Of a stretch of DNA of 64,000 bases, positions 1 to 64,000 are shown one piece after another. Every line of letters begins with the position of its first letter. Within the stretch, counting starts at the first letter, position 1. Position numbers and translations under genes: made by a program. The notes under the pieces were generated by a model that ran no database searches, was not told where the DNA came from, and worked only from the letters and a program-made list of their open reading frames with translations. This stretch comes from Motilibacter aurantiacus (GTDB lineage Bacteria > Actinomycetota > Actinomycetes > Motilibacterales > Motilibacteraceae), in NCBI RefSeq assembly GCF_011250645.1, contig NZ_JAANNO010000002.1, positions 394,929 through 458,928 of the forward strand. The letters are read 5' to 3'.

Positions 1-115
1 CATGTCCCCGGCCATGTCCCCCGCGATGTGCCGGCGACGTCCGGCCGACACCGCCCGGGGCGTGAGCCGCGCCACCGGCGGGAACCGATCATCGGCGCGG
101 GGCGTCGCTCCGGGT

Positions 116-586
116 ATGGGAAGCCCCAGCGACTGCCTCTCCGTGCTCCCTGCCGACCTGTACTCCGAACGTGCCGTCTCCCCGAGCCTGCTCCCGGAGC
201 AAGGCATCCTCGATCATGTGTCCACCACCCTCGGCCTCGACATCGAGGACGCCGGCAGCACCGTGACCGTCCGGCTGCGCGGGGAGCTCGACCTCGCGAC
301 CAGCGGCCTGCTGCAGGGCGTCCTCGACCGGCTGCTGCGCCACCGGCGCGCCCCGCGGGTCGAGAGGCTGGTGGTCGACACGGCGCAGGTGTCCTTCGTC
401 GACGCCGCCGGCGTCTCCCCGCTCCTGCACGCCCGCGCGGTCCTCACCCGCCGCGGCGGCGTCCTCGAGCTGCCCGACGCGAGCCACTCGGTGACCCGGC
501 TGCTGAGCCTGCTGGGGCTCGGCGGCCTGCTGCTCGCCCCTGCGGCCGAGCCCGCAGACGGGGCGCGCCGGCCCGGGCGCGGCTGA
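116..586 (+). CDS. STAS-domain protein (anti-sigma factor antagonist-like)
   Basis: About 156 residues with one STAS domain over the C-terminal two thirds, recognised from the segment RLRGELDLATSG and the core strand VSFVDAAGVSPLL. Proteins of this type (SpoIIAA/RsbV) bind anti-sigma factors and are switched off by phosphorylation of the first Ser of a D-S-S/T-G loop. Here the loop reads D-A-A-G, so that serine is absent and the usual kinase switch cannot work. The frame is open to the window edge, so the start is uncertain: ATG 116 is used, and GTG 218 would give a more typical length of about 120 residues. The last 20 residues are a low-complexity Ala/Arg tail. It lies just upstream of nucS on the same strand. 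No partner kinase or sigma factor is adjacent. Confidence 0.75.
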   Translation: MGSPSDCLSVLPADLYSERAVSPSLLPEQGILDHVSTTLGLDIEDAGSTVTVRLRGELDLATSGLLQGVLDRLLRHRRAPRVERLVVDTAQVSFVDAAGVSPLLHARAVLTRRGGVLELPDASHSVTRLLSLLGLGGLLLAPAAEPADGARRPGRG

Positions 587-683
587 CCTCGTGCAGCCCG
601 TGCCGGCGGGGCCGCCCGAGGTGCGGGCCGTGCCATCGGGGCCGCCCGGGCCGCCGCTTCCCGCTCCTCGCGAGCCGGGCGGC

Positions 684-689
684 TACCGT
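684..689 (+). promoter_or_regulatory. Candidate -10 box for leaderless nucS mRNA
   Basis: TACCGT lies 8 bases before the GTG start of nucS, and no ribosome binding site precedes that start. This spacing would place the transcription start at the start codon. It is a prediction from position and consensus only. Confidence 0.45.
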
Positions 690-697
690 GGCGCCCC

Positions 698-1372
698 GTG
701 CGTCTCGTCATCGCCCGCTGCAGCGTCGACTACGTCGGCCGCCTGACCGCTCACCTGCCCAGCGCCCCGCGCCTGCTGCTGCTCAAGTCCGACGGCTCGG
801 TGTCCGTGCACGCGGACGACCGGGCGTACAAGCCGCTCAACTGGATGAGCCCGCCCTGCACCCTGCGCCAGGAGGTCCGGGACGACGGGACCGGCACCTG
901 GACGGTCGAGAACAAGGCCGGCGAGCGCCTCGTGATCACGGTCGAGGAGGTGCTGCACGACAGCTCGCACGAGCTCGGCATCGACCCCGGGCTCACCAAG
1001 GACGGCGTCGAGGCCCACCTGCAGGAACTGCTCGCCGACTCCCCCGAGGTGCTGGGCGACGGCTGGCGGCTGGTGCGCCGCGAGTACCCGACGGCGATCG
1101 GCCCGGTCGACCTGCTCTGCCGCGACGCGGACGGCGGCACCGTCGCGGTGGAGATCAAACGCCGCGGGGAGATCGACGGGGTCGAGCAGCTGACCCGCTA
1201 CCTCGACCTGCTCAACCGCGACCCGCTGCTGGCGCCCGTCCGCGGGGTGTTCGCCGCCCAGGAGATCAAGCCGCAGGCGCGGGTGCTGGCGACCGACCGC
1301 GGCATCTCGTGCGTGGTGCTCGACTACGACCTGCTGCGCGGGATGGACGACCCGAGCTCGCGGCTGTTCTGA
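698..1372 (+). CDS. nucS: Endonuclease NucS (EndoMS), mismatch-specific
   Basis: A 224-residue protein that I recognise as NucS/EndoMS. In actinobacteria lacking MutS/MutL this enzyme makes double-strand cuts at G-T, G-G and T-T mismatches and so performs non-canonical mismatch repair. The N-terminal half (about 1-115) holds the dimer/DNA-binding domain, including the conserved stretch [15 protein letters not shown]. The C-terminal half is a RecB-like nuclease with D138 in GPVDLLC and E152-x-K154 in VEIKRRGE, the expected metal and catalytic residues. The protein ends in S-R-L-F, where the family has a beta-clamp contact. Start is GTG, with no clear Shine-Dalgarno and a TACCGT box 8 bases upstream. 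Its position near murA and the atp operon matches its place in mycobacteria. Confidence 0.95.
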
Positions 1373-1386
1373 GCCGCGGGCCCGCG

Positions 1387-3273
1387 TCAGCTGACCACCT
1401 CGTCGGCGTAGCACCAGCGCCAGTCCTCCCCGGGCTCGAACGAGCGGATCACCGGGTGCCCGTCAGCCTGCCAGTGCCGCGTCGCGTGCCGCCGGGGCGA
1501 GGAGTCGCAGCAGCCGACGTGGCCGCAGCCGAGGCAGAGCCGCAGGTGCACCCAGGCCGTCCCCTCCCGCAGGCAGTCCTCGCACCCCTGGGTGGTGGAC
1601 GGCGAGGTGTCGGCCGGCGCGCTCGCCAGGTGCTCGCAGGCGTTCCTCAGCACCGTGGACTCCTGCCGGCTGCCGCCCCTGCGCTCGTCCACCCCGCTGA
1701 GCAGCGTCTCCTCCAGGTCGAGGTCGCGCAGCACGGCCTGCATCACCTCGTGGTCGATCCGCCCCTCGTCCCGGGCCTTGACCAGCACGTCCCGCTCCGC
1801 GACGAGCATGGCGTGCCGCACCCGGCGGTACGCCTCGGACGGCGTCTCGGCAGCCGTCTCCCCCGACGCGTGCGAGCCGCCGCCGACGCCGAGCCGCTCC
1901 CAGGCCGCCATCGCCCGGTGGTCGGCGCCCTGGCGCAGCCGCTCCTCCACACCGTGCGGCAACGGGTGCTCGGCGACGAGCCGGTCCAGCGCCTCCTCGG
2001 CGGCCCGGACGGCGTCCTGCTTGACCGACGCCTCCTGCAGCGCGTCCTGCACCGGGTCCGGCCCCTCGATGCGCAGCATGCGGATCAGCAGCGGGAGCGT
2101 CGACCCCTGCCCGATGAGGGTCACGGCGATCACGACGAACGTCACGAAGACCAGAAGCTCGCGGTGCGGCGTCTCCTCGCTCAGCGACAGCGCGGCGGCG
2201 AGCGAGACCGCCCCGCGCATCCCCGCCCAGGAGATGACCGCCGGGAACTTCACCGTCGGCGGCGGGTCGCTGTGGCGTATCCGGGGGACCAGCCGGGTCA
2301 GGTAGGTGGCCGGGAAGACCCAGACCGGGCGTGCGACCACGACGACCGCGACCACCACGGCGGTGGCGGTCAGGACCGTGGGCAGGTCCTCGTCCAGCTC
2401 CTCGACCAGGAGCGGCAGCTGCAGCCCGACGAGCGCGAACAGCACCCCCTGGAGCAGGAACTCGATCGTCTCCCAGATCGCCCGCTGCTGCAGGCGCGCC
2501 TCCGCCGAGAGCAGGCGCGGCGACTTGTGCCCGAGGATGAGCCCGGCGACGACGACGGCCAGCACCCCGGAGGAGTGGATCTCCTCGGCCAGCGCCCACG
2601 CCGCGAACGGCGTCAGCAGCGACAGCGTGGAGCTCATGAGCGGCTCGTCGACGTGCCGGCGCACCAGGGCGACGACGTACGCCACCGCGACCCCCACCGC
2701 TGTCCCGCCGACGCTGGCGACGAGGAACTCGCCCGCGACGTCGACCGGCCCGGGCGTCCCCGGGTCCGCGATCGCCGCCGTCGCGACGCTGAGGATCGTC
2801 AGCGCGGTCGCGTCGTTGACCAGGCTCTCGCCCTCGAGCAGGCTGACCAGCCGGCGCGGCAGCCCGGTCCGGCGGGCGACAGCGGTGGCGGCGACGGCGT
2901 CGGGCGGGGCGACGACGGCGCCCAGGGCGAGCGCCGCGGCCAGCGGGATCTCCGGGAGCACCCAGTGCAGGGTGAACCCGACGGCCAGGGTGGTGAAGAC
3001 GACGAGGCCCACCGCGAGCAGCCCGATGGGGCGCAGGTTGCGCGTGAAGCCCGGCAGGGAGGTGGAGATCGCCGCGGCGTAGAGCAGCGGCGGCAGGAAG
3101 AGCGCGAGGACGACCTCGGGCTCGAGGTGGTACTCCGGGACGCCCGGGACGTACGACGCGACGACGCCGACCACGGTCAGCAGCAGCGGGGGCAGCACTC
3201 CCACCCGTCGCGCCAGCCCGTACGCGGCGGCCACGCCGACCACCAGCAGCAGAACGTCGCTGTGCGCACCCAT
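1387..3273 (-). CDS. Na+/H+ antiporter (CPA1/NhaP type) with C-terminal UBP zinc finger
   Basis: About 628 residues. The first 400 or so form a multi-pass membrane domain of the CPA1 sodium/proton exchanger family, with characteristic stretches FLPPLLYAAAI, APPDAVAATAVARR, EGESLVNDATALT and WAGMRGAVSLAAAL; the two Asp in PPDA and VNDA are the expected transport residues. A cytoplasmic tail of about 150 residues follows. The last 75 residues form a UBP-type zinc finger (C-x2-C, C-x2-C and several His, starting at CEHL and ending DWRWC). In eukaryotes that fold binds free ubiquitin C-termini; its role in bacteria is unknown. ATG 3273 is chosen because the first membrane helix follows at once. 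Proposed role: pH or sodium homeostasis. Confidence 0.9.
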   Translation of the reverse strand: MGAHSDVLLLVVGVAAAYGLARRVGVLPPLLLTVVGVVASYVPGVPEYHLEPEVVLALFLPPLLYAAAISTSLPGFTRNLRPIGLLAVGLVVFTTLAVGFTLHWVLPEIPLAAALALGAVVAPPDAVAATAVARRTGLPRRLVSLLEGESLVNDATALTILSVATAAIADPGTPGPVDVAGEFLVASVGGTAVGVAVAYVVALVRRHVDEPLMSSTLSLLTPFAAWALAEEIHSSGVLAVVVAGLILGHKSPRLLSAEARLQQRAIWETIEFLLQGVLFALVGLQLPLLVEELDEDLPTVLTATAVVVAVVVVARPVWVFPATYLTRLVPRIRHSDPPPTVKFPAVISWAGMRGAVSLAAALSLSEETPHRELLVFVTFVVIAVTLIGQGSTLPLLIRMLRIEGPDPVQDALQEASVKQDAVRAAEEALDRLVAEHPLPHGVEERLRQGADHRAMAAWERLGVGGGSHASGETAAETPSEAYRRVRHAMLVAERDVLVKARDEGRIDHEVMQAVLRDLDLEETLLSGVDERRGGSRQESTVLRNACEHLASAPADTSPSTTQGCEDCLREGTAWVHLRLCLGCGHVGCCDSSPRRHATRHWQADGHPVIRSFEPGEDWRWCYADEVVS

Positions 3274-3374
3274 CCCGACCTCCCCGCGCGGCCGTCCGGC
3301 CGGCCGCGCCCGGGGGCATCCTGCCCGAGGGGTGTCCCGCAGCCCAGGCGGGAGCGCCGGGAGTGCCCGGCGGG

Positions 3375-3683
3375 TCAGGTCAGGGCGTAGTCGGCCACGC
3401 GCAGGATGCGGTGCAGGCGGGTGGCCCGGAGCAGCCGCTGCAGGCGGGGCGGGACGCCGCGCAGCACGAGCGAGCGCTCGAGCCGCTCCGCCTTGCGGTG
3501 GGCACCGACCAGCACGCCGAGCCCCGTCGCGTCCGCGACCTCGACCTCGGTCACGTCCACCACGAACTGGCCCGTACCCGCGTCGAGCGCCCGGTGCAGC
3601 GCGGTGCGCACGTCCCCGACGGTGGAGACGTCGAGGCGGCCGGCCAGCACGACCTCGCTGCCGGTGCAGACCCGGATCTGCAT
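3375..3683 (-). CDS. STAS-domain protein (anti-anti-sigma factor-like)
   Basis: A 102-residue, single-domain STAS protein, the normal size for RsbV/SpoIIAA antagonists. The start at ATG 3683 is supported by GAGGAG about 6 bases upstream. The switch loop reads D-A-T-G-L, so the residue normally phosphorylated (first Ser of D-S-x-G) is Ala while the second is Thr. It may act as a constitutively active antagonist, or be controlled through the Thr or by expression level. The gene stands alone, 100 bases upstream of the antiporter on the same strand, and might share its transcript. The partner anti-sigma factor is not in the window. Confidence 0.85.
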   Translation of the reverse strand: MQIRVCTGSEVVLAGRLDVSTVGDVRTALHRALDAGTGQFVVDVTEVEVADATGLGVLVGAHRKAERLERSLVLRGVPPRLQRLLRATRLHRILRVADYALT

Positions 3684-3858
3684 GCTCGCTCCTCGCCGCT
3701 CTCCCACACCTGATAGACGCGCCGGGGGCACGTGAGGTTGCATTCGACGGTACGCCGGGTGCGCCCACATCCGTCCCACCGCGCCTCACGGCGTGTCGCG
3801 CGACGCCCGGCCGCGGTTCCGGTAAGCGCTCCGGGCCTACCGGGGCGACAATGTGGGC

Positions 3859-4188
3859 GTGCCGGCATGGCAGAGCTACTCGTTCCTCTTCGGCCCCGTG
3901 ATGTCGTTCGTCGTCGTCGGGATCCTCGCGCTGCTGCTGCGCTGGGCCTTCGGCCGCGGCAAGTCCGTCGTGGCCCGCCCCGCGCGCCCCGGTGCCGCGG
4001 GCGACTACGGCCTGCTCGTCGCGGTCGCGGCGCCGCAGACCTACGTCGAGGGCGAGATGCTGCGGCGCACGCTCGACGACGCCGGGCTGCGGGCGACGCT
4101 GGCCACGACGACCGACGGGCCGCGGCTCATGGTCTTCGCCACCGACGAGCGCACGGCCCGCCGCGTGCTGGCCGGGCTGTCGAACTGA
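3859..4188 (+). CDS. Small membrane protein with DUF2007-like cytoplasmic domain
   Basis: About 109 residues: one transmembrane helix near the N-terminus (GPVMSFVVVGILALLLRW), then a basic linker and an alpha/beta domain of about 60 residues. The pattern LLVAVAAPQ...EGEMLRRTLDDAGLRA...LMVFATDERTARRVL resembles the DUF2007 fold, where a substrate-free PII-like sheet is proposed for signalling. Two GTG codons are possible (3853 and 3859). I prefer 3859 because GACAAT at 3847-3852 would serve as a -10 box for a leaderless message starting there. It is convergent with murA, ending 18 bases from the murA stop. Function unknown. Confidence 0.75.
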   Translation: MPAWQSYSFLFGPVMSFVVVGILALLLRWAFGRGKSVVARPARPGAAGDYGLLVAVAAPQTYVEGEMLRRTLDDAGLRATLATTTDGPRLMVFATDERTARRVLAGLSN

Positions 4189-4206
4189 CGCGCCGGCCCG
4201 GGCGGC

Positions 4207-5517
4207 TCAGCCCTCGAGCATCGCGTCCGGGTCGGGCTCCCGGCTGACGTCGACGCCGAGCGAGCGCAGCTGGTCGGTGAACCCGGGGTAGCCGCGGTCG
4301 ACGTGGTACGCGTCGCTGACCGTCGTCACGCCGTCCGCGACCAGCCCGGCCATGATCAGCCCGGCGCCGGCGCGGATGTCGTGGGCGCGCACGGGGGCGC
4401 CGGAGAGGCGCTCCTTGCCGCGTACGACGCAGTGGTGGCCGTCGGTGCGGACGTCGGCCCCGAGGCGGGCCAGCTCGTCGACGAACATGAACCGCGCCTC
4501 GAAGACGTTCTCCGTCACCATCGCCGCGCCGTCGGCGACGCTGTTGAGCGCCAGCACCATCGGCAGCAGGTCGGTGGCGAACCCCGGGAACGGCAGGGTC
4601 ACCACGTCGACGGCCTTGGGGCGCTGCTCCATGCGTACGCGGAAGCCGCCCTCGCCGCCCCCCTCGGCGGCGACCCGCTCGACCGTCGCGCCGGAGCGGA
4701 CGAGCTTGTCGAGCGCAATCTCCAGGTGCTCGGCCCGGCCGTTGCGCACGAGCACGTCGCCCCGCGTCATCGCCGCGGCGTACGCCCAGGTCCCGGCCAC
4801 GATGCGGTCCGGCACGCTCACGTGCGTGGTCGGCGTCAGCCGGTCGACGCCCTCGATCTCCAGCGTGGACGTGCCGGCGCCGCCGATCCGCGCGCCCATC
4901 TGCTCGAGCATCAGGCAGAGGTCGACGATCTCCGGCTCGCGCGCCGCGTTGTCGATGACCGTCGTCCCTCTGGCCAGGACGGCGGCCATGAGGATGTTCT
5001 CGGTGGCGCCGACGCTGGGGAAGTCGAGCCACACCTGCGCGCCCGTCAGCCCGTGGGGCGCCTTGGCCACGATGAAGCCGTGCTCGGTCTCCACCGTCGC
5101 GCCGAGCCGCTCCAGGCCGGAGATGTGCATGTCCAGCGGGCGGGAGCCGATGTTGTCACCGCCCGGCCGCGCGACGCTCACCTGGCCGCAGCGGGCCAGC
5201 AGCGGCCCGAGCACGCAGATGGAGGCACGCATGCGACGGACGAGGTCGTAGTCCGCCTCGTGCCCCGGCACGTCCGGCACGTCGATCCGCACCGTCGACG
5301 CCGCCGTCTCGTGCACCACGCCACAGCCCAGCCGGCGCAGCAGCTCGGCCATGATCTCGGTGTCGAGGATCGCGGGGACGTCCACGATCGTCGACTCGCC
5401 CTCGGCGAGCAGCGCGGCCGCCATCAGCTTGAGGACGCTGTTCTTCGCCCCGGTCACGCGGACCTCGCCCTGCAGCCGGCCGCCGCCTTCAACCCGGAAG
5501 CGTTCCACGCCCGGCAT
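4207..5517 (-). CDS. murA: UDP-N-acetylglucosamine 1-carboxyvinyltransferase
   Basis: A 436-residue MurA, the first committed enzyme of peptidoglycan synthesis, transferring enolpyruvate from PEP to UDP-GlcNAc in the cytoplasm. Family signatures include [10 protein letters not shown] near residue 23, RASI at 98, [14 protein letters not shown] and the C-terminal [10 protein letters not shown]. The residue aligned with the fosfomycin target Cys115 of E. coli is D121 in the motif GGDNIGSRP. This Cys-to-Asp form is known from mycobacteria and chlamydiae, keeps activity and prevents covalent attack by fosfomycin. ATG 5517 lies only 15 bases from the divergent GTG of the adenosyltransferase gene. 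Confidence 0.97.
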
Positions 5518-5519
5518 CG

Positions 5520-5525
5520 TAGGCT
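5520..5525 (+). promoter_or_regulatory. Candidate -10 box for leaderless adenosyltransferase mRNA
   Basis: TAGGCT sits inside the 15-base gap between the divergent start codons of murA and the cobalamin adenosyltransferase, 7 bases before the latter's GTG. There is no room for a 5' leader. The corresponding -35 region would fall inside murA. Positional prediction only. Confidence 0.4.
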
Positions 5526-5532
5526 CCCGTCC

Positions 5533-6123
5533 GTGGTGCACCTGACGCGGATCTACACCCGGACCGGCGACACCGGCACGACGGCGCTCGGCGACGGCAC
5601 GCGGGTCGCGAAGACCGACCCGCGGCTGACGGCGTTCGCGGACGTCGACGAGGCGAACAGCGCCCTCGGCGTGGCGCTGGCCCTCGGCGGGCTCTCCCCT
5701 GACGTCGTCGAGCTGCTGACGGCCGTGCAGAACGACCTGTTCGACGTCGGGGCGGACCTGTGCCGCCCGCTGTCGGACCCCGAGCCGGCCGACGGTGACC
5801 CTGCCGCGCCGCTGCGGGTGCGGGCGGCGTACGTCTCCGCGCTCGAGGAGGCCTGCGACCGCTACAACGAGCCGCTGCCGCCGCTGCGGTCCTTCGTCCT
5901 TCCCGGAGGCACCTCCGGGGCCGCCCTGCTGCACGTGGCCCGCACCGTCGTCCGGCGGGCCGAGCGCTCGACGTGGGCCGCGATCGAGGTCCACGGGACG
6001 GGGGCCGACGGCGTGTCACACCTGGTGGCGCAGTACCTCAACCGGCTGTCCGACCTGCTGTTCATCCTCGCCCGCCACGCGAACCTCGAGCGCGGGGACG
6101 TGCTCTGGACGCCGGGCGGCTGA
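5533..6123 (+). CDS. ATP:cob(I)alamin adenosyltransferase, PduO type
   Basis: About 196 residues of the PduO/MMAB family, which transfers the adenosyl group of ATP to cob(I)alamin to make coenzyme B12. The N-terminal ATP-binding motif [17 protein letters not shown], the central SFVLPGGT and the C-terminal RRAERS plus [12 protein letters not shown] with its conserved Arg/Asn/Asp residues are present. The family member next to murA in mycobacteria has the same arrangement. Start is one of two adjacent GTG codons (5533, 5536), both after a TAGGCT -10-like box. No B12-dependent enzyme is in the window; methylmalonyl-CoA mutase or class II ribonucleotide reductase would be the usual clients. Confidence 0.93.
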
Positions 6124-6551
6124 GCCCGCCGCCCCGCTCGCCGCGGAGTCTGTGCAGCAGGGCTCCCCCTCGCGCACCCTTTGGCAGCAGGACGCGCACG
6201 GCGTCGGAGACGATGCCGGGCGCGCCGTCGGCGCCGGCGGCCCGGGGTGGCGCGCTCTCCTGGTCTCGTGCGGTCCCGTGGGGACGTCGCACGAGGCCGG
6301 GCACGGTGTGCCGTCGCCCTCGCGCGGCGTGAATGCGGCACCGGCCCGGCCTGTACCAGCGCGAGGCGGCACGCGCGGCCGTAGTCAGCGTGCTTGCGGC
6401 GCTCAGTCGGGGTGAACGCGGCACGCGCTCAACCGCCGTCAGCGTGAATGCGGCATCGTGCCGATAGGTCCGCACCCATGCCACATCGTGGCAGTGGAGC
6501 GACGGCACGCCGCACGTGGCCGCGCGTGAGGACGAGCCGGGGCGCCGCAGG
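6124..6551. other. 428-base intergenic stretch with short repeats
   Basis: No coding region could be supported between the adenosyltransferase and the DUF2550 gene; the short open frames here lack family resemblance and codon-position bias. Its right half holds a cluster of a dispersed 13-base motif described as a separate repeat entry. The two flanking genes converge, so no promoter is needed here. Confidence 0.6.
6329..6456 (+). repeat. Cluster of degenerate GTGAATGCGGCAC repeats
   Basis: Three close copies of GTGAATGCGGCAC occur at 6329-6341 (exact), 6412-6424 (GTGAACGCGGCAC) and 6444-6456 (last base T). A weaker copy lies at 6390-6402 (GTGCTTGCGGCGC). The second pair share a longer left flank GTCAGC before the motif. 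Start spacings are 61, 22 and 32 bases, so this is not a CRISPR-like array. It may be a remnant of a dispersed intergenic repeat family or a binding-site cluster. Confidence 0.6.
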
Positions 6552-6992
6552 TCAGGCGACGACGGGGTGCTGGCCGGGCGGGGCCGCCTCCAGCCAGGCG
6601 AGGAACCCGGTGAGCGCGTCGGGGCTCATGCCGAGCTCGAGGACCTCTCCCCCGGAGCTGCACTCGACGATGACCGCGCCCGGCAGCAGGGCGAGCGCCT
6701 CTGCGGCGTCCGGTGCGCGGCGGGACAGGACGACGAGGTCGCGGCGCTGGACCACCTGGCGGGGGCGCGGTGAGTAGCTGAAGACGCGGTACCACTCCAC
6801 CGTGTCCGTGGCGTAGCGGCCGACACCGAGCATCCATCCCTTGGGGGCGGAGCGCGAACGGTTGCGCAGCGAGCAGTCGAACGTGCCGCCGCGGCGTTGG
6901 ATCACCCGGCGGCGGACGGCCAGGGCGGCCAGGCCGAGGACGGCGAGGAGCAGACAGGCCCCGAGGACGTCGAGTACGAGGAGAAGGCTCAC
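6552..6992 (-). CDS. DUF2550 membrane protein
   Basis: A 146-residue protein with one N-terminal transmembrane helix (about 4-26) followed by a basic stretch (RRRVIQRRGG) and a soluble domain beginning TFDCSLR. This matches DUF2550, an uncharacterised family found directly after atpC in many actinobacteria (Rv1312 in M. tuberculosis). The start is GTG 6992, preceded by a good GGAAGGA site 8 bases upstream. It lies 47 bases downstream of atpC on the same strand and could be the last gene of the atp transcript. No function is known. Confidence 0.85.
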   Translation of the reverse strand: MSLLLVLDVLGACLLLAVLGLAALAVRRRVIQRRGGTFDCSLRNRSRSAPKGWMLGVGRYATDTVEWYRVFSYSPRPRQVVQRRDLVVLSRRAPDAAEALALLPGAVIVECSSGGEVLELGMSPDALTGFLAWLEAAPPGQHPVVA

Positions 6993-7039
6993 GTCCCGCG
7001 TCCTTCCAGCCCTTCCCCAGAACGCCTAGTCGTCGCGCC

Positions 7040-7411
7040 TCAGGCCGCGCCCGAGGCGGCGGCGATCAGCGCCCGCGCCCGGTCCGCGGCGTCCGCGTCG
7101 CCGGACTGCTCGGCGTCGCGCAGCTCGGACTGGGCCGTGGCCAGGTCGACCTCGTCCGCGGGCTGGGACCACTCGGCGAGGATCGACACCCGGTCGTCCG
7201 CGACGCTCAGGAAGCCGCCGAGGACGACGGCGCGTACCTCCGGGCCGTTGTCGGCCACGATGCGCACCAGCCCGTTGGACAGCACGGCGAGCAGCGGGGC
7301 GTGGCCGGGCAGGACGCCGATGTCACCCTCGATCGTGCGGGTGATGACGCGGGACGCCTCGCCGGACCAGATCGATCGTTCGGGCGAGACGAGCTCGACG
7401 TACAGGGCCAC
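7040..7411 (-). CDS. atpC: F1 ATP synthase epsilon subunit
   Basis: A 123-residue epsilon subunit of F1, part of the central rotor stalk and a modulator of ATP hydrolysis. The N-terminal beta-sandwich is clear (VELVSPERSIWSGEA, then GDIGVLPGHAPLLAVL). The C-terminal helical part is short and acidic, ending in an Ala-rich stretch, so the inhibitory two-helix arm is probably reduced as in mycobacteria. Start is GTG 7411. Unlike the other atp genes, it is separated from atpD by 177 bases that contain a strong 20-bp inverted repeat. Confidence 0.96.
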   Translation of the reverse strand: MALYVELVSPERSIWSGEASRVITRTIEGDIGVLPGHAPLLAVLSNGLVRIVADNGPEVRAVVLGGFLSVADDRVSILAEWSQPADEVDLATAQSELRDAEQSGDADAADRARALIAAASGAA

Positions 7412-7514
7412 GACAGCTCCTTCAGCGGTGTCGGAGTGGATCGCAGCCTACCCGGGCCGGGATGCGGCGCGCCGAGGGTAGGCGGCATTGATGTAGTGGT
7501 CGCAACTACACCGA

Positions 7515-7563
7515 GCGCCGGCTTCCGGCCCGCCGTAGGGAAGGGCGGGCCGGGAGCCGGCGC
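7515..7563 (-). terminator. 20-bp stem-loop between atpD and atpC
   Basis: Arms 7515-7534 and 7544-7563 pair with a single T:G-type mismatch around a 9-base loop. No run of T follows on the minus strand. It lies 26 bases beyond the atpD stop and about 100 bases before atpC, in the middle of the operon. It could be a partial terminator or an mRNA-stabilising or processing hairpin that sets the lower level of epsilon relative to beta. Confidence 0.6.
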
Positions 7564-7588
7564 GTCGGGGCCGGGTGGGCGAAGGCCG

Positions 7589-9972
<2,384 letters not shown>

Positions 9973-9976
9973 GCGA

Positions 9977-11674
9977 TCAGCCCGGCGTGATCTCGGAGCC
10001 GCCGCGGCCGACCGGGCCGGAGGCCTGGCGGACCTGCTCCTCGGTGCGGACGTGGCGCTTCACGCCCTCGCGCGAGACGTCGCCCGCGCCCAACGGGGTG
10101 ACCGGCTCGTCCTTGACCAGCTGCTCGCCCGAAGAGGTCGTGAACTGCTTCTTGAAGTCCCCGACCGCCCGCTCGAGCAGGTTGACGGTGTCGTCGGACA
10201 GCTCACGGGTCTGCGTCAGCGAGTCGAAGATCTCCTTGCGCTCGCGGCCCACGAACTCGAGCAGCTCGCTCTCGAAGCGGCGGATGTCCTCCACCGGCAC
10301 GTCGTCGAGCTTGCCGGTGGTGCCGGCCCAGATCGAGACGACCTGCTGCTCCATGGAGAACGGGGAGTACTGCGGCTGCTTGAGCAGCTCGACCATGCGG
10401 GAGCCGCGGGCCAGCTGGGCCTTGGAGGCCGCGTCCAGGTCCGAGCCGAAGGCGGCGAAGGCCTCGAGCTCGCGGTACTGGGCGAGGTCGACGCGCAGTC
10501 GGCCGGCGATCTTCTTCATCGCCTTGGTCTGCGCGGAGCCACCGACGCGGGAGACCGAGATGCCGACGTTGATCGCCGGGCGGACGCCCTGGTTGAACAG
10601 GTCGGTCTCGAGGAAGCACTGGCCGTCGGTGATCGAGATGACGTTGGTCGGGATGAACGCCGAGACGTCGTTGCCCTTGGTCTCGATGATCGGCAGACCG
10701 GTCAGCGAGCCGCCGCCGAGCTCGTCGGAGAGCTTGGCGCAGCGCTCGAGAAGGCGCGAGTGCAGGTAGAAGACGTCGCCGGGGTAGGCCTCGCGGCCCG
10801 GCGGGCGACGCAGCAGGAGCGACACGGCGCGGTAGGCGTCGGCCTGCTTGGACAGGTCGTCGAAGACGATGAGCGACGCGTCGCCCTTGTACATCCAGTG
10901 CTGGCCGATGGCCGAGCCGGTGTAGGGCGCCAGGTACTTGAAGCCCGCCGGGTCGGACGCGGGAGCCGCGACGATGGTGGTGTACTCCAGGGCGCCGGCA
11001 GCCTCGAGGGCGCTGCGCACCTGCGAGATCGTCGAGCCCTTCTGGCCGATCGCGACGTAGATGCACTTGACGCGGGCCTTCTGGTCACCGGCCCGCCAGG
11101 CCTCGCCCTGGTTGATGATCGCGTCGATCGCCACCGCGGTCTTGCCGGTCTGGCGGTCGCCGATGATGAGCTGACGCTGGCCGCGGCCGATCGCGGTCAT
11201 CGCGTCGATGGCCTTGATGCCGGTCTGCAGCGGCTCCTTGACCTCCTTGCGCTGCACGACCGTCGGGGCCTGCAGCTCGAGCGCGCGGCGCCCCTCGGCC
11301 TCGATCGGGCCGAGGCCGTCGATCGGGTTGCCGAGCGGGTCCACCACGCGGCCGAGGAAGCCGTCACCGACCGGTACGGACAGGATCTCGCCCGTCCGCT
11401 TGACCGGCTGGCCGGCCTCGATGCCGGCGAACTCGCCGAGCACCACGACGCCGATCTCGCGCTCGTCGAGGTTCAGCGCCAGGCCGAGCGTGCCGTCCTC
11501 GAACTGCAGCAGCTCGTTGGCCATGACCGAGGGCAGCCCCTCGACGCGCGCGATGCCGTCGCCGGCCTCGATGACCGTGCCGACCTCCTCGCGCGTCGTC
11601 TCCGGCGCGTACGCCGAAAGGGTGCGCTCGATCGCGTCCCGGATCTCCTCCGGCCGGATCGTCAGCTCCGTCAT
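9977..11674 (-). CDS. atpA: F1 ATP synthase alpha subunit
   Basis: A 565-residue alpha subunit, the non-catalytic nucleotide-binding partner of beta. P-loop [11 protein letters not shown], the [17 protein letters not shown] signature and the conserved Arg-containing VSRVGG region are present. The protein is longer than the roughly 510 residues of E. coli. About 50 extra residues at the C-terminus include [12 protein letters not shown] and a Gly/Pro tail, recalling the mycobacterial alpha extension that latches onto gamma and suppresses ATP hydrolysis. The start is ATG 11674. It sits between atpH and atpG in the normal order. Confidence 0.97.
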
Positions 11675-11749
11675 CGGTGTTGCTCCCGTTTTCTTCGGTG
11701 CGAAAGGGGTCGGCGGTACTTCTACGTCAGGTCCGGCAGGCCCGGAGGC

Positions 11750-12559
11750 CTACCTCGTGAACGCCCGGCGGGCCTGGTCCAGCCGGTGCAGGACGGTCCC
11801 GTCGACGACCTCGTCGCCGACGCGTACGACCACCCCGCCCAGGACGGACGGGTCGACCTCCACCTGCAGGCGCACGGCGCGCCCGTAGATGCGGGCGAGG
11901 ACAGCGGTGAGGCGGGCCTCCTGCTCCGCGGTGAGCGGGGCGGCGACCGTCGCCTCGGCCACGACCTCGGAGCGCCGCGCCGCGGCGAGCTCGACCAGCG
12001 TGTCGAGCGCCTCCTCGATGCGTCGCCCTCGCAACGAGCCTACGACGTGTTCGAGCAGTGCCGTGGTGGTCGGCGTGGAGCGCGACCCGAGCAGGTCGCG
12101 CACCAGGGCGACGCGCCCCTCGACGGGGAGCGTCCCCCCGCTCAGGGTGCGTCGCAGCTGGGCTTCGCCGACGACCAGCCGGGAGAAGCGGAACAGCTCC
12201 TCCTCGACCCGGTCGAGGGTCCCGGCCGACTCGGCCTCGGCGAACGCGGCCTCGGCGCCCAGCGCCTCGAGCGCGTCCGGCAGGTCGGCAGCGCGCGACC
12301 ACCGGGAACGGGCGGCAGCCCGTGTGGTGTCGAGCGCGACCGGCCCGAGCCGGCCGCCGAGCAGCGCGTCGACCAGCCCGGCCTTTGCGTCGGCGTCGGC
12401 CGACGGGTCGGACAGGGTGGCGCGCAGCGCCGTCTCGCGGCCGAGCAGCGCGGCGACCGCGAGCAGCTCGCGCGACGCCGTGGCGCGGTCCTCCCCGGGG
12501 AGCCGCCCCTGCAGCTGCTCGCGCAGCTGCTCGAGGGCGGCCCGGCTGGTGCTCAGCAC
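11750..12559 (-). CDS. atpH: F1Fo ATP synthase delta subunit
   Basis: About 269 residues of the delta/OSCP family, which clamps the peripheral stalk to the top of F1. The C-terminal part shows the family pattern VEVDPSVLGGVVVRVGDEVVDGTVLHRL. It is longer than the roughly 180-residue enterobacterial delta but similar to other actinobacterial forms, with an extra N-terminal region. It is a separate gene; in mycobacteria it is fused to a b-like segment. GTG 12559 directly abuts the atpF stop codon (one base apart), implying coupled translation. Confidence 0.95.
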   Translation of the reverse strand: MLSTSRAALEQLREQLQGRLPGEDRATASRELLAVAALLGRETALRATLSDPSADADAKAGLVDALLGGRLGPVALDTTRAAARSRWSRAADLPDALEALGAEAAFAEAESAGTLDRVEEELFRFSRLVVGEAQLRRTLSGGTLPVEGRVALVRDLLGSRSTPTTTALLEHVVGSLRGRRIEEALDTLVELAAARRSEVVAEATVAAPLTAEQEARLTAVLARIYGRAVRLQVEVDPSVLGGVVVRVGDEVVDGTVLHRLDQARRAFTR

Positions 12560-12560
12560 G

Positions 12561-13154
12561 TCAGGCCTTCCCGAGCGAGGTCGTGCCCTCGGCCCGCTCC
12601 TCGAGGTCGGCGATGAAGCGGTCGACGGTCCGCGTCGCGGCGTCGGAGCCGGCGAGGGTCTCCCCCACGATCCGGCTCGCCAGCTCGACGGCGAGCTCGC
12701 CCACCTGGCGCGAGAGCTCGCCGCGCGCCTGTGCCACCTCGGCGGCCAGCTGCGCCCGGCCTCGCTCGGTCTCCCGGGCCGCCGCTTCCGCGGCCTCGGC
12801 CCGGGCGGCCTCGACGATGGCCTTGCGCTCGGACTGCGCCTCGGCACGGATCCGCGCCGCCTCCCCGCGGGCCTCGGCCAGCTGGGAGCTGTACTGCGCA
12901 CGGGCCTGCTGGGCCTCGGCCTGGGCCTGCTCGGCCTTGGCGATGCCGCCTTCGATCGCCTCCGAGCGCTCCTTGTAGAGCTTCTCGAAGGAGGGAACGA
13001 CCTTCTTCGCCACGACCCAGTAGAGGACCGCGAAGGCGAGGAGGCCGACGATCAGCTCCGCGGGGTGCGGGATGATCGGGTAGGCGTCCTCCCAGAAGCC
13101 GCCGTCCTCGCCGCTCTCTTCGGAGGCGGCGAGCAGCGTGGTCGCCAGGAACAT
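12561..13154 (-). CDS. atpF: Fo ATP synthase b subunit
   Basis: A 197-residue b subunit: one N-terminal membrane helix (about 30-50, ELIVGLLAFAVLYWVVAKKVVPSF) and a long charged Ala/Glu/Arg coiled coil that forms the peripheral stalk. The start ATG 13154 is supported by GGGAGAGA upstream. The N-terminus carries a short acidic periplasmic segment. It lies between atpE and atpH; no second b-prime gene is present, so the stalk is probably a homodimer. Confidence 0.95.
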   Translation of the reverse strand: MFLATTLLAASEESGEDGGFWEDAYPIIPHPAELIVGLLAFAVLYWVVAKKVVPSFEKLYKERSEAIEGGIAKAEQAQAEAQQARAQYSSQLAEARGEAARIRAEAQSERKAIVEAARAEAAEAAARETERGRAQLAAEVAQARGELSRQVGELAVELASRIVGETLAGSDAATRTVDRFIADLEERAEGTTSLGKA

Positions 13155-13191
13155 CTGTCTCTCCCGGGGTCCGGCGGAGTAGGGGCGTCGG

Positions 13192-14293
<1,102 letters not shown>

Positions 14294-14378
14294 CGGCGGT
14301 CCTTTCGCGGTCGTGGTTCGAGCGGTCGTGGTTCGAGCGGTGCGGTGCAGAAGTGCCACGCGGACGCGGTCACGGCGG

Positions 14379-14600
14379 TCACGGCGGGTCTGGTGGCCCC
14401 GGTGCCCGGTTGTAGCGCGCGTAGATCGTGACGATCGACAGCGCAGAGCCGCCGATCATGCCGACGGGCAGCAGGAACGCCGTCCCGAGCAGCCGGTCGC
14501 CCAGCCATCCGAGGCCGCCGAAGAGGAAGACCCCGGTGAGCAAGGTCGACAGGACCCCCCAGCCGTCGCCGACCGGGACCTGCGGTGATTCCTGTGCCAT
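14379..14600 (-). CDS. Small AtpZ/AtpI-like membrane protein
   Basis: A 73-residue protein with two transmembrane helices and the motif FGGLGWLGDRLLG, typical of the AtpZ/AtpI group encoded at the head of atp operons. Relatives assist assembly of the c ring or transport Mg/Ca ions. ATG 14600 is preferred; an in-frame start at 14612 would add four residues. It lies between the larger AtpI-like protein and atpB, so cotranscription is very likely. Confidence 0.85.
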   Translation of the reverse strand: MAQESPQVPVGDGWGVLSTLLTGVFLFGGLGWLGDRLLGTAFLLPVGMIGGSALSIVTIYARYNRAPGPPDPP

Positions 14601-14624
14601 GGCGCGGCGCACGATAGCAGCACG

Positions 14625-15056
14625 TCACGACGGTCCCGACACCCGCGCGCCGGGGACCGAGGGGACCGGGTCCACGGAGAACAGCCGGAGCCGGGAGAAC
14701 ACCCGGACCCGTGCCGACAGCCACGTGGTCGTCACGGCGAAGACCGTGACCCCGAAGACGGTGCCGTCCAGCGTGGAGCTGCTGCCCACGAGCACCAGGA
14801 GCAGCCCGAGGGCGAGCACCTTGGCGGCGTAGGTCACGAGCGCGATCGCCATGACGGCGCTCGGCGCCACGTCCCCCAGCCGGCTGGACACCAGGTGCCC
14901 GAGGCCGAAGTAGGCCGTGACCACTGCACCGGCAGCCAGCGCGCTCCCCGCCCCGTCCGCGCCGCCGGCCAGGCCGGCGAGCAGCGCCGCCCCGACGGTG
15001 ACCGCGCCCGCAGGCAGCGCCGCGCCGCGGAACTGCTCCGCGTCGTGCGTCTGCAT
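14625..15056 (-). CDS. AtpI-like membrane protein (ATP synthase I)
   Basis: A 143-residue protein with four predicted transmembrane helices (about 15-35, 38-60, 68-92, 98-118) and a basic C-terminus. Position immediately upstream of atpB and the pattern of short helices match the AtpI-type chaperone/assembly factors of actinobacterial atp operons; sequence conservation in this group is low, so the assignment rests mainly on context. ATG 15056 is the first gene after a 189-base gap downstream of wecA and probably begins the operon. Confidence 0.75.
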   Translation of the reverse strand: MQTHDAEQFRGAALPAGAVTVGAALLAGLAGGADGAGSALAAGAVVTAYFGLGHLVSSRLGDVAPSAVMAIALVTYAAKVLALGLLLVLVGSSSTLDGTVFGVTVFAVTTTWLSARVRVFSRLRLFSVDPVPSVPGARVSGPS

Positions 15057-15120
15057 CGGGCCGTCCTGCTCGTCGGTAGGGCGTCAACGGGGAAGAAGTT
15101 GCGCTGGCGTACAGGTACGC

Positions 15121-15140
15121 GCGGCCCGGGTCCGGGCCGC
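15121..15140 (-). other. Perfect GC hairpin in the atp operon leader
   Basis: GCGGCCCGG and its exact complement CCGGGCCGC are separated by two bases, 65-85 bases upstream of the first atp gene and about 105 bases downstream of wecA. It could terminate wecA transcription or fold in the atp leader. A TAACGT box on the minus strand at 15155-15160 lies just upstream of the hairpin and could be the -10 of the atp promoter. Confidence 0.4.
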
Positions 15141-15245
15141 GCGGGGATGCCGGAACGTTAACAGGTCTTTGCGGCGACGCGAGCCGCGGAGTTGCCCGAA
15201 ACGGACAGGGGCGGCGTGGATGTGCCCAGGCTCACCCGGGCGCGC

Positions 15246-16352
15246 TCACCCGCCGCGGCGTACCCAGCGCCGCCGGTCCAGGCCGAGCGTGGCGGCGAGG
15301 GCCAGGGCGAGCACGACCCCGACGGACACCTTCGGCCAGGGGCCGTCGATCAGGCTCAGCACGACGACGCCGAAGGCGACGAGCGCCGACCAGGCGTACA
15401 TGATCGTCACGGCCCGCCGGTGCGAGTGGCCGATCTCGAGCAGCCGGTGGTGCAGGTGCTGCTTGTCCGGCGCCCACGGGTTGCGCCCCGCGCGGGTACG
15501 CCGCACGACGGCGAGCGAGAGGTCGAGCAGCGGCACGAGGATCACCACCACCGGCAGGACCAGCGGCAGCACCGCCGGGCCGAGCTGGCTGGCGCTCACG
15601 ACGCCGGGCTCGACCTGCCCGGTCAGGCTCACCACCGAGGCGGCCAGGAGCAGCCCGAGCAGCATCGAGCCGGTGTCCCCCATGAACACCCGGGCCGGGT
15701 GGAAGTTGTGCGGGAGGAACCCCGCGCAGACGCCCACGAGCGCAGCGGTCGTCAGGGTGGACGTCCCCGCGCGCTGCACCCCCTCCTCGACCCACAGCAG
15801 GTACGAGAAGACGAAGAACGCGCCGGCGGCGATGAGCACGATCCCGGCCGCCAGGCCGTCCAGGCCGTCGACGAAGTTGACCGCATTGACCATGACGAGC
15901 ACGACGAGGACGGTGTAGATCGCCGCCTCGTCAGGGCGCAGCACGTAGGTCGTGCCGTTGGGCAGCGGCAGCCACTCCAGCTCCACGCCCTGCATCACCA
16001 TCACCCCGGCCGCGAGGCACTGGCCCGCCAGCTTGGTGAGCGGGTCCAGTCCCCAGCGGTCGTCGACGGCTCCCAGCACGCAGATCAGCACGGCTCCGCT
16101 GAGCAGCGCCTGGGGGTCGCTGGAGCTGGTGAAGACCTCTCCGGTGAGCGGCAGCCGCTGGGCGACCAGCAGGGCCGCCGCGAACCCGGCGAGCATCGCC
16201 GCCCCGCCCATCCGCGGGATCGGGGTCGCGTGGACGTCCCGGTCGCGGACCGGCGTCATGACCTTGCCCCGGACCGCCAGCCGTCGGACGGGCGGGACGA
16301 GCAGGTACGTGACGGCGGCCGCGACCAGGACCGTCAGCAGGTAGGCGCGCAC
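15246..16352 (-). CDS. wecA: UDP-GlcNAc:polyprenyl-phosphate GlcNAc-1-phosphate transferase (MraY/WecA family)
   Basis: A 368-residue polytopic membrane enzyme of the MraY/WecA family. Catalytic motifs are present: DDRWGLDP with the Asp pair in the second loop, [22 protein letters not shown] and the WecA-type basic loop [15 protein letters not shown]. It transfers GlcNAc-1-phosphate to a lipid carrier; in mycobacteria the same gene starts the disaccharide linker joining arabinogalactan to peptidoglycan. Here the product could be a teichoic-acid or arabinogalactan linker. Start is GTG 16352, 24 bases after glyA. Confidence 0.93.
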
Positions 16353-16376
16353 TCCGCGGGCGCTGCCGCCGCCGGC

Positions 16377-17672
16377 CTACGCCCGCGGGTAGGCCGGGCG
16401 CCGCTCCACGAGCGCGCGGACGCCGGCGCGGATCTCCGCGCTGGCGCTGCCGTCGGTGTCGCGCACGGCACGGCCGATGAGCGACGCGATCTCCTTCATG
16501 TCGCCTTCGACCAGCCCCTGGGTCGTCACCGCGGCGGTGCCGACGCGGATGCCCGACGCGACCATCGGGGGGCGCGGGTCGTAGGGGATGGCGTTCTTGT
16601 TCAGCGAGATGCCGGCCGCGTCGCAGCGCGCCTCGGCCTCGGCGCCGGTGGCACCGGTCTGGCTGAGGTCGAGCAGCGCGAGGTGGTTGTCGGTGCCGCC
16701 GGAGGTCGGTCGCATCCCCTCTGCGGCGAGCGCCTCGGCCAGCGCCTGGGAGTTGGCGATGACCTGGCGGGAGTACTGCTGGTAGGCGGGGCTCGCCGCC
16801 TCCTTGAGCGCCACGGCCTTCGCCGCCACGGCGTGCATCAACGGCCCGCCCTGCGCGAACGGGAACACCGCCTTGTCGATGCGCTGGGCGAGCTCCTGCT
16901 TGCAGACGATCATGCCGCCGCGCGGGCCGCGCAGCACCTTGTGGGTGGTGAAGCTGACGACGTCGGCGTAGGGCACCGGCGACGGGATCGCGCCACCGGC
17001 CACCAGGCCGATGAAGTGCGCGGCGTCGACCATGAGCCAGGCCCCGACCTCGTCGGCGATCTCGCGGAACTTCGCGAAGTCGATGAGCCGCGGGTACGCC
17101 GTGGCGCCGGCGATGATCATCTGCGGGCGGTGCTCGCGGGCGAGGTCACGGACCTCGTCGTAGTCGATGAGCTCGGTGTCCTTGCGGACGGTGTAGGGCA
17201 CCGGCTCGAACCACTTGCCGGAGAAGTTGACCTTCGAGCCGTGGGTGAGGTGGCCGCCGTGCGGGAGCGACATCGCGAGCACCTTGTCGCCGGGCTTGAG
17301 CAGCGCGGCGTAGACGGCGAAGTTGGCCTGTGCGCCGGAGTGCGGCTGCAGGTTGGCGTGCTCGGCGCCGAAGAGCTCCTTCGCGCGGGCGATGCCGATC
17401 TCCTCGGCGCGGTCCACGACCTCGCAGCCGCCGTAGTAGCGCTTGCCGGGGTAGCCCTCGGCGTACTTGTTCGAGAGGGTCGACCCCAGCGCCGCGAGCA
17501 CCGCCGGGGAGGTGAAGTTCTCGCTCGCGATGAGCTGCAGGCCCTCACGCTGGCGGTCGAGCTCGTCGAGGAGGACCTGCGCGATGTCGGGGTCGGTCTG
17601 CTGCAGCGACCCGAAGTCGGGCCCGTAGAACGGCTCCCCGCTGGTTGCCTGCGATGCGGTCGCGTCGGTCAT
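16377..17672 (-). CDS. glyA: Serine hydroxymethyltransferase
   Basis: A 431-residue PLP enzyme interconverting serine and glycine with transfer of a one-carbon unit to tetrahydrofolate. Visible signatures: [25 protein letters not shown], the PLP-lysine region [16 protein letters not shown] and the C-terminal [16 protein letters not shown] 17672 is preceded by a GAGGA-type site. It is upstream of wecA with a 24-base gap, so both may share a transcript. The GlyA-WecA neighbourhood is conserved in several actinobacterial orders. Confidence 0.97.
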
Positions 17673-17769
17673 GGTGTCCTCCTCGTACGGCCCCCAACAG
17701 CAGGGGCAACCCTAACGGCGCCGCCGGCAGCTGCCTGCCTCGCGACGGTGGCGGTGCTGCGTGGAGCGG

Positions 17770-18765
17770 TCAGAACCGCTCGATGCCCAGCGTCGAGACC
17801 GGGGCGAGGTCGACGTCGGCGCCCGCGTGCACGTAGTCCCACGAGGCCAGCGCGATCATTGCCGCGTTGTCGGTGGACCACTTGAGCGGGGGGAGGCTCA
17901 GCCGGACGCCGAGGCCGTCGCACATCCGCCCTGCCCGCTCGCGCAGTTGCGGGCTTGCCGAGACGCCGCCGACGACGACGAGCGACTCGGAGGGGTACGC
18001 CGTGAGCGCGGCCTCCGCCTTCGCCAGCAGCACGTCCATGCAGGCCTCGACGAAGGACGCGGCCACGTCCTCCGGCTTGGCGTCCGGCTCGGCGGCCAGG
18101 AGCATGCGGACGGCCGTCTTGAGCCCGGAGAAGGAGAAGGTGAACCCCTCGCGCAGCATCGGGCGCGGCAGCGGGTAGCGCGCGGTGCCGGTCTTGGCCA
18201 GCCGGTCGATGACCGGGCCGCCGGGGTAGCCGAGCCCCAGCATGCGCGCGACCTTGTCGTACGCCTCGCCCACCGAGTCGTCGCGCGTGGACCCGATCTG
18301 CTCGATCTGCTCCGGCGAGGTCATCCGGGCCAGGAAGGTGTGGCCGCCGGAGACGAGCAGGATCATCGCGGGGTACTCGACCCGGCGCTCGTTGAGGTCC
18401 GCGCTGCGCAGGTGCCCGCGCAGGTGGTTGACGCCGCGGACGGGCAGCCCCCAGCCGTCGGCCAGCCCACGGGCGGTGTCGACGCCGACCATGAGCGAGC
18501 CGATGAGCCCCGGCCCGCGGGTGACGCCGATCGAGTGCAGGTCCGCCGGGCGGATCCCTGCGTCCTCGAGGGCGATGCGGATCGCCGGGATGACCTTGTC
18601 GATGTGCGCCCGGCTCGCGAGCTCGGGCCAGACGCCGCCGTAGCGGTTGTGGATCTCGGCCTGCGAGACGATCACGGAGGACAGCACCGTGCCGTCCTCG
18701 GCGACGACCGCGGCGGCGGTGTCGTCGCAGGAGGACTCGATGCCGAGAATCAGCTCACGCGCCAT
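17770..18765 (-). CDS. tsaD: TsaD-type tRNA threonylcarbamoyltransferase (divergent)
   Basis: A 331-residue ASKHA-fold protein of the TsaD/Kae1/Qri7 family, which transfers threonylcarbamoyl from TC-AMP to A37 of ANN-decoding tRNAs. The iron-binding histidines are kept (H114 and H118 in NHLRGH). The LVSGGHT and FSFSGLKTAV motifs are intact. Some normally invariant positions differ: SCDDT for SCDET, GGVWPE for GGVVPE, TDNAAMI for TDNGAMI. It overlaps the upstream YrdC gene by 11 bases. It is either the sole TsaD with drift or a paralogue; the rest of the genome would decide. Confidence 0.88.
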   Translation of the reverse strand: MARELILGIESSCDDTAAAVVAEDGTVLSSVIVSQAEIHNRYGGVWPELASRAHIDKVIPAIRIALEDAGIRPADLHSIGVTRGPGLIGSLMVGVDTARGLADGWGLPVRGVNHLRGHLRSADLNERRVEYPAMILLVSGGHTFLARMTSPEQIEQIGSTRDDSVGEAYDKVARMLGLGYPGGPVIDRLAKTGTARYPLPRPMLREGFTFSFSGLKTAVRMLLAAEPDAKPEDVAASFVEACMDVLLAKAEAALTAYPSESLVVVGGVSASPQLRERAGRMCDGLGVRLSLPPLKWSTDNAAMIALASWDYVHAGADVDLAPVSTLGIERF

Positions 18766-19372
18766 GGAGGATCCTTTCGACCGTCTCCGGTGCGGCCGCG
18801 CCGACGCGCTCGACGACCGGGGGGACGGGACGGCAGTTGACGAGCGTGGACGGCGTCGAGGAGAGCTGCCCGCCGTCCAGGACGAGGTCAGGGGCCTGCA
18901 GCAGCGAGGCGAGGATGGCCTCGAGGTTCTCCCCCGTGGGCTCCCCGCTGCGGTTGGCGCTGGTGACGAGCAGGGGGCCGGTACGCCGCAGCAGCCCACG
19001 CAGCAGCTCGTGGGCGGGGATGCGGACGGCGACCTCCTCGCGGCCGTCGAGCCACGCCGGCCGCAAGGCGCCCTCGCGGAAGCCGAAGGCGATCGTGAGC
19101 GGGCCCGGCACGAGCTCGGAGTCGAGCAGCCGGCGGGCGGACTCGTTGATGTCGACGCCGAGCGCGGCGATCGCGCCGGGGTCGCCGACCATGACCGGCA
19201 GGCTCTTGCTCCCCGGCCGGCCCTTCATGACGAAGATGCGGTCGACGGCCGCGGGGGTGAGCGGGGACGCCGCGAGGCCGTAGACCGTGTCGGTGGGGAC
19301 GAGCGCGACCCCGCCGCCCAGCAGGACGTCGGCCGCCTCGTCCATGCGGTCCTGCGTGATGACCGTCGTCAC
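18755..19372 (-). CDS. YrdC/Sua5-domain protein 1 (TsaC-like)
   Basis: A 205-residue single YrdC domain. The N-terminal VPTDTVYGLA, the basic pocket K50-G-R52 and the T-S-A-N-x-S-G signature near residues 137-142 all match TsaC, which makes threonylcarbamoyl-AMP from threonine, bicarbonate and ATP. It lacks the Sua5 C-terminal domain. It sits between tsaB and tsaD, the place held by the acetyltransferase gene rimI in most genomes, and overlaps tsaD by 11 bases. A second YrdC-domain gene lies only 1.3 kb upstream, so the division of labour between the two is an open question. Confidence 0.88.
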   Translation of the reverse strand: MTTVITQDRMDEAADVLLGGGVALVPTDTVYGLAASPLTPAAVDRIFVMKGRPGSKSLPVMVGDPGAIAALGVDINESARRLLDSELVPGPLTIAFGFREGALRPAWLDGREEVAVRIPAHELLRGLLRRTGPLLVTSANRSGEPTGENLEAILASLLQAPDLVLDGGQLSSTPSTLVNCRPVPPVVERVGAAAPETVERILHGA

Positions 19373-19396
19373 GACGGGCCCTCCAATCGAGCCTGC

Positions 19397-20062
19397 TCAG
19401 GCGGCGCCGGCGAAGGGCGCCGACTCCTCGGTGACCGGGGCGACGGGCCCGTCCGCCGCGCGTAGCCGGCCCTGCTCCAGCATCGCGGCGAGCCCCTCAG
19501 AGGTCGGCGCGTCGACGCCCGAGTCGTGCAGCGCGGGGCCGTCCAGCCCCTCGAGCGCGAACCGCCGGTTGGCCCCCGCCACCACCAGCTCGGTGATCCC
19601 GGCGAGGCGCTCAACCGCCTGCTCGACCGGCCCGAACCAGAGCTCCGGCGCGGCGCCCGGGGTGAACAGGCCGAGGTAGCTGACCGGGCTCTGCGCGCCG
19701 CGGGCCGGGTGCGCGGCCAGCACCGGCCGGCCCGCCGCCACGTCCGCGGCGAGGAAGGCCAGCACCTCCAGCGTCGAGGCGTGGTGCACCGCGATGCCCG
19801 TGGCGAACGCCAGCCCGTTGACGTAGGACAGGCCGGCGCGGACCGAGGTGAGGTTGCCGGGGCCGGCGTTCACCGCGATCGCGTCGACCTCGGCCACCGG
19901 GCACCCGGCGGCCGCGAGAACGCGGCGCACGAGGCCCGAGATGCCGTCGAAGTCGGCGTCGAACCTGCTGGTGCTGTCGGTCCGCAGGGTTCCCGCGCGC
20001 GCGACGGTGACGGTGTAGGTCGAGCGGGAGGTCTCGACCGCCAGCACGGTGCGACCGCTCAC
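19397..20062 (-). CDS. tsaB: TsaB-like t6A complex subunit (divergent)
   Basis: A 221-residue ASKHA-fold protein by the N-terminal VLAVETSRSTYTV strand-loop and VNAGPGNLTSVRAGLSYVNGLA helix. TsaB is the non-catalytic partner that dimerises with TsaD in bacterial t6A synthesis. Canonical TsaB has D-x-G-P-G-S-F-T-G-L-R; here it is N-A-G-P-G-N-L-T-S-V-R, a notable change. The GTG start overlaps the tsaE stop (GTGA), so it is translationally coupled to tsaE, which normally binds the TsaB-TsaD dimer. Confidence 0.82.
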   Translation of the reverse strand: MSGRTVLAVETSRSTYTVTVARAGTLRTDSTSRFDADFDGISGLVRRVLAAAGCPVAEVDAIAVNAGPGNLTSVRAGLSYVNGLAFATGIAVHHASTLEVLAFLAADVAAGRPVLAAHPARGAQSPVSYLGLFTPGAAPELWFGPVEQAVERLAGITELVVAGANRRFALEGLDGPALHDSGVDAPTSEGLAAMLEQGRLRAADGPVAPVTEESAPFAGAA

Positions 20063-20553
20063 GGCGTCACCTGCAGGGTGCTGCCGTCGAGGTCGGCGAG
20101 CCCGTCGAGCAGGGCCGCCCAGCGCGGGGCCGCCGACGAGAGCGTGAAGACGCGGGCGTCGTCGGCGTCGGGCACGAGGGCCAGCTCGACGAGCAGGTGC
20201 CCCGGGTACTCCTCCGCGACCAGGTCGCCCCACTCGACGACCGTCACGCTGCGCTCGGCGTAGTCCACGAGGCCGAGGTCGCGGAACTCCCCGACGCTCT
20301 CGAGACGGTAGGCGTCGATGTGCAGCACGGTCACCGTGGGGCTCTCGTAGAAGTTCGCCAGCGTGAACGTCGGGCTGGTCACCGGCCCCTCGTGCCCGAG
20401 TGCCGTCGCCAGGTCCTGGACGAGCGCGGTCTTGCCCGAGCCGAGCGTCCCGCGCAGCAGCACCGCGTCGCCGTCGCGCAGCTCGGGCGCGAGGCGGGCC
20501 GCCAGCCGGGTGGTGCCGGCACGGTCGGCGACCCGGTAGGTCAGCTCGTGCAC
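20059..20553 (-). CDS. tsaE: tRNA t6A biosynthesis ATPase TsaE
   Basis: A 164-residue P-loop ATPase with Walker A GTLGSGKTALV near residue 35, the TSPTFTL switch and the HIDAYRL plus VEWGD motifs specific to TsaE. It hydrolyses ATP to reset the TsaB-TsaD complex. GTG 20553 is preferred; no better start is seen. It is followed without gap by tsaB. Confidence 0.93.
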   Translation of the reverse strand: MHELTYRVADRAGTTRLAARLAPELRDGDAVLLRGTLGSGKTALVQDLATALGHEGPVTSPTFTLANFYESPTVTVLHIDAYRLESVGEFRDLGLVDYAERSVTVVEWGDLVAEEYPGHLLVELALVPDADDARVFTLSSAAPRWAALLDGLADLDGSTLQVTP

Positions 20554-20656
20554 CCCAGCTCCTGCATGCCGTCGTCGTCCGGGACCCGCCCGGCCAGCCC
20601 GGGCCGGAGCGCGCCGAAGTCTACCGCCGGCCGTGCGGGCCACCGCGTACGCGAGG

Positions 20657-21304
20657 TCAGACCGCCGCGCCGATGTGCGGGACGACCTCCTGGAGGAGCT
20701 CGACCGGGAGCGCGCCCTCGCGCAGCACGCGCGGCACCACGCCGGTGACGTCGACGATGGTGGAGGGGACCGACTGCTCGCTGCGGCCGGCGTCCAGCAC
20801 GACCGCGACCGAGTTCCCGAGCTGCTCGCGGGCGTCGTCGGCGGTCAGCGGCGCGGGCATCCCGGGGCCGTTCGCAGCCGTGACGGCCATCGGCCCGACG
20901 GCCGTCAGCAGCTCGATCGCCACCGGGTGCAGCGGCATGCGGACCTGCACGGTGCCGCCGGTGTCGCCGAGGTCCCACTGCAGCGACGGCTGGGCGGTGC
21001 AGACGAGCGTGAGCGCGCCGGGCCAGAACGCGGCGACGAGGTCGCGCGCGACGGGGCGCAGGCCGTACGCGATGCCGTCGAGCGCCTTGGGCCCGGAGAC
21101 GAGCACCGGCAGCGGCATGTCCCGCCCACGCCCCTTGGCCTCGCGCAGCTTGGCCACCCCGTCGAAGGAGAACGCGTCGCAGCCGACGCCGTAGACGGTG
21201 TCGGTGGGCAGCACGACGAGGTCCCCGCGCTTGACGGCGGCCGACGCGGCGTCGAGCCCGCGCTTGCGCATGCCCGCGTCGTCGGTGTGGAAGCGGCGGC
21301 TCAC
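20657..21304 (-). CDS. Sua5/YrdC-domain protein 2 (threonylcarbamoyl-AMP synthase)
   Basis: A 215-residue YrdC-domain protein, the orthologue of the mycobacterial gene that follows prmC (Rv1301), with VLPTDTVYGVGCDAF, K57-G-R59 and FWPGALTL. The signature that is normally S-A-N-x-S-G reads A-A-N-G-P-G (residues 143-148), so the first Ser is lost. In that respect it departs from the family more than paralogue 1. GTG 21304 overlaps the prmC stop by four bases, showing the usual coupling to prmC. Confidence 0.9.
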   Translation of the reverse strand: MSRRFHTDDAGMRKRGLDAASAAVKRGDLVVLPTDTVYGVGCDAFSFDGVAKLREAKGRGRDMPLPVLVSGPKALDGIAYGLRPVARDLVAAFWPGALTLVCTAQPSLQWDLGDTGGTVQVRMPLHPVAIELLTAVGPMAVTAANGPGMPAPLTADDAREQLGNSVAVVLDAGRSEQSVPSTIVDVTGVVPRVLREGALPVELLQEVVPHIGAAV

Positions 21305-22188
21305 CGCTCGCTCCCGGGCTGCTCGGCGCGGCGGGCGCGGACGTAGCGCGGGCGGCCCGTGAGGTCGGGAAGGTCGGTCACGTCGCGCCATGCTGCCGTA
21401 GCCCGCAGCACGGCGGGCGCCGACTCCCCCTGGCTGTCGGCGTGCTCGATGACCAGCAGGCCGCCGGGCCGCAGCAGCCGGCGTGCTGTCCGCTCCACGG
21501 CGCGCAGCGCGTCGAGGCCGTCCTCCCCGCCGCCGTAGAGCGCCAGCTCCGGGTCGTGGTCGCGGACCTCGGGGTCGATCGGGGCCGCGTCCGGCGGAAT
21601 GTACGGCGGGTTGCTGACCACCACGTCCACCTCGCCGTCGAGGTCGGCGAAGGCGTCGGCCAGGTCGCCAAGCCGTAGCTCGACGCCCGTGCCCTCGACG
21701 TTGCGCGCGGCCCACGCGTGGGCGTCCGGGCCCTTCTCGACCGCGAGCACGCGGGCGCCGGGGGCCTCGGTCGCCACGGCCGCCGCGATCGCGCCGGAGC
21801 CGGTGCCGAGGTCGACCACGACGGGGCGGCCGCCGTCGCGTACCAGCCGAAGGGCCTCGTCGACCGCCTCCTGGGCCACGACCTCGGTCTCGGGGCGGGG
21901 CACGAACACCCCCGGCCCGACGGCGAGCTCGAGGTGGCGGAACCAGGCGCGGCCGGTGAGGTGCTGCAGCGGGACGCGGCTCGACCGCTCGGCCACGAGC
22001 TCGCGGTACGCCGCCTCCCCGGGCACCTTGTCACCCGCGCCCAGCGTGAGCAGGCGAGCCCGCTCGAGCCCGCTCGCGTGCAGGAGCAAAGCCTCGGCGT
22101 CGTGGCGCGCCGAGGCCACCCCCGCGTCGGCCAGCAGGGAAGTGCCCCACCGGAGCAGGTCCCGGGCCGAGCTGCCGGTGGGGGTCAT
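21301..22188 (-). CDS. prmC: Release factor glutamine methyltransferase
   Basis: A 295-residue SAM-dependent methyltransferase that methylates the Gln of the GGQ motif in release factors. The SAM-binding motif [15 protein letters not shown] and the catalytic [10 protein letters not shown] are present, as is the N-terminal helical substrate-binding domain with PLQHLTG. ATG 22188 overlaps the prfA stop (ATGA), placing the modifying enzyme directly behind its substrate. Confidence 0.96.
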
Positions 22189-23273
22189 GCTCCGGCCGCG
22201 GCCAGCTTGGCGTTGGTGTCGGCGTCGACGAGCGCCTGCACCACGCCGTCGAGGTCCCCGTCGAGCACCGCGTCGAGGTTGTGCGCCTTGTAGCCCACCC
22301 GGTGGTCGGAGATCCGGTTCTCCGGGAAGTTGTACGTGCGCACCCGCTCGGAGCGGTCGACCGTGCGCACCTGGCTCTTGCGCTCCGCGGACGCGGCCGC
22401 GTCCGCCTCCGCCTTGGCCTTGTCCAGCAGGCGGGCGCGCAGGATGCGCAGCGCCTGCTCCTTGTTCTGCAGCTGGGACTTCTCGTTCTGGCAGCTGGCG
22501 ACGACGCCGGTCGGCAGGTGGGTGATGCGGACCGCGGAGTCGGTCGTGTTGACGCTCTGCCCGCCCGGGCCGGAGGACCGGTAGACGTCGATCCGCAGGT
22601 CGTTCATGTCGACGTCCACGTCGACGTCCTCGGCCTCCGGGAGCACGAGGACGCCCGCGGCCGAGGTGTGGATGCGGCCCTGGGACTCGGTGACGGGGAC
22701 GCGCTGGACGCGGTGGACACCGGCCTCGTACTTCAGCCGCGCCCACACGCCCGCGCCGGGCTCGACCTGGCCGCGCGACTTCACCGCGACCTTGACGTCC
22801 TTGTAGCCGCCGAGGTCGCTCTCCTCCGAGTCGATGAGCTCGGCCTTCCAGCCCTGCCGCTCGGCGTAGCGCAGGTACATCCGCAGCAGGTCGCCGGCGA
22901 AGAGCGCGGACTCCTGCCCGCCCTCCCCCGCCTTGATCTCGAGGATGACGTCGCGGTCGTCGTCGGGGTCGCGCGGGAGCAGCAGGTGACGCAGCCGCTC
23001 CTCGGTCTCGACGCGGCGCTGCTCGAGCTCGACCGCCTCCTGGGCGAACGCCGGGTCCTCGGAGGCCAGCTCCCGGGCGGTGGCGAGGTCGTCCTCGATG
23101 CCGGACAGCTGTCGCATCGCCTCGACGACGGGGCTGAGCTCGGCGTAGCGCCGCCCGAGCCGGCGCGCCTCGGCCTGGTCCGCGTGCACGGCAGGGTCGG
23201 CCAGCCGCTTCTCCAGCTCGGCGTGCTCGAACGCGAGCGCGTCCAGCGATGCCGGGGCCGCGGTGTCGCTCAC
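22185..23273 (-). CDS. prfA: Peptide chain release factor 1
   Basis: A 362-residue class I release factor. The tripeptide P-V-T in [10 protein letters not shown] marks it as RF1 (UAA/UAG). The GGQ loop is [17 protein letters not shown], whose Gln is the PrmC target. N-terminal coiled-coil domain about 5-105. Start is GTG 23273. It lies 144 bases downstream of rpmE, separated from it by a GC-rich hairpin. Confidence 0.97.
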
Positions 23274-23366
23274 GGGAAGCGCCTCCTCCGTAACAGGGAC
23301 AGCTGGATACAGCGTCGCACCGGCGCCGGAGTGCCGGTCGGGGCACCGGCGGGTGCGGGCATGCGA

Positions 23367-23410
23367 ACGGCGCCGGCCGGGCGGGCTGCTGCCCGCCTGA
23401 CCGGCGCCGT
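23367..23410 (-). terminator. GC-rich hairpin after rpmE
   Basis: The outer arms ACGGCGCCGG and CCGGCGCCGT pair perfectly, and an inner CGGGCGGG/CCCGCCTG segment extends the stem with one mismatch. It begins 7 bases after the rpmE stop. No T-run follows, as usual in this genome. It could limit read-through from rpmE into prfA. Confidence 0.65.
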
Positions 23411-23417
23411 GGTGTCG

Positions 23418-23651
23418 CTACTTCGAGGGGGCCTGGGCGCCCTTGCCGCTCTTGCCGAAGCGCTGCTCGAAGCGGGCCACGCGGCCGCCGGTGTCGAGGA
23501 TGCGCTGCTTGCCGGTGTAGAACGGGTGGCAGGCCGAGCAGGTGTCGGCGTTGATCGCGCCGTTCTTCGCCGTGCTGCGTGTCTGGAACGTGTTGCCACA
23601 CGTACAGGTCACGGTGGTCACGTTGTACTCGGGGTGGATGTCGGGCTTCAT
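23418..23651 (-). CDS. rpmE: 50S ribosomal protein bL31 (zinc-binding form)
   Basis: A 77-residue bL31 with the zinc ligands C-x-C (CTCGN) and C-x2-C ([12 protein letters not shown]), i.e. the C+ type. The C-terminus is slightly extended and basic. The window holds no C-minus paralogue. GAGAGGCGG precedes ATG 23651. Position downstream of rho and upstream of prfA is the ancestral order. Confidence 0.97.
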
Positions 23652-23844
23652 GGCCGGACCGCCTCTCTAGGGTTGGGGTCGCCGGGTCGGCGGGTGTGAC
23701 CGGCGCGCTCCTCGCGCCGCCTCGCCGTGGACCGGAACCGTCAGCACAGTGTGCCAGACGACTCAACACGACCGCCGGGGTGACGATTCCCGGGCCGTCC
23801 GGGCTCGGCCGCGGCGTCGTCGGGGCGGCCGCCGCGGCTCAGCG
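23652..23844. other. 193-base gap upstream of rpmE
   Basis: This gap should hold the rpmE promoter and the end of the SPFH/RHH transcript. A CCCTAGAG stretch close to the rpmE ribosome binding site is the only AT-containing candidate; I see no convincing -35/-10 pair and no palindrome resembling a zinc-repressor site. Confidence 0.4.
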
Positions 23845-24114
23845 TCACTGCTCGGACGCCCTCTCGTCACCGGTGCGCCGCGGGCGCCCGCGGCGCGGCA
23901 CCGGGCGTACGTCTCCCGGCAGCCGGCCGGCCTCGCCGAGGGCGCGGCGCAGCAGCAGCTCGATCTGGGCGTTGACGCTGCGCAGCTCGTCCCCCGCCCA
24001 GCGCACGAGCGCCTCGTGGACGGCCGGGTCGAGCCGGAGCAGCACGCTGTGGCGCGGCCTGGGCCGCTGCCGGCCGGCCCCCTCCGGGGACGGCCCGCTC
24101 TCCTGCTCGGCCAC
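23845..24114 (-). CDS. Ribbon-helix-helix-like small protein
   Basis: An 89-residue basic protein. The central segment SVLLRLDPAVHEALVRWAGDELRSVNAQIELLLRRAL has the beta-strand/helix/helix pattern of Arc/MetJ/CopG ribbon-helix-helix DNA-binding proteins, flanked by disordered Pro/Arg-rich tails. It starts two bases after the stop of the SPFH gene, so the two are one operon. It may autoregulate through the perfect palindrome upstream of the SPFH gene. No toxin gene is adjacent. Confidence 0.75.
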   Translation of the reverse strand: MAEQESGPSPEGAGRQRPRPRHSVLLRLDPAVHEALVRWAGDELRSVNAQIELLLRRALGEAGRLPGDVRPVPRRGRPRRTGDERASEQ

Positions 24115-24116
24115 GG

Positions 24117-25103
24117 TCAGGAGTAGAGGGTGCCCGTGTTCACGACCGGGGTGGCCCGGCTGTCACCGCAGAGCACGACGAGCAGGTTCGACACCATCGC
24201 GGCCTTCCGCTCGTCGTCGAGGTCGACGATGGCCTCGTCGGCGAGCTTGTCCAGCGCCATGCGGACCATCCCGACCGCGCCGTCGACGATCCGCTCCCGA
24301 GCGGCGACGATCGCCCCCGCCTGCTGGCGCTGCAGCATCGCCTGCGCGACCTCCTGGGCGTACGCGAGGTGGCTGATGCGCACCTCGAGGATCTCCACGC
24401 CGGCGACGGCCACCCGCTCGGCGACCTCGACCGCGAGCTCGCCGGCCACCTCGTCGGTCGAGCCGCGCAGCGACGTGGCGGCCGGGTCACCGCTGTCGTA
24501 CGGGTGCGTCGTGGCCACGTGGCGCAGGGCGGCCTCGGCCTGGATCTCGACGAACGCCGTGTAGTCCTCGACCGCGAACGTCGCCTTGGCGGTGTCGGCC
24601 ACCTGCCAGACCACGATGGCGGCGATGTCGACCGGGTTGCCGTCGGCGTCGTTGACCTTGAGGTGGCTCGTCTCGAAGTTGCGCACGCGCACGCTCATCC
24701 CCCGCCGGGTGGTCAGCGGCAGCAGCCAGACCAGCCCGGTGCGCCGCGCGGTCCCGACATAGCGGCCGAAGAACTGCACGACGTTCGTGCGGCCGGGCGC
24801 GACCACGGTCAGCGAGCCGAGGACGAGGAGCGCGAGCAGGCCGCACACACCGGCGAGGACCGCCGCCGGCACGACGTTCGACGGGGTCTGCTCCTCGAGG
24901 CTGACGATCCGGATCACCTGCCAGGCCGCGACCCCGGCCAAGGCGGAAGCGCCGAGCAGGGCCCACAGCCCGCTCACCTGCCAGGCGGTGTGCTCGTCGA
25001 TCTCGACCCGGGTGCCCGCATGCCCGACGGGACGGTCCTTGGGTGGCGCGGCGACGGGCGGGACGCTCCCCTGGCCGGCCGGAGCGGGACTGGTGGCGGT
25101 CAT
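24117..25103 (-). CDS. SPFH/Band 7 (stomatin-like) membrane protein
   Basis: A 328-residue SPFH-domain protein: two N-terminal membrane helices (about 43-66 and 80-100), then a Band 7 domain starting [25 protein letters not shown] with the signature [30 protein letters not shown], and a helical C-terminal oligomerisation region. Such proteins form large membrane rings that scaffold microdomains or protect membrane proteases. GAGGGG precedes ATG 25103. The 35-50 bases upstream hold a perfect AT-rich 16-bp palindrome, an obvious operator. It is followed by a ribbon-helix-helix gene. Confidence 0.92.
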
Positions 25104-25138
25104 CGACTACCCCTCTGCGGTCGTACGGCTTCGATAGC

Positions 25139-25154
25139 AAAGTGATATCACTTT
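25139..25154. promoter_or_regulatory. Perfect 16-bp palindromic operator AAAGTGATATCACTTT
   Basis: A perfect palindrome, 75% A+T in a roughly 75% G+C genome, lies 36-51 bases upstream of the SPFH start. Just beyond it, toward the gene, the minus strand reads TGCTATCG, an extended -10-like element, so the palindrome would cover the promoter spacer or -35. The ribbon-helix-helix protein of the same operon is the natural candidate repressor. Confidence 0.75.
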
Positions 25155-25273
25155 TTGCCCGCCGACGCATCCGCTCCCGTCACCCACGCAGGCGCGCTCC
25201 CGCGCGCGACGTCCCCCGAGCGCCGACCAGCGCCGACCCGCACCAACCCGCACCAACCCGCACCGCACGCGGA

Positions 25274-25308
25274 ACGGCCGGGTCCCCCGTCATGGGGGAC
25301 CCGGCCGT
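25274..25308 (-). terminator. 15-bp perfect stem-loop after rho
   Basis: ACGGCCGGGTCCCCC and GGGGGACCCGGCCGT pair perfectly around a five-base loop, 20 bases beyond the rho stop. No T-run follows on the minus strand. Together with the SPFH promoter next door, it separates the rho and SPFH transcripts. Upstream of it, at about 25237-25264, a 10-base unit (ACCCGCACCA) is repeated about three times. Confidence 0.75.
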
Positions 25309-25327
25309 CCGGTGCCGCAGTGGCGCG

Positions 25328-27571
25328 TCAGTCGTGGTCGGCGCCCGGCGTCGTCTTCTGGATCTGCAGGAGGAACTCTGCGTTGCTCTTGGTCTCGCGC
25401 AGCTTGCCGATGACGAGCTCGAGGGCCTGCTGCTGCTCCAGGGCCGACAGGACCCGGCGCAGCTTCCAGACGATCTGCAGCTCGTCGCGGCCCATGAGGA
25501 TCTCCTCACGGCGGGTGCCGGAGGCGTCGACGTCGACGGCGGGGAAGAGCCGCTTGTCCGCGAGCTTGCGGTCGAGCTTGAGCTCCATGTTCCCGGTGCC
25601 CTTGAACTCCTCGAAGATGACCTCGTCCATGCGGGACCCGGTCTCCACGAGCGCCGTGGCGAGAATCGTCAGCGAGCCGCCGTTCTCGATGTTGCGCGCC
25701 GCGCCGAAGAACCGCTTCGGCGGGTAGAGCGCCGCGGAGTCGACACCACCGGACAGGATCCGGCCGCTGGCGGGAGCCGCGAGGTTGTACGCCCGCCCGA
25801 GGCGGGTGATCGAGTCGAGCAGGACGACGACGTCGTGGCCCATCTCGACCAGGCGCTTCGCCCGCTCGATCGCCAGTTCCGCCACCGTGGTGTGGTCGTC
25901 GGCCGGCCGGTCGAACGTCGAGGCGATGACCTCGCCCTTGACCGAGCGCTGCATGTCCGTGACCTCTTCGGGGCGCTCGTCGACGAGCACGACCATGAGG
26001 TGGACCTCGGGGTTGTTCACCGCGATCGCGTTCGCGATCGACTGCAGCACCATCGTCTTGCCGGCCTTCGGCGGGGAGACGATGAGCCCGCGCTGGCCCT
26101 TCCCGATGGGCGCGACGAGGTCGATGATCCGGGTCGTGAAGACGCTCGGGTCGGTCTCGAGGCGCAGCCTCTCCTGCGGGTAGAGCGGCGTCAGCTTGTT
26201 GAACTCGACACGGGCCCGCGCCTTCTCCGGGTCGCCACCGTTGACGGTGTCGAGCCGGACCAGAGCGTTGAACTTCTCGCGGCGGGCCTCGCCGTCGCGC
26301 TGCTGGCGGACGGCGCCGGTGACGGCGTCGCCCTTGCGCAGGCCGTGCCGGCGCACCTGGGCGAGCGAGACGTAGACGTCGTTCGGGCCCGGCAGGTAGC
26401 CGCTGGTACGCAGGAAGGCGTAGTTGTCGAGGATGTCGACGACGCCGGCCACGGGGACGAGGACGTCGTCCTCGCCGACCTCGGGCTCGGGGCTGTCGAG
26501 CAGCTGGCCGTCGCGGCCGCGCCGCCGCCCACCGCGGTCGCGGTACCGGCCGCGCCGGCGACGCCCGCGCCCACCGTCGAGGTCGTCGTCGTCGTCGTCC
26601 ACGGCCGGGCCGCGGTCGTTCCGGTCCCCGCGCGGCTGGCGGTCCTGCCGGTCGCCACGGTCCTGCCGGTCGCCACGGTCCTGCCGGTCGGAACGGTCGG
26701 CGCGGTCACCGCGGTCGGCTCGCTCACCGCGGTCGGCTCGCTCACCGCGCTCCTGGCGGTCACCGCGCTCCTGGCGGTCACCGCGCTCACCGCGCTCACC
26801 GCGGTCGGAACGGTCACCGCGCTCACCGCGGTCGGCACGGTCACCGCGCTCCTGGCGGTCACCGCGCTCACCGCGGTCGGAACGGTCACCGCGCTCCTGG
26901 CGGTCACCGCGCTCCTGGCGGTCGCCGCGCTCACCGCGGTCGGAACGGTCACCGCGGTCGGAACGGTCACCGCGCTCACCGCGGTCCGAACGCTCACCAC
27001 GGTCGGCGCGCGGGGCGGCCTGCTGCGGCTCCTGCGCCGGCGCCGCCTCGACGTCGGCGGCTCGGGCGGTCTGCGCCGTGCCGCCCTCGTCGCCGTCAGC
27101 GGGCGCGGACGGCGTCTCGACGGCGGGCACGCTGTCGGTCGTGCCGTTCGACAGGTCCAGAGCAGGCTGCTCGGCGGCACGGTCGCCGCGAGCACGCCGG
27201 GCACGGGTCCCGCGGGTGGGCGCGGCCGTCTCGGTCGAGGCGGCTGCCTCACCGGTCGCCGAGCCGGCGTCCGCGGCGGCCGGGGCCTGGGCGCCGTTCG
27301 CGCCCGAGGCCTGCCGCTCACGGATGGCCTCGATCAGCTGCGGCTTGCGCATCCGGGCGGTCCCACCGATGCCGAGCTCGGCCGCCAGCGACTGGAGCTC
27401 GGGAAGCACCATCCCGGCGAGCCCGGGGGCGCGGCGACGGCCGCGAGCGGCGGGCTGCGCGGGGACGTCGGCGTCGGATGCGGGTGCGGAGCCGGCCGGG
27501 GCCTGTGCTCCGCGGGGCTCCTCGGCGCGCTCACCATCGGGCGCTGTGAGGAGATCGACTGTGTCGCTCAC
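25328..27571 (-). CDS. rho: Transcription termination factor Rho with large disordered RGD/RGE repeat
   Basis: A 747-residue Rho, far longer than the 419 residues of E. coli. Order: an N-terminal SAP-like Rho_N helix pair (about 48-90, [17 protein letters not shown]); an Ala/Thr-rich linker; a low-complexity region of about 170 residues built from Arg-Gly-Asp, Arg-Gly-Glu, Arg-Ser-Asp and Arg-Gln-Glu units; an OB-fold RNA-binding domain ([27 protein letters not shown]); and the hexameric ATPase with P-loop [25 protein letters not shown], and the Q/R-loop region. Rho unwinds RNA from RNA polymerase. Actinobacterial Rho proteins often carry such inserts; this one is highly periodic at DNA level. 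Confidence 0.96.
26637..27003 (-). repeat. Tandem 9- and 18-bp repeats inside rho
   Basis: The minus strand encodes repeats of R-G-D, R-S-D, R-G-E and R-Q-E tripeptide units. On the plus strand the units read CGGTCACCGCGCTCCTGG, CGGTCACCGCGGTCGGAA and close variants. All steps are multiples of 9 bases, so expansions or contractions keep the frame. This is a slippage-prone array and probably length-variable between strains. Confidence 0.85.
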
Positions 27572-27972
27572 GAAGGGTCCTTCCCTTGACGAGCTCGGCC
27601 GGGAATGGCGTCCCTGCCCCTGGCGGGGAGGGTCCCGGTCAGCGGCCCCGGGGTTTGCGGGGCATTCCCGCCGGGATCGGCGGGCTGATGTGGGGGTGAA
27701 ACCGTCGCCGGACAGCGACGACGGGTCGAAGGGCTCGCGGCTTCCGCGGACGAGAAGCGAGCGACAGCCCGGGGGGCGGCACGGGCCAACAGCACACTTG
27801 AGACCAGTGTGTCGCGAGCGTCACACCAGGGCGGAAGCCGTCGAGACGGTCGAATACACCGGGAGCCCGAAGGTCGATCGGTGCACAACGACTATAACGC
27901 GGAGGAGCCGCGTCATCTGCCGTGACACGAGGATACCGTGTCGCGCCGACTACCGGTCGGTGCTCGCGGCGC
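27572..27972 (-). promoter_or_regulatory. rho promoter and long 5' leader
   Basis: A 401-base gene-free stretch between rho and thrB. The best -10 candidate on the minus strand is TATAGT (27896-27891), preceded 15 bases upstream by GATGAC. This would give a leader of about 310 bases before the rho start. Long rho leaders are used for Rho-dependent autoregulation in other bacteria. No riboswitch fold or further gene was recognised. Confidence 0.5.
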
Positions 27973-28902
27973 TCAGCGTCCGTCGTGGCGCACGCGGGCA
28001 CCCTGCCGCTCGAGCGGCAGCACCAGCGCACGGAAGCCGGGCTCGCCCTCGGCAGCCAGGGCGGCGGCGGCGGAGGGGGGCACGAGCGCGAGGACGGTCG
28101 GGCCTGCACCGGAGATCACGGCCGGGACGCCCGCGGACCGCAGCCGGGCGACCAGCGCGGCCGAGCGCGGCATCGCCGGCTCCCGGTAGCCCTGGTGGAG
28201 CCGGTCCTCGGTCGCGGTCAGCAGCAGCCCCGGGTCCGCGGTGAGGGCGTGCACGAGCAGCGCGGCGCGGCCGGCGTTGCGGGCGGCGTCCGGGTGCGGC
28301 ACCGCAGCGGGGAGCAGCGAGCGCGCGTACTCCGTCGCGACCGGCTCGCTGGGGACGTACGCGACGGCGGCGAGGCCCTCGACGGGCTCGAGCCGGACGG
28401 CTCGGCTGCGGCCGTGCTCCTGCCAGGCCACCGTGAAGCCGCCGAGCAGGCAGGGGGCGACGTTGTCGGGGTGCCCCTCGAGCCGGGCGGCGACCTCCAG
28501 CGCCGCCGCGTCGGGAAGCCGGTCGCTGCCGTCGGTGACGAGCGCGCGCGCCGCCAGCACTCCCGCGACGATCGCCGCCGACGACGAGCCGAGGCCTCGC
28601 CCGTGCGGGATGCGGTTGACGCAGGTGAGCGCGACGCCGGGCATGCGGACGCCCATGGCGTCGAACGTCTCCGCCATGGCCCGGACGATGAGGTGCCGCT
28701 CGTCACGGGGCACGTCGACGGCGCCCTCCCCCTCGACCTGCACCTGGACGCCCGTCTCGAGCGCCTGCACGGTGACCTCGTCGTGGAGGCCGACGGCGAG
28801 GCCGAACGCGTCGAAGCCGGGACCCAGGTTCGCGCTGGTGGCCGGCACCTGCAGCGCGACGGCGCCGCGGACGAGGGACGCCTCGGCCGGGGTCTCCCCC
28901 AC
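27973..28902 (-). CDS. thrB: Homoserine kinase
   Basis: About 309 residues of the GHMP kinase family, phosphorylating homoserine for threonine synthesis. The ATP-binding motif PHGRGLGSSSAAIVAGV and the N-terminal VPATSANLGPGFDAFGLA are clear, and the C-terminal AVISGAGPTVLAL matches the third GHMP motif. GTG 28902 starts five bases before the end of the preceding gap with thrC, so the genes are coupled. Last gene of the argS-lysA-hom-thrC-thrB block. Confidence 0.95.
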   Translation of the reverse strand: MGETPAEASLVRGAVALQVPATSANLGPGFDAFGLAVGLHDEVTVQALETGVQVQVEGEGAVDVPRDERHLIVRAMAETFDAMGVRMPGVALTCVNRIPHGRGLGSSSAAIVAGVLAARALVTDGSDRLPDAAALEVAARLEGHPDNVAPCLLGGFTVAWQEHGRSRAVRLEPVEGLAAVAYVPSEPVATEYARSLLPAAVPHPDAARNAGRAALLVHALTADPGLLLTATEDRLHQGYREPAMPRSAALVARLRSAGVPAVISGAGPTVLALVPPSAAAALAAEGEPGFRALVLPLERQGARVRHDGR

Positions 28903-28907
28903 CCGGG

Positions 28908-29978
28908 TCAGGCCAGCCCGAGCGCGGCCGCGGCCGCGGACGCGTCGACCGGCACGGCGACCGGCGCGACGCCCTCGGGCATCGCCCACTGCGGGTCCTT
29001 GAGGCCGTGGCCGGTGACCGTGCAGACGATGCGCTGGCCCGGGTCGACCTCGCCGCGCTCGGCCCGGGCGAGCAGGCCGGCGACGCCGGCGGCCGAGGCC
29101 GGCTCGACGAAGACCCCTTCGCGGTCGGCCAGCAGGCGCTGGGCCGCGAGGATCTGCTGGTCGGTGACCGCCTCGACGACGCCACCGGACTCGTCGCGCG
29201 CGGCGACGGCGAGCGCCCAGGAGGCCGGGTTGCCGATGCGGATGGCGGTGGCGATGGTCTCCGGGTTCGGCACCGGCTGGCCCGACACCAGCGGTGCGGC
29301 GCCGGCGGCCTGGAAGCCCCACATGCGCGGGCGCTGCGTCGCGTTGCCGGCCGCCTGCTCCTCCGTGTAGCCGATCCAGTACGCGGAGACGTTGCCGGCG
29401 TTGCCGACCGGCAGGCAGTGGATGTCGGGGGCGTCGCCGAGCGCGCCGACGACCTCGAACGCCGCCGTCTTCTGCCCCTGCAGGCGGACGGGGTTCACCG
29501 AGTTGACCAGCGCGACGGGAAAGCGCTCGGACAGGTCGCGGGCGAGGACGAGGCACTCGTCGAACCCGCCGTCGGTGACCTGCAGGATCGTCGCCCCGTG
29601 GATCACGGCCTGCGCGAGCTTGCCGGTCGCGATCTTGCCCTGCGGCACCAGGACGGCGCTGCGGACGCCGGCCCGGGCGGCGTACGCGGCGGCCGACGCG
29701 CTGGTGTTGCCCGTGGAGGCGCAGATGACCGCCTTGGCGCCCTCCCCGATCGCCACGCTCATCGCCACGGTCATGCCGCGGTCCTTGAACGACCCGGTCG
29801 GGTTCGCGCCCTCGACCTTGAGGTGGACGTCGCACCCGGTGCGGGCGGACAGCTCACCGGCGGGGACGAGCGGCGTGTTGCCCTCGAGGAGGGTGACGAC
29901 CGGGGTGTCGGCGGTGACGGGCAGGCGGTCGCGGAACTCCTCCACGACACCCCGCCACGGGGCGGTGCGCGCGCTCAC
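28908..29978 (-). CDS. thrC: Threonine synthase
   Basis: A 356-residue PLP enzyme converting O-phosphohomoserine to threonine. The PLP-lysine motif [11 protein letters not shown], the [19 protein letters not shown] phosphate loop and [12 protein letters not shown] are visible. It is the short, single-domain actinobacterial form. GTG 29978 is used, with the upstream gap of about 98 bases to hom containing no recognisable promoter. Confidence 0.96.
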
Positions 29979-30076
29979 GCGGGCCTCCAGATGCGTGGGG
30001 ATGCGGACAAGCGTAGGGGACGGGAGCCGCCGGGCCCCCGCTTCTGACGAGGTTGACCGGCAGGTGAGACGCCGGG

Positions 30077-31360
30077 TCAGGCCCCTTCGACCCGCATGAC
30101 GCTCGTGACGTCACGGACGATCTCGAGCGCGCGCAGCTCCTCGACGGTGGCTGCGAGGTCGGCGTCGCGCGCGGTGTGCGTCACGAGGACGAGCACCGCG
30201 TCGTCCGCGTGCCCCTCCTGCCGCACGGTCTGGATCGAGACGCCGTGGCGGGCGAAAGCCGTCGCCACGGCGGCGAGCACACCCGGTCGGTCGTCGACGT
30301 CGAGGCTCACGTGGTAGCGGGTGAGCGTCTCGCCCATCGGGCGCACCGGCAGGGCCGCATACGCCGACTCCCCCGGGCCGAGCGCGTCGCCCGTGCGGTG
30401 GCGGGCCACCGCGACCAGGTCGCCGAGCACCGCGCTCGCCGTCGGCGCACCGCCGGCGCCGCGGCCGTAGAACATGAGCTCCCCGGCCGCCTCGGACTGG
30501 ACGAAGACGGCGTTGAACGCGTCGCGCACACCGGCAAGCGGGTGCTCGCGCGGGATCATGGCCGGGTGGACGCGGACGGCGACCGCCCCGTCCACGAGCT
30601 CGGCGATGGCGAGCAGCTTGACCACGTGCCCCATCGCCTTCGCGCTGGCCACGTCCGCTGCGGTCACCTCGGTGATGCCCTCGCGGTGCACCGCGCCGAG
30701 CGGGACCCGGGTGTGGAACGCGAGCGAGGCGAGGATCGCCGCCTTGGCCGCGGCGTCGAAGCCCTCGACGTCCGCCGTGGGGTCGGCCTCGGCGTACCCG
30801 AGCGCAGTCGCCTCGTCGAGCGCCTCGGCGAAGCCGGCCCCGGACTCGTCCATGCTCGAAAGGATGAAGTTGGTCGTGCCATTCACGATTCCCAAGACGC
30901 GCTGCACGTGATCGCCGACGAGCGACTCGCGCAGTGGGCGCAGGATCGGGATGGCACCGGCGACGGCGGCCTCGTAGTAGAGGTCCACGCCGTGCTCCTC
31001 GGCCGCCGCGAAGAGGGTCGAGCCGTCCTCGGCGAGCAGCGCCTTGTTGGCGCTGACGACCGACGCGCCGTTCTTCATCGCCGCGAGGATGAGCGACCGT
31101 GCGGGCTCGATCCCGCCGATCACCTCGACGACGATGTCCACGTCGTCGCGCGTCACCAGGCCCATGGCGTCGGTGGTGAACAGCTCCGGGTCGACGGGGA
31201 GGCCGGGGCGCTCGCGCTTGCGGCGTACGGCGATCCCGGCGAGCTCGATCGGGCGGCCGACGCGGGCGGCCAGGTCGTCGGCGCTCTGGACGAGCAGGCG
31301 CGCGACCTCGCTCCCGACGACGCCGCATCCCAGCAGAGCGACACGCAACGGCGATTCCAC
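30077..31360 (-). CDS. hom: Homoserine dehydrogenase
   Basis: A 427-residue NADP-dependent enzyme reducing aspartate semialdehyde to homoserine, the branch point to Thr and Met. N-terminal Rossmann motif [15 protein letters not shown], the catalytic region with [13 protein letters not shown] and [11 protein letters not shown], and a C-terminal ACT domain (about 350-425, [28 protein letters not shown]) that gives threonine feedback inhibition. GTG 31360 follows the lysA stop by one base. Confidence 0.97.
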
Positions 31361-31361
31361 G

Positions 31362-32795
31362 TCAGGCCCCTTCTTCCGTGCCGGCGCCCCCGGAGGGCAG
31401 CCCCGTGTCGAAGCGCAGCAGGTCCTGCTCGGTCTCGCGGCGGATCAGCACCCGCGCGGCGCCGTCGCGCACGGCCACCACGGGCGGACGCGGGACGTGG
31501 TTGTAGTTGCTCGCCATCGAGCGGCAGTAGGCGCCCGTCCCCGGGACGGCGATCAGGTCGCCGGGGCGCACGTCCGCCGGGAGGTACTCGTCCTTGACGA
31601 CGACGTCGCCGCTCTCGCAGTGCTTGCCGACGACCCGCGAGAGGACCGGCCCGGCGTCGGAGCTGCGGGAGGCCAGGGTCGCCGAGTAGCTCGCGTCGTA
31701 CAGCGCCGTGCGGATGTTGTCGCTCATGCCGCCGTCGACGGCGACGTAGGCGCGCCGGCGGCCGCCGTCGAGCGCGACGTCCTTGACCGTGCCGACCTCG
31801 TAGAGCGTGAAGGTGGTCGGCCCGGCGATGGCGCGCCCGGGCTCGATCGACAGGTGCGGCACGTCCATGCCCAGGGCGGCGCACTCGCGCTCGACGATCG
31901 CGCGCATGCTCTTCGCGAGCACCGCGGGCGGCTGCGGGTCGTCCTGGGTGGTGTAGGCGATGCCGAACCCGCCGCCCAGGTCCACCTCGGGCAGCTCGAT
32001 CCCGTGCTCCTGGCGGAGGCTGTGCAGCAGGCCGAGCATGCGGCGCGCGGCGATCTCGAAGCCCGCCGTGTCGAAGATCTGCGAGCCGATGTGGCTGTGC
32101 AGGCCGACCAGCTCCAGGGACGGCGCGGCGAGGATGCGGCGTACGGCCTCGTGGGCAGCGCCGCTCGCGAGGGACAGGCCGAACTTCTGGTCCTCGTGGG
32201 CCGTCGCGATGAACTCGTGGGTGTGGGCCTCGACCCCGACGGTCACGCGGACGATCACCCGCTGGCGGATGCCGCGCTCGGCCGCGACCCGCGCCACGCG
32301 CTCGATCTCGTCGTAGGAGTCGACCACGATGCGCGCGATACCGGCGTCCATCGCCCGGCCCAGCTCGCCCACCGAGCGGTTGTTGCCGTGGAAGACGAGC
32401 CGATCCCCGGGCACGCCCGCGGCCAGGGCGACGGCGAGCTCGCCCCCCGTGCTCACGTCGACGTTGAGCCCCTCCTCGAGGAGCCACCGCGCGACCGTGA
32501 CGGAGAAGAAGGCCTTGGCGGCGTAGTAGACGGTCGCGGGCGCGAACGCGTCCCGGAACGCCCGTGCACGATTCCTGAAGTCCTCTTCGTCGAGGATGTA
32601 CGCGGGGGTGCCGAACTCCTGTGCCAGCGCGCGGACGTCGGCGCCCGCGACGCGCAGCGCGCCGTCCTCCGCGCGCGAGACGTTGTCGGCCCAGAGGACC
32701 GGGACCAGCGCGTTGACGTCCTCCGGGCGCTGGAGCCAGGCCGGGCCGTGGTCGCCGGCCTGCCCGTGCAGGGCGCCGGCCTCGTGGGCGCGCAT
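31362..32795 (-). CDS. lysA: Diaminopimelate decarboxylase
   Basis: A 477-residue fold-type III PLP enzyme, last step of lysine synthesis. The PLP Lys lies in [10 protein letters not shown], the glycine-rich phosphate loop is [12 protein letters not shown], the catalytic Cys region is GKHCESGD and the end shows [12 protein letters not shown]. Diaminopimelate is also the peptidoglycan cross-linker, so this gene links both routes. Three bases separate it from argS. Confidence 0.97.
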
Positions 32796-32798
32796 CGG

Positions 32799-34460
32799 CT
32801 ACATCCGCTCCGGGGCGGCGACGCCGAGCAGGGCCAGCCCGTTGGCGAGGACGACGCGCGTCGCCTCGCAGAGCCAGAGCCGGGCACGGTTGAGGTCGGT
32901 CGGCTCCTCGTCCCCCATGGGCAGCACCCGGCAGGCGTCGTAGAAGCGGTGGTACGTCCCGGCGAGCGCCTCGAGGTAGCGCGCGACCCGGTGCGCCTCG
33001 CGCAGCTCGGCGGACGTCGCGACCACGCGCGGGAACTCGCCGAGGGCGCCGAGCAGGTCGGCCTCCCGCTCGTGCGACAGCAGTGACGGGTCGAAGCTCT
33101 CGGCGTCCCCCCGCTCGATCCCGAGGTCGCGCGCGTTGCGCAGCACCCCGCTGATGCGGGCGTGGGCGTACTGCACGTAGAACACCGGGTTCTCGTTGGC
33201 CTGCTTGGTGAGCAGGTCGATGTCGAGCACCAGGGTGGAGTCGGTGGAGGACCGGGCGAGGGCGTAGCGGACGGCGTCGACGCCCGCGAGGTCGACGACG
33301 TCCTCCAGCGTGACGACGTTGCCGGCGCGCTTGGAGAGCTTGAGCTCCTCACCGCCCTGCACGACCTTGACGAACTGCCCGATGAGCACCTCGACCGTCT
33401 GGTCGGGGTCGTCGCCCGCGCACGCCGCGATGGCCCGCAGCCGGTTGACGTAGCCGTGGTGGTCGGCCCCGAGCATGTAGACGAGCCGGTCGAAGCCGCG
33501 CCCCCGCTTGTCCAGGTAGTAGGCGCAGTCGGCGGCGAAGTAGGTGAGGCTGCCGTCGCTCTTGACCAGCACCCGGTCCTTGTCGTCGCCGAAGTCGCTG
33601 GTGCGCAGGAAGACCGCGCCCTCGGAGTCGTAGACGTGGCCCTGCTCGCGCAGCGTGGCGAGCGCCTTCTCGATGCCGCCGCCGGCGTGCAGCGTGCGCT
33701 CGGAGAACCACACGTCGAAGTGGGTGCGGAACGACTCGAGCGTGCGCTGCTGCTCGGCGAGCTGGGCCCTGTAGCCCTCCTCGCGGAACGCGACGGACTG
33801 CTCGTCCTCCGGCAGCTCGAGGATGTCCGGGCGCGCCGCGAGCACCTCGCGGGCGAGGTCGTTGACGTACGCCCCGAGGTACCCGCCCTCCGGCGGCTCC
33901 TCGCCCAGCGCGCGGGCGCGGATCGATGCGCCGAACTTGTCCATCTGGGCCCCGGCGTCGTTGACGTAGAACTCGCGCGTCACCTTCGCGCCCGACGCGT
34001 CGAGCAGCCGGCCCAGGCAGTCGCCCACGGCGGCCCACCGCACGTGGCCGAGGTGGAGCGGGCCGGTCGGGTTGGCCGAGACGAACTCGAGGTCGATGCG
34101 CTGGCCGGCGAGCGAGTCGTTGCGCCCGTACGCCTCCCCCGCCTCGACGATGCGGCGGGCGGCGACGCCTGCGGCCGCGGCTTCGAGCCGGACGTTGAGG
34201 AAGCCGGGCCCGGCGATCTCGACCGCCGAGATGCCCGCCACGGCGCGCAGCCGGCCGGCGATCAGCTCCGCGACCTGGCGCGGGGGCCTGCCCGCGGGCT
34301 TGGCGAGCTGGAGCGCGACGTTGGTCGCGTAGTCGCCGTGCTCCTTCTGCTTGGGCCGCTCGACCGTCACCGCGGACGGAGGCGTCACCGCCAGCTCACC
34401 AGCGTCGACCGCCTCGCGTACGGCGCGGAGGACGGCGTCGGCGAGATCGGTGGGAGTCAC
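32799..34460 (-). CDS. argS: Arginyl-tRNA synthetase
   Basis: A 553-residue class I aminoacyl-tRNA synthetase. N-terminal Add1 domain (about 1-85), HIGH-type motif [14 protein letters not shown], and the KMSKS equivalent LKLSKRAGN. The DALR anticodon-binding domain ends in [11 protein letters not shown] 34460 is chosen because the family alignment starts at [16 protein letters not shown]. First gene of the block and probably holder of the promoter for lysA-hom-thrCB. Confidence 0.97.
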
Positions 34461-34500
34461 CCGTCGAGGGTACCGGGATGGGCCCCGGCCTCCTCGACCG

Positions 34501-35304
34501 TCAGGCGTGCTGCAGCCGACCGGCGAGCGAGTTGTGCATGAATGTCGCCCCCGCACCCGGGGACCGCGGGCACTGGGCCGACGTCCCGATGCAGCGGGAG
34601 TAGGCCGAGCCGGACAGACGCGGGTCGAGGCGACGCAGGAGCTTCTCGGCACCCGCGCGGTCGTCGTACCGCCCGAGCGCCACGGCCCACCACCCGGGCC
34701 GCAGGGACGAGAACTCCGAGGACCAGAGCACCATCGGGGTCAGCCCCCGCACCCGGCGGACGTCGCGCAAACGGTCCGGGCCGTCCTGTGCCGGCCGCCA
34801 GCTCTTGACGATCACGGTCCAGAAGGGCGTGCGCACGGCGAGGCCGGGTAGGGAGGACGCCGGGCTCGGCGCCGTCCTCGGCGGGGCGGGCTGGGACGAC
34901 GCGGTCGGGGCGGGGGTGGCCGGCGTGGTCGCTGCCGGGGTGGCCGCTGCCGGCGCAGGAGCCCTGCCGGGCCGCGCGCTCCCCGGGGTCGGTGAGGCAG
35001 AGGCAGAGGCGGCCGGTGACGTCGCGGCCGCCGCGGCCCGGCTCGGCGTCGGCTGGACCGCCGCGGCGCCCGGCGCACCGGCAGCCGCCACGGCGTCCGG
35101 GCTCGGCCCGCGGTCCCACGCCAACGACAGCACGAGGCCGACCGCGGCCAGGAGGACCACGACCCCGACGCCGGTCAGAGCGGCGCGCGTGCGGCGGCTG
35201 ACGGGGCGGGCGGCGCGGTCGGGCGCGGCCATGTGCTGCGGTTGCGGGCGTGCCCGTGGCCGGCTGTGGTCGCCGTACGGCCCTCGCCGCTCCCCCGCGC
35301 TCAC
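34501..35304 (-). CDS. Single-pass membrane protein with Pro/Ala linker and SPOR-like domain
   Basis: About 267 residues: a basic cytoplasmic N-terminus, one membrane helix (about 41-63, [22 protein letters not shown]), an Ala/Pro/Ser/Thr linker of about 100 residues, and a C-terminal segment (about 155-265) starting [13 protein letters not shown] with [25 protein letters not shown]. Size, topology and pattern suggest a SPOR domain, which binds denuded peptidoglycan. Two starts are possible: GTG 35304 and ATG 35232; neither has a ribosome binding site. The gene faces the same way as argS, 40 bases upstream of it. Confidence 0.65.
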
Positions 35305-35542
35305 CCGCGGCCCAGGGGCGAACGCTCGCAGCAGCGGCCGGCCGCCACGGGACCCCGGCGTCGTGGTGGCCCACCACCGGCCGCGGGCAAGCCCGCTGCC
35401 CGCTGTCCGTCGACGCCCATCTCAGCCCCCGCGACTCGGCCCGCTCCGCGTTCCGCACGCTATCGCCCGCTCGGCGCAGCCGGACGGGCTTCCCGACACA
35501 TCGCGCGGGGGCGCGTCGCGGCAGCGGAAGCACCGCGCGGAG
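35305..35542. other. 238-base gap between SPOR-like gene and response regulator
   Basis: No coding region, tRNA or strong hairpin was supported here. It must hold the promoter of the SPOR-like gene. Nothing stands out in it. Confidence 0.5.
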
Positions 35543-35929
35543 CTACTCCTCCAGCGCCCTGGGCCCGGCGTCGACCAGCGATCGCACGACCCTGACCAGC
35601 TCGTCGGGGTCGAAGGGCTTCGTGACGTACGCGTCCACGCCGGTCGCCTCGCCGCGCCGGACGTCGTCGGCCTGGGCGGACGCGCTCACCATGGCGATGG
35701 GGATGTTCCGGGTACGCGGGTCGGCGCGCAGCCGCTCGACGGTCTTGAAGCCGTCCAGCCGAGGCATGACGACGTCGAGGGTGATCACGTCGGGGTCGGC
35801 GTCCACCACCTTCTCCAGGGCGTCCATCCCGTCGACCGCGGTGACGACCTCGAACCCCTCGAGCGTGAGGTTCATGACGATGAGCTCTCGGATGTTGTCG
35901 GTGTCGTCGACGACGAGGACGCGCGCCAC
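35543..35929 (-). CDS. Single-domain response regulator (CheY-like)
   Basis: A 128-residue receiver domain without output domain. Acidic pair D8-D9, phospho-acceptor D52 (VITLDVVMP), switch residue S82 (AMVSAS) and K104 (YVTKPF) are all in place, so it should be phosphorylated. No histidine kinase is nearby; output must be through protein partners. GTG 35929 follows TAGCCT by 6 bases (minus strand, 35941-35936), suggesting a leaderless mRNA. Confidence 0.92.
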   Translation of the reverse strand: MARVLVVDDTDNIRELIVMNLTLEGFEVVTAVDGMDALEKVVDADPDVITLDVVMPRLDGFKTVERLRADPRTRNIPIAMVSASAQADDVRRGEATGVDAYVTKPFDPDELVRVVRSLVDAGPRALEE

Positions 35930-36031
35930 CGGGCAAGGCTAGCGGCGGCCTCCCGGCCCCGCGCGGCGATCTAGAAGCACGGGTCGCCCCAAGGTGGCGC
36001 CCACCTCACCTGGTACCGTCTACGAACCCGA

Positions 36032-36103
36032 GCCCCCGTAGCTCAGGGGATAGAGCATCGGCCTCCGGAGCCGTGTGCGCAGGTTCGAATCCTGCCGGGG
36101 GCA
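36032..36103 (+). tRNA. tRNA-Arg (anticodon CCG)
   Basis: A complete 72-nt cloverleaf: acceptor GCCCCCG paired with CGGGGGC, D-arm GCTC/GAGC, anticodon stem TCGGC/GCCGT with loop CTCCGGA (anticodon CCG), T-arm GCAGG-TTCGAAT-CCTGC. CCA is not encoded (A-CCC-A follows). It decodes CGG, a common codon in this genome. A TACCGT-type box lies just upstream at about 36014. Confidence 0.95.
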
Positions 36104-36507
36104 CCCATTTCAGGACCGCAGCAGGATCTGCTGCGGGTTCGCGGCGGCTATGTCGGAGCGGTGCGGGAGCGATCACCGGACCGCGAGGCGGGCCAATCCG
36201 TACGTCGAGCGCTGGCTGTCCGTTGGGCAACCTGTGCGCTCCGTCTTGGGCGATGGGATCCAGGGGCGAGAGCTTCCCATCGATCTGGCGCTCGGGCCCC
36301 TGCTGTTCATCCCTCGCCGCCGTCCAGCCACGGCAACCCCACGTCCTCGTCCTGACGACGAGCGCCCCGCGACGAGTCGTGCCGCTCGGCCGCACCAACG
36401 TGCGGACATCAACGGGCCCCGTCGAGAACCTGCCACCCACCTCGCCGAGCCCGTGCCGACCCCTCCGGCAAGGAGATCGGCCTCGACCGGTGAAGCAGGA
36501 CCCTCCC
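36104..36507. other. 404-base stretch after tRNA-Arg without a recognisable gene
   Basis: Several long frames cross this region on both strands but none resembles a family and codon-position GC bias is weak. The minus-strand frame reading AGFEPAHTAPEADALSPELRG is the well-known false translation of the tRNA itself. No integrase, direct repeat of the tRNA 3' end or IS end was found, so there is no evidence for an integrated element at this tRNA. Confidence 0.5.
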
Positions 36508-36972
36508 CTAACCCGACCCGGCCTCCTCCTCGATCAGCGCCCGCAGCCGCAACGGCATCTCCTCCTGCAGCGAGATGGTCGTGCTCGTACGCACCACCTC
36601 GGGAACGGTGAGGAACTCGCCGGTGAGCCGGTGCAGGTCGGCGGGGTCCCGCGCGACGACCTTCAGCAGCAGGTCGGCCTGCCCGGTCGTCGAGTGGATC
36701 TCGACCACCTCGGGAAAGGCGCGCAGGGCGAGGGTGGCGCGCCGGCCGGTGGTCTGGCTCAGCTCGACCGACACGAACGCCACGATCCCGCGCCCGAGGG
36801 CCGCCGGGTCGACCCGGCGGCTGAACTCCCGGATGACCCCGCTGGTGCGCAGCCGCTGCAGCCTGGCCTGCAGCGTGTTCCGGGCGATGCCGAGCCGCTT
36901 GGCCAGCGCCAGGGACGTCGCGTCCGGGTCGTCGTCGAGCGCGAGGAGGATTCGGGCATCCAGCCTGTCCAC
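36508..36972 (-). CDS. Lrp/AsnC-family transcriptional regulator
   Basis: A 154-residue Lrp/AsnC protein: N-terminal winged HTH (about 1-50, VDRLDARILLALDDDPDAT then LAKRLGIARNTLQARLQRL) and a C-terminal RAM/AsnC ligand domain with the G-x-x-D motif TTGQADLLLKV. Such regulators respond to amino acids. It is divergent from the YitT-type gene, with start codons 100 bases apart, so it may regulate that gene. The GTG start is inferred from the family N-terminus. Confidence 0.92.
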   Translation of the reverse strand: MDRLDARILLALDDDPDATSLALAKRLGIARNTLQARLQRLRTSGVIREFSRRVDPAALGRGIVAFVSVELSQTTGRRATLALRAFPEVVEIHSTTGQADLLLKVVARDPADLHRLTGEFLTVPEVVRTSTTISLQEEMPLRLRALIEEEAGSG

Positions 36973-37035
36973 GCGAGCATCCTGCCACCGGATTGCAGCA
37001 GGATCGAGCGGATTGCTCAACGCCGCAGCGGTCAG

Positions 37036-37065
37036 TTGCGCGGGCTGCCGTGACCTCGACAGGCT
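37036..37065 (+). promoter_or_regulatory. Candidate promoter of YitT-type gene
   Basis: TTGCGC at 37036-37041 and CAGGCT at 37060-37065 are 18 bases apart and end 7 bases before GTG 37073, which would give a leaderless message. The gap is shared with the divergent Lrp-type gene. Confidence 0.45.
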
Positions 37066-37072
37066 TGCGGAC

Positions 37073-37720
37073 GTGAGCACCGAGACCGTGGAGCGCCCCG
37101 TCGCCCTGTCCCCCGAGGCCGAGCCACAGCTGCGCCACACGGCCGTGGAGAACGTGGCGGGCCTGGTGACGGGCTCGTTCCTCGCCTCGCTGGGGCTGTT
37201 CCTCATCGACCGCGCGGACGCGGTGACCGGCGGGACCGCGGGCGTCAGCCTGCTGCTGGACCGGGTGCTCCCGGTGCCCTTCGCCGTCGTCTTCCTCGCG
37301 ACCAACCTGCCGTTCATCCTGCTGGCGGGCATGCGCAAGGGGTGGGGCTTCGCGGCTCGCTCGGTGACCGCGACCGGGCTGCTGGCGGCGTTCTCGCTGC
37401 TGCACCCGCGTGCGGTGGAGCTCGAATCGCTCGCCCCGGCGTACGGGACGCTCGTCGGCAACCTGGCCGCGGGGGTGGGGATGCTGATCCTCTTCCGCCA
37501 CCGCGCCAGCCTCGGCGGGTTCAACGTCGTCGCCCTGCTCGCGCAGGAACGGCTGGGCTGGCGGGCGGGCTACGTGCAGCTCGGGCTCGACACGGCCGTG
37601 CTCGCCCTGTCGGCGCTCGCCCTCCCCGCGGGCACGGTGCTGCTGTCCGTGGCCGGCGCGGTGGTCCTCAACGTCGTGCTGGCCATGAACCACCGGCCGG
37701 GGCGGTACCTCGCGACCTGA
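37073..37720 (+). CDS. YitT/DUF161-family membrane protein
   Basis: A 215-residue membrane protein with about five helices and the repeated glycine-rich motif VTGGTAGVSLLLDRVL...SLGGFNVVALLAQERLGWRAGYVQL typical of the YitT/YczE superfamily. Function is unknown; members are often near amino-acid regulators. It overlaps nothing; its stop is one base from the converging stop of the alditol oxidase gene. Control by the adjacent Lrp regulator is an inference from orientation. Confidence 0.82.
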   Translation: MSTETVERPVALSPEAEPQLRHTAVENVAGLVTGSFLASLGLFLIDRADAVTGGTAGVSLLLDRVLPVPFAVVFLATNLPFILLAGMRKGWGFAARSVTATGLLAAFSLLHPRAVELESLAPAYGTLVGNLAAGVGMLILFRHRASLGGFNVVALLAQERLGWRAGYVQLGLDTAVLALSALALPAGTVLLSVAGAVVLNVVLAMNHRPGRYLAT

Positions 37721-37721
37721 C

Positions 37722-38990
37722 TCAGCCGCGCGGCACGTACTCCTCGAGGAAGGCATTGCGGAACTTGCCGTCGGGGTCGAGCTCCGCCGACAGCCGCGCG
37801 AAGTCGGGCATCCGCTCGTAGAGCGAGCTGACCGTCCTTCCCGGCATCTCGAAGACCTTGCCCCAGTGCGGCCGCGCGTCGAACGGCGCCAGCTGCTCCT
37901 CGACGGCGCGCACCACCGGCGTGACGCTGGCGGTGTCCTTGATCCAGGTGAAGTGGAAGGCGACGCAGTCGCGCTGGTACGCCGGGCTCAGCCACAGCTC
38001 GTCGGCCGCGATCGTGCGGATCTCGCTGATCTGCAGCACCCCAGCGATCCGCTCCCGGATGGTGTCGAGCGCGTCGAGCGCGGCGCGCGCGTCCTGCCGG
38101 CGTACGAACCACTCGCTCTGCAGCTCCTCACCGCTGCTCGGGGTGAACCCGCGCTTGAAGTGCGGCAACCGCTCGTGCCACGCGCCGGGGGCGCCCTGCT
38201 GCTCGGTGCAGTGGACCGGCGACATCTCCGGCACCGGGTTGCGCGGGCCGTCGGCCAGCACGGCGCCCATCCAGTCGGGCTCACCGACTGCCGACGCCGG
38301 CTCGTCGACCCGCTGCTTGAGCCAGGCCTGGCGCACGTCCCGGCCCCGCCAGTCGGTGAACAGGCTCACGCTGTACGCCGCCGCCAGCACCTCGTCGAGC
38401 CGCTCGCGCAGCACGTCGCCGGTGAGCCCCTCGTAGACGAACTGGCGCACCTCGTACGTGGGCTCGAGGTCGAGCGTGACACCGACGACGACGCCGAGCG
38501 CACCGAGGCCCACCACCGCGCCGGCCAAGCGCGGGTCGCTGCGGTCCAGCCTGAGCAGGTCGCCGGACGCCGTCACGAGCTCGAGCCCGGAGACCGCCGT
38601 CGCGAGCCCCCCGTTCGTCACGCCGGAGCCGTGGGTGCCGGTCGCGCAGGCGCCGGCCACCGAGATGTGCGGGAGCGAGCCCAGGTTGTGCAGCGCGAAG
38701 CCGGCCTGCTCCAGGTGCCCGGTCAGCTCGGCGTAGCGCACGCCCCCGCGGACGGTCGCGGTCGGGCGGCTACCGTCGGTGGTGACCTCGACGCTGCTCG
38801 GAAGGCTCTCGACGGCCAGCTGGAGGCCGTCGGTGTCGGCGATGCGGTTGAAGGAGTGCGCCGACCCGCGGGCTCTCACCCGGCCTGCCCCGGCGACGAG
38901 CCGCTGCAGCTCGGCCACGGACGTGGGCGCGGCGTAGCGCTCCGCGCCGAACACGATGTTGCCGGCCCAGTTCATCTCCAGGTTCGCCAT
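37722..38990 (-). CDS. Alditol oxidase (AldO/xylitol oxidase-like flavoprotein)
   Basis: A 422-residue VAO-type FAD oxidase closely similar along its length, as far as I can recognise, to Streptomyces AldO. Key stretches: NWAGNI at the start, the covalent-FAD His in RARGSAHSFNRIADT, LPHISVAGACATGTHGSG, SVSLFTDWRG, CTEQQGAPGAWHERLPHF, and ARPHWGKVFEMP. AldO oxidises the terminal hydroxyl of xylitol, sorbitol and other alditols, releasing hydrogen peroxide. The start ATG 38990 is taken because it aligns with AldO. No carbohydrate transporter is adjacent. Confidence 0.9.
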   Translation of the reverse strand: MANLEMNWAGNIVFGAERYAAPTSVAELQRLVAGAGRVRARGSAHSFNRIADTDGLQLAVESLPSSVEVTTDGSRPTATVRGGVRYAELTGHLEQAGFALHNLGSLPHISVAGACATGTHGSGVTNGGLATAVSGLELVTASGDLLRLDRSDPRLAGAVVGLGALGVVVGVTLDLEPTYEVRQFVYEGLTGDVLRERLDEVLAAAYSVSLFTDWRGRDVRQAWLKQRVDEPASAVGEPDWMGAVLADGPRNPVPEMSPVHCTEQQGAPGAWHERLPHFKRGFTPSSGEELQSEWFVRRQDARAALDALDTIRERIAGVLQISEIRTIAADELWLSPAYQRDCVAFHFTWIKDTASVTPVVRAVEEQLAPFDARPHWGKVFEMPGRTVSSLYERMPDFARLSAELDPDGKFRNAFLEEYVPRG

Positions 38991-39124
38991 CGCCGTCCGT
39001 CCGCAGCCGAGGAAGAGTCGCTCCACGCTAACCGTCGTCGCGCGGGCTCCTGGGGGGCGGAGCGGTCCACTGCCCGCGGATTGGATCTCGTGGCGGCGCG
39101 CCGCCACTGGCACTGTCGCTACCC

Positions 39125-39790
39125 GTGAGCACCGTGACCGACGACGCCCGACCGACGACGACCCTGCCGCCCCTGCCCTCGCCGCTCGCCCAGCTGCGCG
39201 CCGGCCGGCTCACCCGTCGCCTCGTGCAGCTGCAGGCCGGGCTGGTCCTCTACGGCGCGTCCATGGGGCTGATGATCCAGGCCGGGCTCGGGCTCGACCC
39301 CTGGGACGCCTTCCACCAGGGGGTCGCCGAGCGCACGTCCCTGTCGTTCGGCACCGTCGTCATCGTCACCGGTGTCGTGGTGCTCCTGCTCTGGATCCCG
39401 CTGCGGCAGTGGCCCGGCGTCGGCACCGTGAGCAACGCGATCGTCATCGGGCTCGCGGTCGACGCGACCCTGGCAGTCGTCGAGCAGCCGGAGCCCATGT
39501 GGGCCAGGGTCACGTTCCTGCTGGCCGGGGTCGTGCTCAACGGGGTCGCGGGTGCGGCCTACATCGGCGCGCAGCTCGGCCCCGGGCCGCGCGACGGCCT
39601 GATGACGGGGCTGGTCCGGCGGACCGGCCGCTCCGTCCGCCTGGTGCGCACGTCGCTGGAGCTGACGGTGCTGGCCATCGGGTGGGCGCTCGGCGGCACC
39701 ATCGGCGTCGGCACCGTGCTCTACGCCCTCAGCATCGGCCCGCTCGTCCAGGCGATGCTGCCCCGGTTCGAGGTCCGAACCCGCACCTGA
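39125..39790 (+). CDS. YczE/YitT-like membrane protein
   Basis: A 221-residue membrane protein with about five helices. LYGASMGLMIQAGLGLDPWDAFHQGVA and GPGPRDGLMTGLVRRTGRSVRLVRTSLEL are characteristic of the YczE family. Function unknown. GTG 39125 stands 8 bases after CACTGT, a possible leaderless arrangement. It is the second YitT-superfamily protein within 2 kb but is not closely similar to the first. Confidence 0.85.
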   Translation: MSTVTDDARPTTTLPPLPSPLAQLRAGRLTRRLVQLQAGLVLYGASMGLMIQAGLGLDPWDAFHQGVAERTSLSFGTVVIVTGVVVLLLWIPLRQWPGVGTVSNAIVIGLAVDATLAVVEQPEPMWARVTFLLAGVVLNGVAGAAYIGAQLGPGPRDGLMTGLVRRTGRSVRLVRTSLELTVLAIGWALGGTIGVGTVLYALSIGPLVQAMLPRFEVRTRT

Positions 39791-39798
39791 TCGCTGAT

Positions 39799-40473
39799 TC
39801 AGGAGTCGAGTGCGGGCGGGAACACGCAGAACTCGTTGCCCGCCGGGTCGGCGAGCACGTGCCAGCCCGCCTCCCCGTCCGGCTCGGCGAGCACACGCGC
39901 CCCGCGGTCGACCAGCCTCCCGACGTCGCCGGTGACGTCCCAGTGCACCCGGTTCTTGACCGTCTTCGGCTCGGGCACCCCGACGAACTTCATCAGGTCG
40001 AAGGGAAGCTCCGGTATGCCCGCGACCCAGCGCGGCAGCCCGCCCGGAGCCGGCACCGGTGTGCCGCCGAGCACCGCGGCCCACCAGGCGGCGTCGGCCA
40101 CGGGGTCGTTGCTGTCGACGACGAGCGCGCTGGGCTCGTCGCCGGTGAACACGCAGAGCTCCGCCCCCTCGGGCGCCTGCAGCACGGCCCACCGGTGGCC
40201 CGCGTACGCATCGTCCTGCACGTGGCCGGCCCCGGCCTCGAGAAAGCGCGAGAGGCTCGGGGCCACCAGGTCGAGGTGGGCCCGGTTCTTCGCCGTCTTG
40301 GGCTCGGGGACCCGGTTGACCCACACCGTCTGCCCCGGCGCGTCCCCGCGCAGGACGCCGTCGCCGTCGTCCTGCACGTGGGGCGTGCGGCGAAGCGCCC
40401 GGGCCCAGAAGCCGGTGACGAGGCCGGGGTCGTTCGCGTCGAGGCAGAGGCCCTTCCAGCGCACCGGCTCCAT
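39799..40473 (-). CDS. Tandem glyoxalase-like (VOC) domain protein
   Basis: A 224-residue protein of two VOC modules (about 1-110 and 115-224), each with WWAAVLGG- or FWARALRR-type openings, P-E-P-K-T-x-K-N-R-x-H-x-D motif and C-terminal ELCVF or EFCVF strand. This is the glyoxalase-like family (PF18029-type), widespread in actinobacteria with no general function; some members confer drug or aldehyde resistance. ATG 40473 follows TAGCCT by 7 bases on the minus strand, suggesting leaderless expression. Confidence 0.88.
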   Translation of the reverse strand: MEPVRWKGLCLDANDPGLVTGFWARALRRTPHVQDDGDGVLRGDAPGQTVWVNRVPEPKTAKNRAHLDLVAPSLSRFLEAGAGHVQDDAYAGHRWAVLQAPEGAELCVFTGDEPSALVVDSNDPVADAAWWAAVLGGTPVPAPGGLPRWVAGIPELPFDLMKFVGVPEPKTVKNRVHWDVTGDVGRLVDRGARVLAEPDGEAGWHVLADPAGNEFCVFPPALDS

Positions 40474-40618
40474 GCAGCGGAGGCTAGCGGCCCGGTGCGC
40501 GCCGGGTCCGCGCCATTCGGCGCATGCGTTGGGCAACTACCCCGAATTCGTCCGCAAGGCTTTTTAGACAACTCCTCGTGTGCAGATACTTGCTCAGCGC
40601 TCACACCGGAGGTGGCGA

Positions 40619-41629
40619 ATGCCTGCGCGCACACGTGACGAGCCGTCCTGTCCCGAGATCCCCGTCGCCGCCTTCTCCGACGCCTTCGAGCTGACGCCGA
40701 GCTGCCTGGCCCTCGTCGGGCGGGACGGCACGGTGATGCCCAACGCCGCGCTGCGGGCGGCGCTGCGCAGGTCCGGCACGGAGATGCTCGATCAGCTGGT
40801 GAGCAGCGTCGACTGGAGCTTCGCCTCACCGGCCCGCCCGCCCGACGGCTCCGGCCTGCGTGGGCTGCCCGTCGAGGACGGCCGTTCCGAGCTCGTCGTC
40901 CGCAGCATCCGCCCGCTCGGCGTCACGGACGGCGGGCCGGAGTGGCTGTTGCTGTGCCTGCAGGCCACCACCACTCGCCGCCGGGACGCGCTGTCGTCAC
41001 TGCTGACCCGGGACCAGCTGCTGGACCGGCTCGAGCTCGTGCTCGCGGCCGGCGCCGAGGCCGTGGGCGCGGTGGGCGCCGTCGATGTCCTCGTCGTCGA
41101 CCTGGACGACTTCAAGAAGGTCAACGACACGTTCGGGCACGTCGTCGGGGACGAGGTGCTGGCCGCCTGCGCCCAGCGCCTGCTCGAGAGCGTGCGGCCG
41201 GAGGACGCCGTGGCCCGCTGGGGCGGGGACGAGTTCGCGATCGTGCTCCCCGACGCCACCTGCCTCGACGGCCAGGCCGTCTCCGACCGGCTGGCCCGCC
41301 GACTGCGCGAGCGGGTCGCGACCTCCGCGGGGAGCATCAGCCTCTCGGCCTCGTGGGGATGGGTCAGCGCGCTGCCCGGTGAGGCGCCCGTGAGCCTGCT
41401 GAACCGCGCTGACCTGCGGATGTACGAGGTGAAGCGGCTGCACAAGCAGGCGGCCGCCGCGATCCCAACCGCCCTGCGCGAACAGCTCGAGCGCACGCGA
41501 CGACGCTCCGCGGAGCTTGCCCAGCGGGCGGCCGACATGCGGCAGCTGACCGCGCGGCGCGCCGAGCTGCTCGCCGGCGTGCGGCTCCACCGCCCGTCGC
41601 TACGGGCGGAGGAGCCGCCGCGCGGCTAG
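40619..41629 (+). CDS. GGDEF diguanylate cyclase with N-terminal PAS-like sensor
   Basis: A 336-residue protein: N-terminal PAS-like region (about 18-115), GGDEF domain (about 125-285) with intact G-G-D-E-F at 202-206 and the R-x-x-D inhibitory site R193-D196 five residues upstream, then a charged helical tail with Arg-rich coil. It should make cyclic di-GMP with product inhibition. No membrane helix, so cytoplasmic. ATG 40619 is supported by GGAGG seven bases upstream. No EAL domain gene is in the window. Confidence 0.92.
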   Translation: MPARTRDEPSCPEIPVAAFSDAFELTPSCLALVGRDGTVMPNAALRAALRRSGTEMLDQLVSSVDWSFASPARPPDGSGLRGLPVEDGRSELVVRSIRPLGVTDGGPEWLLLCLQATTTRRRDALSSLLTRDQLLDRLELVLAAGAEAVGAVGAVDVLVVDLDDFKKVNDTFGHVVGDEVLAACAQRLLESVRPEDAVARWGGDEFAIVLPDATCLDGQAVSDRLARRLRERVATSAGSISLSASWGWVSALPGEAPVSLLNRADLRMYEVKRLHKQAAAAIPTALREQLERTRRRSAELAQRAADMRQLTARRAELLAGVRLHRPSLRAEEPPRG

Positions 41630-42043
41630 CTAGAAGCGCTCCTCGCGGCCCCCGCCGAGGTCCTCCCACACCTGCTGGACGTTCTCGTACGTGCGCCCAC
41701 CCGGCAGCCCGGCCAGCTGCTGCAGGACCCGGTCGGGCGCCTGGTTCTCCTCCGCCGTGGACCGCAGCACGTCCGCCGTCGCCGGCCAGACCTCCTTGCC
41801 GAGGAACGTCGCCAGCTGGCTGCGCCCCTCGATGTCCCCGCTGTCGACGCCGGCCGCGGTACCGCCGGTCAGCGTGCCGTTCGGGTTGAGGTCGACGTCC
41901 GGCTGGTCCTCGCCCGAGGGCTCGGGGTCCTTCCACTCCTGGGCGTGCGTGGAGCGGCCGGCGCGCATCGCGCCCTCCACCTCGCCGGCCAGGGCTTCGT
42001 CCGCGCGTGCCCCGTGCTTGTCACTGCCGCGCTCGATGGTCAT
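41630..42043 (-). CDS. DUF2795 protein
   Basis: A 137-residue protein with a disordered acidic N-terminus and a C-terminal domain starting QLATFLGKEVWPATADVLRSTAEENQAPDRVLQQL, the DUF2795 pattern, ending in VWEDLGGGREERF. Function unknown. A GAGGAGG site precedes ATG 42043. It is divergent from the nucleotidyltransferase/Balon operon and has its own sigma-B/F-type promoter candidate (42118-42093), so it is likely stress-induced with that operon. Confidence 0.85.
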   Translation of the reverse strand: MTIERGSDKHGARADEALAGEVEGAMRAGRSTHAQEWKDPEPSGEDQPDVDLNPNGTLTGGTAAGVDSGDIEGRSQLATFLGKEVWPATADVLRSTAEENQAPDRVLQQLAGLPGGRTYENVQQVWEDLGGGREERF

Positions 42044-42092
42044 GCTCCGCCGTCCTCCTCTGTCGGGTCGACCCTTCGGTCGTGCCGGAGCC

Positions 42093-42118
42093 GTACCCGG
42101 GAGGGGTGCTCGGTAACG
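42093..42118 (-). promoter_or_regulatory. Sigma-B/F-type promoter candidate for DUF2795 gene
   Basis: On the minus strand CGTT (42118-42115) and GGGTAC (42098-42093) are separated by 16 bases. This fits the actinobacterial stress consensus G-N-N-T, N14-16, GGGTAC/T. The start site would lie about 43 bases upstream of the gene. Confidence 0.6.
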
Positions 42119-42121
42119 TCC

Positions 42122-42147
42122 GGTTCCGGTCGGACAGCCCGGGGTAC
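42122..42147 (+). promoter_or_regulatory. Sigma-B/F-type promoter candidate for the nucleotidyltransferase operon
   Basis: GGTT (42122-42125) and GGGTAC (42142-42147) are separated by 16 bases and end 10 bases before the ATG of the first gene. It matches the stress-sigma consensus seen in Streptomyces SigB and mycobacterial SigF promoters. It faces the DUF2795 promoter with only 3 bases between their -35 elements. Confidence 0.65.
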
Positions 42148-42157
42148 CCGATTCCTC

Positions 42158-42811
42158 ATGAGCGCGCTCGAGTCCGACCTCATCGAGACGACGAAGGTCG
42201 TCGCGGTCACGCTGAAGAAGGCCCACATCCCCTTCGCCCTGGCCGGCGGGTACGCCGTCTACGCCCGGGGCGGGCCGCCGAGCATCCACGACACCGACTT
42301 CTTCCTGCGCGAGGCGGACGTCCCGCGGGCGATCGACGCCCTCACGGAGGCCGGCCTCAAGCACGAGAGCTGCCCCGAGGACTGGCTGGTCAAGGTCTTC
42401 CACGACGACCGCCTGGTCGACCTGATCCACGCCGCCAACGGGCGCCCGGTCACCGACGCCATGCTCGCCCGCGCCGAGGAGGTCGAGGTCGGGTCCGTGC
42501 GCATGCCGGTCCTGGACGCGAGCGACATCATGATCGGCAAGCTCCTCGCGCTGTCCGCGCACCACTGCAACATGTCCCCGCTGCTGGCGGTCGCCCGGTC
42601 CCTGCGCGAGCAGGTCGACTGGGGGCGGGTCCGCGAGGAGACGGCCGAGTCGCCGTACGCCCGGGCCTTCCTCACCCTGACCGACGGGCTCGGCATCACC
42701 GCCCCTCCGGAGGGGCAGGAGGGGGTCCAGCCCGTCCACGAAGGCGTCTACGCGCTGTCCGGGACCGGGAGCCAGCCCAACCGCAGCATTTCCGAGGAGG
42801 AGAGCGCATGA
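42158..42811 (+). CDS. Nucleotidyltransferase-fold protein
   Basis: A 217-residue protein of the NTase superfamily. The signature ALAGGYAVYARGGPPSIHDTDFFLRE carries the G-G and D-x-D pattern (HDTDFF); a third acidic residue (VDLIHA) follows the next strand. It resembles stand-alone AbiEii/MNT-type NTases, some of which modify tRNA or proteins. Substrate unknown. The stop overlaps the start of the next gene (ATGA), giving tight coupling. The expression signal is a sigma-B/F-type promoter candidate ending 10 bases upstream, leaving almost no 5' leader. Confidence 0.85.
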   Translation: MSALESDLIETTKVVAVTLKKAHIPFALAGGYAVYARGGPPSIHDTDFFLREADVPRAIDALTEAGLKHESCPEDWLVKVFHDDRLVDLIHAANGRPVTDAMLARAEEVEVGSVRMPVLDASDIMIGKLLALSAHHCNMSPLLAVARSLREQVDWGRVREETAESPYARAFLTLTDGLGITAPPEGQEGVQPVHEGVYALSGTGSQPNRSISEEESA

Positions 42812-43935
42812 CCCGCCTGTCCCACCTTCGCGACCTGTACTCCGCGAAGGGGCCGTTCGTGACCGCGTACCTCGACGCGACACGCTCAACCGAGACGGGC
42901 GCCCACGAGGTCGAGCTGCGCTGGCGCGCCCAGCGCGAGCAGCTCGCGGAGGCCGGCGCTCCCGACGCGCTGCTCGACGCGCTGGAGCCGGTCGCGACCG
43001 CTCCGACCGGCGTGCCGGGCGAGAACACCCTCGTCCTCGTCGGCGCCGGCACCGAGGTGCTGTTCTCCTCGGCCGTCCCCGGGCGCATCCAGGAGCGGGC
43101 CACGTACGCCCCGGTCCCCGACCTCGGCCCGCTGGCCCTGGCCCTCGGCCAGACGCTGCCGTACGTCCTGGTCCACATCGACCGCACCGGCGCCGACATC
43201 GACGTGGTCGGCCCGCTCGGCCAGTCCGAGGAGCACACCGAGGTCAAGGGCGGCGAGCACCACATCAGCAAGGTGCACGCCGGCGGCTGGTCGTACCGGC
43301 GCTACGAGCACCGGGCCGAGAACCTCTGGGAGTCGAACGCGAGCGACGTCGCCCAGCAGATCGACACGATCCTCGCCGAGAGCTCGATCCCGCTGCTCCT
43401 GGTGACCGGCGACACCCGCGCCAACGAGCTGTTCCAGCAGCACCTCGGCACGCGCGGCAAGGAGGCGGTCGTCACGCTCGACTCCGGCGGCCGGGCGGCC
43501 GGCTCCGACGAGCAGGCCGTGCAGGAGGACGTGCGCCAGGCGATCGCCGCCAAGGTGGTCCGCGACAGCCAGGACCAGGTCGAGCTGTTCCGCGAGCAGA
43601 CGGGCGCCGGGCACGGCGGCGCGCTCACCGGGCGCGCGCAGATCGTGGGGGCGCTGCAGAAGGCGCAGGTGGACACGTTGCTCGTCACTGCGGACTTCGC
43701 CGACGACACCACGGTCTACGTGGGGCCGGACCCCTCCCAGATCGCGGTCGACGAGGCCGAGCTCAAGGCCATGGGCGTCGACGACGGGTTCGCGGCGCGC
43801 GCCGACTCGGCCCTGCTGCGGGCGACGATCGCCACCGACGCCGGCGTCGTGGTCGTGCCCAAGGGCCGGCTGCAGCTGGAGGACGGGGTCGGCGCCCTGC
43901 TCCGCTACTCCGACGAGTCGACCCCGTCGGCGTGA
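42808..43935 (+). CDS. Balon/Rv2629-type ribosome hibernation factor (baeRF, Vms1-like family)
   Basis: A 375-residue protein of the bacterial archaeo-eukaryotic release-factor-like family, recognised by the pattern GPFVTAYLDATRST at the start, VLVHIDRTGADIDVVG, GGWSYRRYEHRAENLWESNA, LLLVTGDTRAN and the end GVGALLRYSDE, the same as in M. tuberculosis Rv2629. Family members (Balon; Msmeg1130) bind the ribosomal A site during starvation or cold and hold it in hibernation. No GGQ motif is seen, consistent with no peptide release. GAGGAGGAG precedes ATG 42808. Middle gene of a three-gene overlapping operon under a stress-type promoter. Confidence 0.88.
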   Translation: MTRLSHLRDLYSAKGPFVTAYLDATRSTETGAHEVELRWRAQREQLAEAGAPDALLDALEPVATAPTGVPGENTLVLVGAGTEVLFSSAVPGRIQERATYAPVPDLGPLALALGQTLPYVLVHIDRTGADIDVVGPLGQSEEHTEVKGGEHHISKVHAGGWSYRRYEHRAENLWESNASDVAQQIDTILAESSIPLLLVTGDTRANELFQQHLGTRGKEAVVTLDSGGRAAGSDEQAVQEDVRQAIAAKVVRDSQDQVELFREQTGAGHGGALTGRAQIVGALQKAQVDTLLVTADFADDTTVYVGPDPSQIAVDEAELKAMGVDDGFAARADSALLRATIATDAGVVVVPKGRLQLEDGVGALLRYSDESTPSA

Positions 43936-44588
43936 CCGCTGTCGGCTCCGTCCTGCCGGGGACGCTGCAGGTCTGGAGCGACGTCGCCTGCCCCTGGGCG
44001 GCGCTCGCGGTCGTCCGGCTGCGGGCCGCGCGCGAGCGGCTGGGCCTCGAGCTCGACGTGCGCGTCGACCACCGGGCGTTCCCGCTCGAGCTGGCCAACG
44101 GCCGGCCCGTGCCGCCGCTCGCGGACGAGGCCGTCGAGGTCCTCGCCCGCGAGCCGGCCTTCGGGACACGCCCCTGGTCCGGGGAGCACGGGGACTGGCC
44201 GGGCAGCTTCCTCGACGCGCTCGCCGCGGTGCAGGCCGCCAAGGAGGAGCGGGCCGGAGGGCTGCCGGCGAGCGAGGCGCTCGACTGGGCGTTGCGCCGC
44301 GCCCTGTTCGCGCAGAGCCGTCCGATCGGCACCCCGGGCGAGGTCCTGGCCGTCGCCCGCGAGGTCCCCGAGCTCGACGTGGACGCGCTCGAGGGGCAGC
44401 TGGACGCGGGGCGGGACGCGGTGCGGCGCGACTGGGAGCTGACGGGCGAGCTCCGGATCGAGGGCAGCCCGCACGTACGCCTGAGCGACGGGTCGGCCGT
44501 GTTCAACCCCGGCATCGGGGACGACGGCAGCGACGACCCCGGGGTGTGGGACGAGCTGCTGCGCAGGGCGCTCGCGCCGGAGGGCTGA
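43932..44588 (+). CDS. DsbA/FrnE-family protein with a single active-site Cys
   Basis: A 218-residue thioredoxin-fold DsbA/FrnE family protein by VWSDVACPWAALAVVRLR, DHRAFPLELANG, ALDWALRRALFAQSRPIG and IEGSPHVRLSDGS. FrnE-type enzymes have C-x-x-C; here it reads C-P-W-A, so only one Cys remains and it can hardly be a dithiol oxidoreductase. It may be a glutathione- or mycothiol-related transferase or a redox-inactive member. GTG overlaps the stop of the Balon-type gene (GTGA). Confidence 0.85.
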   Translation: MTAVGSVLPGTLQVWSDVACPWAALAVVRLRAARERLGLELDVRVDHRAFPLELANGRPVPPLADEAVEVLAREPAFGTRPWSGEHGDWPGSFLDALAAVQAAKEERAGGLPASEALDWALRRALFAQSRPIGTPGEVLAVAREVPELDVDALEGQLDAGRDAVRRDWELTGELRIEGSPHVRLSDGSAVFNPGIGDDGSDDPGVWDELLRRALAPEG

Positions 44589-44600
44589 GGTCCGGGGCCT

Positions 44601-44639
44601 GCCTCCCGCCCCCCGCCTGCGCCGCAGGGGGCGGGAGGC
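44601..44639 (+). terminator. 13-bp stem-loop terminator
   Basis: GCCTCCCGCCCCC and GGGGGCGGGAGGC pair perfectly around a 13-base loop, starting 12 bases after the DsbA-like gene. It closes the nucleotidyltransferase/Balon operon. No T-run follows. Confidence 0.75.
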
Positions 44640-44659
44640 CCGTATCGGACACAAGCAGA

Positions 44660-44688
44660 TAGCCTGGCCTACCGGCAGCCCAGGCCAG
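44660..44688 (+). promoter_or_regulatory. Candidate -10 and leader hairpin of kgd
   Basis: TAGCCT at 44660-44665 would set the start near 44672. The adjacent inverted repeat CTGGCCT/AGGCCAG (44664-44670, 44682-44688) overlaps it and lies at the 5' end of the leader. No convincing -35 was seen. Confidence 0.35.
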
Positions 44689-44717
44689 TCGAGGTTCGAA
44701 AGTAGGCGAACACCGCC

Positions 44718-47700
44718 GTGTCGCAGTCTCCGTCCCCGCAGGATGACCCCACGGAGGGCTTCGGGCCCAACGAGTGGCTCGTCGCCGAGATGTACGAGAA
44801 GTACCTCCAGGACCCCGCCTCGCTGGACAAGGCGTGGATCGGCTTCTTCGAGGACTTCAAGCACACCCACGGGGACACGGGACCGAACGGCGCGAGCCGG
44901 CCCGCAGCGCCCGCGCCCTCGTCCAGCTCGTCGTCCAGCTCGGCGTCCAGCTCGGCGCCGGCCCAGCGCACCGCGCCGTCCCAGCGCCCGGCGCCGCAGG
45001 GCACGACCGCTCCCCCGCCCTCGGCCCCCGCCCCGACCCCGACGGCTGCGCACCCGGTCGCCCCCGGCGCCCGGGCCGACGCCCCGACGACGACGACCCC
45101 GGCGGCGGCCCCCGTCCCCTCGGCGACGCCGTCCGCGGCGCGCGAGGTGTCCACCACGCCGAACCAGCCGCCCCGCCCGGCGGCCACCCAGGCCAAGGCC
45201 GGCGGCTCGTCGGTGACCCCGCTGCGCGGCCCGGCCGCCCGGGTCGTGACGAACATGGAGGCCTCGCTCGAGGTCCCCACCGCCACCAGCGTGCGCGCGG
45301 TGCCGGCGAAGCTGCTCATCGACAACCGCATCGTCATCAACAACCACCTGGCCCGCGGCCGGGGCGGGAAGATCTCGTTCACCCACCTGATCGGCTACGC
45401 GGTCGTGCGCGCCGTCCAGGGCATGCCGGACATGAACGTCTCGTACGGCGAGGCGGACGGCAAGCCCGCGGTCATAGGCCCCGAGCACGTCGGGCTCGGC
45501 CTGGCCATCGACATCTCCAAGCCCGACGGCACCCGCCAGCTCCTCGTCCCGGCGATCAAGGCCGCGGACACGATGGACTTCGCCCAGTTCTGGGCGGCGT
45601 ACGAGGACATCGTGCGGCGGGCGCGCGGCGGCAAGCTGACCGCCGACGACTTCGCCGGCACCACGATCAGCCTGACCAACCCGGGCACCATCGGCACCGT
45701 CCACTCGGTCCCGCGCCTGATGAAGGGGCAGGGCACGATCGTCGGCGTCGGGGCGATGGACTACCCGGCCGAGTACCAGGGCGCCTCTCCGGAGACGCTG
45801 GCCCGGCTCGCGGTCAGCAAGGTCCTCACCCTCACCTCCACCTACGACCACCGCGTCATCCAGGGCGCGCAGTCCGGGGAGTTCCTGCGTCGCGTCCACC
45901 TGCTGCTGCTGGGCGAGGACGGGTTCTACGACGACATCTTCCGCGCGCTGCGGATCCCCTACGAGCCGATCCGGTGGGCCGCCGACGTCGCGTGGTCGCA
46001 CGAGAACGACGTCACCAAGCAGGCCCGCGTCCAGGAGCTCATCCACGCGTACCGGGTGCGCGGCCACCTCATGGCCGACACCGACCCGCTGGAGTTCCGC
46101 CAGCGCTCGCACCCCGACCTGGACATCACCAACCACGGCCTGACGCTGTGGGACCTCGACCGTGAGTTCGCGACGGGCGGGTTCGGCAAGAAGCCGATGG
46201 CGACCCTGCGCGACATCCTCGGGGTGCTGCGCGACTCGTACTGCCGCCGCGTCGGCATCGAGTACATGCACATCCAGGACCCGGAGGAGCGGCGCTGGAT
46301 CCAGTCGAAGGTCGAGTCGCCCCACACCAAGACCGACACCCAGGAGCAGCTGCGCATCCTGCGCCGGCTGAACTCCGCCGAGGCGTTCGAGACCTTCCTG
46401 CAGACCAAGTTCGTCGGGCAGAAGCGGTTCTCCCTCGAGGGCGGGGAGTCGCTGATCCCGCTCGTCGACGCGCTGCTGTCCGAGGCTGCCGACGCCGGGC
46501 TCGACGAGGCAGCGATCGGCATGGCTCACCGCGGCCGGCTCAACGTGCTCGCGAACCTCGCCGGCAAGTCGTACGCGCAGATCTTCCGTGAGTTCGAGGG
46601 CAACCAGGACCCCAAGTCGGTCCAGGGCTCCGGCGACGTGAAGTACCACCTGGGCACGCAGGGCACGTTCACCGCCAACAGCGGCGCCAAGTGCAAGGTC
46701 TACCTCGCGGCCAACCCCTCGCACCTGGAGGCGGTCGACCCCGTCCTCGAGGGCATCGTGCGTGCCAAGCAGGACCGGCTGAACAAGGGCGGCGGCGAGT
46801 CCGGCTACACCGTGCTGCCCGTGCTCATCCACGGCGACGCGGCCTTCGCCGGCCAGGGCGTCGTGGCCGAGACGCTCAACCTCTCCCAGCTGCGCGGCTA
46901 CCGCACCGGCGGCACCGTCCACGTGGTCGTCAACAACCAGGTCGGCTTCACGACCTCGCCCGCGTCCTCGCGCTCGTCGTTCTACTCGACCGATGTGGCG
47001 CGCATGATCCAGGCGCCGATCTTCCACGTGAACGGCGACGACCCCGAGGCCTGCGTCCGGGTCGCCCGCCTGGCGTTCGAGTTCCGGCAGAAGTTCCGCA
47101 AGGACGTCGTCATCGACATGGTGTGCTACCGCCGCCGTGGCCACAACGAGGGCGACGACCCGTCGATGACGCAGCCGCTGATGTACTCCCTGATCGAGCA
47201 GAAGCGCTCGGTGCGCAAGCTCTACACCGAGGCGCTCATCGGACGCGGCGACATCACCGTCGAGGAGGCGGAGCAGGCGCTGCGCGACTTCCAGGAGCAG
47301 CTCGAACGGGTCTTCAACGAGACCCGCGAGACCGGCGCGGCGGGCTCCGGTGCGCTCGAGGCCCCGGACGAGCAGCGCCAGACCGGGCACGCGCACGCGC
47401 TGCCCACCGCGGTGTCGCCGGAGGTCATCAAGCGGATCTCCGACGCCCACGTGGCGATGCCCGAGGGCTTCACCGTGCACCCGAAGCTGCGTTCGCTGCT
47501 CGAGCGGCGGGCGGCGATGTCGACCGAGGGCGGCATCGACTGGGCGATGGGCGAGCTGTACGCCTTCGGCTCGCTGCTGCTCGAGCGCGTCCCGGTGCGG
47601 CTGGCCGGCCAGGACAGCCGGCGCGGCACCTTCGTGCAGCGCCACGCCGTGCTGACCGACCGGCACACGGGCGACGAGTGGACGCCGCTGGCGAACCTCT

Positions 47701-48557
47701 CGACCAACCAGGGCCGCTTCTACGTCTACGACTCGCTGCTGTCGGAGTTCGCGGCGATGGGCTTCGAGTACGGCTACTCCGTCGTGCGCCCCGAGGTCCT
47801 CGTGCTGTGGGAGGCGCAGTTCGGCGATTTCGTCAACGGCGCCCAGACGATCGTCGACGAGTTCATCTCCTCCTCCGAGCAGAAGTGGGGGCAGCGCTCC
47901 TCCGTCGTGCTGCTGCTGCCGCACGGCTACGAGGGCCAGGGGCCGGACCACTCCTCCGCGCGCATCGAGCGTTTCCTCCAGCTGTGCGCCGAGGACAACA
48001 TGACGGTCGCCGCCCCCACCACCCCGGCGAGCTACTTCCACCTGCTGCGCTGGCAGGCATACCACGAGCCGCGCCGCCCGCTGATCGTCGCGACGCCGAA
48101 GTCGATGCTGCGCCGCAAGGAGGCGGTGTCCGGGCCGGAGGAGTTCACGTCCGGCACGTTCCGCCCGGTCATCGGCGAGGAGGGGCCGGTCGACCCCGAG
48201 CGCGTGGACCGGGTGCTGCTCTGCGCCGGCAAGGTCTACTGGGACCTGGCAGCCGAGCGCACGCGCCGCTCGGACGACCGGACCGCCATCGTGCGCGTGG
48301 AGCAGATCGCGCCGCTGCCGGCCCGGGAGATCCTGGAGGCGGTCTCGCGGTTCCCCAACGCCGAGCTGGTCTGGGTGCAGGAGGAGCCGGGCAACCAGGG
48401 GGCCTGGCCGTTCGTGCTGCTCAACCTGCCGGACCAGCTGCAGGGTCGGCAGATCCGGCGCGTCTCGCGCCCGGCGTCTGCCTCGCCCGCGGTCGGCTCG
48501 CACAAGGCGCACGAGGCCGAGCAGCGCGAGCTGGTCGCGGCCGCGTTCGACCGCTGA
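44718..48557 (+). CDS. kgd: Multifunctional 2-oxoglutarate metabolism enzyme (Kgd: E1 with E2-like acyltransferase)
   Basis: A 1279-residue Kgd/SucA-type protein. N-terminal peptide ([17 protein letters not shown]) then an Ala/Pro/Ser linker; an acyltransferase domain about 175-400 with the catalytic His motif [17 protein letters not shown]; and a thiamine-diphosphate E1 domain about 420-1279 with [28 protein letters not shown] and [20 protein letters not shown]. In actinobacteria this single protein acts as E1 and part of E2 of the 2-oxoglutarate dehydrogenase complex, and can also decarboxylate or carboligate. GarA, the usual inhibitor, is not in the window. GTG start. Confidence 0.97.
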
Positions 48558-48558
48558 C

Positions 48559-48732
48559 GTGTACGCCAGCGACCGGGGGATCGAGGAGCTGGAGACCAGG
48601 AGGGGTGACGAGGAGGTCACCCTGGCCTGGCTCGCCGAGCGGCTGCGGCTCTTCGTGGACCTGAACCCCGAGCACGAGGTGCCGATCGAGCGGCTCGCCA
48701 CCTGGCTGGCGCGCGCCGACGACGAGGACTGA
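48559..48732 (+). CDS. DUF6104 small protein
   Basis: A 57-residue acidic protein of the pattern YASDRGIEELETRRGDEEV..LAERLRLFVDLNPEHEVPIERLATWLARADDED, which I recognise as the DUF6104 family common after kgd in Streptomyces. Function unknown. GTG 48559 starts one base after the kgd stop region, so it is coupled. It is too small to be caught by most gene finders. Confidence 0.85.
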   Translation: MYASDRGIEELETRRGDEEVTLAWLAERLRLFVDLNPEHEVPIERLATWLARADDED

Positions 48733-48777
48733 GGCCTGCCGGCGCGCAGCGGCCGGGCGCCGTTCGACGAGCGGCCG

Positions 48778-49478
48778 GTGCGCCGGGTCGAGCGGTCTCC
48801 CGACGCGGTCTACGACCCCGCGGACTGGCCCTACACCCTGCCGCCCGTCGCGCAGCTGCTGCGCGACGGGCTGGACCTCGCCCCGGGGGTGACCTTCCTC
48901 GTCGGGGAGAACGGCTCGGGCAAGTCGACCCTGGTCGAGGCCGTCGCGGCGGCATACGGGCTCAACCCCGAGGGCGGGTCGCGCAACGCCCGGTTCTCGA
49001 CCCGGGCCACCGAGTCCGGCCTCGGCTCGGTGCTGCGCCTGGTGCGTGGTGCCGGTGGTCGGCAGTGGGCGTTCTTCCTGCGGGCCGAGACCATGCACGG
49101 TCTCTACACGTACCTCGAGTCCGTCGGCATCGGCGGGCTGCACGAGCGCAGCCACGGCGAGGGTTTCCTCGAGGTGCTGCGCACGCGGTTCGACACGCCG
49201 GGGTTCTACGTGCTGGACGAGCCGGAGTCCGCTCTGTCGTTCTCCTCCTGCCTGGCGTTGATGGGCGTCCTCGACGACCTGACCCGCGCCGCTCGCAGGT
49301 GCTGTGCGCCACCCACTCCCCGCTGCTCACCGCGCTGCCCGGCGCGACGATCCTCGAGCTCGACGACGACGGGCTCCGGCAGGTCGAGTGGGGTGAGCTG
49401 GCGCTGGTCGACCACTGGCGGCGCTACCTCGGCGACCCGGGCGCGTACCTGCGGCACGTGCTGGGGGTGACGGGCTGA
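48778..49478 (+). pseudogene. AAA/ABC-type ATPase disrupted by a -1 frameshift
   Basis: A Rad50/ABC-type ATPase: Walker A GENGSGKSTLV, then GLNPEGGSRNARFSTRATESGLG, Walker B GFYVLDEPESALS. After RAA at about 49290-49294 the frame is lost: the H-loop CATHSPLLTALPGA and the C-terminus continue in the next frame to a stop at 49478. One missing base, most likely a G at GCC-GCTCGC, would restore a protein of about 233 residues. Either a genuine inactivating mutation or a sequencing error. Start may also be earlier, at 48736. Confidence 0.8.
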
Positions 49479-49656
49479 GCGAGCCGGTCGCCGGCCTCGC
49501 CGGAGCTTGGAGGCGGGACGCGGACCACTGGACGGACAGCGTTGTCGGACAGCCTTCGTCGCCTCGTAGCCTTTGCGTCACGATCCGTTGTCCTGCCGGT
49601 ACCTCGGCCTGTTTGCGTGGGACGCGTTCCCTTCGCGCCCCTATGACGAGGTGTAT
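49479..49656. other. 178-base gap upstream of GH92 gene
   Basis: It contains TAGCCT (about 49567) and a GAGG site just before GTG 49657. No operator palindrome or further gene is evident. Confidence 0.4.
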
Positions 49657-52600
49657 GTGATCCCGCTCCGACAGGCCGCGCTGCGCGGCGTCGTCCCCCT
49701 CACGCTCGCCGGGCTGGCCGTCGGCGGGCTCACCGCTCCGGCGGCCCAGGCCGCGTACGACATCCCGGACCGCGCCGAGGACCTGGCGCAGTACGTCGAC
49801 CCGCTCATCGGCTCGGCCAAGGACGGCAACACCTACCCCGGCGCCGTCCGCCCGTTCGGAATGATCTCCTGGAGCCCGACGAGCACGACCGGTGACCAGA
49901 CGAGCACCGGCGCCGCCAACGGCTACCAGTACAACGTCACCCGCGTACGCGGCTTCAGCCTCACCCACGTCAACGGCGCCGGGTGCAACCCGGGCGCGGC
50001 CGGCGACGTCCCGATTATGCCCTTCGCCGGCGAGGTCAGCTCCTCCCCGACCGCGGACGTCCGCGACCAGGTCTACGCGTCGAACTTCTCCCACGCGGAC
50101 GAGCTCGCCGAGCCGGGCCGCTACAAGGTGAAGCTCGCTTCCGGTGTCACCAGCGACCTCGCCGTGACGACCCGGGCGGGCATCGGCGAGTTCGACTTCC
50201 CGAAGGGCGCTGCGGCCAACCTGCTCTTCCGCGTGTCGAACTCGCTCAACGGCAGCGAGGACGCCGAGATCGACATCGACGTCGCGAACCAGCGGGTCAC
50301 CGGCTCCGTCCTCACCGGCGCCTTCTGCGGCCGGCGCGCGAACGGCGGGGTCAACAACCGCAAGAGCTACTACCGGCTCTACTTCAGCGCCTCGTTCGAC
50401 CGGGCGTTCTCCGGCACCGGCACCTGGGTCGACAGCACGCTCACCAAGGGCGGCACCACGGCCCGCGGCGGCGAGGGCTACGCCACCGGCGCCGCGCGGC
50501 AGGGCAGGGGCTCCGGCGGCTACGTCAGCTTCGACACCTCGACCGACACGGACGTGCAGATGCGCATCGGCATCTCGTACGTCAGCCTGGCCGGCGCGGA
50601 GCAGAACCTCGCGAAGGAGATCAAGCGCCGCGACACGGTGGCCAGCGTGGCCGCTGACGGCTGGGACGCGTGGAGCAAGGTGCTGCGCAGCGTGGAGGTG
50701 GCCGGCGGCTCGGACGCGGAGCTGACGAAGCTCTACACCGCGCTCTACCACGCCTACCTGCAGCCGAACGTCTCCAGCGACGTCGACGGCCGCTACCTCG
50801 GCAGCGACTTCCGCGTCCACTCGCTCGAGCCCGGCCAGGGCGCGCAGTACGGCAACTTCTCCGGGTGGGACCAGTACCGCGCCCACACCCAGCTGCTCGC
50901 GCTGCTGCAGCCGCGGATCGCCGGCGACTTCGCCCAGTCGCTCTTCAACCTCGCCAGGCAGAACGGTGGCGTCTGGGACCGCTGGGTGCACGTCAACGGC
51001 CCGACGCACGTCATGACCGGGGACCCGTCGGCCCCCACCCTCGCCGGCATGTACGCCCTCGGGGTGCGCAACTTCGACGTGCAGGGGGCGTTCGACTCGC
51101 TCGTGAAGCAGGCGACCGTGCCGCACCCGAGCGGCCTGTCGGACGCCGGCTGCCCCGGCCAGTGCGAGGGGCAGCGCCCGAACCTCGCCGAGTACCTCCG
51201 GCTGGGATACGCGCCGCAGGACACCTGCCACTGCTGGGGAGGCGCAGCGGAGACGCTCGAGGACGCGACGGCCGACTTCGGGCTGGCCGACTGGGCCAGG
51301 CGGCTCGGCCGCGCCTCCGAGTACTCCACCTTCATCGACCGGGCCGGCTGGTGGCGCAACACCTTCAACCCGTCGGCCGGCGCGGAGGGCGGCTATCAGC
51401 AGGCCCGCCGCTCCGACGGCAGCTGGCACTGGCCGTTCAGCCCCACGAGCGACGTCGGCTTCGCCCAGGGCACGAGCGCGACGTACACCTGGATGGTCCA
51501 GCACGACGTCTCGGGCCTGGCCGCGGCGATGGGCGGCAGGGACAGGGCAGCGGCTCGGCTGGACACGTTCTTCCACCGGCCCGACGGCTCCTGGGCGACC
51601 GGCGGCGACGCCTTCCGCTACGACCCGACCAACGAGCCGGGCATCCACACCCCGTGGCTCTACAACGCGCTCGGCCAGCCGTGGAAGACGCAGGAGACGG
51701 TCCGCGCCATGGCCCGCCTCGTCTACGGCACCGGCCCGACCGGCCTGCCCGGCAACGACGACCTCGGCACCATGTCGGCGTGGTACGTCTTCGCCGCGCT
51801 CGGCATCTACCCCCAGACGCCCAGCACCGCTGACATGCTCCTCTCGAGCCCCGTCTTCGAGCGCGCCTGGGTCCACCGCGCCGGCGGCCCGACCGTCACC
51901 ATCACGGCGCCACAGGCGTCGGACGAGAACGTCTACGTCCAGCGGGTGTCGGTCAACGGCAAGCCGGGCTACACCCGCTCCTGGCTTCCGGAGTCGCTGT
52001 TCCTGAACGGCGGTACGGTGACCGTCGAGGTCGGCGCCACGGCCAACACCGCGTGGGGCTCGGGGGCGGCCGACCTCCCGGTCGACCGCGTGCCCAGCGC
52101 GCCCACGCCCGTGCCGAACCTCCCGGCCGCCTGCGTCGTGCAGGGCGACTACTGCCTGCAGTCCCTCGCCGGCCAGTACGACGTCGACGGCGTCACGACC
52201 GACGACGACATGAGCCAGGGCGTCTTCGGCACCAACGGCTGGAGCTGGCCCGCGGAGCTGCTGCCGGCCCCGGGCGTCGGCACGGCGGCGGGCCGGCCGT
52301 ACCTCTTCCCCGATACCACGGGCACGGCCGGGAACTTCCTGTCCGCCCGCGGCCAGACCGTCTACCTCACACCGGGCCGCTACTCCGCGCTGCACGCGGT
52401 GACGGCCTCGCACAACGGCAGCTTCCGCGGCGACGTGACGGTGACGTACTCCGACGGCACGACCTCGAAGGCCTCGCTGCTGTCGACCGACTGGGCGGCG
52501 GCGAGCCCGGCGTACGGCGAGGAGACCGCCCTCGACGTCCCCACGCGTCACCGCAACACCGGCATCCACGACGGGCTCCGCGTCCGGATGTGGCACGTGC

Positions 52601-52695
52601 CGCTGGCGGTCGACAGCACCCGGACAGCGGTGTCGATCACGCTGCCGAGCCTGCCGAACCTCAAGGTCTACGCGCTGAGCGCCCGGACGGCCTGA
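49657..52695 (+). CDS. Secreted GH92 alpha-mannosidase
   Basis: About 1012 residues: a signal peptide with Ala-Gln-Ala near residues 33-35, an N-terminal beta-sandwich of about 235 residues, and an (alpha/alpha)6 barrel with CHCWGGAAETLEDA, TNEPGIHTPWLYN and the hallmark GNDDLGTMSAWYVFAALGIYP. A C-terminal domain (about 830-1012) resembles a galactose-binding fold. GH92 enzymes are calcium-dependent exo-alpha-mannosidases acting on alpha-1,2/1,3/1,6 linkages of mannans or glycoproteins. GTG 49657 with GAGG upstream is chosen. It has no mannan transporter beside it, so a role in external mannan use or wall remodelling is an inference. Confidence 0.93.
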   Translation: MIPLRQAALRGVVPLTLAGLAVGGLTAPAAQAAYDIPDRAEDLAQYVDPLIGSAKDGNTYPGAVRPFGMISWSPTSTTGDQTSTGAANGYQYNVTRVRGFSLTHVNGAGCNPGAAGDVPIMPFAGEVSSSPTADVRDQVYASNFSHADELAEPGRYKVKLASGVTSDLAVTTRAGIGEFDFPKGAAANLLFRVSNSLNGSEDAEIDIDVANQRVTGSVLTGAFCGRRANGGVNNRKSYYRLYFSASFDRAFSGTGTWVDSTLTKGGTTARGGEGYATGAARQGRGSGGYVSFDTSTDTDVQMRIGISYVSLAGAEQNLAKEIKRRDTVASVAADGWDAWSKVLRSVEVAGGSDAELTKLYTALYHAYLQPNVSSDVDGRYLGSDFRVHSLEPGQGAQYGNFSGWDQYRAHTQLLALLQPRIAGDFAQSLFNLARQNGGVWDRWVHVNGPTHVMTGDPSAPTLAGMYALGVRNFDVQGAFDSLVKQATVPHPSGLSDAGCPGQCEGQRPNLAEYLRLGYAPQDTCHCWGGAAETLEDATADFGLADWARRLGRASEYSTFIDRAGWWRNTFNPSAGAEGGYQQARRSDGSWHWPFSPTSDVGFAQGTSATYTWMVQHDVSGLAAAMGGRDRAAARLDTFFHRPDGSWATGGDAFRYDPTNEPGIHTPWLYNALGQPWKTQETVRAMARLVYGTGPTGLPGNDDLGTMSAWYVFAALGIYPQTPSTADMLLSSPVFERAWVHRAGGPTVTITAPQASDENVYVQRVSVNGKPGYTRSWLPESLFLNGGTVTVEVGATANTAWGSGAADLPVDRVPSAPTPVPNLPAACVVQGDYCLQSLAGQYDVDGVTTDDDMSQGVFGTNGWSWPAELLPAPGVGTAAGRPYLFPDTTGTAGNFLSARGQTVYLTPGRYSALHAVTASHNGSFRGDVTVTYSDGTTSKASLLSTDWAAASPAYGEETALDVPTRHRNTGIHDGLRVRMWHVPLAVDSTRTAVSITLPSLPNLKVYALSARTA

Positions 52696-52777
52696 CGTCG
52701 CGACCCGACGGCCCGTCACGCCCTCGCGTGGCGGGCCGTCGTGGTCCCGGCGTCACGAGGGGGGAAGGGCAGCCCGG

Positions 52778-53113
52778 TCAGGAGCCGGAGCGGGCGCGCC
52801 ACAGCGGCCGGTAACGCCAGAGGACGACCCCCTCGACGTCCTCCGGGGGCACCGGACGCCCGATCGACCAGGAGTCGGTCCCCTCCCCCGGGTTGTCGCT
52901 CTCCACCCACCAGCCGTCGGCGTCACGCAGACCCGCGCGCTTGACCGCGAGCGGCCGGCCCGGCAGCCGGACGACGACCAGGTCCCCCACCCGGGGAGTA
53001 CGACCGCGCAGCACCAGCAGCCGGTCCCCCGGGTGCAGCGTCGGCAGCATCGAGCGGCCCGCCACCTCGACGCGCCACGGCCGGGGCAGGCGGCGGGAGG
53101 GGCGTACCGGCAC
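52778..53113 (-). CDS. sodX: Nickel-type superoxide dismutase maturation protease
   Basis: A 111-residue small S26/S24-like protease. Catalytic Ser in GRSMLPTLHPGDRLLV, Lys in AVKRAGL and the box D-N-P-x-x-x-x-D-S near the end fit the NiSOD maturation protease family. It removes the N-terminal peptide of SodN so that the free His1 can bind nickel. It is divergent from sodN with 77 bases between starts. GTG start. Confidence 0.93.
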   Translation of the reverse strand: MPVRPSRRLPRPWRVEVAGRSMLPTLHPGDRLLVLRGRTPRVGDLVVVRLPGRPLAVKRAGLRDADGWWVESDNPGEGTDSWSIGRPVPPEDVEGVVLWRYRPLWRARSGS

Positions 53114-53190
53114 GGCGTGATCCTCCAGGATCGATCGGCTGCGGGCAGGGGTAGTGTCGCGGAGTCAAGACTCTCCGAGCGGAAGGATGG

Positions 53191-53601
53191 GTGCCCGTGT
53201 TCGCGCGCCTGCTCGCCCCCCGCACCACCGTCTCCGCCCACTGCGACCTGCCGTGCGGCGTCTACGACCCGGCTCAGGCCCGCATCGAGGCCGAGTCCGT
53301 GAAGGCCATCTGCGAGAAGTACCAGCAGAACGAGGACCCGGTGTTCCGCACCCGCGCCCTCATCATCAAGGAGCAGCGCTCCGACCTGGTCAAGCACCAC
53401 CTCTGGGTGCTGTGGACGGACTACTTCAAGCCGCCGCACTTCGAGAAGTACCCGCACCTGCACCAGCTGTTCAACGAGGCCACCAAGCTGGCCGGCGCCG
53501 CAGGCGGCAAGGGCACGGTCGACCCGGCCGAGGCGCAGAAGCTGCTCGACAAGATCGCGGAGATCGACACGATCTTCTGGGAGACCAAGAAGGCGGCCTG
53601 A
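53191..53601 (+). CDS. sodN: Nickel superoxide dismutase
   Basis: A 136-residue NiSOD precursor. The nickel hook HCDLPCGVYDP starts at residue 17, so the pro-peptide is 16 residues (MPVFARLLAPRTTVSA). His1, Cys2 and Cys6 of the mature form are the ligands. Rest of the sequence matches the four-helix bundle with DYFKPPHFEKYPHLHQLFNEA. GGAAGG precedes the GTG start. TAGTGT at 53152-53157 may be its -10. It is paired with the protease gene needed for maturation. Confidence 0.97.
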   Translation: MPVFARLLAPRTTVSAHCDLPCGVYDPAQARIEAESVKAICEKYQQNEDPVFRTRALIIKEQRSDLVKHHLWVLWTDYFKPPHFEKYPHLHQLFNEATKLAGAAGGKGTVDPAEAQKLLDKIAEIDTIFWETKKAA

Positions 53602-53621
53602 CCGCCCGGCAGCCCCGTCGT

Positions 53622-53651
53622 ACGCCCTCCCGTCCCCGGACGGGAGGGCGT
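53622..53651 (+). terminator. 14-bp stem-loop after sodN
   Basis: ACGCCCTCCCGTCC and GGACGGGAGGGCGT pair perfectly with two bases between, about 20 bases after the sodN stop. Strong GC hairpin without T-run. Confidence 0.75.
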
Positions 53652-53667
53652 CGGCCTTCCCGGCGCC

Positions 53668-53723
53668 GGCCAGGACGGCCAGGACGGCCAGGACTTGGCC
53701 AAGCGCAGGACTTGGCCAAGCGC
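53668..53723. repeat. Tandem 9-bp and 17-bp repeats upstream of deoR-type gene
   Basis: Three exact tandem copies of GGCCAGGAC (53668-53694) are followed by two exact tandem copies of AGGACTTGGCCAAGCGC (53690-53706 and 53707-53723). They lie between the sodN terminator and the DeoR promoter. They look like slippage products and may vary between strains. Confidence 0.85.
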
Positions 53724-53749
53724 AAGCGAATGGCGCTTCCACCTACGCA

Positions 53750-53778
53750 TTGACAAGCGTTCTCGAAACCGTTGTACT
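53750..53778 (+). promoter_or_regulatory. Consensus sigma-A-type promoter of DeoR-family gene
   Basis: TTGACA (53750-53755), 17-base spacer, TGTACT (53773-53778), then 6 bases to GTG 53785: a leaderless start. The spacer contains GTTCTCGAAAC, an imperfect palindrome centred on TCGA, which may be an operator for autoregulation. Confidence 0.7.
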
Positions 53779-53784
53779 CCCCGG

Positions 53785-54717
53785 GTGAGCGAAGCCGGCA
53801 GCCCGCGACACGGAGACGACCGGCGCCCCCCGTCCGAGGACCGGCGCGGCGGGCTGCGGCGCGAGCGGATGCTCTCCATCATCCGCGACTGCGGCTTCGT
53901 GAGCGTGACCGACCTGTCGACGATGTTCGGCATCTCGACGGTGACGGTGCGCACCGACCTGGACCGGCTCGCGTCACGCGGCCGGGTGCGGCGCGTACGC
54001 GGCGGGGTGGTCGCCGAGGACCTCTCCCACTCCGAGCGTCCCTTCGAGGAGACGCAGTCGCGCGGCGCCCTGGAGAAGTCGGCCATCGCCGAGGCCGCGG
54101 CCGCCCTCGTCAGCAGCGGCGAGACCCTCGTCCTGGACGTCGGCTCCACCACCACGGCGCTGGCCCGAGCCCTGGTCGCGCGCGAGGAGCTGCACGACGT
54201 CGTGGTCGTCACCAACGGCCTCACCATCGCCACGACCCTCGAGCCGGCCATCCCGCGCTTCACCGTCGTCCTCAGCGGAGGCACGCTCCGCCCGCTCCAG
54301 CACTCGCTGGTCGACCCGCTGGCCGACGCCGTCTTCGACCGTGTCCACGCCGACACGGCGTTCCTCGGCTGCAACGGCGTCCACGCCGACGCCGGCATCA
54401 CCAACGTCAACCTCCCCGAGGTGGGCGTCAAGGCGCGCGCCCTCCAGTCCGCCCGCCGGCGCATCTGCGTCGCCGACGGCTCGAAGATCGGGCACGTCGC
54501 GCTGGCCCGCATCTGCCCCGTCACCGACGTCGACCTGCTCATCACCGGCCCCTCCGCTCCCGAGGACGTGGTCGAGGCGCTGCGGGCACGGGGCGTCGAC
54601 GTCGACGTCGTCGACATGCCCTCCTCGCTGCTGGCCGGGCTGCCGGCTCCGGCCGCCGAGCCGGCCGGCGCGTCGGCGCACGCGGTCCTCAAGGCCCGGG
54701 ACGCGCCCGACGGGTGA
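53785..54717 (+). CDS. DeoR-family transcriptional regulator
   Basis: A 310-residue DeoR/GlpR-type repressor: N-terminal HTH (about 24-80, RRERMLSIIRDCGFVSVTDLSTMFGISTVTVRTDLDRL) and sugar-phosphate isomerase-like sensor domain (about 95-275) with DVGSTTTALARAL, TNGLTIATTL and VADGSKIGHVA. It usually represses a sugar catabolic operon, but no such operon is adjacent; the target may be elsewhere. The C-terminal 20 residues are Ala/Pro-rich. Promoter matches the sigma-A consensus. Confidence 0.92.
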   Translation: MSEAGSPRHGDDRRPPSEDRRGGLRRERMLSIIRDCGFVSVTDLSTMFGISTVTVRTDLDRLASRGRVRRVRGGVVAEDLSHSERPFEETQSRGALEKSAIAEAAAALVSSGETLVLDVGSTTTALARALVAREELHDVVVVTNGLTIATTLEPAIPRFTVVLSGGTLRPLQHSLVDPLADAVFDRVHADTAFLGCNGVHADAGITNVNLPEVGVKARALQSARRRICVADGSKIGHVALARICPVTDVDLLITGPSAPEDVVEALRARGVDVDVVDMPSSLLAGLPAPAAEPAGASAHAVLKARDAPDG

Positions 54718-54791
54718 CCGGGCGAGCCGGTCGGCCGTCGCCCCGCCGGGCTCCCGCACGGTGCGCGCGGGGGCCACGCCCCGTCCGGCCG

Positions 54792-55634
54792 TCACACCGT
54801 GTACGGCAGCTTGAACGGGTTCCCCCCACGCTCCTCGAGCGCGAGCGTGAGCGTGTAGCCGACCAGCAGCACCATGTGCAGGACCCACAGCCAGAGCCCG
54901 ACGGCGACGACCGCGCCGATGACGGTGAGCCCGCCGAAGGGCGCGCCGAGATCGAGCGGCAGGGCCAGGAACAGCACGAACCCCTGCAGGAAGCCGCTGA
55001 TGAACGACGCCGTCGTGAAGCCGGACCACAGCGCGGACGCCCAGGTGCGGGTCGACCGCCCCACCACCCGGTACGTGTAGCTCAGCGGCAGCGACAGCAC
55101 GAGCCAGTCGGCGACGAGCGCGATGAAGACACCGAGCGCGGTGGGGCCCGGCCGCCCGCTGTCGAAGAGCCGGGCCAGCCAGGGGGTGGTGAGCAGCACG
55201 CCCATGACCGCCAGCGGGGCGAGGAGGAGCAGGGGCAGCGCGCGCAGCCGGCCGCGCCAGCCGGCGAGCGCCTCGGTCCGGCGCTCGAGCGCGAGGAAGC
55301 TGCGGCGCAGCCCCTCCCCGTAGAGCGAGGCCGGGAACGCGGCGATGACCGCCCCGAGCACGGACAGGTCGAGCGCCGCCTCGACGAGCGCGCGGGCGGC
55401 GTCCGGCGCGCCCAGCGCCTCGGGCAACGCCTCCCCCAGCGTCCGCGCCCACTCGTCGAGCTGGGCGTTGCCCACGGCCAGGCTGGCGGCCCAGACGGCG
55501 ACCAGCAGGGACGGCACCACCGCGATGCCCGCGTAGAACGTCAGCCCCGCCGAGACGAGCGCCACGTCACGGCCCCGCAGTGCCCCGAAGGCGTCGCGCA
55601 GCAGCATGCGCAGGGCGAGCAGCGGCGACGACAC
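54792..55634 (-). CDS. YihY/BrkB-family membrane protein
   Basis: A 280-residue membrane protein with about six helices and patterns of the YihY/virulence factor BrkB family (DVALVSAGLTFYAGIAVVPSLL, FPASLYGEGLRRSF, SLPLSYTYRVVGR). Older annotations call this ribonuclease BN, which is a misnomer. Function unknown. It faces the GNAT gene across 41 bases. Confidence 0.88.
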   Translation of the reverse strand: MSSPLLALRMLLRDAFGALRGRDVALVSAGLTFYAGIAVVPSLLVAVWAASLAVGNAQLDEWARTLGEALPEALGAPDAARALVEAALDLSVLGAVIAAFPASLYGEGLRRSFLALERRTEALAGWRGRLRALPLLLLAPLAVMGVLLTTPWLARLFDSGRPGPTALGVFIALVADWLVLSLPLSYTYRVVGRSTRTWASALWSGFTTASFISGFLQGFVLFLALPLDLGAPFGGLTVIGAVVAVGLWLWVLHMVLLVGYTLTLALEERGGNPFKLPYTV

Positions 55635-55663
55635 CGCCAGAGCCTCCCCAGCCCGCCGCGTCG

Positions 55664-55669
55664 TACGCT
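55664..55669 (+). promoter_or_regulatory. Candidate -10 box for leaderless GNAT mRNA
   Basis: TACGCT lies 6 bases before GTG 55676. The short gap to the divergent YihY gene (41 bases) leaves no room for a leader. Confidence 0.45.
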
Positions 55670-55675
55670 CCCGCC

Positions 55676-56182
55676 GTGCCCGAGACGCTGCCCGTCCGCG
55701 ACGCCCGCCCGGAGGACTTCGAGCGCGTGGGCCGCCTGACGGTCGAGGCCTACCGCACCGACGGCATGCTCGACGCGGTCGAGGACGGCTACGCGCTGCG
55801 CCTGGCGGACGCCGCGCTGCGGGCGGAGCAGGCCCAGCTGCTCGTCGCCGTCGACCCGGCGTCGGACGAGCCCCTCGGCACCGTCACCTTCTGCCTGCCC
55901 GGCGGGCCGTGGGCCGAGATCTCGCGTGCAGGGGAAGCGGAGTTCCGGATGCTCGCCGTGGCGCCCGAGGCGCGTGGGCGCGGGGCGGGCCGCGCGCTCG
56001 TCGAGGAGTGCCTGCGCCGTGCAGCCGCCGCCGGCGCCCACCGGCTCGTGCTCAGCACCCAGCCGGCCAGCGTCGTCGCCCACCGGCTCTACGACCGGCT
56101 CGGCTTCACCCGGATGCCCGAGCGCGACTGGTCACCGGCGCCCGGCGTCGACCTGCTCGCGTACGCCCGCCCGGCTCCCTGA
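55676..56182 (+). CDS. GNAT-family N-acetyltransferase
   Basis: A 168-residue GNAT protein. The acetyl-CoA motif MLAVAPEARGRGAGRALVEECLRRA is intact and the C-terminal HRLYDRLGFTRMPE pattern is typical. Substrate unknown. GTG start with TACGCT 6 bases upstream. Confidence 0.9.
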   Translation: MPETLPVRDARPEDFERVGRLTVEAYRTDGMLDAVEDGYALRLADAALRAEQAQLLVAVDPASDEPLGTVTFCLPGGPWAEISRAGEAEFRMLAVAPEARGRGAGRALVEECLRRAAAAGAHRLVLSTQPASVVAHRLYDRLGFTRMPERDWSPAPGVDLLAYARPAP

Positions 56183-56204
56183 GTGCCGCGGGGGCACCGC
56201 ATGC

Positions 56205-57758
56205 TCAGCCGAGGTGCGCCAGCTGCGGCCAGAGCTCGGCCCACGGCCGAGCGGTTGCTCGGCACAGGTGGACCGGGGCGCCCTGCTCCTCGTTGTCCAC
56301 GCCCACCCCGTTGTCCACGCGTGCGGCCATGACGCAACCTGCGAAGTGCCGTGCCACGAAGCTGGCATCCCTGAAGCCGACCAGCACCACGGGCCCGGCC
56401 GACGAGGGCGGCCCCCACGTCGCATAGCCGACGTGGGGGCTGAAGGCGCGCGGGAGCCCGTGAGCCCTGCCGTAGCGGTCCAGCGCACCCGCCTCCCCGT
56501 AGTTCGCCGTGAGGAGGACCGCGGCGGGCCTCCCCCCTGGCCGGGACGCGCGCCCACACCTCCGCCACGGTCCGCGCCAGTCGCGGCCACCCGACCTGCT
56601 CGCCCGTGTCGGCGGACACCGCGGCCTGCACCCCGGACCAGCGGACGGCACGACGGGCAGGAGCAGCAGCGCCCCCACGACCCCCGTCACGGCGACCGCG
56701 CCGCCGAGCAGGCGACCCCGCCGCCGCCGTTGGAGCCCCCGGGCGCGGGCCAGCCAGGCCTCGGCCGACACCCCGCCGGCCGCCAGCACCGCCGCAAACA
56801 CCCCGGCGGTGTAGTACGGCTTGCCCCCGAGGGCCAGGTGCACGCCGACGAGCACGACGGCCGCGACCCCGATCGACCGGTACGCCCGCAGCCGCCGGGC
56901 GCGCAGCAGCGACGTCAGCCCTGCCGCGGCGAGCGGCGCGAGCGCAGGCCCGAGCATGACCAGCTGCATCGGGAGGAACGCCTCCCGCCCGCCCATGGCC
57001 GCGTCGTCGCGGATGGCGCCCGCCATCTGCAGCTGCGGCCATCCGTGATGCGCCTGCCAGAGGATGTTCGGCGCCCACAGCAGGAGTGCCAGGGCCGCGC
57101 CGGCCCACGGCTCCGGTCGCCGGAGCAGGGGCCGCGGGCCGGCCAGCAGGATCCCCAGCCCGAGCGCCACGGCCACGAAGCCGATGAGCTGCTTGTTCTG
57201 CAGGCCCACCCCGAGCACGAGGCCGGCGACGAGCAGCAGGCGCGGGCTGCCCCCGCCGAGCACGCGCGCCACCAGCAGCACGAGCAGGGCCGACAGGGCC
57301 AGGTCGGCGGTCGTGGTCGACAGCAGGTGCCCCACCACGAGCACCACCGAGCAGGCGGCTGTCGAGGCGGCCGCGACCGCCTGCGCCGCCCGGCCACCGC
57401 CCAGCTCACGCGCGGTCAGCGCCGCGAGGACGACCGTCAGCCCTGCCAGCAGGGCGCTCGGCGTGCGCAGGGCGAGCAGTGAGCCCGGGAGCAGCAGGTC
57501 GACCCCGTGCGCGAGCAGCGGGGTCAGCGGCGGCTGGTCCGGGTAGCCCCAGGCCGGATCCGCCCCGGCCCGCAGGAAGTACAGCTCGTCGCGGTGGTAG
57601 CCGTAGCGCGCAGCCACCGCGACCAGCAGCCCGACCACCAGCCCGGCGGCGCAGAGCACGGGCGGCCAGGCCACGGGCCGTCGTGCCGGAGCTGCGGAGG
57701 AGGGCGGGGCGGCACGTATCAGCACGCCGCCCAGCGAACTCCTGCGCAGGATCCGCAC
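56205..57758 (-). CDS. GT39-like membrane glycosyltransferase with two compensating frameshifts
   Basis: About 517 residues: a polytopic membrane protein of the ArnT/PMT family (GT-C fold) with the catalytic loop YHRDELYFLRAG, GYPDQPPLTPLL and GLQNKQLIGF, and a C-terminal extracytoplasmic part (TANYGEAGALDRYG). About 35 residues (56540-56645) read out of frame: family-like sequence (SADTGEQVGWPRLARTVAEVW) is in another frame. A missing base near 56645 and an extra G in the run of six at 56531-56536 cancel. The enzyme may still work, or this is sequence error. GTG 57758 is an uncertain start. Confidence 0.75.
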   Translation of the reverse strand: MRILRRSSLGGVLIRAAPPSSAAPARRPVAWPPVLCAAGLVVGLLVAVAARYGYHRDELYFLRAGADPAWGYPDQPPLTPLLAHGVDLLLPGSLLALRTPSALLAGLTVVLAALTARELGGGRAAQAVAAASTAACSVVLVVGHLLSTTTADLALSALLVLLVARVLGGGSPRLLLVAGLVLGVGLQNKQLIGFVAVALGLGILLAGPRPLLRRPEPWAGAALALLLWAPNILWQAHHGWPQLQMAGAIRDDAAMGGREAFLPMQLVMLGPALAPLAAAGLTSLLRARRLRAYRSIGVAAVVLVGVHLALGGKPYYTAGVFAAVLAAGGVSAEAWLARARGLQRRRRGRLLGGAVAVTGVVGALLLLPVVPSAGPGCRPRCPPTRASRSGGRDWRGPWRRCGRASRPGGRPAAVLLTANYGEAGALDRYGRAHGLPRAFSPHVGYATWGPPSSAGPVVLVGFRDASFVARHFAGCVMAARVDNGVGVDNEEQGAPVHLCRATARPWAELWPQLAHLG

Positions 57759-57807
57759 GACAGGGCCGCGAGAGCGAGAGCACTCTCCCCCGCGAGAGGG
57801 AGGCACC

Positions 57808-58656
57808 ATGACCGGGCTGCACTACCGGGGCGACGGGACCGGCCGCCCCGCGGGCCTGCCCCTGCCGCCGCAGCGCCTGCCCTGGCTGGCGCGGTCCCGA
57901 CGACTGCGCCTCGGCAAGTCCTGGCGCTACGTGTCCGTGTGGAGCCCGCAGGTGTCGCTGTGCGTGGCGAGCGTGCAGGTCGGGCCCGTCCCGCAGGAGT
58001 TCTGGGCCGTGTGGGACCGCTCGACCGGGCAGCTGACCGAGCGCACCCGCCGCTGGAAGGGCCGGGTCGACGTGACCCCGGGCCGGGTGGTCGTGCGTGA
58101 CGGCGAGGCCCACGTCGAGCTCACCCTGGACGAGGGGCCGGAGACGGCGTTCGAGGTCGTGACCCCGGTGGACGGCGCCTGGACGTGGACCCGCAAGCAG
58201 GCCGTCCGGGCGTACGGCGTGGCCCGGGTCGGGGACAGCGTGACCGAGGTGGACGGCGTTGCCCTCGTGGACGAGAACGCGGGCTACCACCCGCGCCGCA
58301 CGGCCTGGCAGTGGTGCGGAGGCTGCGGCACCACGAGCGATGGCCGGCGCGTCGCGTGGAGCGTGATCGTGGGGCTCAACGACCGCCCGCCGCACACGGA
58401 GAACACCGTCTGGGTCGACGGAGCCCCTCATCAGATCGGCGACGTGCGATTCGGGCAGGACTTGTCGGAGGTCGAGTTCGACGACGGGAGCCGGCGGGGC
58501 TTCAGCGAGGAGGCGGCCCGGGAGCGCTCGGACAACCTGCTGCTCGTCCGCTCGAGCTACCGGCAGCCGTTCGGCCGCTTCACGGGCACCCTGCCCGGGG
58601 GCCTGTCGATCACCGGCGGCCATGGCGTGATGGAGCGCCACGACGCGCTCTGGTGA
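57808..58656 (+). CDS. DUF2804 protein
   Basis: A 282-residue protein matching DUF2804, an uncharacterised family of beta-rich proteins in actinobacteria, with KSWRYVSVWSPQVSLCVASVQVG near the N-terminus and WQWCGGCGTTSDGRRVAWSVIVGLN in the middle. GGGAGG precedes ATG 57808. It diverges from the glycosyltransferase. Confidence 0.85.
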   Translation: MTGLHYRGDGTGRPAGLPLPPQRLPWLARSRRLRLGKSWRYVSVWSPQVSLCVASVQVGPVPQEFWAVWDRSTGQLTERTRRWKGRVDVTPGRVVVRDGEAHVELTLDEGPETAFEVVTPVDGAWTWTRKQAVRAYGVARVGDSVTEVDGVALVDENAGYHPRRTAWQWCGGCGTTSDGRRVAWSVIVGLNDRPPHTENTVWVDGAPHQIGDVRFGQDLSEVEFDDGSRRGFSEEAARERSDNLLLVRSSYRQPFGRFTGTLPGGLSITGGHGVMERHDALW

Positions 58657-58660
58657 GCGG

Positions 58661-59761
58661 TCAGGCCCCGATGCCCGCCGCCCGCAGGCCGACCGTGAGG
58701 TCGTGCGGGCTGCTCGCGGCCTCCAGGGCCGCCTCGACCGCGACCACGCCGTCGCGTACCAGCGCCAGGAGGTGCTGGTCGAACGCCTGCATGCCGTAGA
58801 ACCCGCCCTCCGACACCAGCTGGGTCAGGGTGCTCGTCCGCGCCGGGTCCGCGACCGCGTCGGCCACCCTCCCGGTCGCGACGCAGATCTCGAGCGCGGC
58901 GACCCGGCCGTTGCCGTCGGCGCGCGGCACCAGCCGCTGGCAGACGATGCCGCGCAGCGAGCCGGCGAGCGACAGCCGGGCCTGCTGCTGCTCGTGCGGC
59001 GCGAAGAAGTCGACGATCCGCGCCACGGTCTCCACGGCGTCGGACGTGTGCAGCGTCGACAGCACCAGGTGGCCGGTCTCCGCCGCCGACAGCGCCGCGC
59101 GCACGGTCTCCTCGTCGCGCATCTCCCCCACGAGGATCACGTCCGGGTCCTGGCGCATCGCGGCGCGCATCGCGACCGCGAAGCTCTCGGTGTCCGTCCG
59201 GACCTCGCGCTGGTTGACCATGCCGAGCTTGTCCGGGTGGAGCACCTCGATCGGGTCCTCGATGGTGACGATGTGCGACTCGCACGAGGAGTTGATGGCG
59301 TCGACCATGGCGGCCAGGGTGGTGGTCTTGCCCGCTCCCGTAGGCCCGGTCACGAGCACCAGGCCGCGCTTCTCCATCGCCAGGCTGCGCACCGCGGGCG
59401 GCAGCCCGAGGTCGTCGAGCCCCAGGGCCGCCACCCCGACGCGCCGGAACACCAGGCCCACCGACCCCCGGGAGCGGAAGGCGTTGACGCGGAACCGGCC
59501 CACGCCGCTCATCGAGTAGGCAAAGTCCGCTTCGCTGGTGCGCTCGAACTCGGCCGCGAGCCCCGCGGGGAGCAGCTCGCCGGCCATCGCCGCGGTGTCG
59601 GCGGGCGACAGCACGGGCGCCGCCAGCCGGCGCAGCCGGCCGTCGATCCGGATGCGCGGCGGGGAGCCCACCTTGCAGTGCAGGTCCGACCCGCCGAGCT
59701 CGCACAGCGCGAGCAGGAACGGCAGGACCGACAGCGGGACCTCGGACGGCGCGGCGCTCAC
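58661..59761 (-). CDS. pilT: PilT-type twitching ATPase (orphan)
   Basis: A 366-residue PilT/secretion ATPase. Walker A VTGPTGAGKTTTLA, the Asp box TIEDPIEVLHPDK, Walker B DPDVILVGEMRDEETVRAAL and His box TGHLVLSTLHTSDAVE are all intact, so it should hydrolyse ATP and drive pilus retraction. No pilB, pilC, pilin or pilM-Q gene is near. Its partner machinery must be elsewhere if it works in twitching. Start is GTG 59761. It converges with the DUF2804 gene. Confidence 0.93.
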   Translation of the reverse strand: MSAAPSEVPLSVLPFLLALCELGGSDLHCKVGSPPRIRIDGRLRRLAAPVLSPADTAAMAGELLPAGLAAEFERTSEADFAYSMSGVGRFRVNAFRSRGSVGLVFRRVGVAALGLDDLGLPPAVRSLAMEKRGLVLVTGPTGAGKTTTLAAMVDAINSSCESHIVTIEDPIEVLHPDKLGMVNQREVRTDTESFAVAMRAAMRQDPDVILVGEMRDEETVRAALSAAETGHLVLSTLHTSDAVETVARIVDFFAPHEQQQARLSLAGSLRGIVCQRLVPRADGNGRVAALEICVATGRVADAVADPARTSTLTQLVSEGGFYGMQAFDQHLLALVRDGVVAVEAALEAASSPHDLTVGLRAAGIGA

Positions 59762-59832
59762 ACCGCAGGATCGGCCGACGCGCCGGGCCGGTCGATGCGC
59801 CGATCGGGTCGCCGGGCCGGAAGACTGGGACC

Positions 59833-60444
59833 GTGGGGCTCGTACTGACCGTCGCAGCGCTCGCCGCGGCGCTCGGCGTCGCGACGGGCGGCGCCCTGCG
59901 CCGGCTCGGCCACGTCAGGGTGCTCGGCGTCCCACTGCTGGTGGCCGCGGTGGCCCTGCATGCGCTCGCCGCGGTCCTGGGGGCCACCGGCGTGCTGCGC
60001 GGCCTGCTCGTGGGGCTCGCCGCGCTCGCGGCCCTCGCGGTGGTCGTCGCGAACCGCTGGCGCCCCGGGGTGCCCCTCATCGGCCTCGGCCTGGTGCTGA
60101 ACGCCGCGGTGGTCGTGGCCAACGGGGCGATGCCGGTCTCGCTGGTCGCGGCGGAGCGGGCCGGCGTGCCGTACGAGCGGCTCCACCTGGACGCGGACCC
60201 GGCCCACGAGCCGGAGACGCCGTCCACCCGGCTCCGGATGCTCGGCGACGTGGTCCCGGTGGCGTCCCCGCTGCGGCGCGAGGTGGTCAGCGCCGGCGAC
60301 GTGATGGTGGCGGCCGGGGCAGGGTTGTTCCTCTTCTCCGGCACGCACTCGCGCCCGGGCCGGCGGCGGCGCCGGCCGTCACGAGACGTGGCAGCGGGGG
60401 CCAGGCGGCCGACCGGCCGGCAGGCGGCTACCGTGGACGCCTGA
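59833..60444 (+). CDS. DUF5317 membrane protein
   Basis: A 203-residue membrane protein with five helices and the segment RWRPGVPLIGLGLVLNAAVVVANGAMPVS of the DUF5317 family. The C-terminus is cytoplasmic, basic and disordered. Function unknown. GTG 59833 is 6 bases after AAGACT, a possible leaderless start. It is followed by bL37. Confidence 0.83.
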   Translation: MGLVLTVAALAAALGVATGGALRRLGHVRVLGVPLLVAAVALHALAAVLGATGVLRGLLVGLAALAALAVVVANRWRPGVPLIGLGLVLNAAVVVANGAMPVSLVAAERAGVPYERLHLDADPAHEPETPSTRLRMLGDVVPVASPLRREVVSAGDVMVAAGAGLFLFSGTHSRPGRRRRRPSRDVAAGARRPTGRQAATVDA

Positions 60445-60483
60445 TCGACCGGCCACCGAGGCCGTTCGGCGAGGGAGGCACAT

Positions 60484-60558
60484 ATGAGCAAGAGGGGCCG
60501 TCGGCGCAAGTCCCGCGCGAAGAGCAACGCGAACCACGGCAAGCGACCCAACGCCTGA
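60484..60558 (+). CDS. 50S ribosomal protein bL37
   Basis: A 24-residue, highly basic protein ending NHGKRPNA that matches the actinobacterial ribosomal protein bL37 first seen in mycobacterial 50S structures. AGGGAGG precedes ATG 60484 at good spacing. It is too short for most gene callers. A strong bidirectional hairpin follows. Confidence 0.9.
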   Translation: MSKRGRRRKSRAKSNANHGKRPNA

Positions 60559-60578
60559 CGTCGCTCGCGCACGAGCGA

Positions 60579-60616
60579 ACGGCCCGGCCCCTTCCGCGCG
60601 GAGGGGGCCGGGCCGT
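60579..60616. terminator. Bidirectional terminator between bL37 and rsrA
   Basis: ACGGCCCGGCCCC (60579-60591) and GGGGCCGGGCCGT (60604-60616) pair perfectly; the inner TTCC/GGAG bases extend the stem to a tetraloop. It serves both converging genes. Confidence 0.8.
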
Positions 60617-60634
60617 CGACGTTCGCCGGGCTGG

Positions 60635-60913
60635 TCAGCCCACGGTGGTGTCCGGCGCCAGCTCGATCTGGGCCTGGCGGATGCGCAGCAGCACCTTGGC
60701 CTTGAGCTCGTCGGGCGCCGGGTCGGAACAGGACCGCTTCACGACGATCTTGACCTCCTCCTCGATGCCGAACTCGCGCAGGCACGGCCCGCACTCGTCG
60801 AGGTGGTGCTTGACGGTCGCGCAGTCGGAGCTGTCGAGCTCGCCGTCGATGTACTCGTAGACCCGTGCCAGGACCTCGACGCACGGGGTCTCGTGGTGCC
60901 GACCGCAGCTCAT
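60635..60913 (-). CDS. rsrA: Anti-sigma factor RsrA (mycothiol system)
   Basis: A 92-residue zinc-binding anti-sigma factor. C11, H37, C41 and C44 are present at the same numbers as in Streptomyces RsrA. Disulfide stress forms a C11-C44 or C41-C44 bond, releases zinc and frees SigR. The ATG start overlaps the sigR stop (ATGA). Confidence 0.95.
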
Positions 60914-61551
60914 GACGTCACCTCCGAGGACGAGCCGGAGCGGACGAGCCCGCGCTCGCGGGCGTAGTCCTGCAGCTGGGTGCGCAGCAGACGACGGCCG
61001 CGGTGCAGCCGCGACATCACGGTCCCGATCGGGGTGCCCATGATGTCGGCGATCTCCTTGTAGGCGAAGCCCTCGACGTCGGCGAGGTAGACCGCGATCC
61101 GGAAGTCCTCCGGGATGCTGGCCAACGCGTCCTTGACGTCGGAGTCGGGCAGGTGCTCGAGCGCCTCGGCCTCGGCGGACTTGAGCCCGCTCGACGTGTG
61201 CTCCCCCGCTGCCGCGATCTGCCAGTCCTCCACCGTCTCGGTGTCGGCCTGCAGCGGCTCGCGCTGCTTCTTGCGGTAGGTGTTGATGAACGTGTTGGTC
61301 AGGATGCGGTAGAGCCAGGCCTTGAGGTTGGTGCCGACCTGGAACTGGTGGAAGGACGCGTACGCCTTCGCGAACGTCTCCTGGACCAGGTCCTCGGCGT
61401 CGCTGGGGTTGCGCGTCATGCGCAGCGCCGCCGAGTAGAGCTGGTCGACGTACTGCAGCGCGTCGCGCTCGAACCGCGCGGTCCGCTCGGCCGGCGTCTC
61501 CGCCCGCTCGGCAGCTCCGTCGCTCGCGCCCGTGCTCGCATCCTGGGTCAT
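60910..61551 (-). CDS. sigR: ECF sigma factor SigR (SigH)
   Basis: A 213-residue ECF sigma factor of the SigR/SigH group controlling thioredoxin, mycothiol and proteolysis genes. Region 2 ([39 protein letters not shown]) and region 4 ([41 protein letters not shown]) are intact. ATG 61551 has no ribosome binding site but lies 8 bases after TAAGCT (61565-61560), a leaderless arrangement. The frame is open upstream; ATG 61653 with GGAGG would give a form extended by 34 residues, like Streptomyces SigR-prime. Confidence 0.95.
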
Positions 61552-61559
61552 CGAGCCCG

Positions 61560-61565
61560 AGCTTA
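61560..61565 (-). promoter_or_regulatory. Candidate proximal promoter (P1) of sigR
   Basis: TAAGCT on the minus strand, 8 bases before the short-form start of sigR. It would give constitutive leaderless expression of the short SigR form. Confidence 0.4.
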
Positions 61566-61708
61566 CTGTGCGGGCTCCGGCGCCACCCGTCGGCCACTCG
61601 GGCCACGAGAGGTACGGCGCCTCCCCCCGCTTGAGAGTGCTCGACGCGAGCATCCGGCCTCCGCTCCACCCGGGGCGACATGGAACCGCCGCCCGTAATG
61701 CACCGAAC

Positions 61709-61735
61709 AACAGCGGCGCCCGCGCCGGCGATTCC
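61709..61735 (-). promoter_or_regulatory. SigR-dependent promoter candidate (P2) upstream of sigR
   Basis: GGAAT (61735-61731), 19 bases, GTT (61711-61709): an exact match to the SigR consensus GGAAT-N18/19-GTT. It would make a leader containing the ATG 61653 start of a longer SigR form with its own GGAGG site. It suggests positive autoregulation. Confidence 0.75.
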
Positions 61736-61778
61736 CGCGCCCGGCAGGCGCATCACCGCCCGGCCCGGGGCGTGGTGG

Positions 61779-62489
61779 TCAGCCGCGGGCCCGGGGCGGG
61801 CAGGAGCCGTCGGCCAGGAAGCCGCTCCTCCCCGCCCAGTCGAGCACCGCGCTCACCAGCCCGTCGAGCACGGCCTGCTGGGCGCCGGGGCCGGCCGACC
61901 GCAGGACCGCCAGCGAGTGGTCCGCGCCGGGGACCGGCACGACGAGCGCCGTCCCGTCCTCGAGCTCGTCCGGGCGGCCGAAGCTGTCCCGCTCGCCCTG
62001 CAGCACGAGTGTGGGACCGGCCGCGCCGGCCAGCTCGTCCGCCCGCGAGCGCTCCGGCCGGCCCGGCGGGTGCAGCGGGAACGCCAGGCACACCGTCCCG
62101 GAGGCGCCGAGCCCCCGCCCGGTCCGGCAGGCGACGCGGGCGCCGGCGCTGCGCCCGCCGACGAGCAGCAGCCCCCCGACCGGCAGCTGCGGCAGGGCGG
62201 CCAGCCAGGCCTGGTCCAGCGCGACCGGCGTGGGGGCGACCTTCCGCCCGGCGACGACCCACGGCTGGTCCAGCCGGATCACGCCGATGCCGTGCGGCGG
62301 CAGCCCGGCCGCCAGCGCGAGCAGGTCCGGGGTGTCGCTGCCGCGGCCGGCGCCGTGCCCGAGCACCAGGGTGGCGCGGGCGTCCGCCGCCGGGCAGACG
62401 TACGCCCGGGCCGGCCCGGCCGGCGTCCCGACCTCCAGCGGGTAGGGCGCGGGCGGCGGCGCGGGCTCAGAAGAGCGTCGGCGCGGCAC
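61779..62489 (-). CDS. Alpha/beta hydrolase (KANSL3/Tex30-like family)
   Basis: A 236-residue alpha/beta hydrolase with TLVLGHGAGRGSDTPDL, the nucleophile elbow VGGRSAGARVA and the acid/His pair near LVLQGERDSF and VPGADHSLAV. Substrate unknown. GTG 62489 overlaps the SRAP gene by 23 bases. The family is conserved beside SRAP in several actinobacteria. Confidence 0.85.
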   Translation of the reverse strand: MPRRRSSEPAPPPAPYPLEVGTPAGPARAYVCPAADARATLVLGHGAGRGSDTPDLLALAAGLPPHGIGVIRLDQPWVVAGRKVAPTPVALDQAWLAALPQLPVGGLLLVGGRSAGARVACRTGRGLGASGTVCLAFPLHPPGRPERSRADELAGAAGPTLVLQGERDSFGRPDELEDGTALVVPVPGADHSLAVLRSAGPGAQQAVLDGLVSAVLDWAGRSGFLADGSCPPRARG

Positions 62490-63216
62490 CGTCCACCTCC
62501 TCGGCGACGGGAGCCGGCTCGACCAGGTGCGGGCCGTTGTTGCGCACGTTCCCGACCGCAGGCGAGACCGGGTACGCCTCGAGCACGCCCGGCCCGGCCG
62601 GGCCCAGGAGCCCCCGCACCTGCTCGGCCGCGTCGAGGGCGGGGTCGAGCCACTCGTGCCACCGGTCGCGCTCGACCAGCATCGGCATCCGGTCGTGCAG
62701 CCGGCCGAGCTCGTCCACGGCCGACGTCGTGATGATCGTGGCCGTCCACAGCCACGGGGACCCCTCGCCGGGCGCCCGCCACATCTCGTACAGCCCGGCC
62801 ATCGCCAGCGGCCGCCCGTCCCGCCGCCGGATGAAGAAGGGCTGCTTCGCGCCGTCGTCACGGGTGTGCCACTCGTAGTAGCCGTCGGCGGGCACCAGGC
62901 AGCGCCGCGCGCGGAACGCCGCCCGGAAGGCCGGCTTCTCGGCCACGGTCTCGAGCCGCGCGTTGATCATCCGCGCCGCGCCGGAGGGGTCGCGGGACCA
63001 GGAGGGGACCAGGCCCCAGCGCACCGTCCGGAGCTGACGCTCGCTGCCGCCCTGCGCCACCGCACGCTCGAGGACGACGCGCACGGGGTCGGTGGGCGCG
63101 ACGTTCCACGACGGGGGCACGGCCGCGGCCTCGGCCCCGGCGTCCGCGTCGACGTCGGCCTCGAACTCCTCGACGAGGTCCTCGGGGCGCCTGCTGGCCG
63201 CGTACCGTCCGCACAC
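62467..63216 (-). CDS. SOS response-associated peptidase (SRAP/HMCES/YedK)
   Basis: A 249-residue SRAP protein. Catalytic Cys2 is in the initiator segment V-C-G-R-Y; the conserved Asn (MINARLETV), Glu (GYYEWH) and His (LHDRMPML) are present. It crosslinks to abasic sites in single-stranded DNA to protect them. GTG 63216 is required to place Cys at position 2. Synteny with aroA and sigH is as in mycobacteria. Confidence 0.95.
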   Translation of the reverse strand: MCGRYAASRRPEDLVEEFEADVDADAGAEAAAVPPSWNVAPTDPVRVVLERAVAQGGSERQLRTVRWGLVPSWSRDPSGAARMINARLETVAEKPAFRAAFRARRCLVPADGYYEWHTRDDGAKQPFFIRRRDGRPLAMAGLYEMWRAPGEGSPWLWTATIITTSAVDELGRLHDRMPMLVERDRWHEWLDPALDAAEQVRGLLGPAGPGVLEAYPVSPAVGNVRNNGPHLVEPAPVAEEVDGAAPTLF

Positions 63217-63293
63217 GGCCCCCAGCTTGCCGCGTCGCCGAGGCACCCGCGGCACGGGACATGAGCACGCCCCGACCGGGGAAGGGCACCGCC

Positions 63294-63869
63294 ATGATGA
63301 TTGCGCGCCGCCTCGCCCGCCCCATGATCGCCGGGATCTTCATCTCCGGCGGCATCGACCAGCTGCGCAACCCCACGTCCAAGGTCGAGAAGGCCGAGGA
63401 CGTCGCGCCGCCCATCGCCCGTTACCTGCCCTACCTGCCCGAGGACCCGGTACAGCTGGTCCGCATCAACGGCGCTATCCAGGTGACGGCCGGCACGCTG
63501 CTGGCCCTCGGCAAGTTCCCCCGGCTGTCGGCGCTCGCCCTGCTCGCGTCCCTCGCCCCCACGACCGCCGCCGGCCACCGCTTCTGGGAGGAGGAGACCC
63601 CCGGCGCCAAGGCCCAGCAGAAGGTCCACTTCTTCAAGAACCTGTCGATGATGGGCGGGCTGCTGCTCGCGGCCGTCGACACTGCTGGCGACCCGTCCCT
63701 CGCATGGCGGGCGCGTCACCTGGCGAAGGCGTCCAGGCACGCGGCGAGGGCGACCAAGCGCGAGGCGAAGATGGCCGCGCGCGAGGCCCGGTTGGCGGCC
63801 AAGGCGTCGGCGCACAAGGGCTCGACCAAGGCGATCAAGGCGGCCGGCAAGGCGCTGCCGGTCGGATGA
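63294..63869 (+). CDS. DoxX-family membrane protein
   Basis: A 191-residue DoxX-like protein with four membrane helices (IAGIFISGGIDQLRNP, INGAIQVTAGTLLALG, LALLASLAPTTAAGHRFW, FFKNLSMMGGLLLAAVD) and a Lys/Ala-rich C-terminal tail. In mycobacteria DoxX, SodA and SseA form an oxidative-stress complex; here the window has NiSOD 10 kb away. GGAAGGG precedes ATG 63294; ATG 63261 is possible but lacks a site. Confidence 0.88.
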   Translation: MMIARRLARPMIAGIFISGGIDQLRNPTSKVEKAEDVAPPIARYLPYLPEDPVQLVRINGAIQVTAGTLLALGKFPRLSALALLASLAPTTAAGHRFWEEETPGAKAQQKVHFFKNLSMMGGLLLAAVDTAGDPSLAWRARHLAKASRHAARATKREAKMAAREARLAAKASAHKGSTKAIKAAGKALPVG

Positions 63870-63874
63870 CCCGC

Positions 63875-63880
63875 TAGCCT
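63875..63880 (+). promoter_or_regulatory. Candidate -10 box for leaderless aroA mRNA
   Basis: TAGCCT is 8 bases before GTG 63889, with no Shine-Dalgarno. Same arrangement as at nucS, the response regulator and the VOC gene. Confidence 0.45.
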
Positions 63881-63888
63881 CGGCCGGC

Positions 63889-64000
63889 GTGACCGACGTG
63901 CCCGCCGGAACCAGCCAGCCGCCCGCAGCCGCGACCCCGTGGCCGGCCCCGACAGGGACCGGTCCCGTGGACGCGACCGTCCGGCTGCCCGGCTCCAAGT
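63889..64000 (+). CDS. aroA: 3-phosphoshikimate 1-carboxyvinyltransferase, N-terminal part
   Basis: Only the first 37 codons are in the window, ending in W-P-A-P...G-P-V-D-A-T-V-R-L-P-G-S-K, the typical start of actinobacterial EPSP synthase with the shikimate-binding P-G-S-K motif. Position next to SRAP and sigR supports it. The gene continues past the window edge. Confidence 0.8.
   Translation, partial: MTDVPAGTSQPPAAATPWPAPTGTGPVDATVRLPGSK

What the first reader, a model, noticed from the sequence alone, without database searches (positions are those of the whole stretch)
42093..42147. Two facing sigma-B/F-type promoters between a DUF2795 gene and a Balon-type operon
In the 114-base gap, CGTT-N16-GGGTAC on the minus strand and GGTT-N16-GGGTAC on the plus strand lie back to back with three bases between their -35 elements. 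Both match the actinobacterial general-stress consensus (Streptomyces SigB, mycobacterial SigF). I saw no other good match at a gene start in the window. They would join a ribosome hibernation factor, a nucleotidyltransferase, a DsbA-like protein and a DUF2795 protein into one stress-induced unit.
Basis: partly seen in the sequence, partly recalled or inferred. Interest (0 to 1): 0.8.

Follow-up and report, generated by a model that had tools for sequence, protein, structure and literature searches.

The report
Divergent SigB/F promoters, hibernation-factor genes
Two back-to-back switches of the kind bacteria use for general stress sit between genes that shut down protein making, and related bacteria keep the same switches on the same genes, so this is probably a real, previously undescribed stress unit around the ribosome-hibernation factor Balon.

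Summary
In the 114-base gap, CGTT-N16-GGGTAC (minus, 42118-42093) and GGTT-N16-GGGTAC (plus, 42122-42147) lie back to back, 3 bases apart. They are the only GTT-N14-18-GGGTA[CT] matches in 64 kb. "Facing" is the wrong word: they are divergent.

Both promoters persist in Motilibacter deserti. In two other genomes of the family the -10 boxes persist exactly 16 bases before both start codons, although the gap has diverged or been split. Each gene family carries the signature elsewhere in Actinomycetes: DUF2795 34 of 79 (shuffles 0.3; other genes 1.3%), the nucleotidyltransferase 25 of 30 with the looser GNNT form (shuffles 0.65), Balon 14 of 59 (shuffles 0.2).

DUF2795 is a recurrent neighbour of Balon: operonic in 24 Streptosporangiales loci, divergent in five others. 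The operon-head nucleotidyltransferase resembles the tRNA-extending toxin MenT1 (profile E 1.6e-6; model Z 15.0). The genome has an rsbW-sigF pair.

Best reading: a bidirectional SigB/F-type promoter driving a translation-shutdown module. Promoter activity, SigF dependence and DUF2795 function remain untested. Whole-genome motif excess is weak (26 against 20 reversed).

The parts
42093..42098 (-). -10 box GGGTAC of the leftward (DUF2795) promoter
   Evidence: conserved in M. deserti (L040) with its -35; in L041 and L042 a GGGTAC lies 16 bases before the DUF2795 start
42115..42118 (-). -35 element CGTT (canonical register GTTA, 42117-42114) of the leftward promoter
42122..42125 (+). -35 element GGTT (canonical register GTTC, 42123-42126) of the rightward promoter
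   Evidence: GTGT-N15 in L041 and L042
42142..42147 (+). -10 box GGGTAC of the rightward promoter, 10 bases before the ATG
   Evidence: same position in all four genomes with this arrangement (GGGTAC x3, GGGTAG x1)
42153..42156 (+). predicted rightward start site; transcript nearly leaderless
   Evidence: inference from the usual 6-8 base distance from the -10; no Shine-Dalgarno precedes the ATG
42083..42087 (-). predicted leftward start site; about 40-base leader with a GGAGGA ribosome site at 42058-42053
   Evidence: inference
41630..42043 (-). DUF2795 protein, 137 aa: half disordered N-terminus (ERGSDKHG...EEWKDPEPSGEDQP) and a folded DUF2795 domain 66-137
   Evidence: PF11387 4e-14; model pLDDT >90 over residues 71-130
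42158..42811 (+). nucleotidyltransferase, 217 aa, MenT1-like
   Evidence: PF14907 weak; MenT1 by profile 1.6e-6 and by model Z 15.0; D45, D47, D88 invariant in A3
42808..43935 (+). Balon/Rv2629-type ribosome hibernation factor, 375 aa
   Evidence: NF052289 263 bits over 357 of 357 positions, cut-off 320; baeRF_family2 147 bits; PDB 8v9k_z 1e-29
43932..44588 (+). DsbA-like thioredoxin-fold protein, last gene of the operon
   Evidence: PF01323 4e-9; GTGA overlap with Balon; kept behind Balon in three relatives

Best explanation
The gap holds a compact bidirectional promoter made of two sigma-B/F-type promoters with abutting -35 elements. When stress frees the RsbW-controlled SigF homologue, RNA polymerase transcribes DUF2795 leftwards and the nucleotidyltransferase-Balon-DsbA operon rightwards. 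Balon then occupies the ribosomal A site and silences translation (established for Rv2629 and Msmeg1130, inferred here). The MenT1-like nucleotidyltransferase probably modifies tRNA or another small target and adds to the shutdown (inferred from fold only). DUF2795 is a conserved partner of Balon of unknown activity; I think it most likely helps Balon act on ribosomes or helps release them. Because the two start sites lie only about 70 bp apart, the two polymerases probably compete for the site (inferred). Shown here: motifs, their conservation, operon overlaps, gene-neighbourhood conservation, presence of rsbW-sigF. Inferred: start sites, sigma dependence, stress induction, protein functions.
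For: Exact motifs, unique in 64 kb. Both promoters intact in M. deserti, where I count about ten substitutions in the aligned core, none in a motif. In L041 and L042 the nucleotidyltransferase -10 is at the same position (-16 from ATG) with GTGT-N15, and DUF2795 has its own GGGTAC at -16 even where the gene lies about 900 bp away. DUF2795 upstreams: GTT-N14-18-GGGTA in 34 of 79, shuffle mean 0.3, maximum 2, reverse strand 1, against 6 of 459 other genes in the same loci. Nucleotidyltransferase upstreams: GNNT-N14-17-GGGTA in 25 of 30, shuffle mean 0.65, maximum 4, reverse strand 7, against 5-7% of other genes. Balon upstreams: 14 of 59, shuffle mean 0.2, maximum 2, reverse strand 1. DUF2795 beside Balon: directly upstream in 24 Streptosporangiales loci and within about 4 kb in 17 of 60 class-wide Balon loci, where well under one is expected by chance. 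G002 of the same family has DUF2795 and Balon divergent with GGGTAG on both sides. rsbW-sigF pair present.
Against: No expression data. Genome-wide excess of the motif is weak: 26 against 20 reversed, 33 against 18 for GTNT-N14-17-GGGTAK. Cultured Frankia and Geodermatophilaceae DUF2795 genes lack the motif. Only 14 of 59 Balon upstreams show the stricter pattern. The -35 is the weaker half in most distant relatives, and loci of one genus are not independent. The reverse strand of nucleotidyltransferase upstreams is also enriched for bare GGGTA (13 of 30), partly because GGGTACCC is self-complementary.
Confidence: 0.83

Rival explanations
1. The GGGTAC boxes are conserved, but as the two half-sites of a transcription-factor operator (inverted arrangement), and housekeeping polymerase makes the transcripts.
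For: GTACCC...GGGTAC is an inverted arrangement and GGGTACCC at 42142-42149 is palindromic.
Against: Single-sided boxes with a fixed spacing to the start codon and a GTT/GNNT element 14-18 bases upstream recur where there is no partner box. No sigma-70-type promoter is found in the region. In L042 the two boxes lie about 900 bp apart.
Confidence: 0.07
2. Only one of the two promoters is active, or both read constitutively; the stress link is incidental.
For: Consensus matches alone do not prove activity; genome-wide excess is weak.
Against: Both sides are conserved independently, including in genomes where the two genes are apart.
Confidence: 0.08
3. Chance matches in a GC-rich gap.
For: About 20 reversed-pattern matches per genome.
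Against: Pair spacing, position, conservation across families and shuffle controls.
Confidence: 0.02

Closest known systems
SigF/SigB promoters of Mycobacterium smegmatis and Streptomyces coelicolor (PMC4694148, PMC8346170, PMC7693655)
   Same: GTTN/GNNT-N14-17-GGGTA[CT]; several M. smegmatis cases use GGTT-N16 or CGTT-N16 and sit 8-11 bases before the start codon
   Different: Here two are fused back to back with three bases between the -35 elements; activity not measured
Balon/Rv2629-Msmeg1130 hibernation-factor genes (PMC10901736)
   Same: Full-length Rv2629-family protein in a stress-type operon; the paper reports Balon genes in stress operons, often next to RaiA. MSMEG_1131, the next-numbered gene to the Balon homologue MSMEG_1130, is SigF-dependent with GTGT-N16-GGGTA
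   Different: Partner here is DUF2795 and the operon head is a nucleotidyltransferase; I found neither named in the passages of that paper I searched, and no held paper linking DUF2795 to Balon
MenT1 (Rv0078A) of the MenAT1 toxin-antitoxin pair (PMC10435456)
   Same: Fold (Z 15.0), profile match 1.6e-6 with D41 and K137 aligned; MenT1 also lies near a dormancy-regulon gene, Rv0079
   Different: No antitoxin gene adjacent; the K137 equivalent is not kept across the family (T in Frankia); T39 not kept; tRNA activity untested

Membership tests
Actinobacterial SigB/SigF-type promoter | -10 GGGTA[CT] with GTT/GNNT 14-17 bases upstream | tested here: met
   consensus from PMC8346170, PMC4694148, PMC7693655
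Actinobacterial SigB/SigF-type promoter | Position at a gene start, conserved among relatives | tested here: met
Actinobacterial SigB/SigF-type promoter | A cognate sigma factor with RsbW-type anti-sigma in the genome | tested here: met
   TIGR02980 319 bits over cut-off 234; the gene before it matches RsbW models below their cut-offs (55.6 of 145 bits)
Actinobacterial SigB/SigF-type promoter | Start site and transcription dependent on the sigma factor | not testable with these tools
   needs RNA data and a sigF mutant
Balon/Rv2629 hibernation factors | Full-length match to the Rv2629-family model over its curated cut-off | tested here: inconclusive
   263.3 bits against a cut-off of 320, over positions 1-357 of 357; only 15 of 297 class genomes reach it
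Balon/Rv2629 hibernation factors | No NIKS and no GGQ motif, unlike release factor eRF1 | tested here: met
   neither string occurs in the translated protein; feature from PMC10901736
Balon/Rv2629 hibernation factors | Binds the ribosomal A site and inhibits translation | not testable with these tools
   needs biochemistry
MenT (DUF1814/AbiEii) toxins | Pfam AbiEii/DUF1814 domain | tested here: not met
   only PF14907 at 30.0 bits, cut-off 31.2
MenT (DUF1814/AbiEii) toxins | Nucleotidyltransferase fold with MenT1 D41 and K137 equivalents | tested here: met
   D45 and K128 in the window protein; K128 not conserved in the family
MenT (DUF1814/AbiEii) toxins | Adjacent cognate antitoxin gene | tested here: not met
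   next genes are Balon and, divergently, DUF2795; no small antitoxin gene seen between them

The most novel reading that the evidence does not exclude
DUF2795 (the long form with the ERGSDKHG...EEWRDPEP N-terminus) is a dedicated functional partner of Balon across Actinomycetes, and with a MenT1-like nucleotidyltransferase forms a SigB/F-controlled module that arrests translation at both ribosome and tRNA.
Probability: 0.3. Interest if true: 0.78.

Novelty: new variant of a known kind. Interest (0 to 1): 0.6.

Why it matters
Balon-type hibernation was described in 2024, and how actinobacteria switch it on is only partly known. If right, this places Balon in the general-stress regulon of several actinobacterial families, names an uncharacterised protein (DUF2795) as its conserved partner, and adds a MenT1-like enzyme. 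Each point can be tested with a single deletion or pull-down.

Tried and rejected
Whole-genome motif counts as proof: excess too small. Classifying genome-wide matches by a home-made gene caller: unreliable; it even called the window site 'inside' a gene, so not used as evidence. Fold of DUF2795: no convincing PDB match (Z at most 3.9, Foldseek E 2 or more; profile against PDB sequences also empty), so its function is left open. Sigma-70-type promoter or intrinsic terminator in the region: none found. Literature: only two held papers mention DUF2795 at all, and I opened neither; no held paper found tying SigB and ribosome hibernation in Streptomyces (one search gave only side mentions).

Full report
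OBSERVATION. The gap between the DUF2795 gene (minus, ATG 42043) and the nucleotidyltransferase gene (plus, ATG 42158) is 114 bases. On the minus strand it holds CGTT 42118-42115, 16 bases, GGGTAC 42098-42093. On the plus strand it holds GGTT 42122-42125, 16 bases, GGGTAC 42142-42147. Three bases (42119-42121) separate the -35 elements. These are the only two matches to GTT-N14-18-GGGTA[CT] in the 64 kb. The arrangement is divergent, not facing. In the register used in the literature they read GTTA-N15-GGGTAC and GTTC-N15-GGGTAC.

CHANCE. In the own genome (G000, 4.59 Mb) GTT-N15-17-GGGTAC occurs 26 times against 20 for the reversed pattern, and GTNT-N14-17-GGGTAK 33 against 18. A lone match is therefore weak. 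A divergent pair within about 60 bp is expected about 0.004 times per genome at that density, and no other such pair is in the list. The real test is conservation.

CONSERVATION AT THE LOCUS. In Motilibacter deserti (L040, also L104) both promoters are intact, including the three-base separation. In two further genomes of the family the gap is strongly diverged (L041) or split (L042). Yet the nucleotidyltransferase has GGGTAC or GGGTAG at exactly -16 from its ATG with GTGT-N15 in front, and DUF2795 has GGGTAC at exactly -16 from its own ATG, although in L042 it lies about 900 bp away. In the third genus, G002, the nucleotidyltransferase is on another contig. There DUF2795 and Balon are themselves divergent, with GGGTAG on both strands of the gap.

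CONSERVATION OF EACH GENE'S PROMOTER. For DUF2795, 80 named loci were fetched. Among 79 usable upstreams, GTT-N14-18-GGGTA is in 34, against a shuffle mean of 0.3 (maximum 2) and 1 on the reverse strand; GTTT-N14-17-GGGTA is in 30 against 0.0. Among 459 other genes of the same loci the rate is 1.3%. It is present in all 10 Nonomuraea, 5 Microbispora, 3 Microtetraspora and 3 Plantactinospora loci, and absent in Frankia and Geodermatophilaceae. For the nucleotidyltransferase, GGGTA is in 27 of 30 upstreams (shuffle 3.4) and GNNT-N14-17-GGGTA in 25 of 30 (shuffle 0.65), often 10 bases before the ATG as in the window; other genes show 13-15% and 5-7%. For Balon, (GNTT or GTNT)-N14-17-GGGTA is in 14 of 59 (shuffle 0.2), concentrated in two families, f19 and f20, and GGGTA in 32 of 59 (shuffle 4.4). 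Loci within a genus are not independent, but the pattern spans several families.

THE UNIT. The nucleotidyltransferase stop and Balon start overlap as ATGA (42808-42811), and Balon stop and DsbA start as GTGA (43932-43935). The order nucleotidyltransferase-Balon-DsbA is kept in three relatives. DUF2795 directly precedes Balon in 24 Streptosporangiales loci, and in one more locus (L165) the two are convergent. In 60 Balon loci drawn from the class, long-form DUF2795 lies within about 4 kb in 17, co-directional or divergent. In Frankia, DUF2795 lies 1-4 kb from the nucleotidyltransferase. So all three pairs are linked somewhere, and DUF2795-Balon is the most widespread.

PROTEINS. Balon: NF052289 263 bits, full length, below the equivalog cut-off of 320; PDB 8v9k_z 1e-29; no NIKS or GGQ string. 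Nucleotidyltransferase: a profile search of PDB sequences gives MenT1 (Rv0078A) at 1.6e-6 and nothing else convincing; the model matches MenT1 at Z 15.0 over 170 residues; D45, D47 and D88 are invariant, but the MenT1 K137 equivalent is not kept in Frankia, so toxin-like tRNA activity is uncertain. DUF2795: disordered N-terminal half and a confident domain at 66-137, no structural relative found.

SIGMA FACTOR. One protein exceeds the SigBFG cut-off (319 against 234 bits). It is closest to SigF models, and the gene directly before it matches RsbW, the arrangement known for mycobacterial rsbW-sigF (PMC7693655).

MECHANISM. Most likely (0.83): a bidirectional SigF-type promoter that switches on DUF2795 and the nucleotidyltransferase-Balon-DsbA operon together under stress. 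The rightward transcript would be nearly leaderless, the leftward one leadered with a GGAGGA site. The start sites would lie about 70 bp apart, so polymerases probably compete. Not shown: start sites, sigma dependence, induction, protein functions.

WHAT IS KNOWN. SigF promoters in M. smegmatis include GGTT-N16 and CGTT-N16 forms 8-9 bases before the start codon, and MSMEG_1131, next in number to the Balon homologue MSMEG_1130, is SigF-dependent (PMC4694148). Hypoxia-induced M. smegmatis promoters carry GGGTA -10 boxes (PMC6448022). Balon genes sit in stress operons (PMC10901736). I found no held report of DUF2795 as a Balon partner or of this paired promoter.

VERDICT. Observation confirmed; interpretation supported by comparative evidence; a new variant of known kinds. 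The unexpected part is the DUF2795-Balon link and the MenT1-like operon head.

Noticed in passing
window 42158-42811: The nucleotidyltransferase is a remote relative of the M. tuberculosis tRNA-extending toxin MenT1, with no antitoxin gene beside it.
   Followed up: partly
L023 (G000:C14:1529-1552 minus): A hemerythrin-like gene in the same genome has GTTG-N14-GGGTAC about 73 bases upstream; hemerythrin genes are SigF-dependent in M. smegmatis.
   Followed up: partly
L242, L247, L249, L258: In a group of family f17 genomes DUF2795 and Balon are divergent; DUF2795 has a GGGTAG box while the Balon side has a different conserved sequence (AGGGGTTCCTTACC and variants).
   Followed up: no
window 3102-3147: Guanidine-II (mini-ykkC) riboswitch match, 33.5 bits, gathering score 32.
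   Followed up: no
window 23677-23741: Actinobacterial L31 ribosomal protein leader on the minus strand, 35.3 bits, gathering score 35.
   Followed up: no
window 42142-42149: The rightward -10 box is part of the palindrome GGGTACCC, so a third GGGTAC reads on the minus strand without a -35 partner.
   Followed up: no
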